Shown here: piece after piece, positions 1 through 64,000 of the stretch
How the letters are laid out: every line of letters starts with the position of its first letter
How positions within the stretch are numbered: position 1 is the first letter of the stretch
Origin: Limisphaerales bacterium
Lineage (GTDB): Bacteria; Verrucomicrobiota; Verrucomicrobiia; Limisphaerales; UBA1100
Length of the DNA stretch: 64,000 bases
Assembly (NCBI GenBank): GCA_014382585.1
Contig: JACNJL010000060.1
Location: 1-64,000 of the forward strand
Reading direction: 5' to 3'
The notes under the pieces: model-generated
Databases searched by the model: none
Told to the model about the DNA's origin: nothing
Seen by the model: the letters and a program-made list of their open reading frames with translations, nothing else
Position numbers and translations under genes: made by a program

Positions 1-449
1 GTGAGCCCGTGCAATTCCACGAGCGGTTTTTTCCAGTAACAAAAATCGGGGCACGCACTCCAGTCCCCATTGCGTACACTGGCGTTGTGTAGGGCCGGTT
101 GCGAGGCTAGCTCGAGCAACAGCGCAAAGGTCATCTGTGCGACCGACTCGGTGCCGTAGCCGGGGATATTGGTCACCGGAATATTGCGGGCGGCCGCTGC
201 GCTGGTGTCTACGACATTATAACCGGTGGCGAGCACGCCAATATAGCGCAACTCCGGCAGAGCCTCGATGGCGGCGGCGGGCACGAGCGATTTGTTTGTG
301 AACACAATCTCTGCGCCGGCAGCCCGTTCGGCTACCTGCGTGGCCGGCGTGCGATCGTGTACGGTCAAGTCGCCCAGTGCGCTCAGGGCGTCCCAAGAGA
401 GGTCGCCAGGGTTGAGGGTGTGTCCGTCGAGGATGATGATTTTGGGCAC
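1..449 (-). CDS. D-2-hydroxyacid dehydrogenase (glycerate dehydrogenase-like), partial
   Basis: This is the N-terminal half of an NAD-dependent 2-hydroxyacid dehydrogenase. It probably interconverts hydroxypyruvate and glycerate or a similar pair in the cytoplasm. The frame opens with GTG at 447-449 and runs off the window start. The first residues read PKIIILDGHTLNPGDLSWDAL, close to the opening of HprA-type enzymes. About 70-110 residues in are the typical ALPELRYIGVLATGYNVVD and TNIPGYGTESVAQ segments that precede the Rossmann domain. The NAD-binding glycines and the catalytic Arg/Glu/His lie outside the window. It is transcribed away from the MORN-like gene. Family assignment is firm; substrate is inferred. 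Confidence 0.85.
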   Translation of the reverse strand, partial: MPKIIILDGHTLNPGDLSWDALSALGDLTVHDRTPATQVAERAAGAEIVFTNKSLVPAAAIEALPELRYIGVLATGYNVVDTSAAAARNIPVTNIPGYGTESVAQMTFALLLELASQPALHNASVRNGDWSACPDFCYWKKPLVELHGL

Positions 450-523
450 GGGCTATTCTTCAATTTTCACTAATCAATTTTCAAGGTTCAAATCCTTCTT
501 GAAAATTCCTTGACCGTTGAGAC

Positions 524-1108
524 ATGAGAAATGATCATTTCCGGATGACAACCCAATCTGCACGCGCGATCAAATATGCCCAGCTCGAGTGGCGCAATGA
601 ACAGGGGGAATCCTATGAGCAATGGGAGGAGGGCTGCCGCGCTTTTCAAAAGGGTGGCGCCGGGCCATTCACCGGGCGTGCGGTGGATTTGTACGACAAC
701 GGCGCAGTGTCGCTGGAGGGCGAGTTTCGGGAAGGCTTGGCACACGGGGAGGAGATTTGGTTTTTTGAAAATGGCAATCGTAATTCGCTGGTGACCTACA
801 ATGACGGCCAGCGCAACGGGCCGCATCAGGTTTGGTATGAGACAGGTGAATTGCAGATTGATGTCCACTACACGCGCGGTCATCGCGACGGGGTGCACAC
901 GGTTTTTTATGAGAGCGGCCAGAAACGGTCCGAGGCGGATTTCCAAAACGATCAACTCAACGGTGCGTACACCACGTGGTTTGAGGATGGCAGCAAGCGT
1001 AGCGAACGCATCTTCGAAGCGGGCACTGAACTCAAGCGCCGCGAGTGGAACGCCAAAGGCGATCAGAAACCGCTCAAGACTTGGAATGCGGACGGTTCAC
1101 CACGATAA
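524..1108 (+). CDS. MORN-variant (YwqK-like) repeat protein
   Basis: A 194-residue soluble protein built of short repeats of the form W/YxxxGxLxxxxxYxxGxxxGxxxxWYENGxK, seen about five times (for example around FENGNRNSLVTYNDGQRNGP and FYESGQKRSEADFQNDQLNG). This is the pattern of the MORN-variant repeats often named YwqK-like. Such repeats form a beta-rich scaffold; no catalytic residues are visible and the biochemical role is unknown. No signal peptide is evident. A second in-frame ATG at 545 is an equally possible start. The gene stands alone between a divergent dehydrogenase and a Sel1-repeat gene. Confidence 0.7.
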   Translation: MRNDHFRMTTQSARAIKYAQLEWRNEQGESYEQWEEGCRAFQKGGAGPFTGRAVDLYDNGAVSLEGEFREGLAHGEEIWFFENGNRNSLVTYNDGQRNGPHQVWYETGELQIDVHYTRGHRDGVHTVFYESGQKRSEADFQNDQLNGAYTTWFEDGSKRSERIFEAGTELKRREWNAKGDQKPLKTWNADGSPR

Positions 1109-1162
1109 ATGTTTGGTCACACAACAATCACTTAGTTATTTTTGCTCATGAACATACCAATT

Positions 1163-1774
1163 ATGAAAACCCTTCTGATTTCCACCTTGTTGATTTCCCT
1201 TAATGCTGGGGCTCAAAATAAACCGGCGCCACCCGCAAAGCCCGCACCGGTGAATCCTGCCATTGCGGCAGCCAAGGCGAAGTTCGAATCCGTCAAAGCC
1301 GCAGCCGCGCAGGGAGATGCCGCCACCTTGCACGAGCTGGGTGATCTTTATTATGCCGGCAAAGGAACAAGCCGAAATTACGCTGAGGCGTACAAGGCGT
1401 ATTTGGCCGCGGCGGAAAAAGGCCATATCATTTCAGAATCCACCGTGGGGTGGATGTGCCGCAACGGGCAGGGCACCGCGCGCGATTATAAAAAGTCGAT
1501 GGAGTGGTACACCAAAGCCGCCGAAAAAGGTCATGTGGAGTCCCAACTTGGTTTGGCCGAGCTGTATTACAATCAAGTAGGCCTCCCCGCGCGCGATTAC
1601 CCTGCTGCCTATAAATGGTATCTCATCGCCGATGGTTTGGGCAGCAAAGTTGCCAAGGCATTCCTGCCACGCATGCAGCAAACGGTACTCAAAGAGCCCA
1701 AGGTAACCGCTGCGGAAAAAGCCAGTGCCGAAAAAGCTGCAGCCGATTGGCTGGTCGCTTATTCCAAAAAATAA
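1163..1774 (+). CDS. exported Sel1-repeat protein
   Basis: About 203 residues. Starting at ATG 1163 gives a clean signal peptide (MKTLLISTLLISLNAGAQ), so I prefer it to the upstream ATG at 1148. A proline/alanine-rich linker follows, then at least three Sel1-like (TPR-related) repeats with the pattern A..YY.G.G...D...A..W...AA..GH, which make a helical solenoid for protein-protein contacts. It is probably periplasmic. The partner is unknown. No lipobox cysteine is present after the signal. Confidence 0.75.
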   Translation: MKTLLISTLLISLNAGAQNKPAPPAKPAPVNPAIAAAKAKFESVKAAAAQGDAATLHELGDLYYAGKGTSRNYAEAYKAYLAAAEKGHIISESTVGWMCRNGQGTARDYKKSMEWYTKAAEKGHVESQLGLAELYYNQVGLPARDYPAAYKWYLIADGLGSKVAKAFLPRMQQTVLKEPKVTAAEKASAEKAAADWLVAYSKK

Positions 1775-1869
1775 TCAGGACCCATTCAACCGTTTTCTTT
1801 GAAGCAGGGTTGCTCTCAATTGTGAATAACCTGTGAAGAGAGGAAAATAAGTTTTACTTCGCGTTTCAA

Positions 1870-2137
1870 TCATTTGTGGTAGTTTCAATTTGTCGGCAGA
1901 ATTTTCGGGGAAACTTGGAAAGGAAGCTGGCCGAGTCAGAGGTTCGGAAGGGCTATTTTTACGAGTGGGCCTTCAGCTGGGACAAATCTTTCGGGGTGAA
2001 TTCCGGTGAGACTCAGGCTTGTCGCCTCCACCCGAGGCATCCTTGGCGAGACGGCTTCGGCTCCGGCTGATGTCGATTCAACAGGGCTTGACCGTCTGGG
2101 AAGTGAATTTCGGTTCACCGCTCGGGCGGTCTTTTTT
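1870..2137 (+). ncRNA. candidate structured RNA ending at an intrinsic terminator
   Basis: A stretch with no convincing protein but much potential RNA structure. AGCTG+GCCGAG (1925-1935) can pair with TTCGGC+TC+CGGCT (about 2055-2068), closing a domain of about 140 nt. Inside it are smaller hairpins, for example GCCTC-CACCC-GAGGC near 2024-2038 and GAAGG/CCTTC near 1947-1974. The transcript would end at the strong hairpin 2090-2137. The segment CCGGTGAGACTC (about 2002-2014) recalls cores of cobalamin and FMN riboswitches, but no whole consensus fits. No gene follows for 150 nt. It could be an independent small RNA or an attenuating leader of the secretion operon. Confidence 0.45.
2090..2137 (+). 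terminator. rho-independent terminator
   Basis: The arms GACCGTCTGGG (2090-2100) and CTCGGGCGGTC (2121-2131) pair over 11 positions, some as G-U. They enclose a second stem GTGAA/TTCAC capped by TTTCGG, and six T residues follow at 2132-2137. No protein gene ends just upstream, so it appears to terminate the RNA proposed at 1870-2137. Confidence 0.8.
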
Positions 2138-2176
2138 CATTCCGGTCGGTCTTTTCTTCACAGTTCATTGAACAAA

Positions 2177-2212
2177 GATATTCAGGATGGACTGTTTTTT
2201 ATCTTGAATATC
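2177..2212. repeat. 12-bp inverted repeat upstream of the secretion ATPase gene
   Basis: GATATTCAGGAT (2177-2188) and ATCTTGAATATC (2201-2212) pair along all 12 positions (one G-U) around a 12-nt loop that ends in T6. There is no T-tract after the stem on either strand, so it is not a normal terminator. It lies 79 nt before the ATPase start and could be an operator or an mRNA 5' stem. Confidence 0.5.
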
Positions 2213-2290
2213 CGTGATCAAATCTGGTTTCTGTGTTGGAGGCTAGTCTGCCGTGTGTTAATTTTGTTTAGCAGGAATCGATGACCCAAC

Positions 2291-3397
2291 ATGGTCGTTT
2301 TGGCGAACAACTCAAATGCTTCCGATGATTTCGAATCTGCCGCAGTCAAGGCAGTGGATGAATTGGTGGGGCGCGCGGAGCGGGCGGGGGCAAGCGATGT
2401 GCATTTGCAAATGTGTGGCTCGGGCGAATCGGGCGCGCAAGTGTCCTTCCGGCTCGATGGCTTGATGGCGCCGGTGGATGAGTTTTCAGCCGCCGTGGCG
2501 GGGCGCGTGTTTGGCCGCATCAAATATCTGGCGCGATTGAAAACCTATCAAGATTCCCTCCCGCAGGATGGTCGCATTGCGCGCGAAGAAATCAATGCCG
2601 CCCATGATGTTCGCGTGGCGACGTATCCCACCGTCACGGGCGAGAAAATTGTGCTGCGCTTTTTCCCGGAAGCCGCGCAGTCGCTTGATGAATTGGGTTA
2701 TCAATCCGAGCTCCGCGCGGTGTTGGAAACTTTTTTGAAATCGCAATCCGGTTTGCTGCTCCTCACCGGCCCGGCAGGCAGCGGCAAGACCACCACCATT
2801 TATTCCTGCCTGCGTCACTTGGCCCAAAGTGGCGGCCGCCACATCATCACCGTGGAGGATCCCGTGGAGCAGGTGCTGCCGGGCATTATGCAAACCGAAG
2901 TGAACGAGGCGCGCGGCTTGACCTTCGCCACCGCTGCACGGCACTTGATGCGGCAGGATCCGCAAGTGCTGGCGATTGGCGAAATTCGCGATGAAGAAAC
3001 CGCCCGCATCGCCGTGCGCGCGGCGCTCACCGGTCATCTTGTGATTTCCACGCTGCACGCAGGCTCGTGCTCCGGTGTGCTCGAGCGGTTGCTGGCGATG
3101 TGCCCGGATCGCTACGCCGTCGCAGCCGCATTGGCGTTGGTGTTTAATCAGCGGCTTGTCCGCCGTTTGTGCGCCGCGTGCGCGGGCGAAGGTTGCGGGG
3201 ATTGTTTGGAGACGGGTTATAAAAACCGCTTGCCCGTTTCCGAGTGGGCGCGGATGGATGACGCATTGCGGGCGCAGGTGCGCGAGCACGGGGCATCCGT
3301 TTTTCAACCGGCCGAGCCATTAGCCGAAGCAGGAAAAGTTTTACTCAAAGAAAACCTCACCAACGCCGCAGAACTCGAGCGTGTTTTGGGTTCATAA
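2291..3397 (+). CDS. GspE/PilT-family secretion ATPase
   Basis: A 368-residue cytoplasmic ATPase of the type II secretion/type IV pilus family that would power pseudopilus assembly or retraction. Seen in order: a short N-terminal domain (to about 120), Walker A GPAGSGKTTT at 160-169, Asp box around 184-202, Walker B VLAIGEIRD at 226-234, His box TGHLVISTLHA at 248-258, and four cysteines (294, 297, 302, 305; CxxC-x4-CxxC) matching the GspE/PilB zinc-binding site but more compact. It lacks the long N-terminal N1E domain of full GspE. It leads the operon; the next gene starts 13 nt after its stop. Confidence 0.9.
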   Translation: MVVLANNSNASDDFESAAVKAVDELVGRAERAGASDVHLQMCGSGESGAQVSFRLDGLMAPVDEFSAAVAGRVFGRIKYLARLKTYQDSLPQDGRIAREEINAAHDVRVATYPTVTGEKIVLRFFPEAAQSLDELGYQSELRAVLETFLKSQSGLLLLTGPAGSGKTTTIYSCLRHLAQSGGRHIITVEDPVEQVLPGIMQTEVNEARGLTFATAARHLMRQDPQVLAIGEIRDEETARIAVRAALTGHLVISTLHAGSCSGVLERLLAMCPDRYAVAAALALVFNQRLVRRLCAACAGEGCGDCLETGYKNRLPVSEWARMDDALRAQVREHGASVFQPAEPLAEAGKVLLKENLTNAAELERVLGS

Positions 3398-3410
3398 AAC
3401 CCTTTGTAAA

Positions 3411-4400
3411 ATGCCAATCCAATCTGACGAACTCGCCTTTGCCAACGAACAACTGGCTGGGATGCTGAAGAGCGGTCTGCCGCTGGAGGGCAGCTTGCGC
3501 GAGCTGGCCGGTTCGATGGAGCGTGGCCCCTTGCGCGCGGAGTTGGTGGCGCTGGAAAAAGACCTCGCCGCCGGCACACCGCTGGCCGACGCGCTGGAAC
3601 GCCGCGACCTGCCGCGCCTTTACAAAAAAATGCTGCACGTCGGCGCCGAGGCCAACAACCTCCCCTCCGTGCTGCAGTGGCTGGCCGATCACTACGCGCG
3701 CGCTCACACCACTTGGCTGCGGCTGAAGGGACTGATGGTGTATCCGATGCTGGTATTGCTCACCGCCACGGCGTTGTCGTTCGGCGTGGCTTGGAGTATG
3801 GCGGAAGTGTTGACGGTCGTGCCGCTGGGGGATTTTTATGGGAGAGGCGAAGAACCAGTGATGTACCGCTTTTATCAATGGGCACCGCCGGTGGCTTTGA
3901 TGTCCTTGACTCTCATCGCAGTAGGATTGCTGGCATCGCCTGGGATGCGGCGGAATATGGTTTGGCGACTGCCGGCTTTTCGCGAAGCGAGCCTGGCGCG
4001 CGTGGCGGGTGCGATGGCGATGTTGCTGCGCAGCGGCTGTACGCTGGGCGAATCGCTGGCGTTGGTACGCGAATTGGAAGCAGACAACGCAGCGGGCGCG
4101 GAATTGGCCGAATGGAGCGAACGCCTCGAGCGCGGCGAAGGCAAGCCTGAGGAATTTGCTCAGCCCGGTAAGGTGTTTCCGCCACTCTTCACGTGGGTGC
4201 TGCGCAGCGGCGGTGAGGACTTGGCCGCCGGCTTCGAGCGTGCGGCGGATTTGTATCACGCCCGCCAGACGCATCGTACGGATGCCTTTTTGTTTGCCGC
4301 GCTCCCAATGGCTGTTCTCGCGTTGGGACTTTTAATTATGGTGCAGGTAATTCCAGTGATGATGGCCGTCACGGGAATGATGGATCGGCTTAGCGCTTAA
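3411..4400 (+). CDS. type II secretion system F-family membrane protein
   Basis: About 329 residues. Two T2SSF-type helical bundles (residues about 5-100 and 200-300) with repeated L...G..L..AL-type motifs surround membrane segments near 110-130, 155-175 and the C-terminus. This is the layout of GspF/PilC inner-membrane platform proteins that contact the GspE ATPase. I chose ATG 3411 because the upstream part of the frame overlaps the end of the ATPase gene and does not look like GspF. It is followed 11 nt later by a second, longer F-like protein. Confidence 0.85.
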   Translation: MPIQSDELAFANEQLAGMLKSGLPLEGSLRELAGSMERGPLRAELVALEKDLAAGTPLADALERRDLPRLYKKMLHVGAEANNLPSVLQWLADHYARAHTTWLRLKGLMVYPMLVLLTATALSFGVAWSMAEVLTVVPLGDFYGRGEEPVMYRFYQWAPPVALMSLTLIAVGLLASPGMRRNMVWRLPAFREASLARVAGAMAMLLRSGCTLGESLALVRELEADNAAGAELAEWSERLERGEGKPEEFAQPGKVFPPLFTWVLRSGGEDLAAGFERAADLYHARQTHRTDAFLFAALPMAVLALGLLIMVQVIPVMMAVTGMMDRLSA

Positions 4401-4411
4401 AATTTTCGATT

Positions 4412-5956
4412 ATGACGGATAACGATTTTATTCAGATCATCGTGATCGTCGGATTGGTGCTCTTGATGTTCCCAATGCTGCGGTTGGGTGGATTTGTGCT
4501 GGGATTGCCGTTGCGGCGGCGGGAAAATTCGAGGTTGTTTCTCAACCTGCTCGAGATGGGCCTGCGCGAAGGGCGGCGTGCGGAGGAAATCTTTCTGTCC
4601 TGCGCGCGCGCGGGCGATCGCTCGGTGGAATTCCTGACCACCCCGCGCACGCCGTTTGTGCTGGGGATGGTGCATATTTTGATGGGCGCGGTGAGCTTGA
4701 TCATCACATTGATCTGTATGGTCACGTACCCGTCCAATCAACCTGTTGATGATTACGGGTTTATGCCTTTGTTCGGCTTGGTGATCATTTGGGATGGATT
4801 CATTATTTGGGCAGGCGTGCAATTGATTCGCTTTCGGGCGTGGGGGCGTAGGCTGGCCATCTGGTTGGCGTTGGTAAATATTTTACTGGCCAGTGCCAGC
4901 TCCGCCTCGCTGTTTTTTGGCGGGCAGTTTGCTGGAGGGTGTTTGGCCTTTGCCGGTTTTATAATTCCGGCCATGTTTATTTTTTTGCTTACCAAACCTG
5001 AAGTGGTGGCGGTGTGCGGGCGCAAGGGAAAACAGGAGCCGTTGCTGGTGACGCGCCTGCGCGAAATGGAATTAGTGGTGGCCTTGCGCCAAGCGCCCGG
5101 GCTGATTGAGCCGCGGATCGTTTCGCTGCTGGCGGTGGGGCGCGAGCTGGGCGACCTGCAAAAAGTGCTGCCCGCTTGCCGCGCGGTGTTGGGTGAAGCC
5201 ACAGGAAAAGCCCGCACAGCGCAGAATCATTTCGTGCTGTTGTTGCTGGTCGTGATGCCGATGAGTTTGATCATATTGCCGATCTTGGGCGTTTTTATTT
5301 TCCCAAAATTCCAAGCCATCATTTCCGAGATGAGCGCGCCCGAAACGTCGGCGGTGCTCTTTGATTGGTTGATGGTCAACCTTGGGTGGGTGGTCGGCAT
5401 TCACGCGCTGGTGTTGTTGGCTATTTGGGTTTTCGCGCTGGCGTTTTTGGCCGGACCGCGGTTGGAACAGTATGTTGCCCGCGTCGTGCCGGGGCTGAGC
5501 GCGCGGATGGCGCTCGCCTTACCGTGGCGCCGCAAGCGGGTGCAGCGCGATTTTTCTGTGTCGCTGGCGCTGTTGCTCGATGCCGGCTTGCCGGAAGCGC
5601 GCGCGTTGGAGTTGGCTGCCGAAAGCACGGGCAATCGGATTTATCAAAACCGCGCGGTGCAAGTGAGCGCGGATTTGGCAAACGGAATGCCCTTGCCCGA
5701 AGCCGTGGGTCGCATTGATGGCTCGGGTGAATTTCAATGGCGCCTCACCACTGCGGCGCGCGCGGGACAGGGGTTTCTGCCGGCCCTGCGCGCGTGGCAC
5801 GAGATGCTCGATGCCCGCGCGTCACAGCAGGAACAATCCGCCGCGCAAATGGCGACCACCGGCTTGGTGTTTTATAATGGCGCCGTCGTGGGCCTCGTGA
5901 TGTTGAGTGTGTTCCAATTTCTCATCAGCGCAATGGAGGCCGTCTCATTGTGGTAA
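4412..5956 (+). CDS. second GspF-like membrane protein with extended N-terminus
   Basis: A 514-residue polytopic protein. Membrane helices occur near residues 7-25, 85-105, 115-135, 145-165 and 170-190, then more around 275-300, 320-345 and the C-terminus (about 485-505). The C-terminal third (from about LPWRRKRVQRDFSVSLALLL) carries a clear GspF half-domain, including DAGLPEARALELAAEST and AARAGQGFLPALRAW. The N-terminal half is less typical. Two adjacent F-type proteins suggest a heteromeric platform rather than the usual GspF homomer. Its stop overlaps the next start by 7 nt. Confidence 0.8.
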   Translation: MTDNDFIQIIVIVGLVLLMFPMLRLGGFVLGLPLRRRENSRLFLNLLEMGLREGRRAEEIFLSCARAGDRSVEFLTTPRTPFVLGMVHILMGAVSLIITLICMVTYPSNQPVDDYGFMPLFGLVIIWDGFIIWAGVQLIRFRAWGRRLAIWLALVNILLASASSASLFFGGQFAGGCLAFAGFIIPAMFIFLLTKPEVVAVCGRKGKQEPLLVTRLREMELVVALRQAPGLIEPRIVSLLAVGRELGDLQKVLPACRAVLGEATGKARTAQNHFVLLLLVVMPMSLIILPILGVFIFPKFQAIISEMSAPETSAVLFDWLMVNLGWVVGIHALVLLAIWVFALAFLAGPRLEQYVARVVPGLSARMALALPWRRKRVQRDFSVSLALLLDAGLPEARALELAAESTGNRIYQNRAVQVSADLANGMPLPEAVGRIDGSGEFQWRLTTAARAGQGFLPALRAWHEMLDARASQQEQSAAQMATTGLVFYNGAVVGLVMLSVFQFLISAMEAVSLW

Positions 5957-6339
5957 CGCCCCATCCATCAACAATTAAGAAACGCCAGCGCGGCTCGTTG
6001 ACGGCGGAGGTGATGGCGGCCTTGGCTATCCTCACGGCGGTGATGATCCCGCTGGTGGCCTCGTCTTTGCACGATCAACAACACACCCGCGAACTGTACC
6101 TGCGCGCGGTGGCGATGGAAATTGTGGACGGCGAAATGGAAGTGCTCGCTGCCGGTGCGGGTAAGAACTTCGCGCCGGGGCAACACCCGTATTCCGTCAG
6201 CGCCCAAGCCGCCGCCAATTTGCCGGCCGGAAAATTTATTTTAACCCGCACTCAAGAAACCATTCGCCTCGAGTGGCAGCCGGACGATCCGGCCACACAT
6301 CGGCACATCAGCGTGGCCCGGGAGGTGCGCCTGCAATGA
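5950..6339 (+). CDS. type IV prepilin-like (pseudopilin) protein
   Basis: A 129-residue protein starting at GTG 5950, overlapping the previous stop. It has a class III prepilin signal: a basic leader ending RQRG, then SLTAEVMAALAILTAVMIPL with glutamate at position +5 and a hydrophobic helix. This is what a PilD-type peptidase would cleave, so it is a minor pseudopilin (GspI/PilV-like in position). The globular part is small and not assignable. The ATGA overlap with the next gene indicates coupled translation. Confidence 0.8.
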   Translation: MVTPHPSTIKKRQRGSLTAEVMAALAILTAVMIPLVASSLHDQQHTRELYLRAVAMEIVDGEMEVLAAGAGKNFAPGQHPYSVSAQAAANLPAGKFILTRTQETIRLEWQPDDPATHRHISVAREVRLQ

Positions 6340-6851
6340 ACACGTCGAACATCATACCCCCAGCACATCGGCGCGGCGTTCTCATTGTGGAATTGTCGAT
6401 GTACTTGGCGCTGTTGCTGATGTTCAGCACATTGGCCTTTCAAATTTTTCACCGCGCCAGACAACAGTCCGCGGATATTCAGCGGCAATCGCGCGAAATC
6501 TCGCTTGCCCTGCGCGCGGGCGAACGCTGGCGGGCGGATGTGCGCCAAGCCACCGTTGCGCCCGAGTGGATCCCCAGTGCGTGGCGCAAGGCAATCGTTT
6601 TGCGCCTGACCACGCCGACGGGCCACATCGATTATTTTTTTGAAGGCAGTCGTGTCTGGCGCAAGGTCGGCGAGGCGCCCAAGGAAAAGATTTTGTTCAA
6701 TGTGAAATCCTCCAAAATGATCGATGACTCCCGTGACAGCGTGCCCGCAGTGCGCTGGGAATTGGAAATCAAAACTCAAGGCGGCCGCCGGGCACAAACG
6801 CAACCACTATTCACTTTTTTAGCCGTGCCAAACTCGCAATCGTTGCAATGA
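6336..6851 (+). CDS. minor pseudopilin (GspJ/PilW-like)
   Basis: A 171-residue protein with leader HRRG followed by VLIVELSMYLALLLMF: the cleavage glycine, glutamate at +5 and the hydrophobic helix of type IV prepilins. The remainder (about 130 residues) resembles the size and position of GspJ/PilW minor pilins, but the specific family is inferred from gene order only. It starts at ATG 6336 in an ATGA overlap with the upstream pseudopilin and overlaps the next gene by 4 nt. Confidence 0.75.
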   Translation: MNTSNIIPPAHRRGVLIVELSMYLALLLMFSTLAFQIFHRARQQSADIQRQSREISLALRAGERWRADVRQATVAPEWIPSAWRKAIVLRLTTPTGHIDYFFEGSRVWRKVGEAPKEKILFNVKSSKMIDDSRDSVPAVRWELEIKTQGGRRAQTQPLFTFLAVPNSQSLQ

Positions 6852-7039
6852 AACTCCGCAGCACAAACCGCCGTTCCCGAGCTCGCCAACGCGGCGGCGC
6901 GATGATCATCGTGATGTTGATGCTTGCCTTGCTCGCCCTATTCGCCTCGGCCAACAAACAAACAAACTATGGCCTGAACGACGAACTCAACCGCCTTGAG
7001 GCCGAGCAGATCGAACGGCTCAAGGCTAGCGGGGAATGA
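6848..7039 (+). CDS. very short pseudopilin-like membrane protein
   Basis: Only 63 residues: a strongly basic start, RQRGGAMIIVMLMLALLALFASAN as the single hydrophobic helix, then about 25 polar residues. The G-GAMIIV context resembles the N-terminus of GspK/PilX, where +5 is often not glutamate, but the large GspK globular domain is absent. It may be a truncated GspK or a genuine mini-subunit. Its ATG overlaps the previous stop, so it belongs to the operon, and it is the last gene in it. Confidence 0.6.
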   Translation: MKLRSTNRRSRARQRGGAMIIVMLMLALLALFASANKQTNYGLNDELNRLEAEQIERLKASGE

Positions 7040-7120
7040 CCCAGACCCCAGACCCAATGAGGATTCTTTGGGCCTTCATCCGCCTTTGACTTTCACCTTT
7101 TGCCTGATTACTTTCCTCCC

Positions 7121-7810
7121 GTGAATTCCCACGACGCCATTCTTAAGGCGAAGCTGAGGTTGATTGATGAGACGCACCGGTTTGTGCCGAAGCGGTCGGC
7201 GTTGTTGATCATCGATATGCAGCACGGGTTTGTGGATGAAGGGGCTTCGCTGGAGGTGGCAGCGGCACGTGATCTCATTCCCAACATGAAAAGCCTCATC
7301 GCTGCCTTTCGCGCGGCGAAGGCGCCGGTGGTGTTCACCGAATTTGTGTATGCAGACAACGTGCCGTGTCTTCGAGGTGATCCTTTCGGCATTGAACATC
7401 TGAAGGCCGAAGGCGCACCGGGATTTGGCAGCAAGTCCAGCAACTGTCTGGTCGGGCATAATGCCGGCACCGGCGTGGAATCGGCCGACACCATTCCGGC
7501 GCTACAACCGCGACCGGAGGAGTTGATCATCCGGGGGCATACTTACGATAAATTCTACGGCACCCCGTTGGACCTCGCCTTGCGCAGTCAGGATATTTCG
7601 CATCTCTTTCTCACCGGCATCACTACTGATGTGTGCGTGAACGCCACGCTCATCGCTGCCACCCAGCGCAACTACCGCGTCACCGCCATCACCGACGCCT
7701 GCGCCTCTCCTTGGCCGGAGCTGCATGAGGCGTGCTTTAAAATTTGGCAACCCAAGTTCGCCCGCCTGAAACCCACGGCGACTGTGCTCGACGAAATTTC
7801 TGTTCAATAA
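7121..7810 (+). CDS. isochorismatase-family cysteine hydrolase
   Basis: About 229 residues if started at GTG 7121; a TTG at 7100 is also in frame. The family's Asp-Lys-Cys triad is visible: D32 in LLIIDMQHGF, K144 in HTYDKFYGT and C172 in TGITTDVCVNAT, giving a Rossmann-like hydrolase that cleaves amides, such as ureidoacrylate, carbamoylsarcosine or nicotinamide types, or the isochorismate ether. It sits 10 nt before a secreted esterase and upstream of an FAH-family enzyme, which hints at a small catabolic operon. The substrate cannot be read from sequence. Confidence 0.85.
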   Translation: MNSHDAILKAKLRLIDETHRFVPKRSALLIIDMQHGFVDEGASLEVAAARDLIPNMKSLIAAFRAAKAPVVFTEFVYADNVPCLRGDPFGIEHLKAEGAPGFGSKSSNCLVGHNAGTGVESADTIPALQPRPEELIIRGHTYDKFYGTPLDLALRSQDISHLFLTGITTDVCVNATLIAATQRNYRVTAITDACASPWPELHEACFKIWQPKFARLKPTATVLDEISVQ

Positions 7811-7820
7811 CACATCCATC

Positions 7821-9860
7821 ATGAAACGCATTCTGATCCCCCTGTGCGCGCTGGCTTGGGCGACATTGGCTGTCGCCGAGGTGCCGCGTGTTTTTCCTCA
7901 AGGACAACAGCCCGATGATATCCGCCTGAAACCGCTCAAGGATTTGAACGGCCATTTCCCCTTTGCCGTGCCCAAGACGCTGGAGGCGTGGAAGGCGCGC
8001 AAGGCGGCGCTGCAATTGCGGGTGGCGGTGGCCAATGGTCTGTACCCCATGCCGCCCAAGACGCCGCTGAACGCGGTGGTCCACGGCAAGGTGCATCGCA
8101 AGGGGTTTAGTGCGGAGAAAGTGTATTTCGAAAGTTTGCCGGGATTTTATGTCACCGGCATTTTGTTTCGGCCGACGGATAAGATCGAAGGCAAACGACC
8201 CGCAGTGTTATGTCCGCACGGCCATGGCGGGCGCCTGCAGATGCACAGTGAATCGGCGATTCTTAATGAGATTAAGATTGGCGCGGAGAAGCACAAGGAA
8301 TCCGGTCGCATGCCCAAGGTGGCTCGCGCCGCCACGCTCGCGCGCCTCGGGAATGTGGTGCTGCTCTTCGACATGATCGGCTATGCGGACAGCACGCAGT
8401 TGTCCTACGAGCTGGCGCACCGTTTCCGCACGCAACGACCGGCGATGGAGGGCAAAACGAATTGGGGCCTCTACAGCGCTCAGGCCGAGCTACGGTTGCA
8501 ATCGATCATGGGTCTGCAAACGTGGAACGGCATTCGTGCGCTGGATTTTTTGGCCAGCCTGCCGGAGGTGGATTCCAAACGCATCGCCGTGACTGGCGGC
8601 AGTGGCGGCGGCACGCAGACCATTTTGTTGGGGGCGTTGGATGACCGCCCGATCGCGGCGTTTCCCAACGGCATGGTAAGCACCTCCATGCAGGGCGGGT
8701 GCACCTGCGAGAGCTGTTGCTTACTTCGTGTGGGGACGGGCAATGTGGAGCTGGCCGCGCTCTTTGCGCCGCGGCCGCAGGGGATGACTGCTGCCAACGA
8801 CTGGACCAAGGCAATGATGAGCGATGGTTATCCCGAGTTGCAAAAGTTGTACGCGCTCTACGGCAAACAGGAGAATGTGTTTTGTGTCGATCTCACGCAC
8901 TTTCGGCATAACTACAATTACGTGTCACGAAGCCATATGTATCATTGGTTCAATCGCCATCTGAATTGGGGCCTGAAAGAACCGATCGTGGAGGCGGATT
9001 TCAAGCTGTTAAGTCCGGAAGAGCACGCGGTGTGGAACGATAAACATCCCCAACCGCCCGGCGGCGAGGCCTTCGAGCGCAAGCTGACCAAGTGGGTGGC
9101 CGCACGAGATGCCGGGCTTGTGGCGAAAATGTCCGCGGGCGAACTGCGCGAGGCTTGGGGCACATTGATTAGCCGCGAAGCCCCGGCCTACAAGGCGGTG
9201 GCTCGGGAGAAGGTGAAGAAAGTGAAACGCGACGGTCATCTGGAGTTTGCCGATATCCTCCGGCTGAAAGCGCATGGCGAATCGTTGCCGGTCGTGTCGT
9301 TGTATCCCGCCAAGGAATGGAACTGCAAGGCAGTGCTTATTTTGACCGGCAGAGGCAAGGCGGGCTTGTACGGGGCGGACGGCAAACCGACAGCGGCCGT
9401 GCGGAAACATTTGGCGGCCGGCACTTCAGTGGTGGGCGTGGATCTCTTTCAGCAAGGCGAGTTTCTCAAGGACGGCAAGCCGTTGGCGCAATCGCGTGTG
9501 GTGAAGAATCCACGGGAATTTGCCGGTTATAGTTTTGCCTATAATCACACGCTCTTTGCCCGGCGGGTGCATGATGTGTTGACCGTGCTGGCGTGGGTTC
9601 GTGGGTTCGAAAGTGAAACGCCCGAACACCTCCGCGTAGAGGCCGATGCCGCGATCACGCCGGTGGCACTGGCGGCCCTGGCCGTGGCCGGGTGGGGCGT
9701 GAACGAAGCGGCGTTGACGCCCAATGGCTTTGAGTTTGCGGATTTGAAATCTTATCGCGACCCGAATTTTCTTCCCGGCGCGGTGAAGTATGGCGGTATG
9801 AAAATCCTGCGCCGTTTGGCGTCGGATCACGGGATACAATTTATCAAGGCCGGGAAATGA
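7821..9860 (+). CDS. secreted alpha/beta hydrolase (acetylxylan esterase-like)
   Basis: A 679-residue exported protein. The signal peptide is residues 1-19 (cleavage after AVAE/A). The alpha/beta-hydrolase core has AVLCPHGHGG (oxyanion region) and the nucleophile elbow AVTGGSGGGTQT, with serine in G-S-G-G. Behind it is an odd cysteine cluster, GGCTCESCC, near residue 293, then LFAPRPQGMTAANDW. The C-terminal 250 residues have no signature I recognise. Relatives are usually called acetylxylan esterase or prolyl-oligopeptidase-like hydrolases in Planctomycetes and Verrucomicrobia. It is probably periplasmic or extracellular and acts on esters of polysaccharides or similar. It overlaps the next gene by 4 nt (ATGA). 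Confidence 0.75.
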   Translation: MKRILIPLCALAWATLAVAEVPRVFPQGQQPDDIRLKPLKDLNGHFPFAVPKTLEAWKARKAALQLRVAVANGLYPMPPKTPLNAVVHGKVHRKGFSAEKVYFESLPGFYVTGILFRPTDKIEGKRPAVLCPHGHGGRLQMHSESAILNEIKIGAEKHKESGRMPKVARAATLARLGNVVLLFDMIGYADSTQLSYELAHRFRTQRPAMEGKTNWGLYSAQAELRLQSIMGLQTWNGIRALDFLASLPEVDSKRIAVTGGSGGGTQTILLGALDDRPIAAFPNGMVSTSMQGGCTCESCCLLRVGTGNVELAALFAPRPQGMTAANDWTKAMMSDGYPELQKLYALYGKQENVFCVDLTHFRHNYNYVSRSHMYHWFNRHLNWGLKEPIVEADFKLLSPEEHAVWNDKHPQPPGGEAFERKLTKWVAARDAGLVAKMSAGELREAWGTLISREAPAYKAVAREKVKKVKRDGHLEFADILRLKAHGESLPVVSLYPAKEWNCKAVLILTGRGKAGLYGADGKPTAAVRKHLAAGTSVVGVDLFQQGEFLKDGKPLAQSRVVKNPREFAGYSFAYNHTLFARRVHDVLTVLAWVRGFESETPEHLRVEADAAITPVALAALAVAGWGVNEAALTPNGFEFADLKSYRDPNFLPGAVKYGGMKILRRLASDHGIQFIKAGK

Positions 9861-10789
9861 AGCTCTGTCGATTCGAACACGCAGGGCGGACGCAGGTGGG
9901 CTTTTATGCCGAACAACAGGTCGTTCCGTTGATCGCAGTGGCGCAGGCGGCCGGCGTGGTGTTGACGGAGGGCGAGGATCTGTTGCCATTTTTACCCGGA
10001 GGCGCGGAACGCGAGGCGGCCCTGCGCGTGGACGCGTGGCGTGTGGATCATGCCACGGCGATCGAAGGGTTGGCCTTGAAGAATGTTCCGATTCTCACGC
10101 CCGTTCCTCGGCCCAACAAGCTCCTGCTGTTGGCGGGCAATTACGCCAAACACATCGAGGAAGGCGGTGAGATCGCGGTGGAGCGCGCGCGTACGTATCC
10201 GTATGTGTTCATGAAACCGGCCTCCACGACGCTCAATCGGCACGGTGGCGAGATTCCCATTCCGGCCGTGTCACCGAATCACATCGATTGGGAATGCGAA
10301 TTGGGCGTTATCATTGGGCGCCGGGCCAAAGGCGTGACTGAGGCTGAAGCGCTCGATTACGTGGCGGGGTACACGGTGGTGAACGACATCTCCGATCGAG
10401 GTTTCCGGCCCAATCCGGATCGTTCAGAACGCGATCGGGACAAGTTTTTCGATTGGCAACATGGCAAATGGCATGACGGCAGTTGTCCGGTTGGGCCGTG
10501 TGTGGCTTGTCCTGAATCGATTCCGGATCCGCAGACCTTGCCATTGCGTCTTTCGGTAAACGGCGAAGTGCATCAGGACGCCAGCACCGCGATGCAGATT
10601 TTTCCCGTGGCGGCAGTAATTGAATTCATCTCCTCCTTCGTCACGTTGGAACCCGGCGACATCATCTCCACCGGCACCGCCGCCGGCGTCGGCCACGCCA
10701 AAGGGGTGCACCTAAAAGCCGGCGATCAGGTTGAGGCGAGTATCGAAGGAATCGGGACGCTGAAGAACACGATGGTGTCCGGCGATTAA
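9857..10789 (+). CDS. fumarylacetoacetate hydrolase-family protein
   Basis: A 310-residue cytoplasmic enzyme. The catalytic domain begins near NKLLLLAGNYAKHIEEGG and shows the metal-binding pattern WECELGVIIGRRAKGV (the E-x-E...), the downstream GYTVVNDISDR aspartate, and GDIISTGTAAGVG near the C-terminus. FAH-family members hydrolyse C-C bonds in beta-diketo or 2-oxo acids, or decarboxylate and hydrate them (for example ureidoglycolate lyase, 2-hydroxyhepta-2,4-diene-1,7-dioate isomerase). Coupling to the upstream esterase and cysteine hydrolase suggests a shared catabolic route. The 3' end overlaps the convergent alcohol dehydrogenase gene by 4 nt. Confidence 0.88.
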   Translation: MKLCRFEHAGRTQVGFYAEQQVVPLIAVAQAAGVVLTEGEDLLPFLPGGAEREAALRVDAWRVDHATAIEGLALKNVPILTPVPRPNKLLLLAGNYAKHIEEGGEIAVERARTYPYVFMKPASTTLNRHGGEIPIPAVSPNHIDWECELGVIIGRRAKGVTEAEALDYVAGYTVVNDISDRGFRPNPDRSERDRDKFFDWQHGKWHDGSCPVGPCVACPESIPDPQTLPLRLSVNGEVHQDASTAMQIFPVAAVIEFISSFVTLEPGDIISTGTAAGVGHAKGVHLKAGDQVEASIEGIGTLKNTMVSGD

Positions 10790-11910
10790 AACAAAATCAC
10801 CTGCCGAGCGACTTCACCTTTGTGCAGCCGATCAAAGCCCGTGTTGATGTCTTCCAATGCGATGGTGTCGGTGAGGAGCTGATCCACCGGCAGTTGGCCG
10901 GCGTGGAACATCTCAATGAAGCGCGGGATATCGCGGGTGGGCACGCAGCTTCCCTGATAGGAGCCCTTCACCGTTTTCTCCATGGCACTGAGCGTCACAG
11001 CCGGAATGCTGAATTGATGATCGGGATGCGGTAGACCGATAGCAACGGTGGTGCCGCCGCGCATTGTAGATTCGTAGGCCTGCGCCAGCACAGTGGCGTT
11101 GCCCACACTTTCAATGGCGATTTCCACACCGCCATGGGTGAGATCCTGAATGACTTCCACCGGATTGTTTTCCGCTGCGTTGATGGTGTGGGTGGCGCCG
11201 AGGTTGCGGGCCATCTGGAGTTTGGAATCGAGCAAATCGACTGCAATGATTTGGCCGGCGTTGCAGGCCTTGGCTCCAATCAATGCCGCGAGCCCCACGC
11301 CGCCCAATCCGAATACCGCGACACTCTGGCCGGGCCGGATATTGGCCGTGTTCATCGCCGCCCCCGTGCCGGTCATGACCGCGCAGCCAAACAACGTGGC
11401 GTGCTCAAAGGGCAGGGTGGAATCGATCTTCACCAGCGAGCCGGGCAGGGCGATGGTGTATTGCGAGTAGCCGCTCACGCCGCAGTGATGGAAATAGGAT
11501 TGGCCATTGCTACTGAAGCGTTGGGCGCCGTTCATCAGCACGCCGGCATTGTTGGCCTTAGCACCGGGTTCGCATAGGGAGGGTTTGCCCACCGTGCAAT
11601 ACCGGCAATGACCGCAGCTGGGGATGAAGGTGAAAATCACATGATCATCGGCCTGCAGCCCGCGCACGCCGGGCCCCACTTCGCGAACGATGCCGCTGGC
11701 TTCGTGGCCGAGCACCATGGGCATTTGGCGTGCCCGCGAGCCATTGATCACAGAGAGATCCGAATGACACAAACCGGCGCCTTTCACCTCGACCAGAACC
11801 TCGCCTTCGCCGGGGCCATCAAGATCGATTTCCTCAATGACCATCGGCTGGGAGTCCGCATAAGGCAGCGGACGCCCCATCTCGTGCAACACAGCAGCGG
11901 CGGTTTTCAT
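10786..11910 (-). CDS. zinc-dependent alcohol dehydrogenase (class III-like)
   Basis: About 374 residues from ATG at 11910 (an in-frame ATG 36 nt upstream is less likely). Seen: the catalytic-zinc region [11 protein letters not shown] and LGHEASGIV, the structural-zinc cysteines in [15 protein letters not shown], and the NAD motif [16 protein letters not shown]. The layout is that of medium-chain dehydrogenases of the AdhC/FrmA type that oxidise alcohols or S-(hydroxymethyl) thiol adducts. It is divergent from a large pseudopilin-like gene. This arrangement is repeated in decayed form about 2 kb to the right, where only the first 43 codons of a second dehydrogenase copy survive. Confidence 0.9.
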
Positions 11911-11967
11911 GCGGCGCAGCATTGGCGAATCGCTGCCGGATTGCAATCATGCAACCGATGTCGCAGG

Positions 11968-12870
11968 ATGATGACGGTGCACCGAATGAGGCCAAGACAG
12001 GCATTTACCCTGATCGAATTGCTGGTGGTGATTGCGATCATCGGCATTTTGGCCGGCTTGCTTCTGCCTTCTCTGGCCCGTGGCAAGGCTAAGGCGAACC
12101 GGATTAAGTGTGTAAACAATTTGCGCCAACAACACGCGGGGTTTCTGGCTTTTTCCCATGCGCATGATGATCGTCTGCCATGGTTGCTGACGCCCCGGCA
12201 GGGTGAGGTTTTATGGCAGGAGTTGTACGGCAAGGAACACACCGGCGCGCATCATCTTTGGGACATCCGTTTTCTCTATTTACCGGCGCCGATTCGAAAG
12301 GAACTGGGGACGGCCCGGATACTGGCCTCACCCTGCGATCCAGTGGTGGTGCCTTATAATGAACTGGAGCGTGCCGAGGGGCGCTGGGACGGGTTTGGGC
12401 ATGCCTTTGATGGGGTGCACATTCATATGGATCGCCGTGCGTTAAGTTATGGATTGCACCTTGGCGCAGATATGCTGCGGCCGTCTGGGGTGCTGGCGTT
12501 CACCCGAAACGTGGAAGGGGAGGATCCCTATGAATTTAACTATCCAGTCAAGCGCACCAAGCCGGAATTCTGGCCTTACCTCGGGGGCGCGTTGCGTGTC
12601 AGCAATGCGGGATCTAGTCGCCAAGGGTTTGTCGGGAACTCAGAGAGCGACACAATGCGGTTGAAGAAATACGCGATCAGCGGCTTGGGCAAGAGTCAGG
12701 GGCAATTGGTTCGTGTGGACGGGAGTGCCCGCATTTCCAATGACGCAGATCTTGCGGATGCGGTGCGGGCGAATGCCAGCACATCAGGCGGGAATTATCT
12801 TGGGGTGAATGAAAATTTCACGCGCCCGACTCAAGAGGAAATCCCTCCGGAAATTCTCCGGATCCAATAA
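11968..12870 (+). CDS. large type IV pseudopilin-like secreted protein (copy 1)
   Basis: About 300 residues. ATGs at 11968, 11971 and 11986 are all possible; each gives a short leader before [20 protein letters not shown]. That motif is the prepilin helix, with phenylalanine at +1 and glutamate at +5. A basic [16 protein letters not shown] stretch follows, as in the many such proteins in Verrucomicrobia and Planctomycetes. The body ([39 protein letters not shown]) and the C-terminal [16 protein letters not shown] are shared with the copy at 14044-14937. It is probably processed by a PilD-type peptidase and assembled or displayed in the envelope; function unknown. Confidence 0.8.
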
Positions 12871-13749
12871 TCATTTCACCCACTCCGTGCGCTTGAGCCA
12901 GGCTTCCACTAGTTTGGGCCATTTGGAAACGGGATCGGCGGAGGGGCGCAGACCGTAGCCGTGGCCGCCATGCGGGAACACATGCAGCGCCGAATGCACG
13001 CCGGCACGGCGCATGGCCAGCCACATTTGCACGCTGCTGTCGGCGGTCACCCGGTCATCGCCGGCATGGATGAATATGGCGGGCGGCGTGTCTTTATCCA
13101 CCGGCACCTCGGGGACGAGTTGGGTTTTTGTTTCGTTATCGACGAGATAGGCCGGGTACACGAGCACGCCGAAGTCCGGGCGGCAACTGACTTGGTCCGC
13201 GGCATCCTGAGCGGGGTAAGTGCGTTTGCGATAATTGGTCATAGCCGTCGCTGTTAAATGGCCGCCGGCGGAAAATCCCAGTATGCCGATGCGCTTGGGA
13301 TTGATCCCCCACGCCTTGGCGTGTTGGCGGGTCAGGCCGAGCGCGCGTTGGGCGTCCTGCAACGGCGCGGCGTGTTTCTCGCGGTCTTTGCGGCGAGGCA
13401 CGCGGTACTTCAACACAATCGCCGTCACGCCAATGCCGTTCAACCATTCGGCGACTTCCGTGCCTTCGAGGTCCCAAGCCAAGATGTTGTAGCCGCCGCC
13501 CGGGCAAATCACCACGGCCGTGCCATTGGGGTTCTTGGGTTTGAATACCGACAGCGTGGGGGCGCTGACATTGCCGATTCGGATGACCTGTTTTTGGCCA
13601 GGACGCGCCGGTTGTTCGGCTTCCGGCGGGAGTTCATACGTTTCCCCAGGAGCTTTGCCGGGCCAGAGATTCATGGATTTCCACGCCTCAATTGCGTGAG
13701 CCGGTGTGAGGAGCTGGAACAGGATGACTGTAAACAGTAGCAAGCGCAT
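12871..13749 (-). CDS. secreted alpha/beta hydrolase (BD-FAE/esterase-like)
   Basis: About 292 residues from ATG 13749, chosen because it gives an immediate signal peptide (MRLLLFTVILFQLLTPAHA). Motifs: the oxyanion region VVICPGGGYNILAWDLEG, nucleophile elbow ILGFSAGGHLTA, acid AIFIHAGDDRVT and a late histidine in VFPHGGHGYGL, a complete Ser-Asp-His set. This family includes endo-xylanase-associated carbohydrate esterases. The protein is probably periplasmic or extracellular and deacylates sugars. The gene lies between the two duplicated pseudopilin-like genes, in the opposite orientation. Confidence 0.85.
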   Translation of the reverse strand: MRLLLFTVILFQLLTPAHAIEAWKSMNLWPGKAPGETYELPPEAEQPARPGQKQVIRIGNVSAPTLSVFKPKNPNGTAVVICPGGGYNILAWDLEGTEVAEWLNGIGVTAIVLKYRVPRRKDREKHAAPLQDAQRALGLTRQHAKAWGINPKRIGILGFSAGGHLTATAMTNYRKRTYPAQDAADQVSCRPDFGVLVYPAYLVDNETKTQLVPEVPVDKDTPPAIFIHAGDDRVTADSSVQMWLAMRRAGVHSALHVFPHGGHGYGLRPSADPVSKWPKLVEAWLKRTEWVK

Positions 13750-13850
13750 GCCGCGAGTGTGCGCGAAACCGGTTTGGGAGCAAGGCGAAATGAATTGGGG
13801 ATTGAGGCGGCCGGGCACCATCGGCATCGAGCGCGGGCGCTCGCGGGCGT

Positions 13851-13978
13851 TTTACCTCCACCAGCACCTCGCACTCGCCGGGGCCTCTAAATTCCAATTC
13901 CTCGATGACCATCATTTGCGAGTCGGCGTACGGCAGGGGAAGTTCTGTTTTGGGTAGTGTCGCCGCTTTGGTTTTTAT
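13851..13978 (-). pseudogene. decayed 5' fragment of an alcohol dehydrogenase gene
   Basis: Reading leftward from 13978, the frame gives [20 protein letters not shown], then MMVIEELEFRGPGECEVLVEVK. This matches the first ~43 residues of the dehydrogenase at 10786-11910, which reads [15 protein letters not shown] then [12 protein letters not shown]. The start codon is ATA instead of ATG and homology stops abruptly after VEVK. The relic is divergent from, and 66 nt upstream of, the second pseudopilin-like gene, exactly as the intact gene is from the first. The spacer also keeps CGGATTGCAAT. Confidence 0.85.
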
Positions 13979-14043
13979 GCGCAGGAGCAATAGGGAAAGA
14001 GTGACGGATTGCAATTGCGCATCGTTTGGGGCACGGTGCGCAA

Positions 14044-14937
14044 ATGCAGTTAACAGCAATTAAGCGAGCGTTCACGCTGGTGGAGTTGTTGGTGGTGATT
14101 GCCATCATCAGTGTGCTGGCTGGTTTGCTGCTGCCCACGCTGGCCAAAGGCAAGGCGAAGGCGAACCGGATTAAGTGCGTAAACAATCTTCGCCAAGTGA
14201 ACGCGGCGCTGCGCGGGTTTTCCATGACACACGATTCGCGTTATCCGTGGTTGCTCACGCGGCAGCAAGGCGATGCGATGTTCAAGCAAATGTACGGGCA
14301 GGCGCATTCGGGTTGGGTTCATTTGTGGGACATTCGGTTTATGTTTTTGAGCGAACCGGCCCGGCGCGAGCTGGTGACCGCGCGTGTGTTGGCTTCGCCG
14401 TGCGATCCTTCGGTGACGGTTTATAATGAAGAGGAAGCCACCAATGGCAAATGGGAAGGCTTCGGCGCGGGTTTCGATGGTATTCATATTCACATGGATC
14501 GCCGCTCGATGAGCTATGGCGTGCACCTCGGCGCGGATGAGCAACGCCCCGCGAGCATTCTCGCCTTTACACGCAACCTCATTGGCACGCAGGCGTTTGA
14601 ATTTGATTATCCCGCGGGGAAAGCGCTGCCGGACATCGCGGAGTTTCTCGGCGGTTCGTTGCAATCGGCCATACACAATTCTGCGCTGCAACAATTCATC
14701 GGCAACGACCACGCCGATTCTGTGATGCTTCAACGCCACGCGATGGCTGGATTAAGCGCGAGCCAAGGCCAAATCACCCTTGCCGATGGCAGCGTGCAGC
14801 AGACGACAGACGCGGGTCTCGCCAAAGCCATCAAGGGCCACGCGAGCAGCCACGGGGGTTCATACCTGGGGGTAAACGAAAATTTCACGCGCCCCACCCA
14901 GCGACCCGATCCCGACGGGGTGATGGAAATCCGCTAA
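14044..14937 (+). CDS. large type IV pseudopilin-like secreted protein (copy 2)
   Basis: 297 residues from ATG 14044. Leader MQLTAIKRA is followed by [18 protein letters not shown], a canonical prepilin N-terminus with glutamate at +5, then [17 protein letters not shown]. It is clearly a paralogue of the protein at 11968-12870 along its full length (shared [49 protein letters not shown]). Divergence at many positions means the duplication is not recent. Role unknown. The ATGCAG at the start and the preceding spacer derive from the same duplicated segment as the dehydrogenase relic. Confidence 0.8.
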   Translation: MQLTAIKRAFTLVELLVVIAIISVLAGLLLPTLAKGKAKANRIKCVNNLRQVNAALRGFSMTHDSRYPWLLTRQQGDAMFKQMYGQAHSGWVHLWDIRFMFLSEPARRELVTARVLASPCDPSVTVYNEEEATNGKWEGFGAGFDGIHIHMDRRSMSYGVHLGADEQRPASILAFTRNLIGTQAFEFDYPAGKALPDIAEFLGGSLQSAIHNSALQQFIGNDHADSVMLQRHAMAGLSASQGQITLADGSVQQTTDAGLAKAIKGHASSHGGSYLGVNENFTRPTQRPDPDGVMEIR

Positions 14938-15002
14938 CCGTTGGCTTCTATTTCATAAGAAAAGGTTGAGCCTCTTCCCCATTCACACCACACTTTGCCC
15001 GT

Positions 15003-16031
15003 ATGATACGCATGGGGCTCATCGGGTTGTCGCACGATCACGTGTGGGATTTACTGCCGGAGATGGCGGCCAACGAACACGTGGAATTGGTCGCCGCCGC
15101 CAGCACCAAGCCGCCGTTGCTCGAGCGCATCGGTAAGGAATTCGGCGTGGCCACTTACACCGATTCTGCCGAAATGGCCGCCAGCCAACAGCTCGATGCC
15201 GTTTGCCTCTTTGGCGATAACCGCGCCGGCTCGGAGGAAGGCGTGAAAGCCCTCGAACGGGGTTGGCATGTGCTCATCGAAAAACCCCTCGCCGCCGATC
15301 TCGCCGGGGCCGATCAACTTCTCCAAACCGCCGACACGACCGGCAAGCGGTTGATGGTCAACTGGCCCATCGCGTGGTGGTCCGGCGTGCAACACGCGCT
15401 CGCCCTCGCGCATTCCGGCGAAATCGGCGAGGTGTGGCAAGTGCGTTACCGCGCCGCACATCAGGGACCCAAAGAAATGGGCGCGAGTGAATATTTTTGC
15501 GATTGGCTCTATGACCCCAACCGCAACGGTGGCGGCGCGTTGATGGATTATTGCTGCTATGGCGCGGTGCTTTCGCGCGTGCTGCTCGGCCGCCCCCACA
15601 GTGTTACGGCCGTCACCGGCAATCTGGTGAAGACCGATCTCGACGCGGAAGACAACGCCGTGTTGCTGATGCAATACCCCAAAGCCATCAGCATCGCCGA
15701 AGCCAGCTGGACGCAAATCGACAATGTCACCCACTACCACACCCAAATCTACGGAACTGAAGGTACCCTGCTCGCCGCGCCTGATGAAGGCCCGTTGCTG
15801 CTCGCCACGCCAAAATATCCTGAAGGCAAACCAGTGGATGTGCCAAAGGCGCCTGCGCATTTACAAAACCCCATCGCCCATTTCTTGCATTGCCTCGATA
15901 ACGACACCGCTTTCCAACCTCTCTGCCGCCCCGGCCACTGTCGCGACGCCCAGGAAATTCTCGAGGCGGGAATGCAATCCGCCACCGCTGGAACCAAGGT
16001 GGATCTTCCTCAACTCACGGGGATGGACTAA
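15003..16031 (+). CDS. Gfo/Idh/MocA-family oxidoreductase
   Basis: A 342-residue NAD(P)-dependent sugar or inositol dehydrogenase-type protein. The N-terminal Rossmann segment reads IRMGLIGLSHDHVWDLLPEM, with the glycine motif altered (G-L-S-H-D-H). GWHVLIEKPLAADLAGAD carries the conserved EKP lysine. The C-terminal sheet domain follows (MDYCCYGAVLSRVLLG, then YGTEGTLL). Members oxidise or epimerise sugar hydroxyls and are numerous in polysaccharide-degrading Verrucomicrobia. The stop overlaps the next start (TAATG), so the two are co-transcribed. No signal peptide is present. Confidence 0.85.
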   Translation: MIRMGLIGLSHDHVWDLLPEMAANEHVELVAAASTKPPLLERIGKEFGVATYTDSAEMAASQQLDAVCLFGDNRAGSEEGVKALERGWHVLIEKPLAADLAGADQLLQTADTTGKRLMVNWPIAWWSGVQHALALAHSGEIGEVWQVRYRAAHQGPKEMGASEYFCDWLYDPNRNGGGALMDYCCYGAVLSRVLLGRPHSVTAVTGNLVKTDLDAEDNAVLLMQYPKAISIAEASWTQIDNVTHYHTQIYGTEGTLLAAPDEGPLLLATPKYPEGKPVDVPKAPAHLQNPIAHFLHCLDNDTAFQPLCRPGHCRDAQEILEAGMQSATAGTKVDLPQLTGMD

Positions 16032-17023
16032 TGCAGGCAGCGTACATTGAGCAAACCGGCGGTCCGGAGGTGATTCAATTCGGCGATTTGCCTGACCCCT
16101 TGCCCAAGTCCGGCGAAGTGCTGGTGCGCGTCGGCGCGGCTTCGGTGAATCCCATCGACACATATACGCGCGGCGGGATGATTGCGACCGAGTTGCCAAT
16201 GCCGTTTGTGGTGGGCAGTGATTTGGCGGGCACGGTGGAGGCGGTTGGCGAGGGCGTTACGCAATGGGAAATTGGCAACCGCGTGTGGGGCGCAAACCAA
16301 GGCGGGAATGGACGGCAAGGCACCTCAGCGGAGTACGCGTGTGTGAATGCAGACTGGCTGCACGCAACGCCCGACGGTGTGAGCGATGAGCATGCAGCAG
16401 CGGTGGCACTGGTGGGCATCACCGCACACATCGGCTTGGTACTGCGCGCAAAAGTGGCAATGGGTGAGACTGTGTTTGTGAACGGGGGTGCGGGCGGAGT
16501 GGGTTCGATGGTGGTGCAGATTTCAAAAGCACTTGGCGCGCGCGTGATCGCCACCGCCGGTAGTGATGAACGTGTAGCCACGGCAAAGGCGCTGGGTGCG
16601 GATGAGGGCATCAATTATAAAACTGAAGACGTGGCCGAGCGCGTCAAGGAATTGGCACCGGACGGCGTGAACGTGCTGTGGGAAACAAGGCGCGATACGG
16701 ATTTTGAAAGGACTATCGGCCTGCTCGCCCAGCGCGGGCGAATGGTGGTGATGGCCGGCCGCGATGCGCGCCCCGTGCTGCCGGTGGGACCGTTGTACGT
16801 GAAGGATTGCTCCGTGCACGGATTTGCGATGTTCAATTACACGGCGGAAGAGCAGCGCCCGTGCGGCGAACATCTCAACCGCTGGCTGTCCGAGGGCAAA
16901 CTCAAGGCAAACATCGACCGCGTGTTGCCACTTTCCGAAGCCGCTGCGGCGCACCAGTTGCAGGAGGAAAACACCTTAAACCTCGCGGGCACTTTGGCGG
17001 GGAAGATTGTGCTGAAGCCTTAA
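16031..17023 (+). CDS. zinc-free NADPH:quinone reductase-like enzyme
   Basis: A 330-residue medium-chain reductase without the cysteine ligands of zinc dehydrogenases. Seen: the GroES-like domain with VRVGAASVNPIDTYTRGG, GSDLAGTVEAVGEGV, then the nucleotide-binding motif VFVNGGAGGVGSMVVQ and ALGARVIATAGSDE. The family reduces quinones or alpha,beta-unsaturated carbonyls with NADPH. It is coupled to the Gfo/Idh/MocA gene by a one-base overlap. Its stop overlaps the stop of the convergent MFS gene, so the two transcripts converge without spacing. Confidence 0.88.
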   Translation: MQAAYIEQTGGPEVIQFGDLPDPLPKSGEVLVRVGAASVNPIDTYTRGGMIATELPMPFVVGSDLAGTVEAVGEGVTQWEIGNRVWGANQGGNGRQGTSAEYACVNADWLHATPDGVSDEHAAAVALVGITAHIGLVLRAKVAMGETVFVNGGAGGVGSMVVQISKALGARVIATAGSDERVATAKALGADEGINYKTEDVAERVKELAPDGVNVLWETRRDTDFERTIGLLAQRGRMVVMAGRDARPVLPVGPLYVKDCSVHGFAMFNYTAEEQRPCGEHLNRWLSEGKLKANIDRVLPLSEAAAAHQLQEENTLNLAGTLAGKIVLKP

Positions 17024-18849
17024 TGGTCGGCTTGCTGATTTCCCTCGCCCTCGGGTGCGGTGGTTTCTTCTTCGTCTTCGGCGGCGATGGTTTCAGGCTC
17101 GTCATCAGGTTCATTTGCGTGATCGCTGTATTGGGGGTCGGGGAGTTTGCCGGCGATAAACCAGCCAAGGGCGAAGACGAAAAATCCAATCGCAGCCGTG
17201 GTGTACGCTACGCGCATAGCGAATCCTTCCGGGCCGTGGAGGGACTCAGGGAAGATGCCCTGCCAGCGTTGATCGGTAACGGTAAAAACCAGAAAGGCAA
17301 AACTGGTGCCGATGAGGCGGCCGCCGATGTTGGCAGCGAAGCTTTCGCCCGTGCCGCGTAAGTGGACCGGGAAAAAGCGCGGCAGCATGTTACCCCAAAA
17401 AGTAAACTGCCCGATGACGAGCAGTCCGGCAATGAAGACGCCGATGTACGCGGTGGAAAGGCTGTTGGCGATGAGAAAGCCAAAGATGAGGGGCATTAAA
17501 AATATTCCAGGCAATTGGACAGCCCGCAGGACGGACCGGCACGGGGCGTCTTTTAGATAATTAGTGAGTTGGGTGGTCAGCCACCAAACGGGGATGCCGA
17601 TAATGCCGCCAAATAAAATTCCTTTGCCGAGGCACATCAAGTGGGCGGTGAGCACACTTGTGTCAGGGTCGGCGAATTTCAGGCCAAAGCCCATCAGCGA
17701 TTCGTAGATTAAAAACACCGTCAAAATCGACCACCCCACGAAGGGTAAAATATTGGCCGTGCCACGCGCTACGACGACCACCATCACCATCGCCATTAAC
17801 GCCCGTCCGAAAAGCCCTCCGACTTCCTGCACTTTGGTGACGTGCGAGACGTGCACTCCCTCTGCGGCTTTGAACGCTGTTTTGCCGGCGATAGTAGTTT
17901 TCTTTTTGTCCAAATTTTTGGCTTGGGCAGCCGCCACGGCTTTGTCTTTGGCCGCGTTGGAATCAGCGGCCACTTCAGGTGCTTTGGGCAGGATGAGGCG
18001 CATATGTTGCAACGCGCCAAACGCCCCGCCATAGGCCAGGGCGAATAGCAGTGTGATGATGATGGTCACCCGTTTGAATTGCGGCGCGAACAGTTCGCCC
18101 AGGCTCGGGCGTTTGAGTTTGCCGGCATCTTTTTTCATTTGCCATTGGGGTGATTCCGGCAGGAAGGGGCGAATGATGATCAGCGGGATGGCGGGGATCA
18201 ATCCGCTCATCAACGTGTATCGCCATACGGCGGTGTCGCTATCGCCGGAAATATTACCAAGCACGCCAGCAAACCAATCCGGCATCACCGGCAACCCGCC
18301 GCCGGTGCTGGCGATTTGCGAAAGGTAGCCATAAACAATCGCCACTGTGAGGCCGCCTACCGAGGAGAAGGCTTGGGTGTAGCCCAACACTTTTTCGCGT
18401 TGCACGCGGTCCGGAAACAACTCGGACAACCAAGCCACCGCCGCGACAAATTCCACGCACACGCCGATGAAAACGAGGCACCGAAAAAAGAGCAGTTGAT
18501 ACATCGTGGTGGAAAACCCCGCGCAAAATGCCGCCACCGCATAAAGCAAAATACTGTATGTCAGCACCCGCCGACGGCCAAACAGATCGGTCAAGTAACC
18601 GCCCAATAATCCAAAGATGCCGCCGCAAATGGCCGGCACAAAAAAGATGATTCGAAACCAATGCGTAAACTCCGGTGTGCCCGGCTTCACGCCCGCCAAA
18701 TCCCCCAGCGCATCTTTGCCGATGAGCGGCAGCATTAGCAGTTCGTAAATATCGAAGAGGAACCCCAATGTGGCGATAAAACAAATCAGCCACTGGGTTG
18801 GGGTGAGTTTTAGTTTGGGTTCGGAACCAGAACCAGAGTCGGCGCTCAT
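17020..18849 (-). CDS. major facilitator superfamily transporter with long central loop
   Basis: 609 residues, longer than the usual 400-450. The first half holds six membrane helices with the MFS loop motif GGYLTDLFGRRRVL (about residue 85) and the 4-5 segment SELFPDRVQREKVLGYTQA. After TM6-7 there is a hydrophilic Ala/Lys-rich stretch (about 265-320, NAAKDKAVAAAQAKNLDKKK), then further helices and an acidic C-terminal tail (EPDDEPETIAAEDEEE). LRGTGESFAANIGGRLIGT is typical of sugar- or metabolite:H+ symporters. Substrate unknown. It is divergent from purU. Confidence 0.8.
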   Translation of the reverse strand: MSADSGSGSEPKLKLTPTQWLICFIATLGFLFDIYELLMLPLIGKDALGDLAGVKPGTPEFTHWFRIIFFVPAICGGIFGLLGGYLTDLFGRRRVLTYSILLYAVAAFCAGFSTTMYQLLFFRCLVFIGVCVEFVAAVAWLSELFPDRVQREKVLGYTQAFSSVGGLTVAIVYGYLSQIASTGGGLPVMPDWFAGVLGNISGDSDTAVWRYTLMSGLIPAIPLIIIRPFLPESPQWQMKKDAGKLKRPSLGELFAPQFKRVTIIITLLFALAYGGAFGALQHMRLILPKAPEVAADSNAAKDKAVAAAQAKNLDKKKTTIAGKTAFKAAEGVHVSHVTKVQEVGGLFGRALMAMVMVVVVARGTANILPFVGWSILTVFLIYESLMGFGLKFADPDTSVLTAHLMCLGKGILFGGIIGIPVWWLTTQLTNYLKDAPCRSVLRAVQLPGIFLMPLIFGFLIANSLSTAYIGVFIAGLLVIGQFTFWGNMLPRFFPVHLRGTGESFAANIGGRLIGTSFAFLVFTVTDQRWQGIFPESLHGPEGFAMRVAYTTAAIGFFVFALGWFIAGKLPDPQYSDHANEPDDEPETIAAEDEEETTAPEGEGNQQADH

Positions 18850-18893
18850 AGCCGCGACTTATGGCAATTCCAGTTGCTAAAAACAAGCTCAAT

Positions 18894-18909
18894 TGTACGT
18901 GAGCGTACA
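18894..18909. promoter_or_regulatory. short palindrome between divergent MFS and purU genes
   Basis: TGTACG-TGAG-CGTACA: 6-bp perfect arms with a 4-nt spacer, lying 45-60 nt from the MFS start and about 53 nt from the purU start. The position between divergent promoters fits an operator, but only one copy is seen, so this is tentative. Confidence 0.35.
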
Positions 18910-18961
18910 GTCGTGTGCGAAAGGGTTGCGTTGCGTCCACGGGTTTGCTTTGCTCCCGCGC

Positions 18962-19810
18962 ATGCAGCGTTACGCTACCATCACTGTCATTGGCCGGGAC
19001 AAGACCGGTGTGATTGCGCGGGTCACGAATTTTCTTTTTGAACAAAAAGCAAATATCGAGGCGCTGGAAGAGGCGGTCACACGCGGCCAATTCAGCATGG
19101 CCATCCAGGCCTCGTGGCGTGATGGGCAGTTGAAACCCGCCATACTCAAGCGCGGCCTCAACACCTTGGGCAAAGAATTGGGAATGGAAATGCGCCTGCG
19201 CCTCACCGAACCGGGAGGCAAACAGCGGATGGCGCTGATGGTCACGCGCGAGTCGGGCTGTCCGGAAGCGTTGCTGGCGGCATTCCAAAAGAAGCAATTC
19301 AATCAAGCAGAGCCAGTGGTGATGCTCGGCAATCGTCCTGATCTCAAGGCGTTGGCGCAACAGCACAAGCTCCCCTTCGTACACATCCCGTGGGCTGATC
19401 GTGCGCGTGCCGAGAAAAAAGCGCTGCGTATTTTGGAAACGCACGAAGTGGATTTTGTGGTGCTCGCTCGGTTTATGAAAATTCTCTCGCCGGACTTTGT
19501 GTGGCGTTACAAAAATAAAATCATCAATATCCACCCCTCGCTGCTGCCGAGTTTTCCCGGACCACAAGCCTATCGGCAAGCGTACGAGCATGGCGTGAAA
19601 ATCGCGGGCGTCACTGCACATTTCGTGAGCATGCAGCTTGATGAAGGCCCCGTCATTGCGCAGGAAAGTTTCCCTATTAAATCCGGAATGACCCTCAAGC
19701 AAATCGTTGCCGCCGGTCAACAATGCGAAGCCAAGACGTTGGTGAAAGCCGTGAAAATTTATCTCACCAAACGCCTCGACGTGCATTGGGGTGTGGTGAA
19801 AGAAGTGTAG
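18962..19810 (+). CDS. purU: formyltetrahydrofolate deformylase
   Basis: 282 residues from ATG 18962. An N-terminal ACT domain (ATITVIGRDKTGVIARVTNFLFE) is followed by a formyltransferase-fold domain with VVLARFMKILSPDFV and INIHPSLLPSFPGPQAYRQA. The catalytic histidine and aspartate region is G..IAGVTAHFVSMQLDEGPVIAQE. The enzyme hydrolyses 10-formyl-THF to THF and formate, balancing one-carbon pools and supplying formate for purine synthesis. A further 23 in-frame residues upstream look non-coding. Its stop overlaps the next start by one base. Confidence 0.93.
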   Translation: MQRYATITVIGRDKTGVIARVTNFLFEQKANIEALEEAVTRGQFSMAIQASWRDGQLKPAILKRGLNTLGKELGMEMRLRLTEPGGKQRMALMVTRESGCPEALLAAFQKKQFNQAEPVVMLGNRPDLKALAQQHKLPFVHIPWADRARAEKKALRILETHEVDFVVLARFMKILSPDFVWRYKNKIINIHPSLLPSFPGPQAYRQAYEHGVKIAGVTAHFVSMQLDEGPVIAQESFPIKSGMTLKQIVAAGQQCEAKTLVKAVKIYLTKRLDVHWGVVKEV

Positions 19811-20562
19811 TGAGAATCCTCTCCTGGAACGTCAACGGCCTGCGCGCCGCGCAGAAAAAAGGTTTCGCCGATTGGCTCGGCGAAGCGCAGCCGGATATTC
19901 TCTGCATTCAAGAAAGCCGCGCGCTGCCCGAACAAGTAACCCCCGATTGGCCAAAAACTTACGAGCCGCACTGGAATCCTGCCGAGAAAAAAGGCTACTC
20001 CGGAGTAATCACCTTCACCAAAACGCCGCCAATAAAAATCACGCGCGGCATCGGTATCGCCGAACACGACCACGAAGGCCGCGTGCTGACCACCGAACAC
20101 GACGGTTTCTTTTTGGTAAATGTTTATGTGCCTAACGCGCAACGTACTCTCGCGCGGCTGCCGTATCGGCAGCAATGGGATCGCGACTTTCTCGCGTATC
20201 TGAAAAAACTCGAACGCCGAAAGCCGGTGATATTTTGTGGCGATCTCAATGTGTCACACAAAGAAATCGATTTAACCAATTTCAAGGCCAACAAAAATAA
20301 CGCCGGTTTCACTTCCGAAGAACGTGCGGGCTTCGATGCCTTTGTGGCTGCGGGTTTCATTGACACTTTTCGCGAATTCGAATCCGCCGGCGGCCATTAC
20401 ACGTGGTGGAGCAATCGCCTTAACGCTCGCGGCCGAAACATCGGCTGGCGGATTGATTATTTTTTGGTTTCAAAAAGCCTGAAACCACGGTTGAAAAAGG
20501 CATTCATTTTGCCCGAGGTAATGGGTTCGGACCACTGCCCCGTAGGGGTTGAGATTGGGTAG
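19810..20562 (+). CDS. xth: exodeoxyribonuclease III (AP endonuclease)
   Basis: About 250 residues from GTG 19810, which gives the standard opening RILSWNVNGLRAAQKKGF. Family motifs follow: DILCIQESRA (metal-binding Glu), GYSGV, VIFCGDLNVSHKEIDL, and the C-terminal WRIDYFLVS and MGSDHCPVGVEI (catalytic Asp-His). It cleaves DNA at abasic sites and removes 3' blocking groups in base excision repair. It is coupled to purU by a one-base overlap; no functional link is obvious. Confidence 0.93.
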   Translation: MRILSWNVNGLRAAQKKGFADWLGEAQPDILCIQESRALPEQVTPDWPKTYEPHWNPAEKKGYSGVITFTKTPPIKITRGIGIAEHDHEGRVLTTEHDGFFLVNVYVPNAQRTLARLPYRQQWDRDFLAYLKKLERRKPVIFCGDLNVSHKEIDLTNFKANKNNAGFTSEERAGFDAFVAAGFIDTFREFESAGGHYTWWSNRLNARGRNIGWRIDYFLVSKSLKPRLKKAFILPEVMGSDHCPVGVEIG

Positions 20563-20580
20563 GGCTACGCAAGCCTTTCC

Positions 20581-20958
20581 CTACCGGACCACCCGTTTCC
20601 AAATCGGTACTTTCCGTTTCATTTCATCAATCAAAAACTGGCAAGCCGCAAAGGCCTCGGCTCGGTGAGGGGCGGTGATTTCCACTCGCAGCGATGGGTC
20701 ATTCACCATCACCTCGCCCACGCGATGGATCAAGTGGATGGATTCGACGGGCCATTGGTTTTCGATGGCTGCAAAAATTAATTCAAACTGATGGCGCACC
20801 ATAGGTTCGTTCGCTTCGTAGTCGATGGCGCGGATGAGTTCACCGTCTTCCGTTCCGCGCACCACGCCATGGAACGTCACCACCGCGCCCATGCCTTCGG
20901 TCATTGCCGGTGTTGATTCGGGGATTGAGTTCGGAGTGAGGGTGAGTTGGGTTTTCAT
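20581..20958 (-). CDS. moaE: molybdopterin synthase large subunit
   Basis: 125 residues. MoaE hallmarks are present: AVVTFHGVVRG near the start, the acidic turn AIDYEANEPM, IHRVGEVMVND, HRAEAFAACQFLIDEMKRKVPIWKR with the catalytic lysines. With thiocarboxylated MoaD it converts precursor Z (cPMP) to molybdopterin. It is the last gene of a minus-strand cluster after moaD, separated by an intergenic repeat element of about 90 nt. No other moa genes are in the window. Confidence 0.93.
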   Translation of the reverse strand: MKTQLTLTPNSIPESTPAMTEGMGAVVTFHGVVRGTEDGELIRAIDYEANEPMVRHQFELIFAAIENQWPVESIHLIHRVGEVMVNDPSLRVEITAPHRAEAFAACQFLIDEMKRKVPIWKRVVR

Positions 20959-20972
20959 TGTTCACCTTGGTT

Positions 20973-21027
20973 GGGCAGGGCGGTTTCTTCGGAACCGCCT
21001 TGGCGCGCTCGGGGAGCACGCCCTACC
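20973..21027. repeat. intergenic inverted-repeat element (GGGCGGTTTC type)
   Basis: AGGGCGGTTTCTTC-GGAACCGCC forms one hairpin, and GCGCTCGGGGAGCACGCCCTACC follows. The first part recurs at 26201-26230 (GGTAGGGCGGTTTCTCCAAAACCGCCTTGG). It fills the gap between moaD and moaE and is probably a dispersed REP-like sequence. Confidence 0.6.
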
Positions 21028-21049
21028 TTTTGGTTCGCGCTGTAATATT

Positions 21050-21295
21050 TCATCCGCCTTGTACCGGAGGGAACAGCGAAACTTCGTCGCCATCGCTCAA
21101 TACAAATTCATCCGTTTGGTAATCCACGCCCACGGCTTTGAGTGTGCTATTTTTCATTTCGGCAAGTATTGGGAATTGCGTCATTACTTTCGTGTGCAGG
21201 TCTCCCAGTGTTTCGCCTTCTTCAACTTCAATTGAAGTTTCATCGCGCTCCGTTAAGTCTCGAAAGTACGACCAGAATTTAACGGTAATTTTCAC
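21050..21295 (-). CDS. moaD: molybdopterin synthase sulfur carrier subunit
   Basis: 81 residues, ubiquitin-like fold. It begins MKITVKFWSYFRDLTERDE and ends SDGDEVSLFPPVQGG; the terminal Gly-Gly is the site of adenylation and thiocarboxylation. It donates sulfur to cPMP in the complex with MoaE. It overlaps the 3' end of hpt by 4 nt (ATGA), so it is translated in the same operon. Confidence 0.93.
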   Translation of the reverse strand: MKITVKFWSYFRDLTERDETSIEVEEGETLGDLHTKVMTQFPILAEMKNSTLKAVGVDYQTDEFVLSDGDEVSLFPPVQGG

Positions 21296-21852
21296 GGGTA
21301 CACTTCCGGTTTCAAAACGCCAATAAACGGCAGATTGCGATACCGTTCGGCGTAGTCGAGGCCGTAGCCGATGACAAATAAGTTGGGCACTTCGAAGCCG
21401 ATGTAATCAGCGGGGATGGTTTCGGTGCGCCGGGATTTTTTTTCGAGCAACACGCAGGTTTTGAGGCTGCGCGGTTGGAGGGCGTTGAGTTTGTCGATGA
21501 CGGCGCGCAGGGTTTTTCCGGTGTCGAGGATGTCATCGACGAGTAGCACATCGCGGTCGCGCGCTTCGAGCCGGAGTTCTTTGGTGAAGACCAGCTCGCC
21601 CGGCGCGGTGCTGTTGCCGTAGCTGGAGACGCCCATAAAATCCAGCCGCATGGGCAGCGCGATGTGGCGGATGAGATCGGCGAGAAAGGGCACGGTGCCG
21701 GTGAGGAGCGCGACGACAAGTAGATCTTTGCCGGCAAAGTCGCGCTCAATGTCGGCGGCAAGTTCACGCACGCGCACGGCGATTTCGGCTTCGCCGATGA
21801 GCACGCTTTCCACTTCATCGCGCAAATGCTCCGGTGGCGGTGTGGCGGCCAT
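21292..21852 (-). CDS. hpt: hypoxanthine phosphoribosyltransferase
   Basis: 186 residues. The PRPP-binding motif VLLVDDILDTGKTL is textbook for HPRTases; LLTGTVPFLADLIRHI and MGVSSYGNSTAPGELVFTKEL are the N-terminal and flexible-loop regions; VIGYGLDYAERYRNLPFIGVL is the purine-binding C-terminus. It salvages hypoxanthine (and guanine) to IMP/GMP using PRPP. It lies in an operon: dUTPase, hpt, moaD, moaE. Confidence 0.94.
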   Translation of the reverse strand: MAATPPPEHLRDEVESVLIGEAEIAVRVRELAADIERDFAGKDLLVVALLTGTVPFLADLIRHIALPMRLDFMGVSSYGNSTAPGELVFTKELRLEARDRDVLLVDDILDTGKTLRAVIDKLNALQPRSLKTCVLLEKKSRRTETIPADYIGFEVPNLFVIGYGLDYAERYRNLPFIGVLKPEVYP

Positions 21853-21863
21853 ATGAGTTAAGA

Positions 21864-22244
21864 TTAAATGTGCTTTGAATCGTCGTGATCTTTTTCCGTG
21901 TAGCCACTGTCTTGGCGTTGGAAATTGACCTCGTTCTTTTTCAAGTACGCTTCGTAAACATCATCGGCGCTCATCCCGAGCACTTGGGCGAGGCTGATGA
22001 GAAAGTGAAACAGATCGACCACTTCCACGCGCGCGTTTTGTTCGTCGAGCTTTTGGTATTTGGCCCACCATTTCCACGGCACGCTGTCGGTGAGCTCGGC
22101 GAGTTCCTGGCTCATCGCGCGGCAATAGTTGAGGGTCCATTCGGTTTTCTGCTCATCGGTCATGCCATTGGTTTGTACGCCGATGCGTTCGTTGAGAGAT
22201 TTCTGCATGCGAAACAGTTCGCGGAGTTGGTCAGGCTGGTCCAT
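21864..22244 (-). CDS. dimeric-type dUTPase / MazG-like all-alpha NTP pyrophosphatase
   Basis: 126 residues, all helical. The metal-binding pattern is E-x2-E plus E-x2-D: SQELAELTDSVPWKWW and ARVEVVDLFHFLISLAQ. This matches the dimeric dUTPase (dUTPase_2) family, which hydrolyses dUTP/dUDP to dUMP and keeps uracil out of DNA. A relaxed-specificity MazG-type enzyme is the alternative. It is first in the minus-strand operon; hpt starts 11 nt after its stop. Confidence 0.8.
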   Translation of the reverse strand: MDQPDQLRELFRMQKSLNERIGVQTNGMTDEQKTEWTLNYCRAMSQELAELTDSVPWKWWAKYQKLDEQNARVEVVDLFHFLISLAQVLGMSADDVYEAYLKKNEVNFQRQDSGYTEKDHDDSKHI

Positions 22245-22329
22245 ACGCGAGAATGGCGCGGAGCGGGCGGCGGCGGCAAGGCGAAGTTATTGGCGTGACC
22301 TCGGGAGGGGGGATGATTTACAAACAGTC

Positions 22330-22998
22330 ATGTTTGCCGTGACGTTGCTGCAGGGGGGATCGATGGTTTGGGCGTTGCTGGCCGCCAGTGCGCTGGGCGT
22401 GGTGGTATTTGTGGAGCGCCGCCTGACGTACCATCGCGTGCAGATCAACACCACCGCCCTCCTCGGCGGCCTGAAAAATGTGCTGCGCCAGAAAAATCTG
22501 GTGGAAGCCATCGACATTTGCGATGCCACCCCAAGCCCCGCCGCGCGTTTGGTGAAGACCGTGCTCACCCAGCACAACCGCCCGCGCGAGGAGGTTAAGG
22601 AGGCGCTGCAACAATCCGGCAGCATGGAAACCGCGCGGCTCGAGCAACGCCTTGGCGTGCTGGCCACGCTCGGACAGGTGGCGCCGTTGCTCGGTTTGCT
22701 CGGCTCGGTGCTTGGTTTTATGAAAACCGGCGAGGCGGTCATCACCGATCATCACGCGCACTTCGCCCAATCACTGATGCCGCTGGCGCTCGGGTTGGCG
22801 GTGGGCGTGCCGTGTTATGTGGGCTACAATCACCTTGTCACCGTGGTGAGCGATATTGTTTTGGATATGGAAAAAACTTCGCTCGATGCTCTGCGGATGG
22901 TCAGCGAAATGGAAAAGCCAGGTCGTCGCAAAAAGAAAGCCGAAGAGACTCCTTCTACTGCATCAACTGAGGGCGCCGATTTATTTGATCAGCCGTGA
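22330..22998 (+). CDS. MotA/TolQ/ExbB proton-channel protein
   Basis: 222 residues. A first membrane helix (about 5-26) is followed by a cytoplasmic region (VERRLTYHRVQINTTALLGGLKNVL) and two helices in the typical ExbB/TolQ stretch LEQRLGVLATLGQVAPLLGLLGSVLGFM and SLMPLALGLAVGVPCYVGYN. It forms the stator that uses proton motive force to energise a TonB/TolA-type protein. GGGAGGGGGG lies 17 nt upstream of ATG, rather far for a ribosome site. It overlaps the ExbD gene by 4 nt. Confidence 0.88.
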   Translation: MFAVTLLQGGSMVWALLAASALGVVVFVERRLTYHRVQINTTALLGGLKNVLRQKNLVEAIDICDATPSPAARLVKTVLTQHNRPREEVKEALQQSGSMETARLEQRLGVLATLGQVAPLLGLLGSVLGFMKTGEAVITDHHAHFAQSLMPLALGLAVGVPCYVGYNHLVTVVSDIVLDMEKTSLDALRMVSEMEKPGRRKKKAEETPSTASTEGADLFDQP

Positions 22999-23450
22999 AA
23001 TTTCGTCGCCAACATCAACTCCGTTGTGAACTGCCCGGCGCGGTGCCGATTGCGGCGATGATGTTTTTGCTTCTGTTTTATCTCATCCAAAATAAGGCGC
23101 TGCTGCTCACGCCCGGCGTGTCGGTGGAGTTGCCCAAAGTGGCGGGCGCGCTGCCGGAAGGCTACTCTGGTGCGCTGGTGGTGGCGTTGGACCGAAAGGG
23201 CAATTTGTTTTTTCGCAACGTGACCGTGACATTGGGAGATTTGCCGGGCGAGTTGCAGCGGGCGGCGGCGGGTCGCACCAATTTATTACTCGTGGTACAG
23301 GCCGACCGCCGCGCCAGCCAGGAATCCATCACCCGCGTGGCCGCCATCGCCCGCGCGGCGGGCATTCACAAAACGTGGCTGGCCACGCAGCCGAGGTTAA
23401 TTGTGAAACCCGATGAAACCCGCAAGGTCAACAAGGTAAAATCAAAATGA
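22995..23450 (+). CDS. ExbD/TolR-family protein
   Basis: 151 residues from GTG 22995. One N-terminal membrane helix (PGAVPIAAMMFLLLFYLIQN) precedes a periplasmic domain with VSVELPKVAGA and ALDRKGNLFFRN, followed by LLLVVQADRRASQESITRVAAIAR, as in ExbD/TolR. The aspartate usually placed in the membrane helix is not obvious here; the helix contains no acidic residue after GAVP, which is unusual since that Asp carries protons in ExbD. Coupled to the ExbB-like gene before it and the TonB-like gene after it. Confidence 0.82.
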   Translation: MKFRRQHQLRCELPGAVPIAAMMFLLLFYLIQNKALLLTPGVSVELPKVAGALPEGYSGALVVALDRKGNLFFRNVTVTLGDLPGELQRAAAGRTNLLLVVQADRRASQESITRVAAIARAAGIHKTWLATQPRLIVKPDETRKVNKVKSK

Positions 23451-24241
23451 CCACTCCCACCGGCAGCACGCTTTCTACAGGGCGGTTTCGTTGGGGCTGG
23501 TGGGTGGCGGTAGTTTTCGCGCTGCAAGGCACTGGCTTGTGGTGGCTATCGCGCAAGGCTAGCGCGCCCCAACCGTCGGCCCATCCCGCGCCTCTTTTGC
23601 TGGCGAACACCAACAGTGTCGGATTGCTCGAGGCAATGGCTCTGGAGGATCCAACTGCGTTTGCGCGGCCCAATCCGAGAGGGTTTTCCGGCCCATCACT
23701 GCGGCCGGGAATGATGCCGCATCAGCCGTATCGTTGGCAGCCGCCGGAGCTTGAAATTCCGTATCCCACCAATCTGCTCACCGGCCCGATCGACAGTATT
23801 CTGAAAACAAACCTCGGCGACAGCGCGAATGCGTTTATTAAACCGAACCCGGAAATAATGGTTTTGAATGTGCCGCCACTGGATTTACCAAAGGCAAGTC
23901 GGCTGGAAGTGGCAGGCGAATTGGCAGGACGCAAATTGGTCGCGCTGCTCAAATTGAAAACGTGGAATCACACATCGCTGCTGCGTCCCACGCGGGTGCA
24001 GGTGATGGTGAATCCAAGCGGACGGGTGTTCAGTGCGGTGCGTTTAGGCGGCTCGGGGCACGCGCCGGCTGATGCGCTGGCGTTGACGTTAGCGCGGCGA
24101 TCGATTCAGTTTGTGAAAACGACGAATGCGCCCGCCGCGCCACTGGATCTATCCAGCTTTGCCACGGGCGATTTGATTTTTCATTGGCACACGAATCCAT
24201 TGACGGTCACCAATCTCGTGCAGGCACCGCACCGCAAATGA
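23447..24241 (+). CDS. TonB-like energy transducer (putative)
   Basis: 264 residues. A basic N-terminus and one membrane helix (about residues 16-33, GWWVAVVFALQGTGLWWL) are followed by a proline-rich periplasmic stretch and a C-terminal domain of about 110 residues. TonB-like features are only general: topology, Pro-rich spacer, and RPTRVQVMVNPSGRVFSAVRLGGSG, which resembles the beta-hairpin of TonB C-terminal domains. Position directly after ExbB and ExbD makes a TonB/TolA role likely, but no diagnostic YP motif is present. Overlaps both neighbours by 4 nt. Confidence 0.6.
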   Translation: MTTPTGSTLSTGRFRWGWWVAVVFALQGTGLWWLSRKASAPQPSAHPAPLLLANTNSVGLLEAMALEDPTAFARPNPRGFSGPSLRPGMMPHQPYRWQPPELEIPYPTNLLTGPIDSILKTNLGDSANAFIKPNPEIMVLNVPPLDLPKASRLEVAGELAGRKLVALLKLKTWNHTSLLRPTRVQVMVNPSGRVFSAVRLGGSGHAPADALALTLARRSIQFVKTTNAPAAPLDLSSFATGDLIFHWHTNPLTVTNLVQAPHRK

Positions 24242-24462
24242 GTGCATCCGATTCCATTTTTCTTTTCCTGTTTGTGCTGCTAGGCGGCTGGGCGGCGGTG
24301 GCGTTTTATGCCCGCCAGCGGGGATTGGATTTCGAGCCGGATCCGAATCGGGATAATGTGTTTAGCTGTGAAGAATGCGAGTACGTTTATACCGATGACG
24401 ATGATGTGGAACGCTCGCGGTGCCCGGAGTGCGGCGTGATGAACGGGCCGGCGGTTTTTTAA
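24238..24462 (+). CDS. small membrane-anchored zinc-ribbon protein
   Basis: 74 residues: an N-terminal membrane helix (SIFLFLFVLLGGWAAVAFYA), then a soluble tail with two CxxC knuckles, CEECEYVYTDDDDVERSRCPEC, 15 residues apart. This is a rubredoxin/zinc-ribbon-like metal site. It starts within the stop of the TonB-like gene (ATGA), so it is the fourth gene of this operon. Function unknown; the site could bind zinc or iron. Confidence 0.65.
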   Translation: MSASDSIFLFLFVLLGGWAAVAFYARQRGLDFEPDPNRDNVFSCEECEYVYTDDDDVERSRCPECGVMNGPAVF

Positions 24463-24471
24463 TGCCCAAGA

Positions 24472-24542
24472 ACCAATGACCAAATTCCAAGGAAGCTCCA
24501 AATCCCAAATCCCAATTGGGCATTGGGGGTTTGGTCATTGGT
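24472..24542. repeat. intergenic inverted repeat, ACCAATGACCAAA family (copy 1)
   Basis: Left arm ACCAATGACCAAA (24472-24484) and right arm TTTGGTCATTGGT (24530-24542) are a perfect 13-bp inverted repeat; the interior is built of CCAAATCCCAAATCCCAATTGGG-type sequence. It lies between the convergent stops of the zinc-ribbon gene and guaB. Related copies occur at 35021-35133 and 38929-38989, with a remnant at 37236-37262. Confidence 0.75.
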
Positions 24543-24551
24543 CGTTTTCCC

Positions 24552-26120
24552 TCAGTTCCCCGCTTTCACTTCGATCACATCGTGTGGCTTGGACTCGTGT
24601 TGGCTGGCGGCGCTGATTCTTAGGTAGCGCGCTTTGTCCTGCAGCTCGGTAAGGTTGGCCGCGCCGAGGTAGCCGAGGCCGCTTTGGATTCCGCCGGTGA
24701 TTTGGGTGAGCACTTGGTCGACTGAACCGGAAACTTCCTTTAACGCCTCCACGCCTTCGGCGGCGATTTTGCGGGTGGTGTCTTTGGTGCTGTGGCCGTA
24801 GCGGGCGGCACTGCCGGCTTTCATCGCGGCGAGGCTGCCCATCCCGCGATATTGTTTGTAGCGTTTACCGCTGATCTCCACGATGTCGCCGGGCGATTCC
24901 TGACAGCCCGCGAGCAACCCGCCACAAATTACCGCGTCCGATAGCGTGAGCGCTTTGACAATGTCACCGCTCTTGGTCACGCCGCCATCGGCGATGACGG
25001 TGACGCCCTTGGCCCTCGCGCCTTTGGCCGCCACGTACAGCGCGGTGAGTTGCGGGATGCCCACGCCGGCGACGATGCGCGTGGTGCAAATGGAGCCGGG
25101 CCCTTGGCCGACCTTGATAGAATTGGCGCCGCAGTCGGCAAGGTATTCCACGCCCGCCGCGCTGGTGACGTTACCGGCGATAATGGGCAATGCCGGAAAC
25201 GCATCGCGAATGAGCTTCACCGAATCGCCGACCCCTTGCGTGTGGCCGTGCGCGGTGGAGACGGCGACCGCATCCACACCGCGTTCGAGCAATCCGCCCA
25301 CGTGAACGGTGATGCGGTCGCGATCCAGTTCGCCCGCTTTGGTGCGCGTGGCGGAAACGGCTGCGCCGCAGAGCAAACGAAATTCCCCATCGCGCGCCGG
25401 TTTGAATTGGGCGCTTTTTTCCAGCGCGATGCGTTCCACATCACTGAGGGTGAAGAGCCCTTTCAAATGATCGTCATTATCCACCACCAATAATTTATTG
25501 ATGCCCGGATGATCGGTAAAAAACTGGTCGGCCACATTGATGGGATCGGGCTCGAGTTCTTTTTGCGTGATGGCGTGCACACTGGCGCGTGGGATGGCCG
25601 CCTCGCCCACGCGGCGGTCGGCGTAGCGGGGCTTCACCACGCTGCCAGAAAGCAAGCCGGTGAGGTTGCCCGCGTCGTCCACCACCGGAAAGGTGCTGAA
25701 CGTGTAACGCTGCTCCTCGATCAGCTCCAGCACATCGCCCACCGAAAGATCGGGCGTCACGGTGATCGGTTCCTGAATCAATCCGTGTACGTGATTCTTC
25801 ACGCGACTCACTTCCTTGAGCTGCTGTTTCTCGGGCATATTATAATGCACAAGCCCCAGCCCGCCCTTGAGCGCCATCGCGATGGCCATCGCGTGCTCGG
25901 TCACCGTATCCATATCGGCCGAAATAATCGGCAAATGCAGTTCCAGATTTTCCGCCAATCGCGTGTCCAGAACCGTATCGCGCGGGAGGATTTGTGAAAA
26001 CTGCGTGGCCAGCGTGACGTCGTCAAACGTAAGGCCCGTATTGGCGTGGCGCGGGAAGAAGGTATCCGCGTTTAAATAAAACTGCGAATCCGTGTCATCA
26101 GAATTGGACTTGGCTGCCAT
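24552..26120 (-). CDS. guaB: inosine-5'-monophosphate dehydrogenase
   Basis: 522 residues from ATG 26120. A TIM-barrel start ([22 protein letters not shown]) is interrupted by a CBS-domain pair (about 115-235). Then come AGNVTSAAG, the catalytic loop [15 protein letters not shown] with nucleophile C345, [18 protein letters not shown] and [12 protein letters not shown]. It oxidises IMP to XMP with NAD, the first step to GMP. One oddity: where the family normally has D-T-A-H-G-H, this protein reads V-S-T-A-H-G-H. Monocistronic; an inverted repeat lies just beyond its stop. Confidence 0.92.
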
Positions 26121-26200
26121 AGGCGACCTTGCCCGAGAGAGGCGGCACGTGGCAAGCCGGAAATAAAAATGGGCCCGCAACGGTGTGGAAGGTTAGGGAA

Positions 26201-26262
26201 GGTAGGGCGGTTTCTCCAAAACCGCCTTGGTCGTTGTAGCCCGGGCCGTTGGCCCGGGCTAC
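26201..26262. repeat. compound intergenic inverted repeats
   Basis: GGTAGGGCGGTTTCTCCAAAACCGCCTTGG (26201-26230, given as two arms GGGCGGTTT/AAACCGCC) is followed by GTAGCCCGGGCC-GTT-GGCCCGGGCTAC (26236-26262), a perfect 12-bp hairpin. The first unit recurs at 20973, the second at 42546. It lies between guaB and the patatin gene. Confidence 0.65.
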
Positions 26263-26299
26263 ATTGGCCCTTGGAGAACGCGCATGACTATCGTCCCGA

Positions 26300-27283
26300 T
26301 TAAACCACCTCAACCGGTTCGGTGTTTTGCGGAGCCAATCGTTCGCACAAAGTTTCGATTTCTTTTTCGTGGGTGATGATGAGGCGATGGGCGAAGGATT
26401 GGAGGCGTTCGAGGTTCGCATCGCTGGCGTCGTCCATCGCTTCGGTTTCCTTGTCCAACGGAATTTGGAAGCGGATGAAGTTATCTCCCAACAGATGTTT
26501 CATTTGATAATTCACCGCATCGCTCACGCCATCGAACACGCAGTTGAGGATCGGCATTGCCCAGCCCAGCTTGCCCCAGTCTTTGGCTTCCTCGTACGGG
26601 ATCGGTTGGGCGCACTCGCCGGTGCCGATGGAAACGACGAACAAATCCTCATCCGTGACTGGATCCTCCGCCTCGGCATTCAGGCGTTTGAGTTCCGCGT
26701 AGGCGGAGAGGGCGGGGTTATTGATGTAAATACCGCCATCGACCAGAGCAAGCATTTTGCCGTTGGCGGGGATGAGTGCCGGTTCAAAATAAGTGGGCGC
26801 CGCCGCCGTGGCCAGTGCGGCTTCGCGCATCATCACCGTCCGCCAATCATCACGCCAACTTTTGAAAAACACCGGCGCCCGGTTTTGGATATCATAGCTC
26901 GTCACCAAAACCGGCGTCAACGCGCTGCCGAGAGGTGCGTCCCCCAATTTTTCTTCCAGCACATCCATCAAACCCTGCGAAGAATACTTTTCCTCCGCCC
27001 AACCCTTCCCCGTGAACACACCGCGCCAGACGGATTTGGGGAAAATGCGTTTGCCTTCTTTGAGATAAATCTCCGAAAACGCTTCGGCGGAATACTTGGG
27101 GGATGTCCCATCCTCACCCGGCAAGGCCAACCCCAGCGAAAGAATGCCGCCGGTGGAAGTCCCCGCCATCAAGTCAAACAACTCGCACGTCGCCTTCCCC
27201 GTCCGCCGCTCCACCTCCGCCAACACCAACGCCGGAATCAAACCCAGAATCCCGCCGCCGTCGATGGAGAGGATAGTTTTCAA
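26300..27283 (-). CDS. patatin-like phospholipase
   Basis: 327 residues. The glycine-rich oxyanion segment is SIDGGGILGLIP (residues 6-17), the nucleophile elbow GTSTGG has S43, and the dyad aspartate is D182 in LVDGGIYINNP, a full Ser-Asp set. The family hydrolyses acyl esters of membrane phospholipids; standalone bacterial members of this short type (CapV-like) are often defence or toxin effectors. It starts at TTG 27283, only 3 nt after the stop of the YaaC-like gene, so the two are translationally coupled. Base composition is GC-rich like the host, unlike its partner. No signal peptide. Confidence 0.85.
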   Translation of the reverse strand: MKTILSIDGGGILGLIPALVLAEVERRTGKATCELFDLMAGTSTGGILSLGLALPGEDGTSPKYSAEAFSEIYLKEGKRIFPKSVWRGVFTGKGWAEEKYSSQGLMDVLEEKLGDAPLGSALTPVLVTSYDIQNRAPVFFKSWRDDWRTVMMREAALATAAAPTYFEPALIPANGKMLALVDGGIYINNPALSAYAELKRLNAEAEDPVTDEDLFVVSIGTGECAQPIPYEEAKDWGKLGWAMPILNCVFDGVSDAVNYQMKHLLGDNFIRFQIPLDKETEAMDDASDANLERLQSFAHRLIITHEKEIETLCERLAPQNTEPVEVV

Positions 27284-27286
27284 AAT

Positions 27287-28375
27287 TCAACTGGTAATCG
27301 CAAATGGTTTCACAACGTCAACCCCCGCCCCTTCACTAGCCATCAAATACAATAGTTGAGTTGGCTGTGTCTCTAAAAGCTCTTCGCAAAGCCAACCATA
27401 CTTTCCCTCTCTTAATTTATCGAATACATGGGGATGATAACGTGTTATCGATCCAAAGTAAAAAATGGAGGCATAAGCTGCCAATAAATGAGGCATGTAT
27501 AATTTTTCAGATGCCCTTGAAAAATAATAAATATAACCGTTCTTAGTGAGAATGGGGTTGATGCACGCTTGCTTAGCGTCAAATGAGAGTTTTAACAATG
27601 CTTTATTTAATGAAGGTCCGTTATATTCATATTTTTTTGATTCAAACCATATCTCGTTTTGTTCGCTTGAAGCAACCTGCCTGAAAATGGACTTAAATCG
27701 TTTAAGCCTCTTCACCCCACGCAGAACATTTGCATCATTGCCCACAGTTTTTTTTATTACAGACCGCATCCAGAGTTTATTTTGAAACCTGAGCACATTA
27801 ATTCTCTTTATCGGATAGAAAATATCAGCCTTTTCAGTGATTTTAGAATAAGTTCTGTGAATTGAGGGGATTTGCATTATTACGTCTAAGACCTTGATCT
27901 CACTATTCTTGGGAATGTGCCCCCCGACTGCATTGAATATTTCGGGAAATAACTGGGAGCAGTCTTTTGCCTTTTTCTCAATTTTTATACTCTGTCCTTC
28001 CAGTCTGAATTTTTGCTTGTTGTTTTTCTTTGGATTTGAAATGCCGTGCTTTGCAGCTGGTGGGATTTGTGCGCTTTTTAAGAGTAATAAAACTTTGGTC
28101 AAGTTTAAAAAAGAATAATAAAGAAGCAATGGCTTCGTGCTGGACTGGTGAAGCTCAGCAGCGGAATAAAAATCAAAGGCTTGCTGAACGAAAGCCAAAG
28201 CTCTTGTTTTATCAGGTTTTCCAATTTGAGAAATTGCGATCAAATGTTCAAAAAATGAGAATGGATCGGAAGCAATTATCCTTGGTTTAGCTTTGTCAAA
28301 AAATAATGGAAATCCAGAAATGTTCTGGTTGAACAGTTCAGCCTTCGCTTCTGGAGCTGGGAATGGTTGGGGCAT
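27287..28375 (-). CDS. YaaC-like protein (putative)
   Basis: 362 residues, AT-rich, no signal peptide. Features recalling the YaaC family: an N-terminal helical part with AFDFYSAAELHQSSTKPLLLYYSFLNLTKVLL, then a KHGIS motif before a lysine-rich stretch, and a C-terminal MPHLLAAYASIFYFGSITRY followed by YGWLCEELLETQP. YaaC has no known activity. The tight coupling to the downstream patatin suggests one functional unit, perhaps sensor plus membrane-attacking effector; that is inference. Upstream on the minus strand, TATAAA about 15-20 nt before the start may be a -10 element. Confidence 0.55.
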   Translation of the reverse strand: MPQPFPAPEAKAELFNQNISGFPLFFDKAKPRIIASDPFSFFEHLIAISQIGKPDKTRALAFVQQAFDFYSAAELHQSSTKPLLLYYSFLNLTKVLLLLKSAQIPPAAKHGISNPKKNNKQKFRLEGQSIKIEKKAKDCSQLFPEIFNAVGGHIPKNSEIKVLDVIMQIPSIHRTYSKITEKADIFYPIKRINVLRFQNKLWMRSVIKKTVGNDANVLRGVKRLKRFKSIFRQVASSEQNEIWFESKKYEYNGPSLNKALLKLSFDAKQACINPILTKNGYIYYFSRASEKLYMPHLLAAYASIFYFGSITRYHPHVFDKLREGKYGWLCEELLETQPTQLLYLMASEGAGVDVVKPFAITS

Positions 28376-28457
28376 TGGTCAATTTGAATTTATAACAAAC
28401 AATTGCTTCAAAAGTTATTGCCGAGCTCTCAGGGGGGCATGGGTTTAGTGTGAGCTT

Positions 28458-29498
28458 CTAATTCCCATTCAGAACCTTTAGGATTTTGTGGCGTTCGTGT
28501 TCGGAAGCTAGTGAAATGGGGGTGGCATCGAATTTACCCTTCAAATTTTTGTTTGCCTTGAATTTCAGCAATAATTGGGTTGCCTCAAAATTGTCCCTGA
28601 AAACTGAAGTGCTTAACGGGAGGGGCTGATCTTGCTTGTTATAGTTCGGGTCAGCTCCGTTTTTGAGCAGCAATTCCAACATCTCGATGTCTCCATGTTC
28701 GATGGCCAAATTGCAGGGTGTGCCGATATCGCGATGGCACACGTTAGGATTGGCTCCTTTCTCAAGCAGTGCCTTGGCCATATCAATTCGCCCAAGTCTT
28801 GCGGCGGCTAATAAGGGAGTGTAACTGTAGAATCCCGACGGATTAGCCCCTTCTTCAACGGGCGACCCAATTTCGAGCAATCGGTTGAATTCTTTTATGT
28901 CATTCCTGTGAATGGCGATCATCATGGGGGATCGGTTGGCAAAGTGGACCTTGTGCCCGGCTGGGAGGTTATCCAGAAGCAGACGGATGGCGACATCATC
29001 CCTTAACATTATTGCATAACTGAGCGCGCTCCGCGATTCTTGACGAAAGTTAGCCGAGTTTACCGCGCGAATAGAAATGCTTTTATGGTCTCCCCTAAGC
29101 ACCGCGTACAACAGTGGGTTGTCCACATTGCCAAGTCTTGCGCCGGAAGATATGAGCAGTTTGATCAATTCCCGATTCTTTTGGTGAACGGCTATTCCTA
29201 ATGGATAAAAATGAAACCGTTCTAACATTTGGTTAACGTCAGCTCCGGATTGAATCAATTGCTTCACGATATCAATTCGCCCCTCATTGCAGGCCACCCC
29301 AAGCAAGGTCCATCCAGAATACCGCCCGCTACTTTCTGGCACCTTGGCATTGGGCGAAACGCTACCTTTTAAATGCCGGTTGAGTAAGCGCATGTCATTA
29401 TCCTTGATTGCTTCCACAATACTAGGAGAATGACAGGAGCAGGTTATCACAATCATCGTAAGCAGCCCCAATCTGGCCATTGTTTTTTTAATTTTCAT
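28458..29498 (-). CDS. ankyrin-repeat lipoprotein
   Basis: 346 residues from ATG 29498, with GGAG about 10 nt upstream. A hydrophobic signal ends TCSC, a plausible lipobox giving a lipidated cysteine. About eight ankyrin-like repeats follow (for example SGWTLLGVACNEGRIDIVKQLIQSGADVNQ, split here as GWTLLGVACNEGRID and VKQLIQSGADVN; YTPLLAAARLGRIDMAKALLEKGANPN). It would face the periplasm as a protein-binding scaffold. Third gene of an AT-rich operon, 24 nt after the secreted protein gene. Binding partner unknown. Confidence 0.8.
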   Translation of the reverse strand: MKIKKTMARLGLLTMIVITCSCHSPSIVEAIKDNDMRLLNRHLKGSVSPNAKVPESSGRYSGWTLLGVACNEGRIDIVKQLIQSGADVNQMLERFHFYPLGIAVHQKNRELIKLLISSGARLGNVDNPLLYAVLRGDHKSISIRAVNSANFRQESRSALSYAIMLRDDVAIRLLLDNLPAGHKVHFANRSPMMIAIHRNDIKEFNRLLEIGSPVEEGANPSGFYSYTPLLAAARLGRIDMAKALLEKGANPNVCHRDIGTPCNLAIEHGDIEMLELLLKNGADPNYNKQDQPLPLSTSVFRDNFEATQLLLKFKANKNLKGKFDATPISLASEHERHKILKVLNGN

Positions 29499-29522
29499 CA
29501 AAAAGACTCCGAGTACGTGTGC

Positions 29523-30425
29523 TTACCTTCTTTCTGGGTATGGTTCTTGGAACGGGCCAAACAAATAAGTGCTTCCAATGTGTCTCAAGGGAACGGCAAC
29601 TCCTCCTGGGCGGACAAAAACCTGACGAGCACTGATATCCGCCGACACTTTGCCACATTCTTGGGTCGAAGCACTATATGTTATTATCTGTTGTGGTTCT
29701 ATGTCATCATTGAATCCGTTTGGAATTCTTCTAGGATTAAATTTGATTTCGGAAACACCCGCAATTTTTCCTTCTGAACAAGGGATTTTTCCTAAGTCAA
29801 TTGTGCCCCTGAGGGCTACCATTGCGGGGAATTTCAAATCACGTGGAGTAAGAACGGTCATTGTCGGCAAGTCATTTCCTGGCCCTTCGGTTACATCTAT
29901 ACCAAACCGTGACCCTAAACCCAAAAATGCATCATGCTGCCTAGGATTGAGAGTATGCGCATCATATTTGAATTGTAAGGCTACATTTCCTTCGCACTTT
30001 TTAAGAACAATTTTACAATCAGAAGTGTCTGTTCTTAAGGTTACTGCAATGTGGCCAGAGCTGAATTGCCCGCCGAAAATTCTTATTTCGGCGGGATCAT
30101 CATTGCCGCGAGAATAGAAATTTGACCAGTCAAATATACCATCATCAACTGGATTGCCAAGTAAATCCTGTATGCCCCCAGCACCAACAAAAATTTCGCC
30201 TGCGAGAGTTGGGTCGAAAATGTCGGAGGAATACGGATCTTTAAGGGGGCCCGCATTGGGGCCGGGAGGCGATGATTGCGCATATTCAACTGGGTAGCCT
30301 TCATCTGTTGGAGGGGTTGAAGGAGCATAATCAATGTAAGGATCGTTTGTCCCCACATCGGCTGAAGCTGTGTTTAAGCATGCAAGCAGAGATGCGGTTA
30401 TGATGAGTTTATTTTTAGTTTTCAT
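29523..30425 (-). CDS. secreted protein of unknown function
   Basis: 300 residues with a signal peptide (MKTKNKLIITASLLACLNTASA). The mature N-terminus is proline- and acid-rich (DYAPSTPPTDEGYPVEYAQSSPP split by short repeats), followed by a probable beta-rich domain. Four cysteines are present in pairs (SDCKIVLKKCEG and IPCSEGK ... TQECGK), which suits disulfides in the periplasm. No family recognised. ATGA overlap with the gene upstream, and 24 nt from the ankyrin lipoprotein downstream, so it belongs to the same operon. Confidence 0.65.
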   Translation of the reverse strand: MKTKNKLIITASLLACLNTASADVGTNDPYIDYAPSTPPTDEGYPVEYAQSSPPGPNAGPLKDPYSSDIFDPTLAGEIFVGAGGIQDLLGNPVDDGIFDWSNFYSRGNDDPAEIRIFGGQFSSGHIAVTLRTDTSDCKIVLKKCEGNVALQFKYDAHTLNPRQHDAFLGLGSRFGIDVTEGPGNDLPTMTVLTPRDLKFPAMVALRGTIDLGKIPCSEGKIAGVSEIKFNPRRIPNGFNDDIEPQQIITYSASTQECGKVSADISARQVFVRPGGVAVPLRHIGSTYLFGPFQEPYPERR

Positions 30426-31780
30426 TGTTTACTGGATTTTCTGGTTTCTAGTAAGTGGTTTATCGAGAAAATGTATTGGTTGATTCTTCCGTTCGCCTTT
30501 TTGTTACCCGGATTGATAATCGGCTTGAGTTGCTTGAGTAAGTTGAGGCGGTTTTCCATTACTGCCAAATCGACAGTAAACCTGTCCGTGCCTTCTGGCA
30601 GCAAAACAGCCCCGTTCAATGCCAAAATAACGTCTTTTTCAGTGTATTTATCGTTGCGGTATTGGGCGTCCTTGATTGCCTGTACCATGATATTGTTCGC
30701 GTGATTGTTGTAGCCTGTATATGGCAGGCTCATCTCCCTCAGGGTCCGCTTATCCCATTGGTTTTCCAGCCTCCCACCTGTATATAGACTGTGGAGGTGT
30801 TCCATGGCATCCGGCCCTGAACTGGCGATCAATAGCTTGACTGCGAATGGATTGAGCCTGCCGGATGAGTTGATGATGTTCTTCTTGGCAAAATTCACTT
30901 GGGTTTTGTCGTTGTATTTCACTAGCAAAGAGTACAGATAAAGTTTGGAGTTATGATCTATGTTGGTGGGGTCTGGAATTACGGGGTCATCAGCGAGGAC
31001 TTCCTTCACAGCTTTCAGTACAAATCCACGATGATTGTGGCCATCCATCATCGATTCCAAATACGCATCCAGCAAAGCCACTTCAACGCCTCTAACTGTT
31101 TTCCCAAGAGCTTCCAAGAGGGCGTCTTCAGCGGACTTGCCGCCAATACGGTAAAGCACTTCAAACATCCCGAAGCGCATGCTATACGGCAATGTAAATT
31201 TCGGCATGATCAACCGTTTCAAATCAGGCAATGGTCTCAGACTTTTGAAAAAGCTAACCTGGCCGGGTTTGTCTTTGTCGCTGACGTCTGATCTGTTAAC
31301 TCGTTGCTGAATCCGCGAGTCATCGGACAACAACAGACTGGCATTATTCCGCTCGAGATATTTGAGCATGAATTTTTCCTTCGTGAAATCCAAGTCAACG
31401 GATTCGTTGAGAAATGCTTGAATTGCAGGGATAGCTTCTTCATCCAAGTCAACCAAGCTTTCAAAGTAATGAATGATTCGGCGCTGAATATGCTTGGGAC
31501 TGTCTATTTTAACGGTCTTAAGTTTTTCAATAATTTCCTCGGCCTCGATGCCCACTTCTAAAGAATCGAGGATTTGCAGCCCAGCACCGATGGCTTTCTG
31601 GTCGCGGTCTTCGCGTGTGCGTTTATTTGCATCAGAGCGCAATTGCTCCATCCGATCCTTGGCCGTGACGGGGCCCTCCCGGTCAGGAGTAGCCGGTTGA
31701 TTGTGGGTCATCACCATTACGGATCCGAAGATTCCAATGAAGATTCCGGCGACGCAAAAGATGATGTAAATGGGGCGCAT
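30422..31780 (-). CDS. membrane-anchored helical-repeat protein of unknown function
   Basis: About 452 residues from ATG 31780, chosen because it gives an N-terminal membrane anchor (IYIIFCVAGIFIGIFGSVMVM). A charged helical linker (KDRMEQLRSDANKRTREDRDQK) and a long alpha-helical body follow. Segments such as SAEDALLEALGKTVRGVEVALLDAYLE look HEAT-like but are too irregular to assign. The body should face the periplasm. First gene of the three-gene AT-rich operon (31780 to 28458). No catalytic motif is visible. Confidence 0.6.
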   Translation of the reverse strand: MRPIYIIFCVAGIFIGIFGSVMVMTHNQPATPDREGPVTAKDRMEQLRSDANKRTREDRDQKAIGAGLQILDSLEVGIEAEEIIEKLKTVKIDSPKHIQRRIIHYFESLVDLDEEAIPAIQAFLNESVDLDFTKEKFMLKYLERNNASLLLSDDSRIQQRVNRSDVSDKDKPGQVSFFKSLRPLPDLKRLIMPKFTLPYSMRFGMFEVLYRIGGKSAEDALLEALGKTVRGVEVALLDAYLESMMDGHNHRGFVLKAVKEVLADDPVIPDPTNIDHNSKLYLYSLLVKYNDKTQVNFAKKNIINSSGRLNPFAVKLLIASSGPDAMEHLHSLYTGGRLENQWDKRTLREMSLPYTGYNNHANNIMVQAIKDAQYRNDKYTEKDVILALNGAVLLPEGTDRFTVDLAVMENRLNLLKQLKPIINPGNKKANGRINQYIFSINHLLETRKSSKQ

Positions 31781-32051
31781 TATTGGGGGGTGGTTATTTG
31801 GATGGGAAAGTGATGGATGTAATTGGTGGGGAAGTGCCATTGGAATCAGCAAGTGAACAAGTGGCGGCATCCCAAATGCAGTATGAAGTGGAATCATCAC
31901 GATTGATCCGATGCAGCCTCACACGATATTTTGACAGGTCAGTCATATTTAATATCCGAGCTTGTGACTATTTTCAAAGTGGCCCCAATTCCGGAAATTG
32001 TCAAGTGGTGAGCGGAACAAAGTGCGGAGTAAAAAACGTGAAAATAGATGA

Positions 32052-32068
32052 ATCACTAAAATAGTGAT
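32052..32068. promoter_or_regulatory. palindromic candidate operator ATCACTA-N3-TAGTGAT
   Basis: ATCACTA-AAA-TAGTGAT: perfect 7-bp arms around three A. TCACTAAAATAGTTA at 32136-32150 repeats 12 bases of it 83 nt further on. Two spaced copies upstream of the 31780-28458 operon fit binding sites for a dimeric regulator. Confidence 0.4.
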
Positions 32069-32223
32069 ACACAATAAAAAATGACAATAATCAACAAATA
32101 CAGTGTTGAGAAAATTTTTGAAAAAATGACTGACTTCACTAAAATAGTTAGCTGCGGCTTGAGAAAAACCTGTGAATGACTTTTTGTATTTGGATTGAAT
32201 GGAGGAGGGCGGTGTGGTGTGTG

Positions 32224-32290
32224 TTTCGCCCTTTCAGGGCTCTGTTATTTTGCCTTCGGTTCCCGGGGCGTTGCCCCTTCAGGGCAATTT
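32224..32290. repeat. CCTTTCAGGGC-type intergenic repeat
   Basis: Two near-copies of CCTTTCAGGGC/CCTTCAGGGC (about 32231 and 32275) flank CGGTTCCCGGGGCGTTGCC. The composition is GC-rich against an AT-rich surrounding. No coding sense; looks like a dispersed intergenic repeat. Confidence 0.4.
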
Positions 32291-32348
32291 TGTGGGTTGG
32301 GTTTTCGGCGGTTCAGGAGGTTGGAAGATTTGCGTTATTTTGGGGAAT

Positions 32349-32377
32349 TGTAGCGGCAGTCTGTGACCGCCGCTACA
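32349..32377. repeat. 9-bp inverted repeat TGTAGCGGC / GCCGCTACA
   Basis: TGTAGCGGC (32349-32357) and GCCGCTACA (32369-32377) around an 11-nt loop, located 24 nt beyond the stop of the heptose-phosphate adenylyltransferase gene. It is probably a REP-like element that may also act as its 3' end. Confidence 0.55.
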
Positions 32378-32400
32378 GTGGTGGGGTTTTTTGCGGGGAA

Positions 32401-32886
32401 TTAACCCTCCAAAATGCGTTTGGCGATTTCGGTGCTGGATTTGCCGGGGAGGTGACCGATGACGAGGATGTCACCGCCTTGGGCTCGGATGATGGCGAGT
32501 TCTTCGGCGGGGAGTTGGTCGATGGTGTAATCGCCACCTTTGATATAGACATCGGGGTGGGTGATTTGCAGGAAGTTTGTGGCGCGGAGGTCGTCGAAGA
32601 TATAAACGGCGTCAACGGATTCGAGTGCGGCGATGACGGCGGCGCGGTCGGCCTCGGTGTGGATGGGGCGGTCGGGGCCTTTGAGCTCGGTGATGGAGCG
32701 ATCGCTGTTGAGGCCCACGATGAGGGCATCGGCTTCGTTGCGGGCGGATTGAAGGTAGTTGACGTGGCCGGCGTGCAATATATCGAAGCAGCCGTTGGTG
32801 GCGGCAAGGGTGCGGCCCTCGGCACGGAGGGCACCGCGCCAGACGGGTAGCGTGTCGGCGGTCAGTATTTTTTCCCGAAAATCCAA
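32401..32886 (-). CDS. rfaE2: D-glycero-beta-D-manno-heptose 1-phosphate adenylyltransferase
   Basis: 161 residues, a stand-alone nucleotidyltransferase equivalent to the C-terminal domain of HldE. Seen: LAATNGCFDILHAGHVNYLQSAR (the HxGH motif), VGLNSDRSITELKGPDRPI with SxR, and VYIKGGDYTIDQLPAEELAI; the family signature KGPDRP/Y-KGGDY is complete. It makes ADP-heptose for lipopolysaccharide inner core, consistent with a Gram-negative envelope. The sugar kinase domain is not in the window. Confidence 0.9.
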   Translation of the reverse strand: MDFREKILTADTLPVWRGALRAEGRTLAATNGCFDILHAGHVNYLQSARNEADALIVGLNSDRSITELKGPDRPIHTEADRAAVIAALESVDAVYIFDDLRATNFLQITHPDVYIKGGDYTIDQLPAEELAIIRAQGGDILVIGHLPGKSSTEIAKRILEG

Positions 32887-32951
32887 GAGCCGAATCCTGC
32901 CGCAGACGGCAAGGGCTTGTCAATCGGCGGCGGCGGGCGTAGGTTGGGGCC

Positions 32952-33413
32952 GTGAACGCGGACGTCATTTTGGTACAGATTCGTGGGATTCTTCCCGCCA
33001 ATAGCGGGGCTGCGATTTTTTTGGGGAATGAGGAGAAGGTTTTTATTATCCAAGTGGAAACCAATATGGCGGCGGTGATTGGGAATTTCCTGCGCGAGGC
33101 GCCAAAGGAACGGCCATTGACGCACGATTTGCTGAGCAACGTGTTTCAGGGGTTCGGCATTGCAGTGGAGCGGGTGGTGATCACGGAGCTGAAGCACTCG
33201 ACGTATTACGCGCGGGCGATTTTGAAAATGGAAAATGAGCTGGGCTCCAAGATTGTGGAGCTGGACGCGCGCCCGAGCGATTGCCTGGCGATTGCGACGG
33301 CGCAGAAAATTCCGGTGTACGTGTCGGCCAGCCTGTTTGAAGAGGTGGAGGATATGAGCGAATTTCTTGAACAAATCAACGAAGGTGCCAGCGAAGAATC
33401 AGAAGACGAATAA
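32952..33413 (+). CDS. bifunctional nuclease family (DUF151) protein
   Basis: 153 residues from GTG 32952. Recognised by FLGNEEKVFIIQVETNMAAVI, RPLTHDLLSNVFQGFGIAVERVVI, TYYARAILKME and, most diagnostic, IVELDARPSDCLAIATAQKIPVYV. DUF151 proteins show RNase/DNase activity in the few studied cases; the physiological role in bacteria is unclear. It has an acidic C-terminal tail. It overlaps holA, which begins inside its last codons. Confidence 0.88.
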   Translation: MNADVILVQIRGILPANSGAAIFLGNEEKVFIIQVETNMAAVIGNFLREAPKERPLTHDLLSNVFQGFGIAVERVVITELKHSTYYARAILKMENELGSKIVELDARPSDCLAIATAQKIPVYVSASLFEEVEDMSEFLEQINEGASEESEDE

Positions 33414-34545
33414 GGCGCCCTCGCTTCCGGAGGTGCCGTTGGTGTTGGTGCACGGCGATGATGACTTCGCGGTGAGCCAGCGCGCGCGCCAGATTTTCCA
33501 AGGCTGGTGCGCGGATGTCGGCGGCGAGGATCACGAAATCGTCGAGGCCCACGCGGCCAGTGGCGGCGAGGCCTCCAAAATTCTGGGCCGCCTGCGGATG
33601 GCGTTGGATACGCTTCCGTTTTTTGGCGGCGAAAAAGTGGTGTGGTTCAAGGACTGCAATTTTCTGGGCGACGATCGCACGTCCAAAACCAAAGACGTCA
33701 CCAGCGGCATTGCCGATCTCACGGCGTGGTTGAAGGCATTCGATTGGCAAGGCGTACGCCTCCTCATCAGCGCCAGCAAATGCGACAAGCGAAAAGTATT
33801 TTACAAAGCCATCGCCAAGCAGGGCCACGATGAGGAATTCAAGGCGCTCTCCACCGACGACCGCGAATGGCAAGCCAAAGCCGAGCAACTCGTCACCGCC
33901 AAGCTCCGCAAGCTCAGCGTGAAGGCGGACTACGGCGCGGCCACGGAGCTCGTGCAAATGGTTGGCCCGAACAGCCGCGCGTTAATGAGCGAATGCGAAA
34001 AAGTGGCGCTCTATGTGGGCGCGCGCGCGGAGGTAAACCGCGACGACGTGCGCGCCATCGTCACGCCCGGCAAACACGCGAAAGCCTTCGCGCTGGGTGA
34101 CGCGTTGGGCGATCGCAATCTGCCACGCCTCTTAAAACGATTAGACGAGGATTTGTGGGCGGCAAAAACCGATCGCAAAAAATCCACCATCGGCCTTTGC
34201 TCCGGACTCATTAGTAAAGTGCGCTCGCTGCTCTTCGCGCGGGAATTGCTTGACGCGGATATGATTCGCCCCGCCAACGCGTACCCGCAATTCAAGTCAC
34301 AGCTCGATACGCTGCCCACCGGCGAATTTCCTGATGATCGCCGGATCAGCCCACTGGGGCTTCATCCGTATGTATTATTTAACGCCACCCAACAGGCGCG
34401 CAATTACACCAGCGCCGAACTCGTTCGCGCGCTGGATCTGTTAATGCAAGCCAACCTCAAACTAGTTTCTAGTTCGCTGGACGACTCATTTATTTTGCAA
34501 TCTACCCTCACCCAAATCGCCGCACGCCCCGCAGCGGCCGCCTGA
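33385..34545 (+). CDS. holA: DNA polymerase III delta subunit
   Basis: About 386 residues. The clamp-loader delta fold shows as VPLVLVHGDDDFAVSQRARQIF at the start, LDTLPFFGGEKVVWFKDCNFL, then VRLLISASKCDKRKVFYKA and the helical region LVQMVGPNSRALMSECEKVALY. The C-terminal collar domain ends with ARALDLLMQANLKLVSSSLDDSFILQ-like sequence (ELVRALDLLMQANLK). It opens the beta clamp during clamp loading. I favour GTG 33385; TTG 33367 is also possible, and both overlap the DUF151 gene. TGATG links it to the next gene. Confidence 0.88.
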   Translation: MPAKNQKTNKAPSLPEVPLVLVHGDDDFAVSQRARQIFQGWCADVGGEDHEIVEAHAASGGEASKILGRLRMALDTLPFFGGEKVVWFKDCNFLGDDRTSKTKDVTSGIADLTAWLKAFDWQGVRLLISASKCDKRKVFYKAIAKQGHDEEFKALSTDDREWQAKAEQLVTAKLRKLSVKADYGAATELVQMVGPNSRALMSECEKVALYVGARAEVNRDDVRAIVTPGKHAKAFALGDALGDRNLPRLLKRLDEDLWAAKTDRKKSTIGLCSGLISKVRSLLFARELLDADMIRPANAYPQFKSQLDTLPTGEFPDDRRISPLGLHPYVLFNATQQARNYTSAELVRALDLLMQANLKLVSSSLDDSFILQSTLTQIAARPAAAA

Positions 34546-35024
34546 TGAGCGCCCGCCTCCAAGTCGCCGTCGCCAAAGGCATCGCCTGCATCAAGGTCGA
34601 AGGCCCCGCCAATTTCGCAGCCGGCGTGGATTTCAAAACCGTGGTCAATCAATCCTGCGAACAAGGCGGCCGCGTGTTGTTGCTCGATCTCACCGAGTGC
34701 GTGAATATGGACAGCACCTTCCTCGGTATCCTGATGAGTATGACTAATCGGCTCGACCGCATCGAACTGCTCAACCCCAGCGATCGAATCATCGATCTTC
34801 TCGACAGCCTCGGCGTGATGGAATTCCTCACCGTCGGCACCGGCAAAAACCCATTCGAGACCAGCGATGCGAAACTTGAAGAGGCCCAATCCTCCCACGC
34901 CGACAAACGCGCTCTCACCGAAGCCAGCCTCGAAGCGCATAAATTGCTAATGGAAATTAATCCCGACAACGTGCCAAAATTTAAGGACGTGGCGAAGTTT
35001 TTGGAGGAAGACCTTAATAAATGA
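34545..35024 (+). CDS. STAS-domain protein (anti-sigma factor antagonist-like)
   Basis: 159 residues. The first 100 form a STAS domain: IACIKVEGPANFAAGVDF, VLLLDLTECVNMDSTFLGIL with the D-S phosphoacceptor-like site (MDST), and RIELLNPSDRIIDLLDSLG. Such proteins bind or release anti-sigma factors or switch kinases. The C-terminal 50 residues are charged and helical. It is coupled to holA (TGATG). No partner kinase or sigma factor is in the window. Its stop codon lies within the repeat element that begins at 35021. Confidence 0.85.
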   Translation: MSARLQVAVAKGIACIKVEGPANFAAGVDFKTVVNQSCEQGGRVLLLDLTECVNMDSTFLGILMSMTNRLDRIELLNPSDRIIDLLDSLGVMEFLTVGTGKNPFETSDAKLEEAQSSHADKRALTEASLEAHKLLMEINPDNVPKFKDVAKFLEEDLNK

Positions 35025-35133
35025 CCAAGGCCCAATGACCAAATTCCAAGGAATACCCAAGCCCCAATAAGGGCAAGTTAGGTTTATTGGGATTTGGTGA
35101 TTGGGATTTGCTTGGGCATTGGAACTTGGTCAT
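35021..35133. repeat. intergenic inverted repeat, ACCAATGACCAAA family (copy 2)
   Basis: ATGACCAAG-GC-CCAATG (35021-35037) pairs with CATTGG-AA-CTTGGTCAT (35117-35133). The middle is CCAAATTCCAAGGAA and TTGGGATTTGG-type sequence like copy 1. The element supplies the TGA stop of the STAS gene. It separates that gene from the helicase gene. Confidence 0.75.
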
Positions 35134-35203
35134 TGCTCATTTCCCCCCTGTGACTAACTTCCGATTGGCTTGGGCGACTCTCTTCGCTTAACTCCCTCCG
35201 CCC

Positions 35204-37237
35204 ATGTCTAACCTTGCCGGACTTAATCCTGAACAGCGCAAAGCTGCCGCGACCCTTCGCGGGCCGGTGTTGATCTTGGCCGGTGCGGGTACGGGGAAGA
35301 CGCGGACGCTCACCCATCGCGTGGCGCATATGGTGAGCAAAGGGATTTCGCCGGAGCATATTTTGGCCGTGACGTTTACGAATAAAGCGGCACGCGAAAT
35401 GCAACAGCGGGTGACGAAGCAACTCAAGCGTTTGCCCAAATCGCGCACGCGCGCACGCGATGATGGCAAGCCGTTGAAGCCGACGATTTGTACGTTTCAC
35501 TCGTTGTGCGTGCGCATTCTGCGGCGGCACATCGAGAAGCTTGGCTACAAACGCAACTTTGTGATTTACAGTGACAGCGAGCAACTCGGCGTGGTGAAAA
35601 AAGTGTTGAGCGCGATCGCCGGTAAAGATGTGAAAGCCGATGCGCGTGAGTTGCAGGGATTGCTGAGTCGGCTGAAAAACGCAGGACCGAATGGAACCAT
35701 TCCCGGCAATGAAGATAGCCTCGCGATGGCGGGGCATATTCGGCGGCGTTACGACAGTGCCTTGCGCGCGGCCAATGCGGTGGATTTCGATGATTTGCTG
35801 GTGCTCACGCTGCGGATTTTTAATGAGTTCCCGGAGGCGTTGGAGGAATGCCGTGCGCGGTATCTATATGTGATGGTGGACGAATATCAGGACACCAACG
35901 CGGCGCAGTTCGAGCTGATGCATTTGTTGTCCAAAGAACATCGCAACGTGTGCGTGGTGGGCGATGATGATCAAAGCATCTACGGCTGGCGCGGCGCGGA
36001 GATTTCGAACATCCTCGATATGGAAAAACATTTCCCCGAGGTGAAGGTCATCAAGCTCGAGCAAAATTATCGATCCACCCGCGTGATCCTCGATGCCGCC
36101 AATGCGGTCATCAAAAATAATCCGCGCCGCCGCCCCAAACAATTATGGAGCGCCAAGGGCGAGGGCGAGTTAGTGCAATTGCAGGCGTTCGCCAATGAAG
36201 AGGAAGAGGCCACCACGATTGTGGACGAGATTGAGTTTCATCGGATGGCCAAGCGCATTCCGTGGAAGGATCACGCGATTTTGTTCCGCACCAACGTGCA
36301 GGCGCGTCCGCTGGAAACCGCCCTGCGCAAAGCGGAGGTGCGCTATCATTTGATCGGCGGTCAAAGCTTTTTTGATCGGCGCGAGATTCGGGATTTTCTC
36401 GCGTTTATGAAAACCTTCATCAACCCCAACGACGACGCCAGCCTGCTGCGCATCGCGAACATCCCCGCGCGCGGGTTGAGCGATGTGACGATGGAACGCC
36501 TGCTCGGCGCGAGCCAAGAGCGCAGTTGTTCCGTGTGGAAAGCGATGAAAAACGATCTTGTCATCCACGAATTTCAGCCGCGCACGCGGAAATCCATCGA
36601 GGCCTTTGTGGCGTTGGTTGAAGACTTCCGCGCGCCGCTTAATGAAACTGAATTGTCGCTCGCCAGTTGGGCGGATAAATTTCTTGATGAAATCAATTAC
36701 ATCGCCGAGCTGCGCAAAGGCGAAAAGGATCCGGAGAATGCCGAGAATCGAATGCGTAATTTGCGCGATATAATTTTCACAATGGATGACCGCGGCGAAT
36801 CGCTGTTGCCCGCCAATCGCCTCGGTAAGTTTCTGGACGACATCACGCTGGACGCCGATCGCGAGGCGGACAAAGAAGACGCCGGCGACGCGGTCACCCT
36901 CATCACTACGCACAGCTGCAAAGGCTTGGAGTTTCCGCACGTATTTCTCGTGGGCGTGGAAGAAGGATTGCTGCCGCACTCGCGCTCCGCTGTGGAAGGC
37001 ACGCTCGACGAAGAGCGCCGCCTCTTCTACGTCGCCATCACCCGCGCCATGAAAACGCTAACCATTTCCCATTGCCTCAACCGCAAAAAATACGGCCAAA
37101 ATTTCCTGTGTCAGCCGAGTAGTTTTCTGAAAGAACTGCCCGAAGAACTCTGCGAGGATATGGATTCGAACAAAGAACCGGTGACGGTGGAAGATGGAAA
37201 AAGTATGTTCGCCGCGATGCGAGAGGGGTTGGGGTAA
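35204..37237 (+). CDS. UvrD/Rep/PcrA-type superfamily 1 DNA helicase
   Basis: 677 residues. SF1A motifs in order: Q-motif LNPEQRKAA (residues 7-15), Walker A LAGAGTGKTRTL, motif Ia VTFTNKAAREMQ, Walker B MVDEYQDTN, motif III VGDDDQSIYGWRGA, motif IV LEQNYRS, motif V TTHSCKGLEFPHVFLVG and motif VI EERRLFYVAITRA. It unwinds DNA 3' to 5' in repair or replication restart. It is shorter than UvrD/PcrA at the C-terminus and closer to Rep in length. Single gene; a remnant of the intergenic repeat follows its stop. Confidence 0.92.
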   Translation: MSNLAGLNPEQRKAAATLRGPVLILAGAGTGKTRTLTHRVAHMVSKGISPEHILAVTFTNKAAREMQQRVTKQLKRLPKSRTRARDDGKPLKPTICTFHSLCVRILRRHIEKLGYKRNFVIYSDSEQLGVVKKVLSAIAGKDVKADARELQGLLSRLKNAGPNGTIPGNEDSLAMAGHIRRRYDSALRAANAVDFDDLLVLTLRIFNEFPEALEECRARYLYVMVDEYQDTNAAQFELMHLLSKEHRNVCVVGDDDQSIYGWRGAEISNILDMEKHFPEVKVIKLEQNYRSTRVILDAANAVIKNNPRRRPKQLWSAKGEGELVQLQAFANEEEEATTIVDEIEFHRMAKRIPWKDHAILFRTNVQARPLETALRKAEVRYHLIGGQSFFDRREIRDFLAFMKTFINPNDDASLLRIANIPARGLSDVTMERLLGASQERSCSVWKAMKNDLVIHEFQPRTRKSIEAFVALVEDFRAPLNETELSLASWADKFLDEINYIAELRKGEKDPENAENRMRNLRDIIFTMDDRGESLLPANRLGKFLDDITLDADREADKEDAGDAVTLITTHSCKGLEFPHVFLVGVEEGLLPHSRSAVEGTLDEERRLFYVAITRAMKTLTISHCLNRKKYGQNFLCQPSSFLKELPEELCEDMDSNKEPVTVEDGKSMFAAMREGLG

Positions 37238-37262
37238 TGACCAAGGCCCAAGGGCCTCGTTG
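37236..37262. repeat. remnant of the ACCAATGACCAAA repeat family
   Basis: TGACCAAGGCCCAAGGGCC immediately follows the helicase stop and matches the left end of copy 2 (TGACCAAGGCCCAATG). No right arm is present before the AT-rich DNA starts, so it appears truncated at this boundary. Confidence 0.5.
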
Positions 37263-37454
37263 AGGTGTAAGGTGTGTCTTCGGGTTCGAAACTGAATAAT
37301 CTTTCAACTCATTTGAGCCCTGTTTTTGCGGAGTTTTAGGCTTTGACCTGAAAATAGTTGAAAATAAATGAAAGAAATTACATTTGTTCAGCGTATATAT
37401 AAGTGGAGAGCGTTGTGTTGCCCTCCCTTAACCTAAATACAGAAGGACTGAACT
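37263..37454. other. AT-rich upstream region of a secreted protein gene
   Basis: No gene is seen. TATATATAAG (about 37396-37405) could be a -10 region, and AGAAGGACTG just before the next ATG is a reasonable ribosome site. A CGGGTTCGAAACTG segment at about 37279 resembles a tRNA T-loop by chance; no cloverleaf can be folded around it. Confidence 0.4.
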
Positions 37455-38213
37455 ATGAAGAAATCGTTACTGACATTGGTGGCCTTGATTGGCTTCACGT
37501 GGAATTTGAGCGCGCAGGAGTTGCCTGTTCCCAATGACACTTCTGGTGATAATTATTATGAAGATTTATCTACTGGTGAACTTGAGGTGTTAGCGGGAAT
37601 GGGTTTCTTGCTCCCAAATGATGAGGGGGAATGGTTCATTGATTTTGGGTTTGGCAATATTGCCTTACAGGCACTCCCATTTTTTTGGGAGATGGTTAAC
37701 GATCCCGTTTCAGTTTTCAAATTCATTATGGATTCAACAGGTGTTGAAGGAATTGGGCTTCAATTTGTGCCTTACAATTCAGTGTTTCACAATGGGTTGG
37801 GGTTTGTTCATGTCCGGCTGGGGGCGTTGGCTACCGATATTTTCATTGAAAAGGACAACAATCATCCGGATGGATTGATGATCGACATTTCACATGCGCC
37901 TGTAGGAATTATGCACCCTTACATTTTAATAATGGAATACTACTACCATTTGGAGATTACACATCAGAATGGAGGTGCTATATTTTCGACTGAGCCACTA
38001 TTAGCAGAATATGAATGGACAAACTTCGGGCGTCTGGAAAATGGGCCATTTGTTCCTGATAAATTTCTTCATCTAAACCTTCCGGAAGCAACAGGGAAAA
38101 TGGAAAATTATTTTTCATTCCATAAGGACGTACTAGATGTATTAACAAATATATATTACATTGACTTAGTGCTTCTCGCTTGGGAAGTTGATCCTAGATG
38201 CATTGGTGAATGA
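37455..38213 (+). CDS. secreted protein of unknown function (AT-rich)
   Basis: 252 residues with a clear signal peptide (MKKSLLTLVALIGFTWNLSA) and a good ribosome site (AGGA, 10 nt upstream). The mature part is acidic and aromatic, with alternating hydrophobic stretches (FIDFGFGNIALQALPFFW, HPYILIMEYYYHLEITHQ) that suggest a beta-rich fold. A single cysteine lies near the C-terminus. No family recognised. Together with the next gene it forms a small AT-rich patch between host-like genes, which hints at transfer. Confidence 0.65.
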   Translation: MKKSLLTLVALIGFTWNLSAQELPVPNDTSGDNYYEDLSTGELEVLAGMGFLLPNDEGEWFIDFGFGNIALQALPFFWEMVNDPVSVFKFIMDSTGVEGIGLQFVPYNSVFHNGLGFVHVRLGALATDIFIEKDNNHPDGLMIDISHAPVGIMHPYILIMEYYYHLEITHQNGGAIFSTEPLLAEYEWTNFGRLENGPFVPDKFLHLNLPEATGKMENYFSFHKDVLDVLTNIYYIDLVLLAWEVDPRCIGE

Positions 38214-38246
38214 AGCGGGTTAAACACAAGAAGTGAAGGGTTAAAA

Positions 38247-38885
38247 ATGATTATTGCCACAGTCTGCCTCATTGCTTTGCAAATCAATTTGTATTCTGAG
38301 TTCCAAGCTAAATCTGCAGAATTGCAAAAGGAGGCTGAAGTGCTTGCGAAAGCTGTTTCTGACCCATTCGTATTTCATTTTTCTGCGACGTTGGGGGTGA
38401 AGGAAAATGGTGTGCCATTGCGATATACATCGCTTCGCGACGCGCTTCCAGACAAGTTGCGGCAACCGGAAGATGCCGTCGCTTGGTATCATTTGATAAC
38501 CAAAAAATTAGGCCCCATCAAAAAAACAAACCCGATCAAATATCGATTAGCCAAAAACCTAATTGCAGAGGAATTCAATCACGCTCTCATTCGCAGAGAT
38601 GCGCTTATCCCGGGTGGGTGGGGGGATCCAATGCGAATCCAAAAACTTTGCGAAAAATTTCCAGTAAACCATGATATTGTTGGCCGATTTGCTGCACGAC
38701 ACCGGTTTTGCACCAAAGAACTCAGGCGGCCGGAAAACAGAGGGAAGCCCATTGACGAAGTTCCAATTCTAGATCCCTACGGCGAATTAAAAGAAAATGC
38801 AAAAAGAGCTGCAAAAAGATCTGCATTAAGGGGGGCAATTTTAAGAGGGCTTAAGAATGGGGAAAAGTTGAATAAAGTCCCCTGA
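38247..38885 (+). CDS. hypothetical protein with N-terminal hydrophobic segment
   Basis: 212 residues. The first 15 (MIIATVCLIALQINL) are hydrophobic, followed by a charged, coiled-coil-prone stretch (SEFQAKSAELQKEAEVLAKAV), and the C-terminus is strongly basic (KENAKRAAKRSALRGAILRGLKNGEKLNK). It could be a short membrane-anchored protein or one with a weak signal. GAAGGG precedes the ATG. It starts 33 nt after the previous gene and shares its AT-rich composition. No family recognised. Confidence 0.5.
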   Translation: MIIATVCLIALQINLYSEFQAKSAELQKEAEVLAKAVSDPFVFHFSATLGVKENGVPLRYTSLRDALPDKLRQPEDAVAWYHLITKKLGPIKKTNPIKYRLAKNLIAEEFNHALIRRDALIPGGWGDPMRIQKLCEKFPVNHDIVGRFAARHRFCTKELRRPENRGKPIDEVPILDPYGELKENAKRAAKRSALRGAILRGLKNGEKLNKVP

Positions 38886-38928
38886 CTGATCTTTCATTGC
38901 GATTAAATTGAGCTCCAATGCCCCCCTT

Positions 38929-38989
38929 TGGGAATTGGTCATTGGGATTTCCTTGGGGGTTTGGGTATTGGGCCTTGGTAATTTCCCCC
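38929..38989. repeat. intergenic repeat, ACCAATGACCAAA family (copy 3, right half)
   Basis: TTGGTCATTGGGATTTCCTTGGG...GTATTGGGCCTTGGTAATTTCCCC matches the right part of copy 2 (TTGGTGATTGGGATTTGCTTGGG...CTTGGTCATTGCTCATTTCCCC). It abuts the stop of the minus-strand propeller gene, as copy 1 does with guaB. Confidence 0.65.
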
Positions 38990-40219
38990 TCACTCCCTAA
39001 CATCAAAAACAAACAAACTATCCTGATCGCGCAGGTATAATTTCCCATCGAGCACCACCGGATGCGCCCAGGCTTTGGCTCGGGTGCGTTCCGGTTGGTT
39101 GAAGCGGCTGACTTCTTCGTAGGCTTTGGGGGTGAGCTTCACGAGCGACACGGGGCCGCGTTCGGTGCGGAGGATGATTTTATTATCGGCCACCACGATC
39201 GCGCCTTTGCCGGCGCTGCGTTCGTTCCACATGACCTTGCCATCGGCGAGCCGGATGCAGGAGAGCGCATTGCCGTTGGAGCCGTATACGTAATCGCCCA
39301 CGCGAATGACCCCACCGTGGTGGTTGGCCATGCCCACGCTGCCGACATGCTTGTAGGTTTCCTTGGTGCTGAACTTGCTGTTGTTATATTCCACCGTAAA
39401 CCCGTTGCACCCCACGCCGTAGGCACTGGATACGAAGAGGTTGCCCTTGTGATAAACAGGCGTGGAAACCACGGCTGTCTTGCCGGGGCGATCGACGCGC
39501 CACAGCAGCTTGCCATTGCTGGCGTCAATGCCAGCCACGCTGTTGCCGGTGAGTTGGAGGTATTGTTTGATGCCGCCTATCTCGCGGATGATAAGTGAGG
39601 AGTAACCGGCCGAGTCCTGCCAATCTTCGCAGCGCCACGCTTGTTTGCCGGTTTTGGCGTTGAGGGCAATCACGGCGCCGTTGTTTCCGCCGGGGGTGAC
39701 GATCACGTTGCCGTCATCCACCAAGGGCGATTCGCTCCAACGCCAGCCGCTCATCATTTTGCCGCCGAAATCATTTTGTAAATTTACGCGCCACGCTTCT
39801 TTGCCGGCAGCACTGATGCAAACCAGATCGCCGTGTTGGCCGAGACAATACACGAAGCCGTCGGCAACCGTGGGCGTGGAGCGCGGGCCGGGGTAACCGC
39901 GGTGGCCTTTGGGATCGCCCACGCGGGCTTTCCATTTTTGTTTGCCCTTGAGATCGAGCGCGAAGAGATAGCAGGCATCGGCCAAATCGCCGAGCGTGTA
40001 CACGGTGCCATCGGCGATGACTACGCTGGAAAATCCAACGCCCACGCCGGTGGCTTTGTAGAGTAGTTTGGGGCCGGCCTCGGGCCATTGATTGGCGAGT
40101 CCTTTTTCGAGGTTCACACCATCGCGATTGGGGCCGCGCCATTGCGACCAGTTTGCAGCATTTGCAGCGAAGGTTTGGAGCGCGAGGCTCAGAAGAATGA
40201 GGGATGTGTGGATACGCAT
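38990..40219 (-). CDS. secreted PQQ-type beta-propeller (BamB-like)
   Basis: About 409 residues from ATG 40219, giving a signal peptide (MRIHTSLILLSLALQTFAANA). The mature start NWSQWRGPNRDGVNLEKGLANQWPEAGPKLLY is the usual opening of this family, common in Planctomycetes/Verrucomicrobia. Repeated W-[KR]-x-D/N..G..YSSLII blades and AxDxxTGKQxWR motifs build a quinoprotein-like propeller; catalytic residues for true PQQ dehydrogenases are not evident, so it is more likely a binding scaffold. It is adjacent to a longer paralogue in the same orientation. Confidence 0.85.
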   Translation of the reverse strand: MRIHTSLILLSLALQTFAANAANWSQWRGPNRDGVNLEKGLANQWPEAGPKLLYKATGVGVGFSSVVIADGTVYTLGDLADACYLFALDLKGKQKWKARVGDPKGHRGYPGPRSTPTVADGFVYCLGQHGDLVCISAAGKEAWRVNLQNDFGGKMMSGWRWSESPLVDDGNVIVTPGGNNGAVIALNAKTGKQAWRCEDWQDSAGYSSLIIREIGGIKQYLQLTGNSVAGIDASNGKLLWRVDRPGKTAVVSTPVYHKGNLFVSSAYGVGCNGFTVEYNNSKFSTKETYKHVGSVGMANHHGGVIRVGDYVYGSNGNALSCIRLADGKVMWNERSAGKGAIVVADNKIILRTERGPVSLVKLTPKAYEEVSRFNQPERTRAKAWAHPVVLDGKLYLRDQDSLFVFDVRE

Positions 40220-40264
40220 AGGATTAAGGGTGTGTTTAATTTTCAACTTTCAAAAGATCAATGG

Positions 40265-41758
40265 TTATTTATCAAAGCGCACTTGCTGAACCGTGCCGCC
40301 GGCGAGGTTGAACCAAACGGTTCCGTATTTTTTGCCTTGGCGATCGGTGATATTCAAGCCGGAATAGGCCTTCCACGTGCCTTGAGTTTTGGCGGGTTGG
40401 CCGAACACGGTGGTGACGACGGCCTGCGCTTTGCCTTGATAAATAGCATCAATGGATTTGGTGTCCACTCCGGCGGTCCACGCGATGGCTTTTCCGGGAG
40501 GGCCAGTGGGGGTAATCGCCGCGCCACCGCCGCCGGCACTGATGGTGTGGCAGTAAATGTGTTCTTGATCGCGCAGATACAGTTTGCCGTTGGCCACCAC
40601 CGGATGACTCCAGATTTTGCCGCGGCTGCTGCGGATGCGCGATTGCGGCGCGAGGCGGAAGCGGCCGCTTTCGTTCCAACTCCTTGGATTGGCCGCCGCC
40701 AGCACGATGTCGCCGCGGCTTTCGTCCACGCAATACATCATCCCATCGGCGATGGTGAGGCAGCCTTTGCCGAGCGCGCGTTTTTCGCTCCACACTTCGC
40801 GGCCGCTGGCGAAATCCTGGCACACCCAGCCCGCGCCATCGCTGTAGCCGTATAAATGTTGGCCGTACATAATCACGCCGCCGTGATGGTTTTTCATCAC
40901 CTTGTTTGACCACACATCACTGGCGCGATTGCCCGCGCCGACGTTGACTAATTTGCTGCCCGCGCCGTAGCCGCTGGCGATGTACACTTTGCCGTTGCTA
41001 AAAATCGGCGTGGGGATCACTGCCGTCTTGCCGCCCCATCCGGATTTCCAAAGGACATTGCCCGTGCGTGCGTCGAGGCCCACCAAACTTTGTTGCGTGA
41101 GCTGAATGTATTGGCGGGCGCCGTTGTGTGTCACCGGCACCACGGAAGCGTACTGCGCGCCGTCGGTAAATTGTTTGCTTTGCCAAACCACTTGGCCGGA
41201 AAGTTTGTTGAACGCCACCACCGCGCCCTGTCTTCCGCCCGGCGTGGCCAAAGCGAGGTTGCCGTCCACGGTGATGCTTTCGGTGTAGCCCCATACGGGC
41301 GTTTTGCCACCCAGCCGTGTCATACTCGCTTGCCATTGGATTTTGCCGGCGAGATCGGCGCAAACCAAATCGCCTTTACCGCTCATGGCGTAGACGCGAT
41401 TGCCGTCCACCGTGGGCGTGCCGCGCGGACCGCCGCCCCAGCCGTTGGATAATTCCGGGCCAAGGTTGGCCGCCCATTGTTCGCGGCCGGTGTTGGCATC
41501 GAGGCAGATCAACTGCTCCGTACCGCGGCGCGAACCCATTGTATAAAGTTTGCCTTTGGCGATCGCGAAGCTCGAATAGCCGTTGCCCATTTGGCTGTTG
41601 ATCCACAGGCGTTTCGGGCCGCCTTGGGGCCATTGTTTGAGGAGGCCCTTCTCGGCGCTGATGCCAGTGCGGTTTGGCCCGCGCCATTGCGGCCAATCGA
41701 GTGCGAGAGTGGACTGCCAGCCGATGGCCAGTGCGAGGAAAGCGAGGGTCGTGCGCAT
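40265..41758 (-). CDS. secreted PQQ-type beta-propeller with BamE-like C-terminus
   Basis: 497 residues. Signal peptide MRTTLAFLALAIGWQSTLAL, then WPQWRGPNRTGISAEKGLLKQWP and propeller blades with LDANTGREQWAANLG and GLDARTGNVLWKSG motifs. After a glycine-rich linker (AGGGGAAIT) a separate module of about 60 residues follows: VVTTVFGQPAKTQG, WKAYSGLNI, YGTVWFNLAGGTVQQVRF. This resembles the BamE/SmpA fold and the C-terminus of the lipoprotein at 56853-57695. It lies 45 nt upstream of the shorter propeller gene, probably one transcript. Confidence 0.82.
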   Translation of the reverse strand: MRTTLAFLALAIGWQSTLALDWPQWRGPNRTGISAEKGLLKQWPQGGPKRLWINSQMGNGYSSFAIAKGKLYTMGSRRGTEQLICLDANTGREQWAANLGPELSNGWGGGPRGTPTVDGNRVYAMSGKGDLVCADLAGKIQWQASMTRLGGKTPVWGYTESITVDGNLALATPGGRQGAVVAFNKLSGQVVWQSKQFTDGAQYASVVPVTHNGARQYIQLTQQSLVGLDARTGNVLWKSGWGGKTAVIPTPIFSNGKVYIASGYGAGSKLVNVGAGNRASDVWSNKVMKNHHGGVIMYGQHLYGYSDGAGWVCQDFASGREVWSEKRALGKGCLTIADGMMYCVDESRGDIVLAAANPRSWNESGRFRLAPQSRIRSSRGKIWSHPVVANGKLYLRDQEHIYCHTISAGGGGAAITPTGPPGKAIAWTAGVDTKSIDAIYQGKAQAVVTTVFGQPAKTQGTWKAYSGLNITDRQGKKYGTVWFNLAGGTVQQVRFDK

Positions 41759-41816
41759 GGCTATTGGATACGGTGAATGGCCGCGGGATTCAACTTATTT
41801 GATGGGGGTTCAAAAC

Positions 41817-42467
41817 CTAATCCAATTTTTTCAAGTAAACATTCCGGAACCACACATCCTGCCCGTGATCCTGAAAACCGATGTGGCCTTTGCGGGGGAG
41901 ATCCTTGAGGGCGATCTTGAATTTGTTGCGGCTGCCGTCGGGATTTTTGTTGCCGGTTTTCCAGTCATCGAGATTAGCGTTGATGACTTGTTTGCCGTTG
42001 ATGCTCACCGTGATCTTCGGGCCTTTGCAGGTGATGATGAAGCGATCCCATTCGCCGGCCGGTTTGGCGGGATTAGCGCTAGGGGCGAGGGCATCGTACA
42101 ACGCGCCGTGATCGTGCTTGCCGAGCTTCGTTTTTCCCGTGGTATCGAACACCTGAATTTCAAACCCACCTTGCACCGCGTTCTTCGGATCCGTGCGAAA
42201 AAAGATACCGCTATTGCACCGACGCGAAACCTTCACCTCCACATCCAAAACAAAATCGCCAAAACTCTCCTTCGTCCAAATGTAACCGCTCCTCGGCTTA
42301 CGCGTGAGCACGCCATCCACCACCGCCCATCCATTCGGCTTTGCATTCCAGCCATCGAGATTCTTGCCATTGAACAAAGCCACAAACCCCTTCGGCGGCC
42401 CCGCCTGCAAAGCGGCAAAAGTGGAAAGGCTAAACAACGTGACAAGAAAAACAAAGGAGTGCTTCAT
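41817..42467 (-). CDS. secreted DUF1080 protein (3-keto-disaccharide hydrolase family)
   Basis: 216 residues from ATG 42467. Signal peptide MKHSFVFLVTLFSLSTFAALQA; then FVALFNGKNLDGWNAKPNGWAVVDGVL, the DUF1080 opening. DFVLDVEVKVSRRCNSGIFFRTDP and GGFEIQVFDT are the concanavalin-like core, and WNRFIITCKG-type and VWFRNVYLKKL complete it. Members bind or cleave (3-keto-)glucosides. Together with Gfo/Idh/MocA enzymes and the adjacent propellers this suits a polysaccharide-using lifestyle. A GGAG ribosome site lies 8 nt upstream. Confidence 0.88.
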   Translation of the reverse strand: MKHSFVFLVTLFSLSTFAALQAGPPKGFVALFNGKNLDGWNAKPNGWAVVDGVLTRKPRSGYIWTKESFGDFVLDVEVKVSRRCNSGIFFRTDPKNAVQGGFEIQVFDTTGKTKLGKHDHGALYDALAPSANPAKPAGEWDRFIITCKGPKITVSINGKQVINANLDDWKTGNKNPDGSRNKFKIALKDLPRKGHIGFQDHGQDVWFRNVYLKKLD

Positions 42468-42545
42468 GCGCAAAAGAGTACGCGATGGGGCGGCGGTGTA
42501 AATGAGTTTTTGAATTGCGATTGAAGATTTACGATTGGTTGGGTT

Positions 42546-42592
42546 GTAGCCCGGACCGGTGGTTCGGGCCCCGGGCCACCGGCCCGGGCTAC
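42546..42592. repeat. GC-rich intergenic inverted repeat (GTAGCCCGG family)
   Basis: GTAGCCCGG-A-CCGGTGG pairs with CCACCGG-C-CCGGGCTAC, about 16 bp of stem around TTCGGGCCCCGGG. The outer arms are those of the 26236-26262 hairpin. It lies between the convergent ends/starts of the DUF1080 and HscB-like genes. Confidence 0.65.
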
Positions 42593-42663
42593 ATTGGGGT
42601 GCGTTTTCATTTGGATTTGCGAATGGAAACCCAATCGTCAATCCCCTATCGTCATTCGTAAAT

Positions 42664-43230
42664 TCAAAACCCCAATCGCACGGCGCGGTCGGTCAGCTGT
42701 TCCTGCCATTTTTGGAGGTAGCTGTATTGGTGGTAGAGGGGTTCGAGGGTTTCGGGGGTCCAGTTTTTGTTTAGGGAAAGGAGTTGGGTATCGTGGGTTT
42801 GGAGGGCTTGGGTGAGGGTGTTTTGGAGGGTAGTGACTTGGTCGAGCCAGTCGAGGGCTTGGGGGTAGGTTTGGGCTTTGAGGAGGGGGGAGGTTTCGGC
42901 TTCGCGTTGGGCAAGGAAGGGGTCGATGGCGCGCAGAAGTTGTCCGACTTGTTGGAAGAGCTCGGCGGTGGCGGGGAGGATGTCGTGGACTTCATCGGGC
43001 TTGCGGCCGCGTTCGAGGGTGAGGAGGTGTTGGAGGCGGCGCTTGGGGTTGCGCAGGGTTTCGTGCGCGGTGTTGAATTCGGCGAAGCGGGTTTGGGCGG
43101 CAGACTTTTCGGTAGGGTCGGCGAATTTATCCGGATGCGTGGCGGCGGAGCGGGTGAGGAATTTTTCTTTGAGCGCGGCGGGATCCAGCCACGGTTGGCG
43201 CGGTTCATCGAGCAGCGCGAAGGCGTCCAT
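42664..43230 (-). CDS. hscB: HscB-like J-domain co-chaperone
   Basis: 188 residues. The N-terminal J domain contains the HPD tripeptide (AATHPDKFAD) and FAEFNTAHETLRNPKRRLQHLLTLE, then a C-terminal helical domain (ELFQQVGQLLRAIDPFL...WLDQVTTLQNTL) as in HscB/Jac1, which deliver the Fe-S scaffold IscU to an Hsp70. It sits directly downstream of an IscA-type gene, 5 nt apart, supporting this. An L-P-x-K IscU-contact motif is not seen, so the assignment rests on domain layout and context. Confidence 0.72.
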   Translation of the reverse strand: MDAFALLDEPRQPWLDPAALKEKFLTRSAATHPDKFADPTEKSAAQTRFAEFNTAHETLRNPKRRLQHLLTLERGRKPDEVHDILPATAELFQQVGQLLRAIDPFLAQREAETSPLLKAQTYPQALDWLDQVTTLQNTLTQALQTHDTQLLSLNKNWTPETLEPLYHQYSYLQKWQEQLTDRAVRLGF

Positions 43231-43235
43231 TGCTG

Positions 43236-43634
43236 TTAGGCGCTGAAACTTTCGCCGCAGGAACAGGTGGTTGCGGCGTTGGGGTTGTTGACTTTGAAAC
43301 CGGAATCTTCGAGGCCGGTATTATAATCCAGCTCGCTGCCGGTGACGTACAGGGCGCTTTTGGGATCGACCACCACGCGGATGCCGCAGCTTTCCACGAG
43401 GATATCGCGATTGGCGGGGGTGTCCTGCAAATCCATTTTATACTGCAACCCGCTGCAGCCGCCGCCGGTGACGGCCACGCGCAACACGCCCTGCGGCCGA
43501 CCCTGGCGTTGGAGGAGTCCGGAGACTTTCTCTGCGGCGGCGTCGGTGAGCTTCACCAGGCGTTCGTCGCCGGTGCGATAGTTGATTTCGCTTCCGGCGG
43601 TGGCCAATTCGGATTTACGTTTGCTCGCGAGCAT
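43236..43634 (-). CDS. A-type iron-sulfur carrier (IscA/ErpA family)
   Basis: 132 residues from ATG 43634. Conserved features: LTDAAAEKVSGLLQRQG, LRVAVTGGGCSGLQYKMDL with the first cysteine, VVVDPKSALYVTGSELDYNTGLEDSGFKVNNPNAATTCSCGESF with the C-terminal CxC. These three cysteines bind Fe-S clusters for delivery to target enzymes. About 25 residues precede the core. The next gene on this strand encodes the HscB-like co-chaperone. Confidence 0.92.
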   Translation of the reverse strand: MLASKRKSELATAGSEINYRTGDERLVKLTDAAAEKVSGLLQRQGRPQGVLRVAVTGGGCSGLQYKMDLQDTPANRDILVESCGIRVVVDPKSALYVTGSELDYNTGLEDSGFKVNNPNAATTCSCGESFSA

Positions 43635-43711
43635 TGCGGGGAGTGTATAACAAGGTGGCGCGCGAATAAAGCATTTCAATGGCGCGTCTTTTTTGAGAGG
43701 CTTTTTTCAGG

Positions 43712-46390
43712 ATGAGGCGGCTATTTTCCATTTTATTGATGTTATGCGCGGGCGTTTTTGGCGTGGGCATTGCATCGGCGCAGGATTTTGATTTCGGCGC
43801 CAAAACCAAGGTCACCCTGCTGGTAAACCCCGCCGTGGCCAAAGCGGGCAGCACGATCGAGGTGGGAATGCGACTGGAGATGCCCGACGGTTGGCACACG
43901 TACTGGCGCAACGCCGGCGAGAATGGCACCCCCACGACGATCAAGTGGACACTCCCCAAAGGCATTACCGCCGGTGAAATTCGCTGGCCCGTGCCGGAGA
44001 AGGTCGAGTGGTTGGAAATGTTCACGTACGCGTATCACGGCGAAGTGTTGCTCATCGTGCCCCTCACGTTGGCGGCCGATCTTGCGCCGGGCGAGCATCT
44101 GCTAAAAGCAAAAGTCGAATGGCTGGAGTGCGAAGAAACGTGCATTCCCGGCGAAGCGGAAGTGAGCGCAAAACTCATTGTCGGCACAGAAGCCAAACCC
44201 GGCCCGAACACGAATTTATTTCAGCAAGCCCGCGCCCAATGGCCGGCTAAAAATGAATTACCCCAACTCCCCGCCCAATGGGCTGGAGCGGCGAATGCCG
44301 ATGGCGAGCGTATCTTAAAACTAACCGTGCCGGTGGGCAGCAAAGAAACCACCGTGCATTTTTTGCCCTTCAGCACCGCGGGCAAGAAATGGGAAATCGC
44401 CCACGCCACCGTGCTGGCCAAGGGCAAAGAGGAATTCACGCTCACAAAAACCATCACCAGCAAAACCGGCCAATGGCCCGACGAAGTGCGCGGTGTGGTG
44501 CGCTACGAGGAAAGCGGTAAAGTCACTAGCCACGAAACGGCATTTCAAATTGGTGCAAAGGAAGAGGGGGAACCGTTTGGTTCGGACAGCTTTGGCGGCG
44601 GTTTGTTTGGTGACGCCCAGTGCCAAGTGAGTGCGCGGCTGGATCACCTTCAAGCCGTGCCCGGCGGTGAGGTGTTGGCGGGCGTGTCGTTCAGCATTCC
44701 GAAGCATTGGCATATTTTTTGGAAAGAACCCGGCGCGCCCGGCGAACCGCCGAAGTTTGAATGGACGTTGCCCGAGGGCATCACTGCGGGCGAAATTAAA
44801 TGGCCGCAACACACGCAACTGGAATTATTTGGCGAAACGGCCAACGTGTACGAACACCAAGTGATGCTGCTTGCGCCACTCACCGTGGCGAAGGGTGCGG
44901 CAGCGGGCGATTATGAAATTGGCCTGAAAGTTTTGTGGCAGGAATGCGATGATAAAACGTGCGTGCCTCAGGAAAAAGAAATCCAACTCACGCTCAAGAT
45001 CGGCGCGGAACCCAAGCTGGCGAAAGCCCCGAAAGAATTCAAAGCGTGGCTCGCCAAGGTGCCGGGAGAAAGTGGCGGAAACGGTGGAGTGGGCGGCGGC
45101 AATGTTGAAGGCGATGCCCCCAAATCCATTTGGTATATTTTGAGCTTCGCGTTTTTGGGGGGATTGATTCTCAATGTGATGCCGTGTGTGTTGCCGGTGA
45201 TTTCGATGAAGATTCTGGGCTTCGTGCAGCAAAGCAGGGAGGCACCGGGGCGCTTGCGGAGTCTTGGGCTTACTTATGGGATGGGCGTGTTCTTTTCGTT
45301 TATGGTGCTGGCAGGAGTGATGATTGCCGCGAAGAAAACCACCGGAATGGCGTCGTGGGGGATGCAAATGCAAAGCCCGAATTTCAATTTAGTTTTGATG
45401 TTGGTGGTCACGCTCGTGGCGTTGAATTTATTCGGCGTGTTCGAAGTCTCGCTGGGCGGCGGCAGCACGATGACGAAGGCCAATGCGTTGGCGAGTCGCG
45501 AAGGGTATCTCGGCGCATTCTTTAATGGCATCCTCGCCACGGCACTGGCCACGCCTTGCACGGCGCCGTTTTTGGCGAGTGGAATGGGCGCGGCACTTTC
45601 GCAATCCAACGGCGTGATCATTGCGGCGATGGGCGCGGTGGCGGCGGGGTTGGCGTTTCCGTATATTTTGCTGAGCTTTAATCCGGCGTGGTTAAAATTT
45701 CTGCCGAAGCCGGGAAACTGGATGGTGCAGTTCAAACAAATGATGGGCTTCCCGATGTTGGCGGCGGCAGTGTGGGTGCTATCCTTCACCGGGCCGATGT
45801 TTGGCGAAAGTGGCGTGATGTGGCTGGGCGTGTTGCTGGTGTTTGTCGGCTTAACAGTCTGGGTGTTTGGCGAATTTATGCAGCGTACGGTGGCCAAAAA
45901 TTCCAAGCCGTTAGTGGCCTGTGGATTGTTGTTGGCGGCGGGTTATGCCTTGGCGCTGGAATGGGGGCTGGACTGGCGACATCCGGAAAATCGGACGACC
46001 GTAAGCGGTGGCATCGAAGTGAAAGCCGACGGCGTGCAATGGCGGAAATGGAGCCCCGAAGCCGTGGCCGAAGCCCGCGCAGCGGGGCATCCGGTGCTCG
46101 TGGATTTCACGGCGGATTGGTGCATGACCTGCAAATACACAAAGGGCCGCGCGATTGAGGTGGATTCAGTGATCAAAAAATTGGCCGAGCTGGATGGCGT
46201 GGCTTTCATCGCGGATTGGACCAACAAAGATAAAGTCATCACCAAAGTGCTGCACCAACACAAACGCGCGGGCGTGCCATTGGTGTTGGTGTATCCGCCG
46301 AAGGGCGAGGCGATTGTTTTGCCGCCGGTGATGAACGGGCCGGGAAAGGTCTTGGATGCATTGGACAAAGCTGGTAACGCTTCGCCCTGA
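43712..46390 (+). CDS. dsbD: DsbD-like thiol:disulfide interchange protein
   Basis: 892 residues. Signal peptide (1-23), then two consecutive DsbD alpha-like periplasmic domains: WHTYWRNAGENGTPTTIKWTLP with ECEETCIPGEA, and HWHIFWKEPGAPGEPPKFEWTLP with ECDDKTCVPQEK. A membrane block of eight or so helices follows, with the functional cysteines in NVMPCVLPV and LATPCTAPFL. The C-terminal thioredoxin-like domain has VDFTADWCMTCKYTKG. It carries reducing power from cytoplasmic thioredoxin to periplasmic proteins or cytochrome c assembly. The two alpha domains are a duplication relative to E. coli DsbD. Confidence 0.9.
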   Translation: MRRLFSILLMLCAGVFGVGIASAQDFDFGAKTKVTLLVNPAVAKAGSTIEVGMRLEMPDGWHTYWRNAGENGTPTTIKWTLPKGITAGEIRWPVPEKVEWLEMFTYAYHGEVLLIVPLTLAADLAPGEHLLKAKVEWLECEETCIPGEAEVSAKLIVGTEAKPGPNTNLFQQARAQWPAKNELPQLPAQWAGAANADGERILKLTVPVGSKETTVHFLPFSTAGKKWEIAHATVLAKGKEEFTLTKTITSKTGQWPDEVRGVVRYEESGKVTSHETAFQIGAKEEGEPFGSDSFGGGLFGDAQCQVSARLDHLQAVPGGEVLAGVSFSIPKHWHIFWKEPGAPGEPPKFEWTLPEGITAGEIKWPQHTQLELFGETANVYEHQVMLLAPLTVAKGAAAGDYEIGLKVLWQECDDKTCVPQEKEIQLTLKIGAEPKLAKAPKEFKAWLAKVPGESGGNGGVGGGNVEGDAPKSIWYILSFAFLGGLILNVMPCVLPVISMKILGFVQQSREAPGRLRSLGLTYGMGVFFSFMVLAGVMIAAKKTTGMASWGMQMQSPNFNLVLMLVVTLVALNLFGVFEVSLGGGSTMTKANALASREGYLGAFFNGILATALATPCTAPFLASGMGAALSQSNGVIIAAMGAVAAGLAFPYILLSFNPAWLKFLPKPGNWMVQFKQMMGFPMLAAAVWVLSFTGPMFGESGVMWLGVLLVFVGLTVWVFGEFMQRTVAKNSKPLVACGLLLAAGYALALEWGLDWRHPENRTTVSGGIEVKADGVQWRKWSPEAVAEARAAGHPVLVDFTADWCMTCKYTKGRAIEVDSVIKKLAELDGVAFIADWTNKDKVITKVLHQHKRAGVPLVLVYPPKGEAIVLPPVMNGPGKVLDALDKAGNASP

Positions 46391-46422
46391 ATTTGTCAGG
46401 GACGGCAAACTTATTTTGACCA

Positions 46423-47523
46423 ATGAAAAATCTAAAAATCTTTTTTGCGGCAGCTGCATTATGTGTCGCCGTGGGTTGCCAAACAATTGGGCCGCGCACG
46501 CTGCAATCGACGCATCCGCAATATAACCACGCCATCTCGCGCACGTTGGATGAGCAGTTCTTGCTGAACCTTGTGCGGTTGAAATATCGTGACAACCCGT
46601 TTTTCCTCGAGGTGAGCAGCGTGACCACACAGCAATCGGTGGAGAGCGAAATGAGCGCGAGCATCAAGTTCCTGCGCGGCGGCGACACGCTCACGCCTTC
46701 GGCGGGGATGACGTATAAAGAAACCCCCACTATTTCATACGCGCCATTGCGCGGGGATCAGTTTTTGAAACAAATCCTTTCGCCGGTGCCATTGGAGGCG
46801 GTGCTGATTCTTACGCAGAGTGGTTGGAGCGTGGAGCGGGTGGTCAGCATTTGTGTGGAGCGCGTGAATGGATTGGACAACGCGAGCAACGCCTCGGGGC
46901 CCACGCCGGCGCGTGAGCCGCGGTTTGAGCAATTCCAGGAAATGGTGGGCATTCTTCGCGAGCTGCAGCTGGCCGACGCGCTGGATTTGGGCGCCGCGCC
47001 GGGCGTGCCGGATGCGGATGGAACAGTGCAGGTGGGGAATGGTTTGGTGCTGCGCGTACGTTCGGTGGCCGCGCTGGCTCCGCGCATTGTGCGGCTCAAG
47101 GAATTGCTGGGCGTGCCTAATGCAGGAAATGAATTGCGGTTGACGAATAATTTTTTGAATCGGCCGGAAAACGGATTGGCCGTGCGCACGCGGTCGATGA
47201 TGGGAATTTTGTTTTACCTGTCGCACAACGCCGAAGTGCCCGCGGCCCATCGCGAGGCGGGGTTGGTGACGCGCACGGAGGCGGCGGACGGCACGGCGTT
47301 TGACTGGAACAAAGTGACCGGCGGTCTTTTCTGTGTGAAATCCGCCGCCACACGGCCGGCCAATGCATTCGTAAGCGTGGCTTATCGCGGTAAATGGTTT
47401 TACCTTGCGGACAACGATCTCGAAAGCAAAAGCACGTTTATGCTGCTCACGCAGTTGTTCAATTTGCAGGCGGGGCAAATTAAAACGATGGCGCCGGCAT
47501 TGACCATTGGGGTCGGTGGATAA
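46423..47523 (+). CDS. lipoprotein of unknown function
   Basis: 366 residues. The signal peptide ends VAVGCQT, a good lipobox (cysteine about residue 20). The mature N-terminus (YNHAISRTLDEQFLLNLVRLKYRDNPFFLEVSSVTTQ) looks like the start of a widespread lipoprotein family whose members I cannot name with certainty. Later parts are mixed alpha/beta with no catalytic motif. A role in envelope or secretion is only a guess. It follows dsbD by 32 nt and precedes purE. Confidence 0.65.
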   Translation: MKNLKIFFAAAALCVAVGCQTIGPRTLQSTHPQYNHAISRTLDEQFLLNLVRLKYRDNPFFLEVSSVTTQQSVESEMSASIKFLRGGDTLTPSAGMTYKETPTISYAPLRGDQFLKQILSPVPLEAVLILTQSGWSVERVVSICVERVNGLDNASNASGPTPAREPRFEQFQEMVGILRELQLADALDLGAAPGVPDADGTVQVGNGLVLRVRSVAALAPRIVRLKELLGVPNAGNELRLTNNFLNRPENGLAVRTRSMMGILFYLSHNAEVPAAHREAGLVTRTEAADGTAFDWNKVTGGLFCVKSAATRPANAFVSVAYRGKWFYLADNDLESKSTFMLLTQLFNLQAGQIKTMAPALTIGVGG

Positions 47524-47570
47524 GTTGGGGGTTGAGGCTCGCGGATGAAGCGGGTAGGGTGCGCCGCTTT

Positions 47571-48071
47571 ATGAGCGACACAAAACCATTGGTAGGAGTC
47601 ATCATGGGCAGTCATTCCGACTGGGCGGTGATGGAGAACTGTGCAAAGCAACTCAAAGACCTCGGCGTACCTTACGAGGCCAAAGTCATTTCCGCCCATC
47701 GCACGCCGGAATTATTGCACCGTTGGGTGAACGCTTCCACGGAGAACGGGATGGAAGTCATCATCGCGGCAGCCGGAGGCGCGGCGCATTTGGCGGGGGT
47801 GACCGCGGCGATCACGTCGGTCCCGGTGCTGGGCGTGCCGATGAAGGCTTGGAGCACGGAGGGGATGGATTCGTTGCTCTCGATGGTACAGATGCCCGGC
47901 GGCGTGCCGGTGGGCACTTTAGCGGTCGGTAAGCCGGGGGCCAAGAACGCGGCGCTGTTGGCCACGGCTATTCTCGGGAATAAGTATCCGGAGTACAAAA
48001 AGGCGTACGAGGACTTCCGCTCACAACAAACGGCTGATGGCGAGGCGAAGCAGGATTTGCCCGCGGTTTGA
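47571..48071 (+). CDS. purE: N5-carboxyaminoimidazole ribonucleotide mutase
   Basis: 166 residues from ATG 47571. Seen: VGVIMGSHSDWAVMENCAKQL, KVISAHRTPELLHRWV, IIAAAGGAAHLAGVTAA, PVLGVPMKAWSTEGMDSLLSMVQMPGGVPVGTLAVGKPGAKNAALLA, split as the well-known PurE active-site strands with the catalytic histidine in SAHRTP. It converts N5-CAIR to CAIR in purine synthesis. No purK is adjacent; in-frame residues before 47571 look non-coding. Confidence 0.94.
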   Translation: MSDTKPLVGVIMGSHSDWAVMENCAKQLKDLGVPYEAKVISAHRTPELLHRWVNASTENGMEVIIAAAGGAAHLAGVTAAITSVPVLGVPMKAWSTEGMDSLLSMVQMPGGVPVGTLAVGKPGAKNAALLATAILGNKYPEYKKAYEDFRSQQTADGEAKQDLPAV

Positions 48072-48152
48072 GGTTGGGCGATTTTTTTTTCTGTCATCTT
48101 GTTTTTTTTCTCGCCGCGCGGGAGTGGGGTGGGTAGATACGGGCACATTCTT

Positions 48153-48181
48153 TTGGCAAAGCACGGTTCCTTATACATAAT
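48153..48181 (+). promoter_or_regulatory. sigma-70-like promoter before prs
   Basis: TTGGCA (48153-48158), a 17-nt spacer and CATAAT (48176-48181) fit a housekeeping promoter. Transcription would begin at about 48188, just past the GTG start at 48185, so either the mRNA starts at or near the first codons (leaderless) or another promoter is used. Confidence 0.45.
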
Positions 48182-48184
48182 ACA

Positions 48185-49132
48185 GTGAAAATTTTTTCCG
48201 GCAGATCCAATCGTCCCCTCGCCGAGGCCATCGCGGAAAGCATCAATATGCCGATCGGCAAGGCCATCATCCGCAATTTCCCCAATGGCGAAACGTTCGT
48301 GAAGATTGAGGAAAACGTGCGGGGTGAGGACGCGTATGTGATCCAAAGCACTTGCCCGCCGGCAAACCAAAATTTGATGGAGCTATTCATCATGATTGAT
48401 GCGCTTCGTCGGGCGAGCGCCAATCGGATTACCGCTGTGTTGCCGTTTTATGGCTACGCGCGGCAGGATCGGAAGGATCAACCGCGCGTGCCCATTAGCG
48501 CAAAGTTGGTGGCGAACTTGTTGGTGGCTTCGGGCGTGAACCGCGTGCTCACGTGTGATTTGCACGCCCAACAGATTCAGGGATTTTTCGATATTCCAGT
48601 GGATCATTTGTACGCGGCACCGGTGATTTTTGAATACCTCAAAACCCTGGATTTGGGCGACGAACTGGCGGTGGTGAGTCCAGACACCGGCGGCATCAAA
48701 ATGGCCCACGCGTACTCGCAGATGCTGCACGCGAGCCTCGCGATTGTAGCCAAACGGCGGGTTTCGGATACGGAAACCGAGACCGTTTCGGTCATCGGCA
48801 AAGTGCGTGGGAAGACCGTTTTACTGGTGGATGACCTCACGGAAACGGCTGGTACGCTGGTTTCGGCGGCGCGTTTGCTGCGGCGGCGCGGGGCGAAAAA
48901 GATTATTGCGGCGGTTTCCCACTGTGTTTTGAATGATTTGGGCGCAAAAAGAATGCGAAAATCAAACATTGACGAACTTATCTCGACTGATACTGTTCCC
49001 CGCCCCGAAATCAAGGGCTTAAAGCTGACCACTTTGTCGGTGGCCGGCTTGCTCGGCGAGGCGATTAAACGGATTCACACGAATTCATCGGTCACCTCGC
49101 TGTTTGAATTTGATGGAGTGAGGATAGGATAA
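48185..49132 (+). CDS. prs: ribose-phosphate pyrophosphokinase
   Basis: 315 residues from GTG 48185. Canonical PRPP synthetase motifs: VKIFSGRSNRPLAEAIAESI, NGETFVKIEENVRGEDAYVIQSTCPP, ALRRASANRITAVLPFYGYARQDRK, VLTCDLHAQQIQGFF, AVVSPDTGGIKMA, GKTVLLVDDLTETAGTL (PRPP loop), each quoted here only in part. It makes PRPP from ribose-5-phosphate and ATP for purine, pyrimidine, His and Trp synthesis. It heads a cluster with rplY and pth, an order common in bacteria (prs-ctc-pth). Confidence 0.94.
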   Translation: MKIFSGRSNRPLAEAIAESINMPIGKAIIRNFPNGETFVKIEENVRGEDAYVIQSTCPPANQNLMELFIMIDALRRASANRITAVLPFYGYARQDRKDQPRVPISAKLVANLLVASGVNRVLTCDLHAQQIQGFFDIPVDHLYAAPVIFEYLKTLDLGDELAVVSPDTGGIKMAHAYSQMLHASLAIVAKRRVSDTETETVSVIGKVRGKTVLLVDDLTETAGTLVSAARLLRRRGAKKIIAAVSHCVLNDLGAKRMRKSNIDELISTDTVPRPEIKGLKLTTLSVAGLLGEAIKRIHTNSSVTSLFEFDGVRIG

Positions 49133-49140
49133 TTTAGACG

Positions 49141-49812
49141 ATGAAAGCAATTGAACTAGCCGCCAATGCGCGCACCGCAAAGAAACGCAACCAAGTCAGA
49201 GCCCTCCGGCATACCGGCAGCCTGCCCGCCGTCATTTATGGCAGCGGCAGCGGTGCCGAACAGCTCGAAGTAGATAAAAAAACTTTCCAACGGATGATGG
49301 CTTCCACCTCCGCCACGGCGGTTTTGGTGGACCTCAACCTCGACGGCAACAGCCGTTTGGCATTGATTCAGGAAGTGCAGCACCACCCGCTGAGCCGCCA
49401 GCCATTGCACGTGGATTTCCGCGAAGTGCGCAGGGACCAGCAAGTGCACGTCACCGTGCCCATCGTGCCCATGGGAGAAGCAGTGGGCGTAAAAGTCGGC
49501 GGCGGCAACTTGGAACACGTGATGCGTCAGGTTCACGTGAGTGGAACCCCTGATGCGTTGCCGGAAATGATTGAGGTCGATATCACCGGGCTAGACATCG
49601 GCGACACCCTGCACATTAGCGATATTGCTGCGCCCGAGGGCGTTCAAATTTTGGATAACACCGGCAACCCGGTCTTCTCCGTATCGCGTCCGCGCGTGGA
49701 AGTGGAAGTCACTCCCGCAGAGGGCGAAGGCGAAGAAGGCGCCGAAGGCGAAGAGGGCGTAGCGGCCGAAGGCGAAGCCAAACCCGAGGAAGGCGGGGGC
49801 GACAAAAAGTAA
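49141..49812 (+). CDS. rplY: 50S ribosomal protein L25 (CTC family)
   Basis: 223 residues, the long CTC form. The N-terminal 5S rRNA-binding domain is ARTAKKRNQVRALRHTGSLPAVIYGSGS, then VEVQHHPLSRQPLHVDFREV-type residues (IQEVQHHPLSRQPLHVDF). The C-terminal TL5 beta domain contains PIVPMGEAVGVKVGGG and ISDIAAPEGVQIL. The last 35 residues are a Glu/Gly-rich low-complexity tail. Located between prs and pth, the usual place. Confidence 0.93.
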   Translation: MKAIELAANARTAKKRNQVRALRHTGSLPAVIYGSGSGAEQLEVDKKTFQRMMASTSATAVLVDLNLDGNSRLALIQEVQHHPLSRQPLHVDFREVRRDQQVHVTVPIVPMGEAVGVKVGGGNLEHVMRQVHVSGTPDALPEMIEVDITGLDIGDTLHISDIAAPEGVQILDNTGNPVFSVSRPRVEVEVTPAEGEGEEGAEGEEGVAAEGEAKPEEGGGDKK

Positions 49813-49839
49813 CCCGCCGCGAGCGGTGCGCCTACGCCA

Positions 49840-50490
49840 ATGGAGGCAGCACACCTCATCGTGGGGCTCGGCAATCCGGGCGCGAAGTACGAACGCACGC
49901 GCCACAACGCCGGCTTCCAAGCGGTGGAACATTTGGCCGCCCAATGGGGTGCCGGATGGGCCGACGAAGAGAAAAAATTTTCCGCGCGGCTGGCCCGGGC
50001 GGAAGTGGCCGGTCGCACCGTGCTACTGTGCGAGCCGTTGACGTTTATGAACCTCAGCGGCGAGGCCGTGGGAGCGATTTGCGATTTTTATAAAATCGAC
50101 GAAGCCATCCGCGTGCTGGTGATTGTGGATGATGCCAACATTGAGTTTGGCGAAATCCGGCTGCGCAAAGGCGGCAGCGCCGGAGGCCACAACGGGCTGC
50201 GCTCGATGGAGCAGCACTTGGCCACGCCGGACTATCCGCGCCTGCGCATCGGCGTAGGGCGGCCCGCCGATGACCGGCAGGAACTGGCCAGCCACGTGTT
50301 GGGCAAGTTTGGCGAAAGCGAAGCGGAAGCACTGAAACCGGTGCTGGAAAAAGTGGCCGCACAAGTGGATTGCTGGCTGGCCCACGGGCCGTCGCGGGCA
50401 ATGAATGAATTTAACGGGAAGGTGTTTCCTCCCAAGGCAGACGTAAAAGACGACAACAACAGCGACCAGAAAGAAGAAACAGAATTGTGA
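49840..50490 (+). CDS. pth: peptidyl-tRNA hydrolase
   Basis: 216 residues. Active-site features are all visible: LIVGLGNPGAKYERTRHNAGF (Asn and catalytic His), EPLTFMNLSGEAVG (Asn), VIVDDANIEFGEIRLRKGGSAGGHNGLRS (Asp, Asn), and RIGVGRP. It releases tRNA from prematurely dropped peptidyl-tRNA. A 25-residue acidic/lysine tail extends beyond the usual end. Its stop overlaps the GTG start of rpsF. Confidence 0.94.
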   Translation: MEAAHLIVGLGNPGAKYERTRHNAGFQAVEHLAAQWGAGWADEEKKFSARLARAEVAGRTVLLCEPLTFMNLSGEAVGAICDFYKIDEAIRVLVIVDDANIEFGEIRLRKGGSAGGHNGLRSMEQHLATPDYPRLRIGVGRPADDRQELASHVLGKFGESEAEALKPVLEKVAAQVDCWLAHGPSRAMNEFNGKVFPPKADVKDDNNSDQKEETEL

Positions 50491-50801
50491 AACGCTACGA
50501 CGGATTATTTATTATCGACACCACCGGCCAGTCCGACAGTGTGGACGAGCACATCACCAAGCTCAACGGCCTCATCAGTGAAGCTGGCGGCAAGGTGACT
50601 AACGAACAAAAGATCGGCCGGCGCGGCTTTGTCCGCATCGCCAACAAACGCCATAAGGGCGGCTTTTATGTAAACCTCCAGTTCGAATTGGAAGGCGGCG
50701 CTCTGGAAGGACTTCGCAAGGAACTAGACAAACGCCCGGAATTCTTCCGCGCCCAAATCACTCGCTCCACCGGTGCCACACTCGAATTGGCCGCCAGTTA
50801 A
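50487..50801 (+). CDS. rpsF: 30S ribosomal protein S6
   Basis: 104 residues starting at GTG 50487 in a GTGA overlap with pth. Opens KRYDGLFIIDTTGQSD and contains IGRRGFVRIANKRHKGGFYVNLQFELEG, the ferredoxin-like S6 fold. It is followed by ssb and rplI. The rpsR gene (S18, the S6 partner) that usually sits between ssb and rplI is missing here. Confidence 0.93.
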   Translation: MKRYDGLFIIDTTGQSDSVDEHITKLNGLISEAGGKVTNEQKIGRRGFVRIANKRHKGGFYVNLQFELEGGALEGLRKELDKRPEFFRAQITRSTGATLELAAS

Positions 50802-50822
50802 CCCCCGCAACACGCTCCCGCA

Positions 50823-51284
50823 ATGCCAAACTACAACAAGGTCATCTTAATGGGAAACCTAACCCGCGATCCCGAGGTTAAATATACTTCCGGCGGCACG
50901 GCCATCGCCAAACTCGGCATGGCTATCAACCGCACGTGGACGAATAAAGAAGGCCAAAAGCAGGAGGAAACCACATTCGTGGAAGTGGATGCCTTCGGCC
51001 GCCAAGCCGAGGTCATCGGTCAGTATCTCAAAAAAGGTCGTCCGGTGATGGTTGAAGGCCGCCTAAAGCTTGATCAATGGGACGATAAACAAACCGGCCA
51101 AAAACGCAGCAAACTTGGGATCACTCTCGAAGGATTTCAATTTCTCGATTCAGGCGGTGGCGGCGGTGGCGGTGGCGGTGGCGGTGGCGGTCACTCCAGC
51201 CAACCCAGCGCTCCGGCAGCATCCGGTGCTTCCAGTGCGCCTTCATCGTCCAATATCCCGGACTTGGACGACGTGCCGTTTTAA
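50823..51284 (+). CDS. ssb: single-stranded DNA-binding protein
   Basis: 153 residues. The OB-fold starts YNKVILMGNLTRDPEVKYTSGGTAIAKLGMAINR, with ETTFVEVDAFGRQAEVIGQYLKKG and VEGRLKLDQWDDKQTGQKRSKLGI. A run of 13 glycines and a Ser/Pro/Ala linker lead to the acidic tip DLDDVPF, which recruits replication and repair proteins. Located between rpsF and rplI, as in many bacteria, and upstream of dnaB. Confidence 0.95.
   Translation: MPNYNKVILMGNLTRDPEVKYTSGGTAIAKLGMAINRTWTNKEGQKQEETTFVEVDAFGRQAEVIGQYLKKGRPVMVEGRLKLDQWDDKQTGQKRSKLGITLEGFQFLDSGGGGGGGGGGGGGHSSQPSAPAASGASSAPSSSNIPDLDDVPF
51153..51191 (+). repeat. GGC/GGT triplet repeat in ssb
   Basis: Thirteen consecutive glycine codons, mostly alternating GGC and GGT, encode the flexible linker of SSB. 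Such tracts can change length by slippage in steps of three or six bases without breaking the frame. Confidence 0.9.
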
Positions 51285-51313
51285 TATTTAACCCTTTTTA
51301 AACCGAAAAGATT

Positions 51314-51853
51314 ATGTCCAAAAAAGAAATCGAAATCATCCTCACCGAAAACGTGGTGAGTCTGCGTGCCGCCGAGGGCGATGTGGTGAAGGTGAAGCCC
51401 GGCTACGCGCGTAATTTTCTGTTGCCGCACGGAAAGGCGATCCCCGCTTCTGCCGGCAATCAGCGGTACATCGAATCGCTGCAATCCCGCCGTGCCGAGC
51501 GCGAGGCCACCGAGCGCCAGCATATGGAGGAACTCCTCGACAGCCTCAAGAGCCTGCGTCTGCACGTTAAAGTAAAGACTGGCGAAGGCGGCAAAATGTT
51601 TGGCTCCGTTACCGCCGGCACTATTTGTGATGAATTGCACAACCAGTTTGATCTCGAATTGGACCGTAAAAAAGTGGCGCTCGCCAAACCCCTGCGCGAG
51701 CTGGGCGAGTTTGATGTGAAGCTCAAGCTGCACACCGATTTGGAAGGCGAACTGAAAGTGTTCGTGGAAAGCGAAAACCCGCTGCCCACCCCGCAGTCCG
51801 TGGCTGATGAAGAAGCCGCCAAGAAAGCGGCTGCGGAAAAAATCGACGAATAA
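51314..51853 (+). CDS. rplI: 50S ribosomal protein L9
   Basis: 179 residues. The N-terminal domain includes EIILTENVVSLRAAEGDVVKVKPGYARNFLLPHGKAI with the L9 signature around GYARNFLLP, then the long connecting helix (RRAEREATERQHMEELLDSL), and the C-terminal domain GKMFGSVTAGTICDEL. The last 20 residues are Ala/Lys/Glu-rich. A strong terminator follows 16 nt after the stop, ending this ribosomal operon. Confidence 0.94.
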   Translation: MSKKEIEIILTENVVSLRAAEGDVVKVKPGYARNFLLPHGKAIPASAGNQRYIESLQSRRAEREATERQHMEELLDSLKSLRLHVKVKTGEGGKMFGSVTAGTICDELHNQFDLELDRKKVALAKPLRELGEFDVKLKLHTDLEGELKVFVESENPLPTPQSVADEEAAKKAAAEKIDE

Positions 51854-51869
51854 TCGGATGTTTTTCATC

Positions 51870-51901
51870 GCCGCTCCGGATTTAACCGGGGCGGCTTTTT
51901 T
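51870..51901 (+). terminator. rho-independent terminator after rplI
   Basis: GCCGCTCCGG (51870-51879), loop ATTTAA, CCGGGGCGGC (51886-51895): 10 bp with one G-U, followed by six T residues. Its place 16 nt beyond rplI marks the end of the prs-to-rplI or rpsF-to-rplI transcript. Confidence 0.9.
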
Positions 51902-51988
51902 ATGCCCAGCCCGCTGTGAACAAGCGGGGGGGGACGCCAGCAACTTCGCGTTGCCATTGCAGGGAGCAATCGTGTTCCCTTGGCGCGT

Positions 51989-53521
51989 ATGATTGACACG
52001 CCCGAAGGGCCCATTCCGGAACCGCCGATGGAGGATTTGGTGAACGCGCCGCGCCGCGCCCCCAATTCTCCTGAAGCCAAATCCACGCCCGCGGGCCGAA
52101 CGCCACCCCATTCCATTGAAGCTGAGCAGGGGATTCTCGGTTGCCTGATGCTCGATGCCGCGTCCGGATTAGACTTCTGCCTCGAACGCATTCGCGAGCC
52201 GCGACAGCTCAGTGATCCTCCCTCCGATAAAGGCCCGCGCGGCAAGCGCCGGCCGCCGGGCGACACGTTTTTTTATGAGCTGAAGCATCAACTCCTCTTT
52301 GAGGCGATGATCGATATCGTGGAGTCGCGGCAGGCGGTGGACATTATCACGGTGAAGCAATTCCTCTCCGACCGCAAACAACTCGAAGCCGTCGGCGGTG
52401 TGGCGTACCTCAACACGCTGATGGACAGCGTGCCCTCGGCGGCCAATCTTGAATATTATTTCAACATTGTTTGGGATAAATATTTGCTGCGCAAAACCGT
52501 GCGCACCTGCACCGAGATTGTCACCCAAGCCTACGAGCACGAGGGTGAAGTGAATCGCCTGCTCGATGAGGTAGAAACCCGAATCCACGGCATCAACGAC
52601 GAACGCGCCGGCGACGTCAGCACGGACATGAAAAAACTCGTGCACGCCGCCATCGATCGCATCGAAGAGTACCACGAACGAAAGGGAAAGATTTCAGGTG
52701 TGCCTTCCGGCTACAAAGTGCTCGATCGGCTGACCGATGGCATGCACGCAGGCGAGATGATCGTCATCGCCGCCCGTCCTTCGATGGGCAAAACCAGTTT
52801 GGCGATGAACATTGTGGAGAACATCACGCTGGACGAAAAAATTCCCGTGGGGGTGTTTAGTCTGGAAATGACCGCCGAGGCATTGGTCACCCGTATGATT
52901 TTCTCCAATGCCCGCCTTAATTCCAGCAAACTACGTGAAGGGAAAATGAATGATCGCGACTTTCCGCGCATCAACACCGCGGCCGGCAAACTCCACAACG
53001 CACCACTGTACATCGACGACACCCCCGGCCTCTCCATCCTGCAGCTGCGCGCCAAGGCCCGCCGCATGCACACGCAGCATGGCATAAAACTCATTGTCAT
53101 TGACTATCTTCAGCTGCTTCACTCTACTTCGCGCCGGGCGATGGACAATCGGCAGCAGGAGGTTTCAGAAATCTCCAGCGGCATTAAGGCGTTGGCTAAA
53201 GAATTAAAAGTGCCGGTGATTGTGCTTTGCCAGTTGAACCGTGAAATGGAGCGGGATAAAAACCGCAAGCCGCGCTTGTCGGATCTCCGCGAATCCGGCG
53301 CGATCGAGCAGGACGCCGACTTGGTGGGACTGCTTTACAAAGTTGCGCAGGACGAGGACGCCGATGGTGCAGATGAAAGCGAAGGGTTGCCTGTAAATTT
53401 GTTAATCGCCAAGCAACGCAACGGGCCCACCGGGGACGTGCCCTTCACGTTCCTCAAGCCTTATACGCGCTTTGAGCCCGCCGCGGGAATTAATGACAAC
53501 GATGTGCCGCATGAAGACTAA
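51989..53521 (+). CDS. dnaB: replicative DNA helicase
   Basis: 510 residues from ATG 51989. The N-terminal domain begins at PPHSIEAEQGILGCLMLD and carries a basic insertion (PPSDKGPRGKRRPPGD). The RecA-like domain has Walker A IAARPSMGKTSLAMNI, VGVFSLEMTAEALVTRM, Walker B IKLIVIDYLQLL, and the arginine-finger region LCQLNREMERDKNRKPRLSDLRESGAIEQDAD, quoted in part. It unwinds DNA at the fork. The 40-residue N-terminal Pro/Ala-rich extension is unusual. Its last 11 nt overlap the bamA start. Confidence 0.94.
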   Translation: MIDTPEGPIPEPPMEDLVNAPRRAPNSPEAKSTPAGRTPPHSIEAEQGILGCLMLDAASGLDFCLERIREPRQLSDPPSDKGPRGKRRPPGDTFFYELKHQLLFEAMIDIVESRQAVDIITVKQFLSDRKQLEAVGGVAYLNTLMDSVPSAANLEYYFNIVWDKYLLRKTVRTCTEIVTQAYEHEGEVNRLLDEVETRIHGINDERAGDVSTDMKKLVHAAIDRIEEYHERKGKISGVPSGYKVLDRLTDGMHAGEMIVIAARPSMGKTSLAMNIVENITLDEKIPVGVFSLEMTAEALVTRMIFSNARLNSSKLREGKMNDRDFPRINTAAGKLHNAPLYIDDTPGLSILQLRAKARRMHTQHGIKLIVIDYLQLLHSTSRRAMDNRQQEVSEISSGIKALAKELKVPVIVLCQLNREMERDKNRKPRLSDLRESGAIEQDADLVGLLYKVAQDEDADGADESEGLPVNLLIAKQRNGPTGDVPFTFLKPYTRFEPAAGINDNDVPHED

Positions 53522-56228
53522 CATTTTGAAGACCACCGTTTTGGCCCTGTTGTTGGCCGCGCCTTTGATCATCGCCCAGCCGGCTGCCGCTCCTCCCAAG
53601 GTGGGGGAAGTCAAAGTTACGCTAACCAGCTTCGGTAGCGGCGATCCGGATATCACCGAAGCATACGTGCGCAATCACATCCGAATTCGCCCCGGTGATG
53701 AATTTCGCCCCGGCATGACCAATCCGGGCGTGCATGCCCTGATGCAAACCGGTCGATTCCACAACGTGCGTGTAGACGCTTCAGAGGAAAACGGAAAAAT
53801 CACACTGACCTTTGTTGTCGTGGCCTATCCTAAAGTGACCTCGGTGGATTTACTGTTGCGTCGACCCGATGGGACGACACTCACCGCTGCATCTTTACAG
53901 ATTAAAGAAAAAGATTTGTTGAAGAAAATTACCCTGCGCAAAGGAAGCCGTTACAGCGACGCCCAACGACAAGCCGACGCCAAAGCTCTGCGGGAACATT
54001 ATGAGGATAAGGGCTACTATCGGGTAAGCGTAACTAGCGAAGCTAAACGACAGGAAAACGGGAAGTTATCCGGTGCCGTGGAATATTACATCACCGAAGG
54101 TGAGCAATTTCAAATTGAAAACATGACCTTTGAAGGCAATGAAAATTTTGATTCCGATGACCTGATGGATTTTGTGAAAGCCCGCGAACGGCGTCGCTGG
54201 TTCAACCCCATCAGCTGGTTCACCAATGACGGACGCATTCGTCCGCTGGAATTACAGGCAGATATTGACCGGCTGGAAACCTACTACCGCAATCGCGGCT
54301 ATTTGGATGCAAAAGTTCAAGTAGCCCACACCGCCGACGAAGTGCTTGCCGGTGAAACCTACCAACACCACATCAATACGCTAAATAAAGCGCGGGCAGA
54401 TTTGGAATTATTGGAACTGAGCTTGGCTGATGAAGAGGGCAAAGGAGACGCCGCCGATGAAGATCGTTTGGATTTGCTGGAGGATAAAGTGGATGATCAG
54501 GAAGATGTGGTGGACGACGCGGAAGATGAACTGGAAGATTTTCTCGATGACGCCTCATATGTAGACCTCGTTTTCAAAATCACCGAAGGTCGGCGTTATC
54601 ATGTCGGCACGGTCGATTTCGAATACTACTGGCAAAACGCGCGTGATGGCGAAACCACGCGACTGGACGCGGGGCCCGACGGTGCCGCCAAACCTGATTT
54701 CAAGCCGGTGATCCCCAAGCTCACACTCATATCACTCATTCGCATGCGCGAAGGCGAGGTGTACGCTCCCGAAAGTCTGCTTCGCAGCGGCCCAAAATCC
54801 GACCTGCGATCCATCAAAAACTATTACGGGCGTAAATCACACATTAACGCCCGCGTGCTGCGGGTGGTTCGGAAACCGGTGACTGGCACCGACAAAATAA
54901 ATCTCGTCTTCAGAATCTTTGAAGGCAACCCGTTCAATCTCGAACTCGTGCAAATTGAAGGCAACGAGAAAACGAAAGACTTCGTCATCCGACGCGAACT
55001 TGCCGTCTCTGCCGGCGAACGCTTCGACTTGGGTCGGGTGGATCGCAGCCGACGCCGGATCGAAGGCATGCAAATTTTTGAAAGCGTGCGCACCTTCCCC
55101 CGCCGCGGCCCTGATGCTCGGCAGGATGCTAATCCGGGCGAGACACTCACCGACGATTTGGTCGTGGCCGTGCGCGAAAAGAATACCGGGACCTTTATGA
55201 TTGGCGGCGGGTTCAGCACGGATTCCGGGGCATTTGCTAACATCATTACGGGGCAGGAAAATTTTGACATCAAACGCTGGCGTCGGCCCCACCTGCTGCA
55301 AGGCGCCGGGCAAAAAATTCGCCTCAAAGCCGTGGCCGGCGGCAGGTACAGCAACTACCGGCTGGACTTTGAGGAACCCTGGTTGCTCGACCGGAAACTC
55401 AAGTTTACGACTGCGCTGTATGTTGAAGAGATGTCTTATTACAGCTCCAAGTTTGATGTTGATCAAACCGGCTTCACCATGGGATTGGAACGAACTCTGT
55501 TGGGGAATGACTTTTTGCGCGGCAAACTTTATTTCACACTGGAAGAAGTCGGCCTCGTAAACTTGGAATCCACCACCTCCACCGAATTGAAAAACGAAGC
55601 CGGGCATGACTTCGTGGGATTGTTGGGCGGCCGTCTCGCCTACGATACCCGCGGTGGTGGCGACCTCCCAAGCAAAGGCCAACTCACCTCCTTCGACCTC
55701 ATGGCTTCCCCCAGCATCATCGGCAGCGACAAACCATTCTACGGCTACCACCTCAAAAGCACTTGGTATTTCAAAGGCCTGCGCGAAGGCCACGTCCTCG
55801 AATTGCGCGCCCAAAACGCAGTGGTGGACAGTTTTGAAAGTGGCAAAAACGTGCCCTACCTCTATCGCCATCACCTCGGCGGCTCACGCAATCTGCGTGG
55901 CTTTGACTTTAACGAAGTGGGCCCGCGTGGCGACCAAAACGACTATCTCCGAGGCGAAACGATGGCTCACGCCTCAGTCGAGTACAGCATCCCCACGCCC
56001 TGGGAAATTCTCCGAATCGCAACGTTTTATGACATCGGTTCGGTCAACAAAGGAGCTTATGATTTTGACTTTGGAAATTACAACGATGACTGGGGCATTG
56101 GCCTCCGGCTTCAAATTCCGTTTCTCGGCCCTCTGCGTCTCGACTACGCGTTCCCCATCACCGACGACGGTTACAACGACAGCAGCGGCAACATCAATGT
56201 GAATTTTGGCTACACCACACGATTCTAA
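53511..56228 (+). CDS. bamA: outer membrane assembly factor BamA (Omp85 family)
   Basis: 905 residues from ATG 53511 with a signal peptide to about residue 23. Four or five POTRA domains follow (to about 545), for example LREHYEDKGYYRVSV, MTFEGNENFDSDDLMDF and LETYYRNRGYLDAKVQV. The beta-barrel has the conserved L6 motif in NLRGFDFNEVGPRG and ends in phenylalanine (FGYTTRF), as outer-membrane barrels do. Residues 274-349 are an acidic heptad-like insertion inside a POTRA. It folds outer-membrane proteins; skp follows 19 nt later. Confidence 0.92.
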   Translation: MKTNILKTTVLALLLAAPLIIAQPAAAPPKVGEVKVTLTSFGSGDPDITEAYVRNHIRIRPGDEFRPGMTNPGVHALMQTGRFHNVRVDASEENGKITLTFVVVAYPKVTSVDLLLRRPDGTTLTAASLQIKEKDLLKKITLRKGSRYSDAQRQADAKALREHYEDKGYYRVSVTSEAKRQENGKLSGAVEYYITEGEQFQIENMTFEGNENFDSDDLMDFVKARERRRWFNPISWFTNDGRIRPLELQADIDRLETYYRNRGYLDAKVQVAHTADEVLAGETYQHHINTLNKARADLELLELSLADEEGKGDAADEDRLDLLEDKVDDQEDVVDDAEDELEDFLDDASYVDLVFKITEGRRYHVGTVDFEYYWQNARDGETTRLDAGPDGAAKPDFKPVIPKLTLISLIRMREGEVYAPESLLRSGPKSDLRSIKNYYGRKSHINARVLRVVRKPVTGTDKINLVFRIFEGNPFNLELVQIEGNEKTKDFVIRRELAVSAGERFDLGRVDRSRRRIEGMQIFESVRTFPRRGPDARQDANPGETLTDDLVVAVREKNTGTFMIGGGFSTDSGAFANIITGQENFDIKRWRRPHLLQGAGQKIRLKAVAGGRYSNYRLDFEEPWLLDRKLKFTTALYVEEMSYYSSKFDVDQTGFTMGLERTLLGNDFLRGKLYFTLEEVGLVNLESTTSTELKNEAGHDFVGLLGGRLAYDTRGGGDLPSKGQLTSFDLMASPSIIGSDKPFYGYHLKSTWYFKGLREGHVLELRAQNAVVDSFESGKNVPYLYRHHLGGSRNLRGFDFNEVGPRGDQNDYLRGETMAHASVEYSIPTPWEILRIATFYDIGSVNKGAYDFDFGNYNDDWGIGLRLQIPFLGPLRLDYAFPITDDGYNDSSGNINVNFGYTTRF

Positions 56229-56247
56229 TTTAAACATACTGAACATC

Positions 56248-56823
56248 ATGAAAACCACACTCACAGCACTTTTACTCGCCACGGCAATCCTCCTCCCCAT
56301 CAGCGCCTCTGCAGCCGGGGAGCAAAAAATAGCCATTGTTAATGTTGAGAAAGTTTTCAAAGGATATTGGCGTACGGATGTCGAAGATCAACGGCTGAAA
56401 AAAGAGGTGGAAAACGTAGAGAAACGCATCGCTGTCGAGGATAAAAAACAGGCGGAACGGTTGGCCGAACTGAAAAACATGAGCACGGTATTGCAGAACC
56501 CCAATTTGAACCAAGCTGCGCGCGCGCGCCACAAACAGCAATTTGATGTCAAACAACGGGCGTATCAGCAAAGTGGCACGACATTAAATAACTGGAAGGC
56601 CTCACAGCAAAAAGATCTCCAGGAAAAAAGTCGCAAGGCCTACGCAAAAATTCGTGAGGAAATTCAGGCGGTCATTTCAGCTCAAGCCAAGAAAAGCGGT
56701 TTCACTGTAGTGGTGGATTCCAAAGCCCTGCTATTCTCTTCGGCTGAACTGGATATTTCCACGCAAGTGCTGGCGCAACTGAATATCAATGATCCGGGCA
56801 AAGTTGCTCCGAAGAAAAAATAG
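56248..56823 (+). CDS. skp: periplasmic chaperone Skp/OmpH family
   Basis: 191 residues from ATG 56248. Signal peptide MKTTLTALLLATAILLPISASA, then KIAIVNVEKVFKGYWRT, the Skp opening strand. A long charged coiled coil (about 45-140, RLKKEVENVEKRIAVEDKKQ) and the C-terminal strand GFTVVVDSKALLFSSAELDIS complete the trimeric jellyfish fold. It holds unfolded outer-membrane proteins on the way to BamA, encoded just upstream; the bamA-skp order is common. Confidence 0.88.
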   Translation: MKTTLTALLLATAILLPISASAAGEQKIAIVNVEKVFKGYWRTDVEDQRLKKEVENVEKRIAVEDKKQAERLAELKNMSTVLQNPNLNQAARARHKQQFDVKQRAYQQSGTTLNNWKASQQKDLQEKSRKAYAKIREEIQAVISAQAKKSGFTVVVDSKALLFSSAELDISTQVLAQLNINDPGKVAPKKK

Positions 56824-56852
56824 CGACCGAGTTTCGGTGGGTTAAAAGCAGG

Positions 56853-57695
56853 TTAGGGCAGGATTTCAACTGCCGCCACACTCCCATTTTTCACCGTGAA
56901 CCGTGCGGTACGATTTGTTTGGCCTGATTTCATATCGCGAATGGTCAGGCCAGAGAACATCCATATCTCTCCTCGTTTTTGGTTCGGATTACCAAAGGCA
57001 GTGGTCAGAATACTGGAGGGTTTCCCAATATAATAAGAGAGTTCCTTCGAGGCATCCGTTCCATTGACTTGCCAGGGGTGGTTTCGGCCGGCCGGTGTTT
57101 TTCCGGTCAAAGGGCGGCCATTTAAATCAAAGGCCGCCCGACGCAGCACCTTGCCCCGGATTTTTGTTGAAAGCACCATCACTTTGTTAGTTTTGCCATT
57201 GGAGTGAAACGTAATCCACGGCCCCACACGGAATCCATTTGTGTAGTTCGATTTACTGCGCGGTTTGCCATTGGCATACCACCCGTACGCTGGGCCGTTT
57301 TTTAGGCCTTGGATGTAGTTCACCCGGTACTTTGTTTGTTTGGCACCGGGATAGGTGACCCGAAACATTCCGTGCCACAATCCATCTTTTATGGGGATTA
57401 TGGCTTTGGTTCCGTCCTTGTCACTTCTGAACGCATTGCCGGTGAATCGATTTTTGCCTTTGTAATACACGCGCACGACGTTGGTGACCACGGCGGTTGC
57501 ATTGGTTCGCCGGATATATTTCATGGTGGTGATATCAACCGGAGGCGCCGTGATACCGGCCCCCGTTGTTGTGTTGGTCGGAGCGTTGCCTTGATTGATT
57601 TTGGTGGTGCTGATATCCGAACCACCTTCGCCATCATTGCCGCAACCGATCAGTAAAACCGCAAACGCACACAGTACAACCCCAGCAATTTTCAT
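56853..57695 (-). CDS. MORN-like lipoprotein with BamE-like C-terminal module
   Basis: 280 residues from ATG 57695, chosen because it gives a lipoprotein signal (MKIAGVVLCAFAVLLIGCGND). A threonine-rich spacer follows, then MORN-variant motifs (KDGLWHGMFRVTYPG, YIQGLKNGPAYGWYANGKPRSKSNYTNGFRVGPW in two parts). The end (ILTTAFGNPNQKRGEIWMFSGLTI then ARFTVKNGSVAAVEI, split here) resembles BamE/SmpA and the C-terminus of the propeller at 40265-41758. It is probably anchored in the outer membrane. Convergent with skp. Confidence 0.68.
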   Translation of the reverse strand: MKIAGVVLCAFAVLLIGCGNDGEGGSDISTTKINQGNAPTNTTTGAGITAPPVDITTMKYIRRTNATAVVTNVVRVYYKGKNRFTGNAFRSDKDGTKAIIPIKDGLWHGMFRVTYPGAKQTKYRVNYIQGLKNGPAYGWYANGKPRSKSNYTNGFRVGPWITFHSNGKTNKVMVLSTKIRGKVLRRAAFDLNGRPLTGKTPAGRNHPWQVNGTDASKELSYYIGKPSSILTTAFGNPNQKRGEIWMFSGLTIRDMKSGQTNRTARFTVKNGSVAAVEILP

Positions 57696-57756
57696 AGCTC
57701 CAAATCTACTCCAAACTCCGCCAAACTCAACCATTTTCAAGCTTTCTATAGGTAGT

Positions 57757-58941
57757 TTATTCTGACTCACTCTGTCGTTTTTGTTCGGTGTCCAATAGTA
57801 ATGTGTGAGTTTCAGCCAGTATATCAGGAATGCGATCGGCAAACGGGCTGTTCCGAAGGGTTTCGGGCAGCCCGTAATGATCCAATTTTCCAACGTGTTC
57901 GCCTGGAAACCAATGATCGCCTTGACCTAGCAAATTGTAGCGCATCTTGCCCCAGTCCACCAAATCCAGCCCTTTGGCGTAGGTCCACAGGCGCAAGATT
58001 TCGGTGAGGTTAACCTCGCCCGGCACGTCCACATACTGCGGCAAACCTTCGGGCCAACGGGCGCACCAATCCGCGCCGTGGGTTTCGGTGAGAGCGTCGC
58101 GCAGGCGTTTTTCGATTGCGTCGAGGGTGGCGGAAATTGAGTCATCGTGTTCGAGTGCTGTGAGATGGCAGTCAAAATCCGAAGGCTTGGCCGCGCCGCA
58201 GCTCAACGTGTGCACTTCCGGTCGGTTCAAACAATAGAGATCATTAAACTGCATCGGGTGCAGCGGCGCACACAGTTCGGTGAGTTTGGGCGAGGGTGCG
58301 TACAGTTTGCCACCTTTGTCGTTGGGGCTGATGATGAAGACGCCCATGTCGCGCGCGGCGGCGGCTTCCACGGCTGGCCAGTTGAGGTCGTTCACGAAGT
58401 ACCAATGGAGGTTCACGTAATCAAACGCCTCGCTCTCGATGGTTTTAATAATGATGTCGGTGGTGGCGTGGGTGGAAAAACCGACGTGCCGCACGCGGCC
58501 TTCCTTTTGAAGCCAACGCGCCGCGGCCGCGCAGCCGTTGGGGCCGAGTGACTGGTCGAGAATTTCCTGATTGTTGATGCCGTGCAGTGAAAGTAAATCC
58601 ACGTAATCGAGTTGGAGATAATCCATCGATTGATTAAACGTATCGAGAAACTCGCGAGGGTTGGCCGAGGGAGCGACTTTGGTTTGGACGATGATTTTGT
58701 CGCGCGGAATTTTTTTGAGCACCGGCCCGAGTTGCATTTCGGATGAGCCATACCCGCGGGCGGTTTCGATGTGGTTGATGCCGACCTCGATGGCGCGATG
58801 AATCGTGGCTTCCAGGTTTTTCTGGCCGGCCTCGGGCACCTCGCTCCATTCGATATCGCTCCACTTGTGTTGATACCGCATTCCTCCGCAGGAGAACACG
58901 GGCATCTCTATGTCCGTTTTACCAAAGCGACGGTATTTCAT
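57757..58941 (-). CDS. aldo/keto reductase
   Basis: 394 residues. The N-terminal barrel begins MKYRRFGKTDIEMPVFSCGGMRYQ. INHIETARGYGSSEMQLG carries the catalytic tyrosine; the Asp of the tetrad appears changed (HIETARGYG against the usual FDTAxxYG). Lysine lies in KIIVQTKV and the YLQLDYVDLLSLHGIN strand carries the histidine. The C-terminal 100 residues (after the barrel) form the extra ferredoxin-associated type region but no 4Fe-4S cysteines are visible. It overlaps mqnD by 4 nt. Substrate unknown. Confidence 0.82.
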   Translation of the reverse strand: MKYRRFGKTDIEMPVFSCGGMRYQHKWSDIEWSEVPEAGQKNLEATIHRAIEVGINHIETARGYGSSEMQLGPVLKKIPRDKIIVQTKVAPSANPREFLDTFNQSMDYLQLDYVDLLSLHGINNQEILDQSLGPNGCAAAARWLQKEGRVRHVGFSTHATTDIIIKTIESEAFDYVNLHWYFVNDLNWPAVEAAAARDMGVFIISPNDKGGKLYAPSPKLTELCAPLHPMQFNDLYCLNRPEVHTLSCGAAKPSDFDCHLTALEHDDSISATLDAIEKRLRDALTETHGADWCARWPEGLPQYVDVPGEVNLTEILRLWTYAKGLDLVDWGKMRYNLLGQGDHWFPGEHVGKLDHYGLPETLRNSPFADRIPDILAETHTLLLDTEQKRQSESE

Positions 58942-59786
58942 GGCTCCACAAATTCCAATTCCGGTCGGTGATCAATCAGCCCCGCTTCGTGGGCTTGGCG
59001 GAGGAAGCGCGTGATGGTGTCGCGGCCTTTGTCGCCGTAGTCGAGCGTCCAGTGGTTGACGTACATTCCCACGAATTGATCGGCCAATTCCATTCCCATA
59101 TCGCGGGCGTATTGCAGCGCATGGGCGACGGCTTCGGGGCGATGGTCGAGGCTGTACTGGATGCTTTCGGTGAGCAGATCGCTGATGACTTTGCGTTCGT
59201 CGGCGGGGATGCGTTTGTGAATGACATTGCCGCCGAGCGGCATCGGCAGGCCATCGTTTTCTTCGCCCCACCACACGCCGAAATCCTGGCAGCAAACGAG
59301 TCCTTCATTTTCGTAAGTGAGCTGGCCTTCGTGAATGATGAGGCCGACATCGGCAGTGCCGGCGTTGACGGTTTGGAAAATTTCATCAAAGGGCACGACG
59401 AGGTAATCAATCTCGGCCTTCGTTTTCCCCAGCCACAATTGCAACGCGAGGAAGGCGCTGGTCATTTCGCCGGGGATGGCGATTTTTTTGCCAGCCATCT
59501 CTGCGCGTGAAATTTTTCCCGGAGCCACGAGCATCGGCCCGTAGCCATCGCCCATGCTCGCGCCGCTGGGGAGCAGGGCGTAATCGACGCTTACGGAGGG
59601 ATAGGCGTGGATGCTGATGGCGGTGATATCCAGCTCGCCGCGCGTGGCGCGTTCGTTGAGGGTTTGGATGTCCTGCAGGATGTGCTCGAACTCGTACCCG
59701 CGCGAATCAATGAGCCCTTCCGCGAGGGCATAAAACATAAAGGCATCGTCCGGATCGGGCGAATGGCCGAGCGTCAACTTCGTCAT
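58938..59786 (-). CDS. mqnD: 1,4-dihydroxy-6-naphthoate synthase (futalosine pathway)
   Basis: 282 residues, a periplasmic-binding-protein fold without signal peptide. Diagnostic parts: LTLGHSPDPDDAFMFYALAEGLID at the start (HSPDPDD), LDITAISIHAYPSVSVDYALLPSGASMGDGYGP in part, DVGLIIHEGQLTYENEGL with the catalytic-region histidine, and PLGGNVIHKRIP. It converts cyclic dehypoxanthine futalosine to 1,4-dihydroxy-6-naphthoate, so this organism makes menaquinone by the futalosine route. Other mqn genes are elsewhere. Confidence 0.93.
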   Translation of the reverse strand: MTKLTLGHSPDPDDAFMFYALAEGLIDSRGYEFEHILQDIQTLNERATRGELDITAISIHAYPSVSVDYALLPSGASMGDGYGPMLVAPGKISRAEMAGKKIAIPGEMTSAFLALQLWLGKTKAEIDYLVVPFDEIFQTVNAGTADVGLIIHEGQLTYENEGLVCCQDFGVWWGEENDGLPMPLGGNVIHKRIPADERKVISDLLTESIQYSLDHRPEAVAHALQYARDMGMELADQFVGMYVNHWTLDYGDKGRDTITRFLRQAHEAGLIDHRPELEFVEP

Positions 59787-59890
59787 CGCCGCGAATGTGG
59801 CCGAATGCCCGCGCTCTGTCCAACCATAGATTAAAAATGGCTGGCAATCCGGCGGGGCTCTGGCAGTCTCGCCCTCTGCTTTATCTGGCC

Positions 59891-61564
59891 ATGCGCGAGT
59901 ATTTCCTTAGACGACTGCTGTTAATTTTTCCCACGTTGTTGGTGATTACAGTGATTGTTTTTTGCATCACCCGCATCGCGCCGGGCGGACCGTTGGAGCA
60001 GGCGATGATGGAGATGCAGCAGGTTTCGCTGGAGGGAGGCGGAGGCTCCACCGAAGGCGGGTTGGCGATGAGCAAGGAGCAGCTCCAGCAAATGAAGGAG
60101 CTCTACGGCTACGACAAACCCATCCTCGAAGCGTACGTGATTTGGCTGGGGCTCAAACCGCGCGAGTTGAATCGCCGCAATGTGGAATTCAAGGATGGAG
60201 AAACGAAGGCCAACGCGAGGATGCGGATTCCGCCCTTTCACGTGGCGGAACTGGATTGGGACGGCGATGGCTATGTGCAACGCGCGGAGGTGCCGGATGG
60301 GCTGGCGTCGTACGTGAAGTTCGATCAACTGGATACCAATCGCGACGGGCAAATTGACGGGCAGGAGGCCGACCGCCCCGAAGCGGAAATCGAACGTGCC
60401 CGCGAGCGGGTGCATCTCGCGCGCGATGATGCAGGCGGCGTGCGCATTACCAATCCCGATGCGTTGATGGTGAATTGGAAAGTGCGAATGCGCGAGCCGC
60501 CTTCGGATGAACCGGATGCCCTGCCCAAAGCGGAAATTTATCGCACGCGCTACGCGGGCGTATTGCAGGGTGACCTCGGTAAATCTTTTCGCCACGGCGA
60601 GCCGGTGTCCACAGTGATGCTCAAACGTTTGCCGGTGTCCACTTTCTATGGGTTGCTGACTTTTTTAATCACCTTTCTCGTGTGCGTGCCGCTCGGCATC
60701 GCCAAGGCGATGCGGCATAATACGTGGTTCGACAACGGCACGTCGGTTTTCATTTTTATGGGCTACGCCATTCCCGGCTATGTGCTGGGCGCATTGATGA
60801 TGGTGTTTCTCGCCGCGCGCTGGGAGGTGTTTCCCACGAGTGGATTCACCAGCGAAAATTTTCATGATATGCCGGTGAACCAACTCAACGTATCGGCCGG
60901 GTCCAACGAATGGCACGCGCCCAATCATAAATTGCGCCACGGCGAGGAAGTGTGGTTGGAAGGACAACTCCCCCGCACCATACCGCCCGTGGCGGCGGAC
61001 ACGGCTTATTACGCGGAGGTGGTGGATGCCGATTCCTTCCGGGTGTTGCCCGATTGGAGCGAAGGCGCAACGCCAATTCGTGCGGAAATTTCGGCTACAG
61101 AAATCCGGATGAAACGCCACACGCCGCGCTGGACGCAAGTGAAGGATCTCGCTTGGCACGCAGTGTTGCCGTTGTGTTGTTATTTGGTGGGCAGCTTTGC
61201 GTTTGTGACAATGCTGATGAAAAATCATCTGATGGATAATCTCTCGGCCGATTATATGCGCACGGCGATTGCCAAGGGGGTTCCGTTTAGTCAGGCAGTA
61301 CGACGGCATGCGTTGCGTAATTCACTGATTCCATTGGCCACCAATCTCGGCCACCAAATTACCATCTTCGTGGCGGGCAGTTTTTTGATTGAAACGATTT
61401 TCGACATCGATGGGTTTGGATTGCTCGGATTCAAGTCCGTAATGGACCGCGATATCCCGGTGGTGATGGGCATCTTTTTGCTTTCGGCCACGTTGATGCT
61501 CATCGGCAATATTATTTCAGATATCCTAGTGGCGTTAGTGGATCCACGCGTGCGGTTTAATTGA
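59891..61564 (+). CDS. YejB-type peptide ABC transporter permease with EF-hand insertion
   Basis: 557 residues, about 190 more than E. coli YejB. The ends match YejB: MREYFLRRLLLIFPTLLVITVIVF and IAPGGPLEQA, later SFLIETIFDIDGFGLLG and ALVDPRVRF. Between the YGYDKPILEAY segment (about 73-82) and LQGDLGKSFRHGEPV (about 225) lies a periplasmic insertion with two perfect EF-hand loops, DWDGDGYVQRAE (122-133) and DTNRDGQIDGQE (148-159). A second insertion (about 333-405) splits the NFHDMP/W-H-A-V-L-P region. It imports peptide-like solutes with the YejE partner; calcium binding is inferred. Confidence 0.85.
   Translation: MREYFLRRLLLIFPTLLVITVIVFCITRIAPGGPLEQAMMEMQQVSLEGGGGSTEGGLAMSKEQLQQMKELYGYDKPILEAYVIWLGLKPRELNRRNVEFKDGETKANARMRIPPFHVAELDWDGDGYVQRAEVPDGLASYVKFDQLDTNRDGQIDGQEADRPEAEIERARERVHLARDDAGGVRITNPDALMVNWKVRMREPPSDEPDALPKAEIYRTRYAGVLQGDLGKSFRHGEPVSTVMLKRLPVSTFYGLLTFLITFLVCVPLGIAKAMRHNTWFDNGTSVFIFMGYAIPGYVLGALMMVFLAARWEVFPTSGFTSENFHDMPVNQLNVSAGSNEWHAPNHKLRHGEEVWLEGQLPRTIPPVAADTAYYAEVVDADSFRVLPDWSEGATPIRAEISATEIRMKRHTPRWTQVKDLAWHAVLPLCCYLVGSFAFVTMLMKNHLMDNLSADYMRTAIAKGVPFSQAVRRHALRNSLIPLATNLGHQITIFVAGSFLIETIFDIDGFGLLGFKSVMDRDIPVVMGIFLLSATLMLIGNIISDILVALVDPRVRFN
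60254..60367 (+). other. paired EF-hand segment within the YejB-type permease
   Basis: Two 12-residue calcium loops with Asp at 1, 3 (Asn in the second), 5, Gly 6, Val/Ile 8 and Glu 12, spaced 26 residues apart. The topology (after TM1 and before TM2) puts them in the periplasm. No other EF-hand is seen in the window. Confidence 0.9.
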
Positions 61565-62919
61565 TGATGCAACCGGCGACCGACCAACCCGAAACCGCTC
61601 AATCGCCCCGCGCGCGCTGGGAGATTGCCGTGTTGTTGTTGGTGGGGTTGGCCTCGGGATTTGCCGTGGGTGGATTTCTCGGCGGCGTGTTGGGCGCGCC
61701 GTTAGGGGGATGGTTGCTGAACTCCGCTGAGCCGGGTGCGGGTGTGATTGCCGGCGTTAAGAAGGGCTTCATAATTTTGGGCGCCCTCGGCGCGGTGGCC
61801 GGATTGGTTTGGGGTGCGCGCGGGCGGTTTAATCCGCAGACGCGCCGTAAGCTCAAGCGATTTTATTCCATCAAGCGCGGGTACATTTCATTTCTGCTAT
61901 TGCTCGGGGCGTTCGGGTGTTCGTTGCTCGGCGAGTTGCTGGTCAACAACCGCGCTTTGTTGGTGAGCTATGAAGGGAAACTGTTCTACCCCCTCTCGCC
62001 TTTTTCGCGAATACATACTGGCAAGGAATTTGGTTTTCAAAAAGATCGCTCGGGGCAGGATTATACGTTTGAGGTAAACTACCGAGAATTGAAGGAGGAC
62101 TTTGCCAAACAAAAATCAGGCAATTGGGTGCTGATGCCGCTTGTGCCCTTTAACGAATACGAAAATGATTTTCGCGAAGGCCTGGTGCATCCGGCCGCGC
62201 CCAATTTTGCAATGCAACATTATCTCGGCACCGATCGCACGGGGCGCGATGTGTTGGCGCGATTGCTTTATGGCTTCCGTATCACCATGATTTTTGCGTT
62301 GGTGTTTATGCTGATGGTGTATTTGATCGGCGTGGTGGTCGGTTGTTTGATGGGTTACTTTGGCGGTTGGGTGGATCTCGCGGGGCAGCGTGCGGTAGAG
62401 GTGTGGCAGAACATTCCGTTTTTGTATATGGTCATCATCGTGGTGGCCGCGGTGAGCGACTTGCCGTTCACGTTGCCAGCGTGGTTCAAAATCCTCGTGC
62501 TATTGGCGATCATGGTGGTGTTTAGTTGGACGAGTATGACGTATTATATGCGCACAGCGGTGTACCGCGAAAAGGCACGCGACTACGTGGCGGCCGCGCA
62601 ATTGTTGGGTGCGAGCACGCCGCGCATTTTGCTTAATCACTTGCTGCCCAATACCATTTCCACGATGGTTACCTTTATGCCATTCACCGTAGCCACGGCG
62701 ATTATTTCGATCACGGCATTGGATTATTTAGACTTTGGGTTGCCCAAGCCCACGCCGAGTTGGGGCGAGTTGCTGCAGCAGGGGGTGGCGAATCTGCACG
62801 CGCCGTGGATCGTGCTTTCGGCATTTGTGGCGATGGTGGTGGTGCTCACTCTGGTCACCTTCATCGGTGAAGGCGTACGTGAGGCGTTTGATCCCAAAAA
62901 ATTTACAACCTACGAATAA
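61564..62919 (+). CDS. YejE-type peptide ABC transporter permease
   Basis: 451 residues. The start ATG (61564) overlaps the upstream stop. The N-terminal 100 residues hold two glycine-rich membrane segments not found in E. coli YejE. Then RALLVSYEGKLFYP, the GW.LMPLVPF-like segment and YLGTDRTGRDVLARLLYGFRIT follow YejE closely. The permease core has YVAAAQLLGASTPRILLNHLLPN (EAA-like loop) and LDYLDFGLPKPTPSWGELLQQG. It ends GEGVREAFDPKKF like YejE. It pairs with the preceding permease. Confidence 0.88.
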   Translation: MMQPATDQPETAQSPRARWEIAVLLLVGLASGFAVGGFLGGVLGAPLGGWLLNSAEPGAGVIAGVKKGFIILGALGAVAGLVWGARGRFNPQTRRKLKRFYSIKRGYISFLLLLGAFGCSLLGELLVNNRALLVSYEGKLFYPLSPFSRIHTGKEFGFQKDRSGQDYTFEVNYRELKEDFAKQKSGNWVLMPLVPFNEYENDFREGLVHPAAPNFAMQHYLGTDRTGRDVLARLLYGFRITMIFALVFMLMVYLIGVVVGCLMGYFGGWVDLAGQRAVEVWQNIPFLYMVIIVVAAVSDLPFTLPAWFKILVLLAIMVVFSWTSMTYYMRTAVYREKARDYVAAAQLLGASTPRILLNHLLPNTISTMVTFMPFTVATAIISITALDYLDFGLPKPTPSWGELLQQGVANLHAPWIVLSAFVAMVVVLTLVTFIGEGVREAFDPKKFTTYE

Positions 62920-62923
62920 CATT

Positions 62924-64000
62924 ATGAAAACCACATCCAAATTAAGCGGCCTGATTTTGGCCGCTGCGTTGCTGGCCTTCACCGGTTGCAACGAGAAAAA
63001 ACTCAAACGCCCCGCCGATGCCAGCACCGGCACGCAACCCGCCGCACCCACCGGCGGGGTGGACAAAGCATTCGCACGTGAATTGGCGCGGGAGTTTGCC
63101 CGCGAATTCGCACGCGAACTGGCCAAGCAAAACATCACCTTGCTCGGGGGCGGGGGGGAGACTGCTCCCATTAATCCCGCCCAGCCAACCGGCGCGGCGG
63201 TGGAGCTGAATAGCGCGGAGGAAGTGCAGGCTTTTTACGATGCGAATCCAAAGGCGTTTGTGGTGGCCACTGCAGCGGATTTGCCCACAAATTTGCAATG
63301 GGAAAACGGCAGTGAACTCAAGGAATTCGCCAGCCCTAAGGCCAAGCGCGGCGGCACGTTTCACGAATATATGGCTGATTTTCCACGCACTTTGCGTTTG
63401 GTGGGGCCGGATGCCAGCGGTTCATTTCGAAGTCATATGCTGGACTATAACTCGCTAAATTTGGTGATGGCTCATCCCAATGGCGATGGATACTTCCCCG
63501 GCTTGGCGAAAGAATGGGCATACAGCGTGGATCGCAAGACGGTGTATTTTCGGCTGGATCCGGACGCGAGTTATTCGGATGGCAAACCGGTGCGGGCCAC
63601 GGATTATTTTTTCTCACTGTATTTTTTCCGCAGCGAGCACATCAAAGCGCCGTGGTACAACGATTTTTTCAGCGAGGAAAAATTTCCGAACATCACCCTT
63701 TACGACGAGCACACGCTGTCGATCACCTATTACAAAGCCAAACCGGATGTGATCGAGCGCATTGCCGGGGTGCGACCTATTCCAGAACATTTTTATAGCG
63801 AACTGGACGAGCAGTTTGTGGAGGATTTTCAGTTCAAGTTCGAGCCCAACACCGGCCCATACGAAGTGCGCACGGAGAACGTGGAGAAAGGGAAATCCAT
63901 CACGCTCACCCGCGTGCCAAACTGGTGGGCGGACAAAAAGAAGTTTTATCGAAATCGCTTTAATCCGGAAGCCGTGAAAGTGAGTGTGGTGCGCGATCCG
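62924..64000 (+). CDS. peptide ABC transporter substrate-binding lipoprotein (YejA/OppA-like), partial
   Basis: 359 residues seen; no stop before the window end. The signal ends LAFTGC, a lipobox with C22. An Ala/Pro/Thr spacer and a strongly periodic helix (FARELAREFAREFARELAK, residues 50-68) precede the binding domain. SBP_bac_5 features follow: KRGGTFHEYMADFPRTLR, LAKEWAYSVDRKTVYFRLDPDASYSDGKPVRATDYFFSL (in part) and NTGPYEVR. It should deliver peptides to the two permeases upstream. The order permease-permease-binding protein differs from E. coli yejABEF. Confidence 0.88.
   Translation, partial: MKTTSKLSGLILAAALLAFTGCNEKKLKRPADASTGTQPAAPTGGVDKAFARELAREFAREFARELAKQNITLLGGGGETAPINPAQPTGAAVELNSAEEVQAFYDANPKAFVVATAADLPTNLQWENGSELKEFASPKAKRGGTFHEYMADFPRTLRLVGPDASGSFRSHMLDYNSLNLVMAHPNGDGYFPGLAKEWAYSVDRKTVYFRLDPDASYSDGKPVRATDYFFSLYFFRSEHIKAPWYNDFFSEEKFPNITLYDEHTLSITYYKAKPDVIERIAGVRPIPEHFYSELDEQFVEDFQFKFEPNTGPYEVRTENVEKGKSITLTRVPNWWADKKKFYRNRFNPEAVKVSVVRDP

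Follow-up and report, generated by a model that had tools for sequence, protein, structure and literature searches.

A predicted noncoding RNA gene family of marine Verrucomicrobia with a promoter element that also lies upstream of dnaA

Introduction

What occupies the 516 nt between the stop of a Sel1-repeat open reading frame (ORF) at position 1774 and a gspE-type ORF that begins at position 2291, in a contig of a Limisphaerales bacterium? The window considered here is the whole stretch of 64,000 nt from that contig (JACNJL010000060.1), and coordinates refer to it unless a contig handle is given. The original prediction placed a structured RNA with its own terminator at 1870–2137, and read it either as a new small RNA or as a regulator of the secretion operon downstream. 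Judged from comparative sequence analysis, positions 1892–2137 are an uncatalogued gene for a noncoding RNA that is transcribed independently, from its own promoter, folds into several hairpins and ends in an intrinsic terminator. Its promoter element recurs upstream of dnaA.

Coding status and ends of the RNA

No reading frame is conserved in the gap (1775–2290). The stops are placed differently across ten homologues and the frames are broken at differing places, which rules out a hidden protein, in accordance with the earlier view that the gap of about 500 nt holds none that is credible. The stretch 1880–2140 folds with −103.9 kcal/mol, compared with −90.4 (s.d. 5.1) for its shuffled versions (z −2.64; 3 of 200 shuffles equal it), as expected of the structured RNA proposed. 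At the 3′ end, a terminator-like site finishes with T6 at 2137, so that the anticipated two-part intrinsic terminator stands. The 5′ end is placed near 1892 instead of at 1870. These predicted ends, 1892 and 2137, define a structured plus-strand RNA of about 246 nt, here termed type A, which runs from the predicted start to the end of the T run; it is supported by covariation and by a full-length covariance model match at 1892–2137, the window locus itself belonging to that model's own alignment. The traits of a small RNA gene are found together at the locus, i.e., a GC-rich stem and T run at the 3′ end, a promoter directly upstream that is conserved by comparison, and no conserved frame.

A conserved multi-hairpin fold

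The fold consists of six helices and a terminator, all on the plus strand. The P1 hairpin (1892–1931) pairs 1892–1897 with 1926–1931, with 95.0% of cells paired in ten sequences. The P2 stem (1932–2021) pairs 1932–1937 with 2016–2021 and closes a multiloop that holds the P3 hairpin (1949–1973) and the P4 hairpin (1976–2007); five of the nine P2 pairs change on both sides in the ten-sequence alignment, as do three of the six outer pairs in each of P3 and P4. The P5 hairpin, GCCTC-CACCC-GAGGC, followed by ATCCT (2024–2043), presents a C-rich loop that we propose as a contact site, and the hairpin with its next base (16 columns) is invariant in all ten type A sequences. The P6 hairpin (2041–2086), in which 2041–2045 pair with 2082–2086, appears in single-sequence folds of most homologues; it is misaligned in the alignment and was left out of the covariation count. 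The intrinsic terminator (2090–2137) comprises an outer stem of 2090–2100 with 2121–2131, an inner stem, and T6 at 2132–2137, with 98.8% of cells paired and three inner pairs covarying in the ten sequences.

The alignment (A1) comprises ten type A homologues from two genera, and 58 pairs were counted. Over these pairs 93.5% of cells pair, compared with 85.6% in shuffles (0 of 500 as high), and 20 of the 58 pairs change on both sides, compared with 13.1 in shuffles (0 of 500 as many), the shuffle control being one that ignores relatedness. Sliding the partners by one to three columns, a control that allows for kinship but favours a structure derived from the same sequences, lowers pairing to 31.5–54.9%. 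The number of further pair types, another measure of covariation, is not extreme, being equalled by 40 of 500 shuffles. Covarying pairs, which had been named as a check on the prediction, are thus present. The particular long-range stem first proposed, 1925–1935 with 2055–2068, is not conserved: as a whole it scores like shuffles, and for the outer six of its ten pairs just two of ten homologues have a letter at both positions. The conserved fold instead forms P1 and P2 (1892–1897/1926–1931 and 1932–1937/2016–2021).

Known RNA families

At gathering thresholds Rfam gives no match anywhere in the 64-kb window, and with E values up to 10 over 1775–2290, the interval named for this check, only two weak matches appear, both on the opposite strand. 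At the locus itself there is no Rfam match for RNase P RNA, SRP RNA or 6S RNA, and no tmRNA by Rfam or ARAGORN, so that the earlier exclusion by eye of RNase P, tmRNA and SRP RNA is upheld. The likeness of CCGGTGAGACTC to cobalamin and FMN riboswitch cores gains no such backing, as neither covariance model matches the locus even at E up to 10. A diverged member of one of these families (RNase P, SRP, 6S, tmRNA, cobalamin or FMN riboswitch) would account for the CCGGTGAGACTC resemblance, and tmRNA was not found elsewhere in the host genome; the Rfam searches lead us to reject such a member as extremely improbable, and the RNA is without a tRNA-like 3′ end. Furthermore, RNase P and SRP RNA of the host genome sit elsewhere, above cut-off, and a 6S-like match also lies elsewhere, below it. 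Rfam 15 holds no family corresponding to the type A RNA or to its diverged relatives, type B, described below, and no paper describing the RNA family or RNA genes of this lineage was found in the literature, as far as titles and the openings of abstracts tell.

The 6S-like RNA (L018, 1501–1668; G000:C41:42017–42184, minus strand) scores 43.1 bits, just below the Rfam cut-off of 46.4. For tmRNA, a search of the whole host genome with RF00023 gave nothing over cut-off and nine weak matches, short and mostly of tRNA length; tmRNA may have diverged, or the host assembly, which is 95% complete, may lack it.

Neighbouring genes

The Sel1-repeat protein gene (1142–1774, plus strand; Pfam Sel1) lies outside the RNA and is its constant upstream neighbour, being found there in 10 of 10 type A loci. 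The downstream side differs from locus to locus. Eight loci have enough sequence for comparison, the contigs of G006 and G014 ending too early. The gspE-type gene (from 2291 in the window; Pfam T2SSE) comes next after the RNA in two of the eight (G000 and G004), an isochorismatase-type gene in another two (G003 and G002), and in the remaining four (G019, G015, G010 and G012) the longest ORF that follows is encoded on the opposite strand. Because the downstream gene varies and the secretion operon is no constant partner, the RNA is not its leader. The spacing is as first described, the RNA ending 154 nt upstream of the operon on the same strand, and this is what a leader or riboswitch controlling the operon from 2291 has in its favour. 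We give that reading next to no probability and reject it, given the inconstant downstream gene (gspE in 2 of 8 loci), the strong terminator, and paralogues that adjoin unrelated genes; the regulatory role once proposed for the RNA in secretion is left unsupported. Overall, the original prediction is confirmed in part as an observation and supported in part as an interpretation.

In the window, a secretion-type block (2291–7040) lies between the RNA and an isochorismatase-type gene (7100–7810). In G003 and G002, a relative of the latter follows the RNA directly, without the intervening block.

Family members and their distribution

Of 58 related genomes searched at the nucleotide level, 12 had matches. 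As the search of relatives was expected to find for a genuine RNA, type A homologues are present in ten genomes of two genera, five of the host genus (host included) and five of the sister genus; the matches in the other two (G026 and G027) are short and may have arisen by chance. A covariance model built from the ten type A sequences (R1) found further, diverged copies, termed type B, and a second model (R2) was built from 14 type B copies, some of them taken from a pattern scan of named genomes. The host genome has four copies by R2, namely C60 (the window copy, located by R1 at 1892–2137), C15:1298–1542, C64:89755–90035 and C22:21484–21782. Hairpins between the two types, GCCTCCACCAAAGGC and GTCTCCACCAAAGGC, in the G009 copy (L087) and in L039 tie type A to type B. 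Together with the missing Rfam match, the covarying fold and the gene's own promoter and terminator, these homologues and paralogues support the proposal of a new small RNA.

Among 20 genomes of the family, R1 (E 0.001) and R2 (E 0.0001) each match 15, and the two combined match 16. Those without a match are G007, G008 and G011 (90–95% complete, from two other genera) and G016 (61% complete). A type A match is absent from two genus members, G001 and G005, each 92% complete, which suggests that type A can be lost. Order-wide and phylum-wide, with stricter filters, R2 matches 18 of 320 genomes of the order, 15 in the family and three weakly (G259, G210 and G171), and one of 387 genomes of the phylum, the host itself; under the same filters R1 matches 13 of 245 genomes of the order, 11 in the family, with G027 and G155 as weak matches outside. 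The three weak R2 matches were treated as chance, the family motifs being absent by eye. When 84,980 named species were scanned for the pattern, 16 stretches were returned, 15 with Verrucomicrobial titles and one from a metagenome-assembled genome titled Alphaproteobacteria. The RNA gene family thus appears, as far as searched, to be confined to one family of marine Verrucomicrobia.

The contig with the Alphaproteobacteria title (L067; CALIBP010000155.1) carries a type B copy, and its title is probably a binning error since the flank downstream of the RNA is the same as in the Verrucomicrobiales contig L062. In another family of the order, L054 (1501–1664; G027:C23) has a 20-nt block identical to the P5 region, the rest of the RNA being absent.

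A tRNA scan covered 21 of the 22 type B copies that score above 76 bits. Four of them (L058, L063, L073 and L080) lie 88–122 nt downstream of a same-strand tRNA, which is tRNA-Ser-GGA twice, Val-CAC and Lys-TTT. In L064 and L065, the type B copy is preceded by tRNA-Ser-GGA at a distance of about 1.5 and 3 kb, as if an insertion had intervened. Phages and plasmids searched with one type B copy gave no match, and viral contigs contained neither the type A or type B pattern nor a relative of the Sel1 protein query; a phage, plasmid or viral origin was rejected on these null searches.

Type B does not retain the C-rich P5 loop in that form. There, the loop sequence ACCAA is complementary to TTGGT ahead of the terminator in 14 of 14 sequences (100% of cells paired); four of the five pairs never vary, the fifth changes on both sides in a single sequence, and shuffles do equally well in 107 of 500 cases. 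It is plausible from this pattern that the type B loop is held in a short pseudoknot.

The promoter element of the RNA genes

Upstream of the RNA, on the same strand, lie two tandem GTGAA-type boxes (1821–1840), TGTGAATAA at 1821–1829 and TGTGAAGAG at 1832–1840, which are 11 bp apart and resemble DnaA boxes. A proximal box (1846–1852; AATAAGT here and AAYAACT in most copies) follows, 46 nt before the RNA start. We assign a putative −35 element to 1857–1863 (CTTCGC, and CTTGGC-like in many type B copies), within a conserved CTTnG block, and a putative extended −10 element, TGnTAnnTT, to 1877–1885, another conserved block of the promoter consensus. The −10 hexamer of the window at 1880–1885 therefore fits a start at about 1892. 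The promoter pattern occurs once in the window, at 1825–1852, with none expected.

The same architecture holds across 31 promoters, 10 of type A and 21 of type B (two of the 23 type B promoters, L041 and L085, were dropped because their start motif was unmatched); the 31 are not independent, many copies being related and some met in two collections, and they comprise 27 distinct sequences. In all 31, the proximal AAYAACT-like box precedes the RNA start by 46–47 nt. The distance from this box up to the best-matching copy of the distal motif GAAYAACCNGTGAA is 21 bp in 13 promoters, 32 bp in 15 and 43 bp in 3, so that successive spacings differ by 11 bp, or roughly one turn of the helix.

The element recurs upstream of dnaA

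The tandem boxes at 1821–1840, supported by pattern and profile scans and by the distance census of the 31 promoters, are the same element as that upstream of dnaA. A scan of the whole host genome with the 21-bp form, allowing up to three mismatches, gave five sites, compared with none in a control with the pattern reversed. Four of the five belong to the RNA genes, and the fifth is on the minus strand at C20:68337–68364. This fifth site lies 257 nt before a match to the DnaA model TIGR00362 (C20:66764–68080; 558 bits), and no protein gene other than dnaA had the element in that scan. In the family, dnaA was located in 15 of 20 genomes, and a 32-nt profile, trained on RNA promoters only, was scored on both strands at all positions of these loci. 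The dnaA-upstream site comes out on top in all 15, with 10.5–19.6 bits compared with at most 2.4 elsewhere; among the 15 are the three genomes from genera that lack the RNA. The RNA promoters, on which the profile was trained, score higher (29.7–47.3 bits), and in the 64-kb window no unrelated position exceeds 7.3 bits. Upstream of dnaA the element reads TGTGAANAA-N3-GTGAACAA, apart from minor variation, and the −35-like motif lies at another distance from it than in the RNA promoters. Occurrence of the element at both the RNA genes and dnaA suggests that the RNAs may be tied to a replication or growth programme.

The region of about 220–290 nt between the element and dnaA (L102–L116) contains stretches that are alike across most of the 15 loci, e.g., CCGCGTCCCAGC, and hairpin-rich sequence; it is perhaps a structured dnaA leader or part of an origin. 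As a pairing target, the dnaA leader was the sole candidate tried, and it gave no signal: scores with type A or with one type B copy fall within the range of 10 shuffles each.

Identity of the regulator

The DnaA box has the consensus TTWTNCACA, or TGTGNAWAA on the other strand, and autoregulation of dnaA through such boxes is the common case. The window has a box close to TTWTNCACA in TGTGAATAA (1821–1829); both TGTGAATAA and TGTGAACAA resemble a DnaA box read on the other strand, and we take the GTGAA-type boxes to be DnaA boxes on the strength of this consensus. Other copies and the dnaA sites often depart from TGTGNAWAA at one or more positions. Such deviations are also what would be seen if the same RNA family were controlled by another protein, e.g., a winged-helix response regulator, with dnaA co-regulated without DnaA. 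Winged-helix response regulators can recognize direct repeats 11 bp apart, and GTGAA-type repeats in 11-bp steps fit them as well. A response regulator on these repeats is the main rival to DnaA, albeit clearly the less probable candidate, as dnaA is the sole protein gene with the element genome-wide and its autoregulation by DnaA boxes is so common.

The functional part could alternatively be the DNA, with repeats that titrate or load DnaA in the manner of datA or an origin and a transcript that is incidental. DnaA-box-like repeats at 31 promoters, in several copies per genome and with the same element by dnaA, would suit such a role; a covarying RNA fold with a terminator, and a proximal box that keeps 46–47 nt to the RNA start in every promoter, argue against it and make it very unlikely.

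Proposed mode of action

We favour, with a probability of roughly 55%, a family of trans-acting structured RNAs that share their regulator with dnaA, this regulator being plausibly DnaA. Whichever protein controls dnaA, with DnaA as the simplest candidate, would bind the tandem boxes spaced in 11-bp steps, and the RNAs would be made in step with replication initiation or growth. Each RNA would then act in trans; the most likely means is base pairing by the exposed C-rich loop of the invariant hairpin GCCUC-CACCC-GAGGC, while the folded body and terminator would protect the pairing hairpin. P5 is the most likely contact site because this hairpin is invariant in all ten type A sequences.

The RNA may instead work as 6S and CsrB RNAs do, binding and sequestering a protein and not pairing with mRNA, but this function is distinctly less likely. 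A highly structured, multi-copy RNA with an invariant hairpin could serve it, and the C-rich loop varies across the family; yet the host genome has a separate 6S-like candidate, and a repeated protein-binding motif such as GGA loops was not seen by eye.

A broader and more tentative proposal, to which we give somewhat less than even odds, is that these structured RNAs are lineage-specific, multi-copy members of the DnaA regulon, which the initiator would switch on or off through helically phased box arrays, varying from copy to copy by full 11-bp units, and so couple replication initiation to RNA-based control of other genes. Should the element prove to be a DnaA site, the family would exemplify noncoding RNAs under the control of the replication initiator, and the 21-, 32- and 43-bp arrays would form a natural series for studying helical phasing in promoter control. 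The family as defined, with models, copies, a promoter and predicted ends, can be checked in marine metatranscriptomes.

Comparison with known systems

Among 6S and CsrB-type protein-binding RNAs, the RNA has its likeness in being a structured gene of comparable length; it differs in that it is not one long bulged hairpin and repeated GGA loops are not evident by eye. Its promoters are like DnaA-box promoters, and like the autoregulated dnaA, in having tandem boxes close to TGTGNAWAA, with the same kind of element upstream of dnaA in all 15 dnaA loci found. Unlike known DnaA-box promoters, these boxes, which are candidate sites only, are attached to noncoding RNA genes and are arranged in 11-bp steps and in variable number. 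Trans-acting small RNA genes are intergenic, have their own promoter and a Rho-independent terminator, and are often paralogous. The RNA is like them in its own promoter and terminator, in having no conserved frame, in its constant adjoining gene, and in its several copies with one type of promoter, but it differs in the lack of an Rfam match, its large multi-stem body and a promoter element in common with dnaA. These sequence comparisons place it in a new family of RNAs whose kind is known but whose promoter link is unusual.

Follow-up and report, generated by a model that had tools for sequence, protein, structure and literature searches.

In the window, the whole 64,000-nucleotide stretch of DNA analysed here, a permease subunit of a putative peptide importer carries, by its sequence, a genuine pair of EF-hand loops. 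The permease belongs to a known family, and the novelty would lie in the presence of an EF-hand pair in an ABC importer permease. The features discussed below are as follows (coordinates, strand, assignment and basis).

58938..59786, minus strand: divergent neighbour, used as flank control, which tracks genus and not cassette allele (identities, trees)
59891..61564, plus strand: peptide-importer permease subunit (DppB/OppB/YejB-like), long form, 557 aa (homology, fold match)
60149..60556, plus strand: periplasmic accessory domain, residues 87-222, between helix alpha3 and TM2 (alignments, DppB profile)
60227..60406, plus strand: EF-hand hairpin graft, residues ~113-172, ~60 residues (alignment against short forms)
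60254..60289, plus strand: EF loop 1, DWDGDGYVQRAE, residues 122-133 (Pfam EF-hand models, ligand pattern)
60332..60367, plus strand: EF loop 2, DTNRDGQIDGQE, residues 148-159 (Pfam EF-hand models, ligand pattern)
60848..61126, plus strand: second graft, residues ~320-412, ~93 residues, in the TM3-TM4 periplasmic loop (AlphaFold, fold match)
61561..62919, plus strand: partner permease (DppC/YejE-like), long-cassette version (family profiles)
61561..61824, plus strand: N-terminal extension of the partner permease, ~88 residues (comparison with the short cassette)
62924..64000, plus strand: substrate-binding lipoprotein, 718 aa, third cassette gene, running past the end of the window (profiles, synteny)

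The open reading frame that encodes the permease spans 59795-61564 on the plus strand, but its relatives align well only from the methionine at 59891, and the most likely start is therefore the ATG at that position (MREYFLRR...), giving a product of 557 aa. The product matches BPD_transp_1 (PF00528) with 110.8 bits against a cut-off of 26.4, and its model resembles DppB and OppB with Z scores of 23-26. The initial annotation had called it YejB-type. YejB (NF011712) is indeed its best NCBIfam model, but the score of 219.2 bits is far from the cut-off of 445 and ties with that of Opp4B (218 bits, cut-off 450), and the ATPases are encoded by two genes with no fused YejF, so the label is a loose one. 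The YejABEF importer of microcin C and peptides has a YejE-like partner, as does the operon described here, whereas its ATPase is a single fused YejF; we know of no EF-hand pair in YejB. Downstream of the permease lie the partner permease, the binding lipoprotein and two ATPase genes, the layout of Dpp/Opp-family operons with two permeases, an extracytoplasmic binding protein and two ATPases. The protein is thus best described, on homology, as a Dpp/Opp/Yej-type permease carrying an unusual graft, and its substrates are putatively peptides, by family membership. The same genome encodes a second DppB-like permease (G000:C26, locus L002, 739-1902), which is shorter (388 aa) and has no EF-hands.

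The initial annotation had located the EF-hand pair at 60254-60367, and these limits are exact. The Pfam models EF-hand_5, EF-hand_6 and EF-hand_1 exceed their cut-offs (25.4-30.6 bits, E down to 2.1e-7) in separate searches of the 39-aa segment or of the loop; in a scan of the full-length permease the EF-hand score falls slightly below the cut-off (22.9 versus 25.9). EF profiles matched seven of the seven long forms scanned. A chance origin was rejected, as two matches to the ligand pattern did not occur once when the protein or its loop was shuffled 200,000 times. In a survey of homologues, the insertion and its acid/Asn-type ligands were retained in all eight long-form relatives (L005-L008, L010, L083, L009 and L011, the last two with some unread bases): acidic residues or Asn occupy positions 1, 3 and 5, with Glu at 12, and the only ligand position that varies is position 3 of loop 1 (D or N). 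Synonymous sites are near saturation between the two genera concerned, and the ligand positions are the same in type; the hairpin has a dN/dS of ~0.04-0.14 between relatives, indicative of purifying selection. Segment-level Pfam matches, ligand conservation and the shuffle test together uphold the pair as real.

Its fit to the EF-hand consensus, claimed for every key position, holds for the ligands at 1, 3, 5 and 12 but not for Trp at position 2 of loop 1 or for the Ala that follows loop 2. Position 2 of loop 2 is Thr, and position 9 of loop 1 is Gln, Arg or Lys, a departure from calcium-sensor EF pairs. A stricter PROSITE-style pattern matches neither loop. The two loops are indeed paired, as had been proposed, but their spacing is not that of a calcium-responsive pair: the linker has 14 residues, whereas typical calcium-responsive pairs have ~25 and lanmodulins 12-13 (PMC10232371). 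For the full permease (27 relatives), the transmembrane part and the second graft of the AlphaFold model were usable, but pLDDT was <50 over residues 115-169; a prediction of the 150-residue loop alone (seven relatives) was poor, with a mean pLDDT of 51.7. These models are uninformative on the hairpin, and its helix-loop-helix fold is, like calcium binding by the pair, putative.

A profile built from the 27 relatives matches E. coli DppB (E 1.4e-71) as far as residue 70 and picks it up again at residue 72, so that the extra sequence falls immediately behind helix alpha3, within the TM1-TM2 loop. In cryo-EM structures of the E. coli protein, the TM1-TM2 and TM3-TM4 loops are periplasmic, and a scoop motif in the TM1-TM2 loop docks in the cleft of the binding protein DppA (PMC12136057). 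By analogy, the EF-hand pair is assigned to the periplasmic side, near the scoop motif, in agreement with the outside-cytoplasm placement of the initial annotation. A cytoplasmic location was set aside, the loop being periplasmic in DppB. DppB (DppABCDF, PDB 8z1y) and OppB share the permease fold (Z 26.1 to 8z1y), the scoop region and the coupling loop with the long-form permease. At the point where the long form has the accessory domain and EF-hand pair, between residues 70 and 72 of DppB, the latter has no counterpart, and it also lacks a barrel in TM3-TM4.

The insertion is missing from E. coli DppB, as had been noted for E. coli YejB, but much of it is not new. Relatives across Verrucomicrobiae have an EF-free, shorter accessory domain at the same place, and class relatives aligned to the flanks of the hairpin and not to the hairpin itself. 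By these comparisons, much of the extra sequence is an older, class-wide accessory domain, and the new part is the ~60-residue hairpin alone. The graft-free sister permeases of the same family and of Verrucomicrobiae (L012-L015, L052-L079) share the accessory domain after alpha3 and lack both the EF hairpin and the TM3-TM4 barrel; L012-L015 occupy the same gene slot as the long form. In the short-form sisters, two strands are linked by a short turn (VRVRL-VEGEAKKKRMRLERD), whose place is taken by the EF hairpin in long forms. Such a graft is plausible, because in rat CD2 a DxDxDG loop put between two strands sufficed to make a calcium site (PMC3123361).

The hairpin is accompanied by a second graft, in the TM3-TM4 loop, which the initial annotation did not mention. 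The two grafts co-occur: both are present in every long form and both are missing from every short form. The pLDDT is 79-90 across most of the second graft, for which an FCCH-like beta-barrel fold is predicted. In VIA-align, residues 327-410 matched the FCCH part of ubiquitin E1 (4ii3_C) with Z 8.0 and an rmsd of 2.5 over 71 residues; since a Z of 8 borders on the chance level, the FCCH identity stays a prediction. The fold matches included numerous E1 entries as well as two from phage tails, and E1 FCCH and the phage tail proteins resemble the graft in predicted fold and not by any sequence-family match. No family was found for it in Pfam, and a PHROGs search gave weak tail-fibre matches and no clear family. 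The second graft evolves faster than the rest of the permease (dN/dS 0.16-0.44).

The genes around the locus follow the same order in long- and short-form genomes. In the trees for yejB, yejE and the binding protein, long and short forms separate with support of 100/100, cutting across the genus border, whereas trees of the flanking AKR and MqnA-like genes split by genus (support 99-100), and those of DppD, DppF and GluQ show no long/short split. Within the genus, long and short versions of the three cassette genes are 59-60% identical, compared with 85-93% for the flanks and ATPases; between genera, long cassettes are 70-73% identical. Both permease genes and the gene for the binding protein form one cassette with two alleles in the same syntenic slot, long with both grafts and short with neither. 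This unit behaviour is seen at 59891-64000 of the window and at L080-L092; the ATPase genes and flanks lack the split. The simplest explanation of these trees and identities would be in-place replacement of the three-gene unit, the alternative being an ancient tandem duplication followed by reciprocal loss.

The other two cassette genes also differ between alleles. The N-terminal extension of the partner permease, which contains two glycine-rich hydrophobic stretches, is absent from the short cassette, and the N-terminal linker of the binding protein is longer in the long allele. After the lipobox, this linker is repetitive, rich in alanine, arginine and glutamate, and helical-looking (AFARELAREFAREFARELAKQ). 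The binding protein itself matches the NikA and Opp4A models far under their cut-offs.

Seven of the eight long-form relatives belong to two genera of one family; the eighth record, L083, has no genus label. Searches in overlapping samples of the order (320 genomes), the phylum (388) and the class (384) turned up no EF-bearing permease outside the family. The record titles of the relatives name ERR599 runs and a Fram Strait sample, which we take to indicate marine MAGs, and the host group of the long form is probably marine. The initial annotation knew of no described EF-hand peptide permease, and our literature search likewise found no EF-hand ABC permease, weak evidence of absence as most subscription papers lay outside it. 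The mitochondrial ATP-Mg/Pi carriers (SCaMC) also combine a small-molecule transporter with EF-hands, whose regulatory role has been described (PMC6283063), but these carriers belong to an unrelated transporter family and their EF-hands form a separate domain.

We lean, with moderate confidence, towards a structural role for the pair, in which two permanently bound calcium ions make it a rigid clip that shapes the docking surface for the binding protein, as a co-adapted part of the cassette. Seawater calcium is steady at about 10 mM, a level at which ordinary EF-hands in a marine periplasm would be expected to stay saturated. The compact pair, inserted into a beta-hairpin turn of the older accessory domain just after alpha3 and near the scoop, would bind two calcium ions and be occupied throughout, presumably permanently. 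So filled, it may fold as a rigid clip, stiffen the tip of the accessory domain, and shape or extend the face that receives the cognate binding protein, a role suggested by its proximity to the docking site. The predicted FCCH-like barrel inserted between TM3 and TM4 is the second periplasmic graft. Together with the hairpin, the partner permease with its extension and the binding protein with its longer linker, it would make up one co-adapted three-gene cassette. At this locus, a cassette free of grafts is the alternative, and both use the same ATPase genes.

The same proximity to the scoop and docking region could favour an importer in which calcium coming on and off the EF-hand pair switches binding-protein docking or transport. 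We consider this quite unlikely, because calcium is steady in the sea where the relatives appear to live and would carry no signal, the linker is short compared with those of calcium-responsive pairs (PMC10232371), and sister species run a graft-free transporter at the same locus. The initial annotation had suggested gating by external calcium, and we part from it here: the sisters use the same transporter, in the same slot, without the hairpin, and a marine periplasm would probably saturate EF-hands. The broader proposition, that docking or the gate is under the direct control of a periplasmic metal (calcium or, with lower probability, a lanthanide) through the EF-hand pair of a swappable three-gene cassette, is given similarly little weight. 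If the EF-hand pair and the FCCH-like barrel were instead tethers, binding for example peptidoglycan, a porin or receptor of the outer membrane, or a further copy of the transporter and so holding the importer near its substrate source, the presence in one cassette of two separate periplasmic additions, a long linker in the binding protein and an extension of the partner permease would be accounted for, and the phage tail proteins with FCCH-like folds among the fold matches would be in keeping; but no candidate partner is at hand and neither graft has a known binding motif, and we regard tethering as unlikely.

That the hairpin is a neutral decoration, merely tolerated in a permissive loop, would agree with its absence from the short-form sister transporters and with its low-confidence structure prediction. 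However, its ligands are kept despite near-saturated synonymous sites between genera, and it is common to all long forms in two genera, which makes neutrality very unlikely. A site for another metal such as a lanthanide is highly improbable, even though lanmodulin is the best solved-structure sequence match to the hairpin (E 3e-4) and the 14-residue linker is near the 12-13 residues of LanM (PMC10232371). Lanmodulin (6mi5, 8fns) is likewise a bacterial EF-hand protein with a short inter-loop linker, but it is free-standing and lanthanide-selective, with four EF-hands and a proline at position 2; of the two permease loops, only one has Asp at position 9. Membership of the lanmodulins was rejected, since the permease has two EF-hands and not four, and Trp and Thr at position 2 where proline would stand. 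A Pfam search found EF-hands at four places in the genome of the window, the permease included, and the other EF proteins have linkers of 11, 14 and 19 residues. Short linkers are thus common in this genome, and the spacing is unspecific and does not make the permease a lanmodulin.

One genus offers natural pairs with and without the grafts at one locus, in which effects of the grafts on binding-protein docking are directly testable. The swap is also a hint that the permeases and their binding protein move together as one unit, with the ATPase genes remaining in place, and such unit exchange bears on how importers change specificity.

Searches with the hairpin alone gave, beyond the long-form permeases, weak matches with E no better than 4e-6. 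The only match in the order that lies outside the family and covers the EF region (G048/L046) was rejected as a permease, being a beta-propeller-like protein with its own EF-hand pair. In this reverse-strand frame (505 aa, of another family) the two loops are 13 residues apart and the flank is similar to that of the permease hairpin (E 7.7e-6). The likeness hints that compact EF hairpins may have been inserted repeatedly between beta strands in the order.
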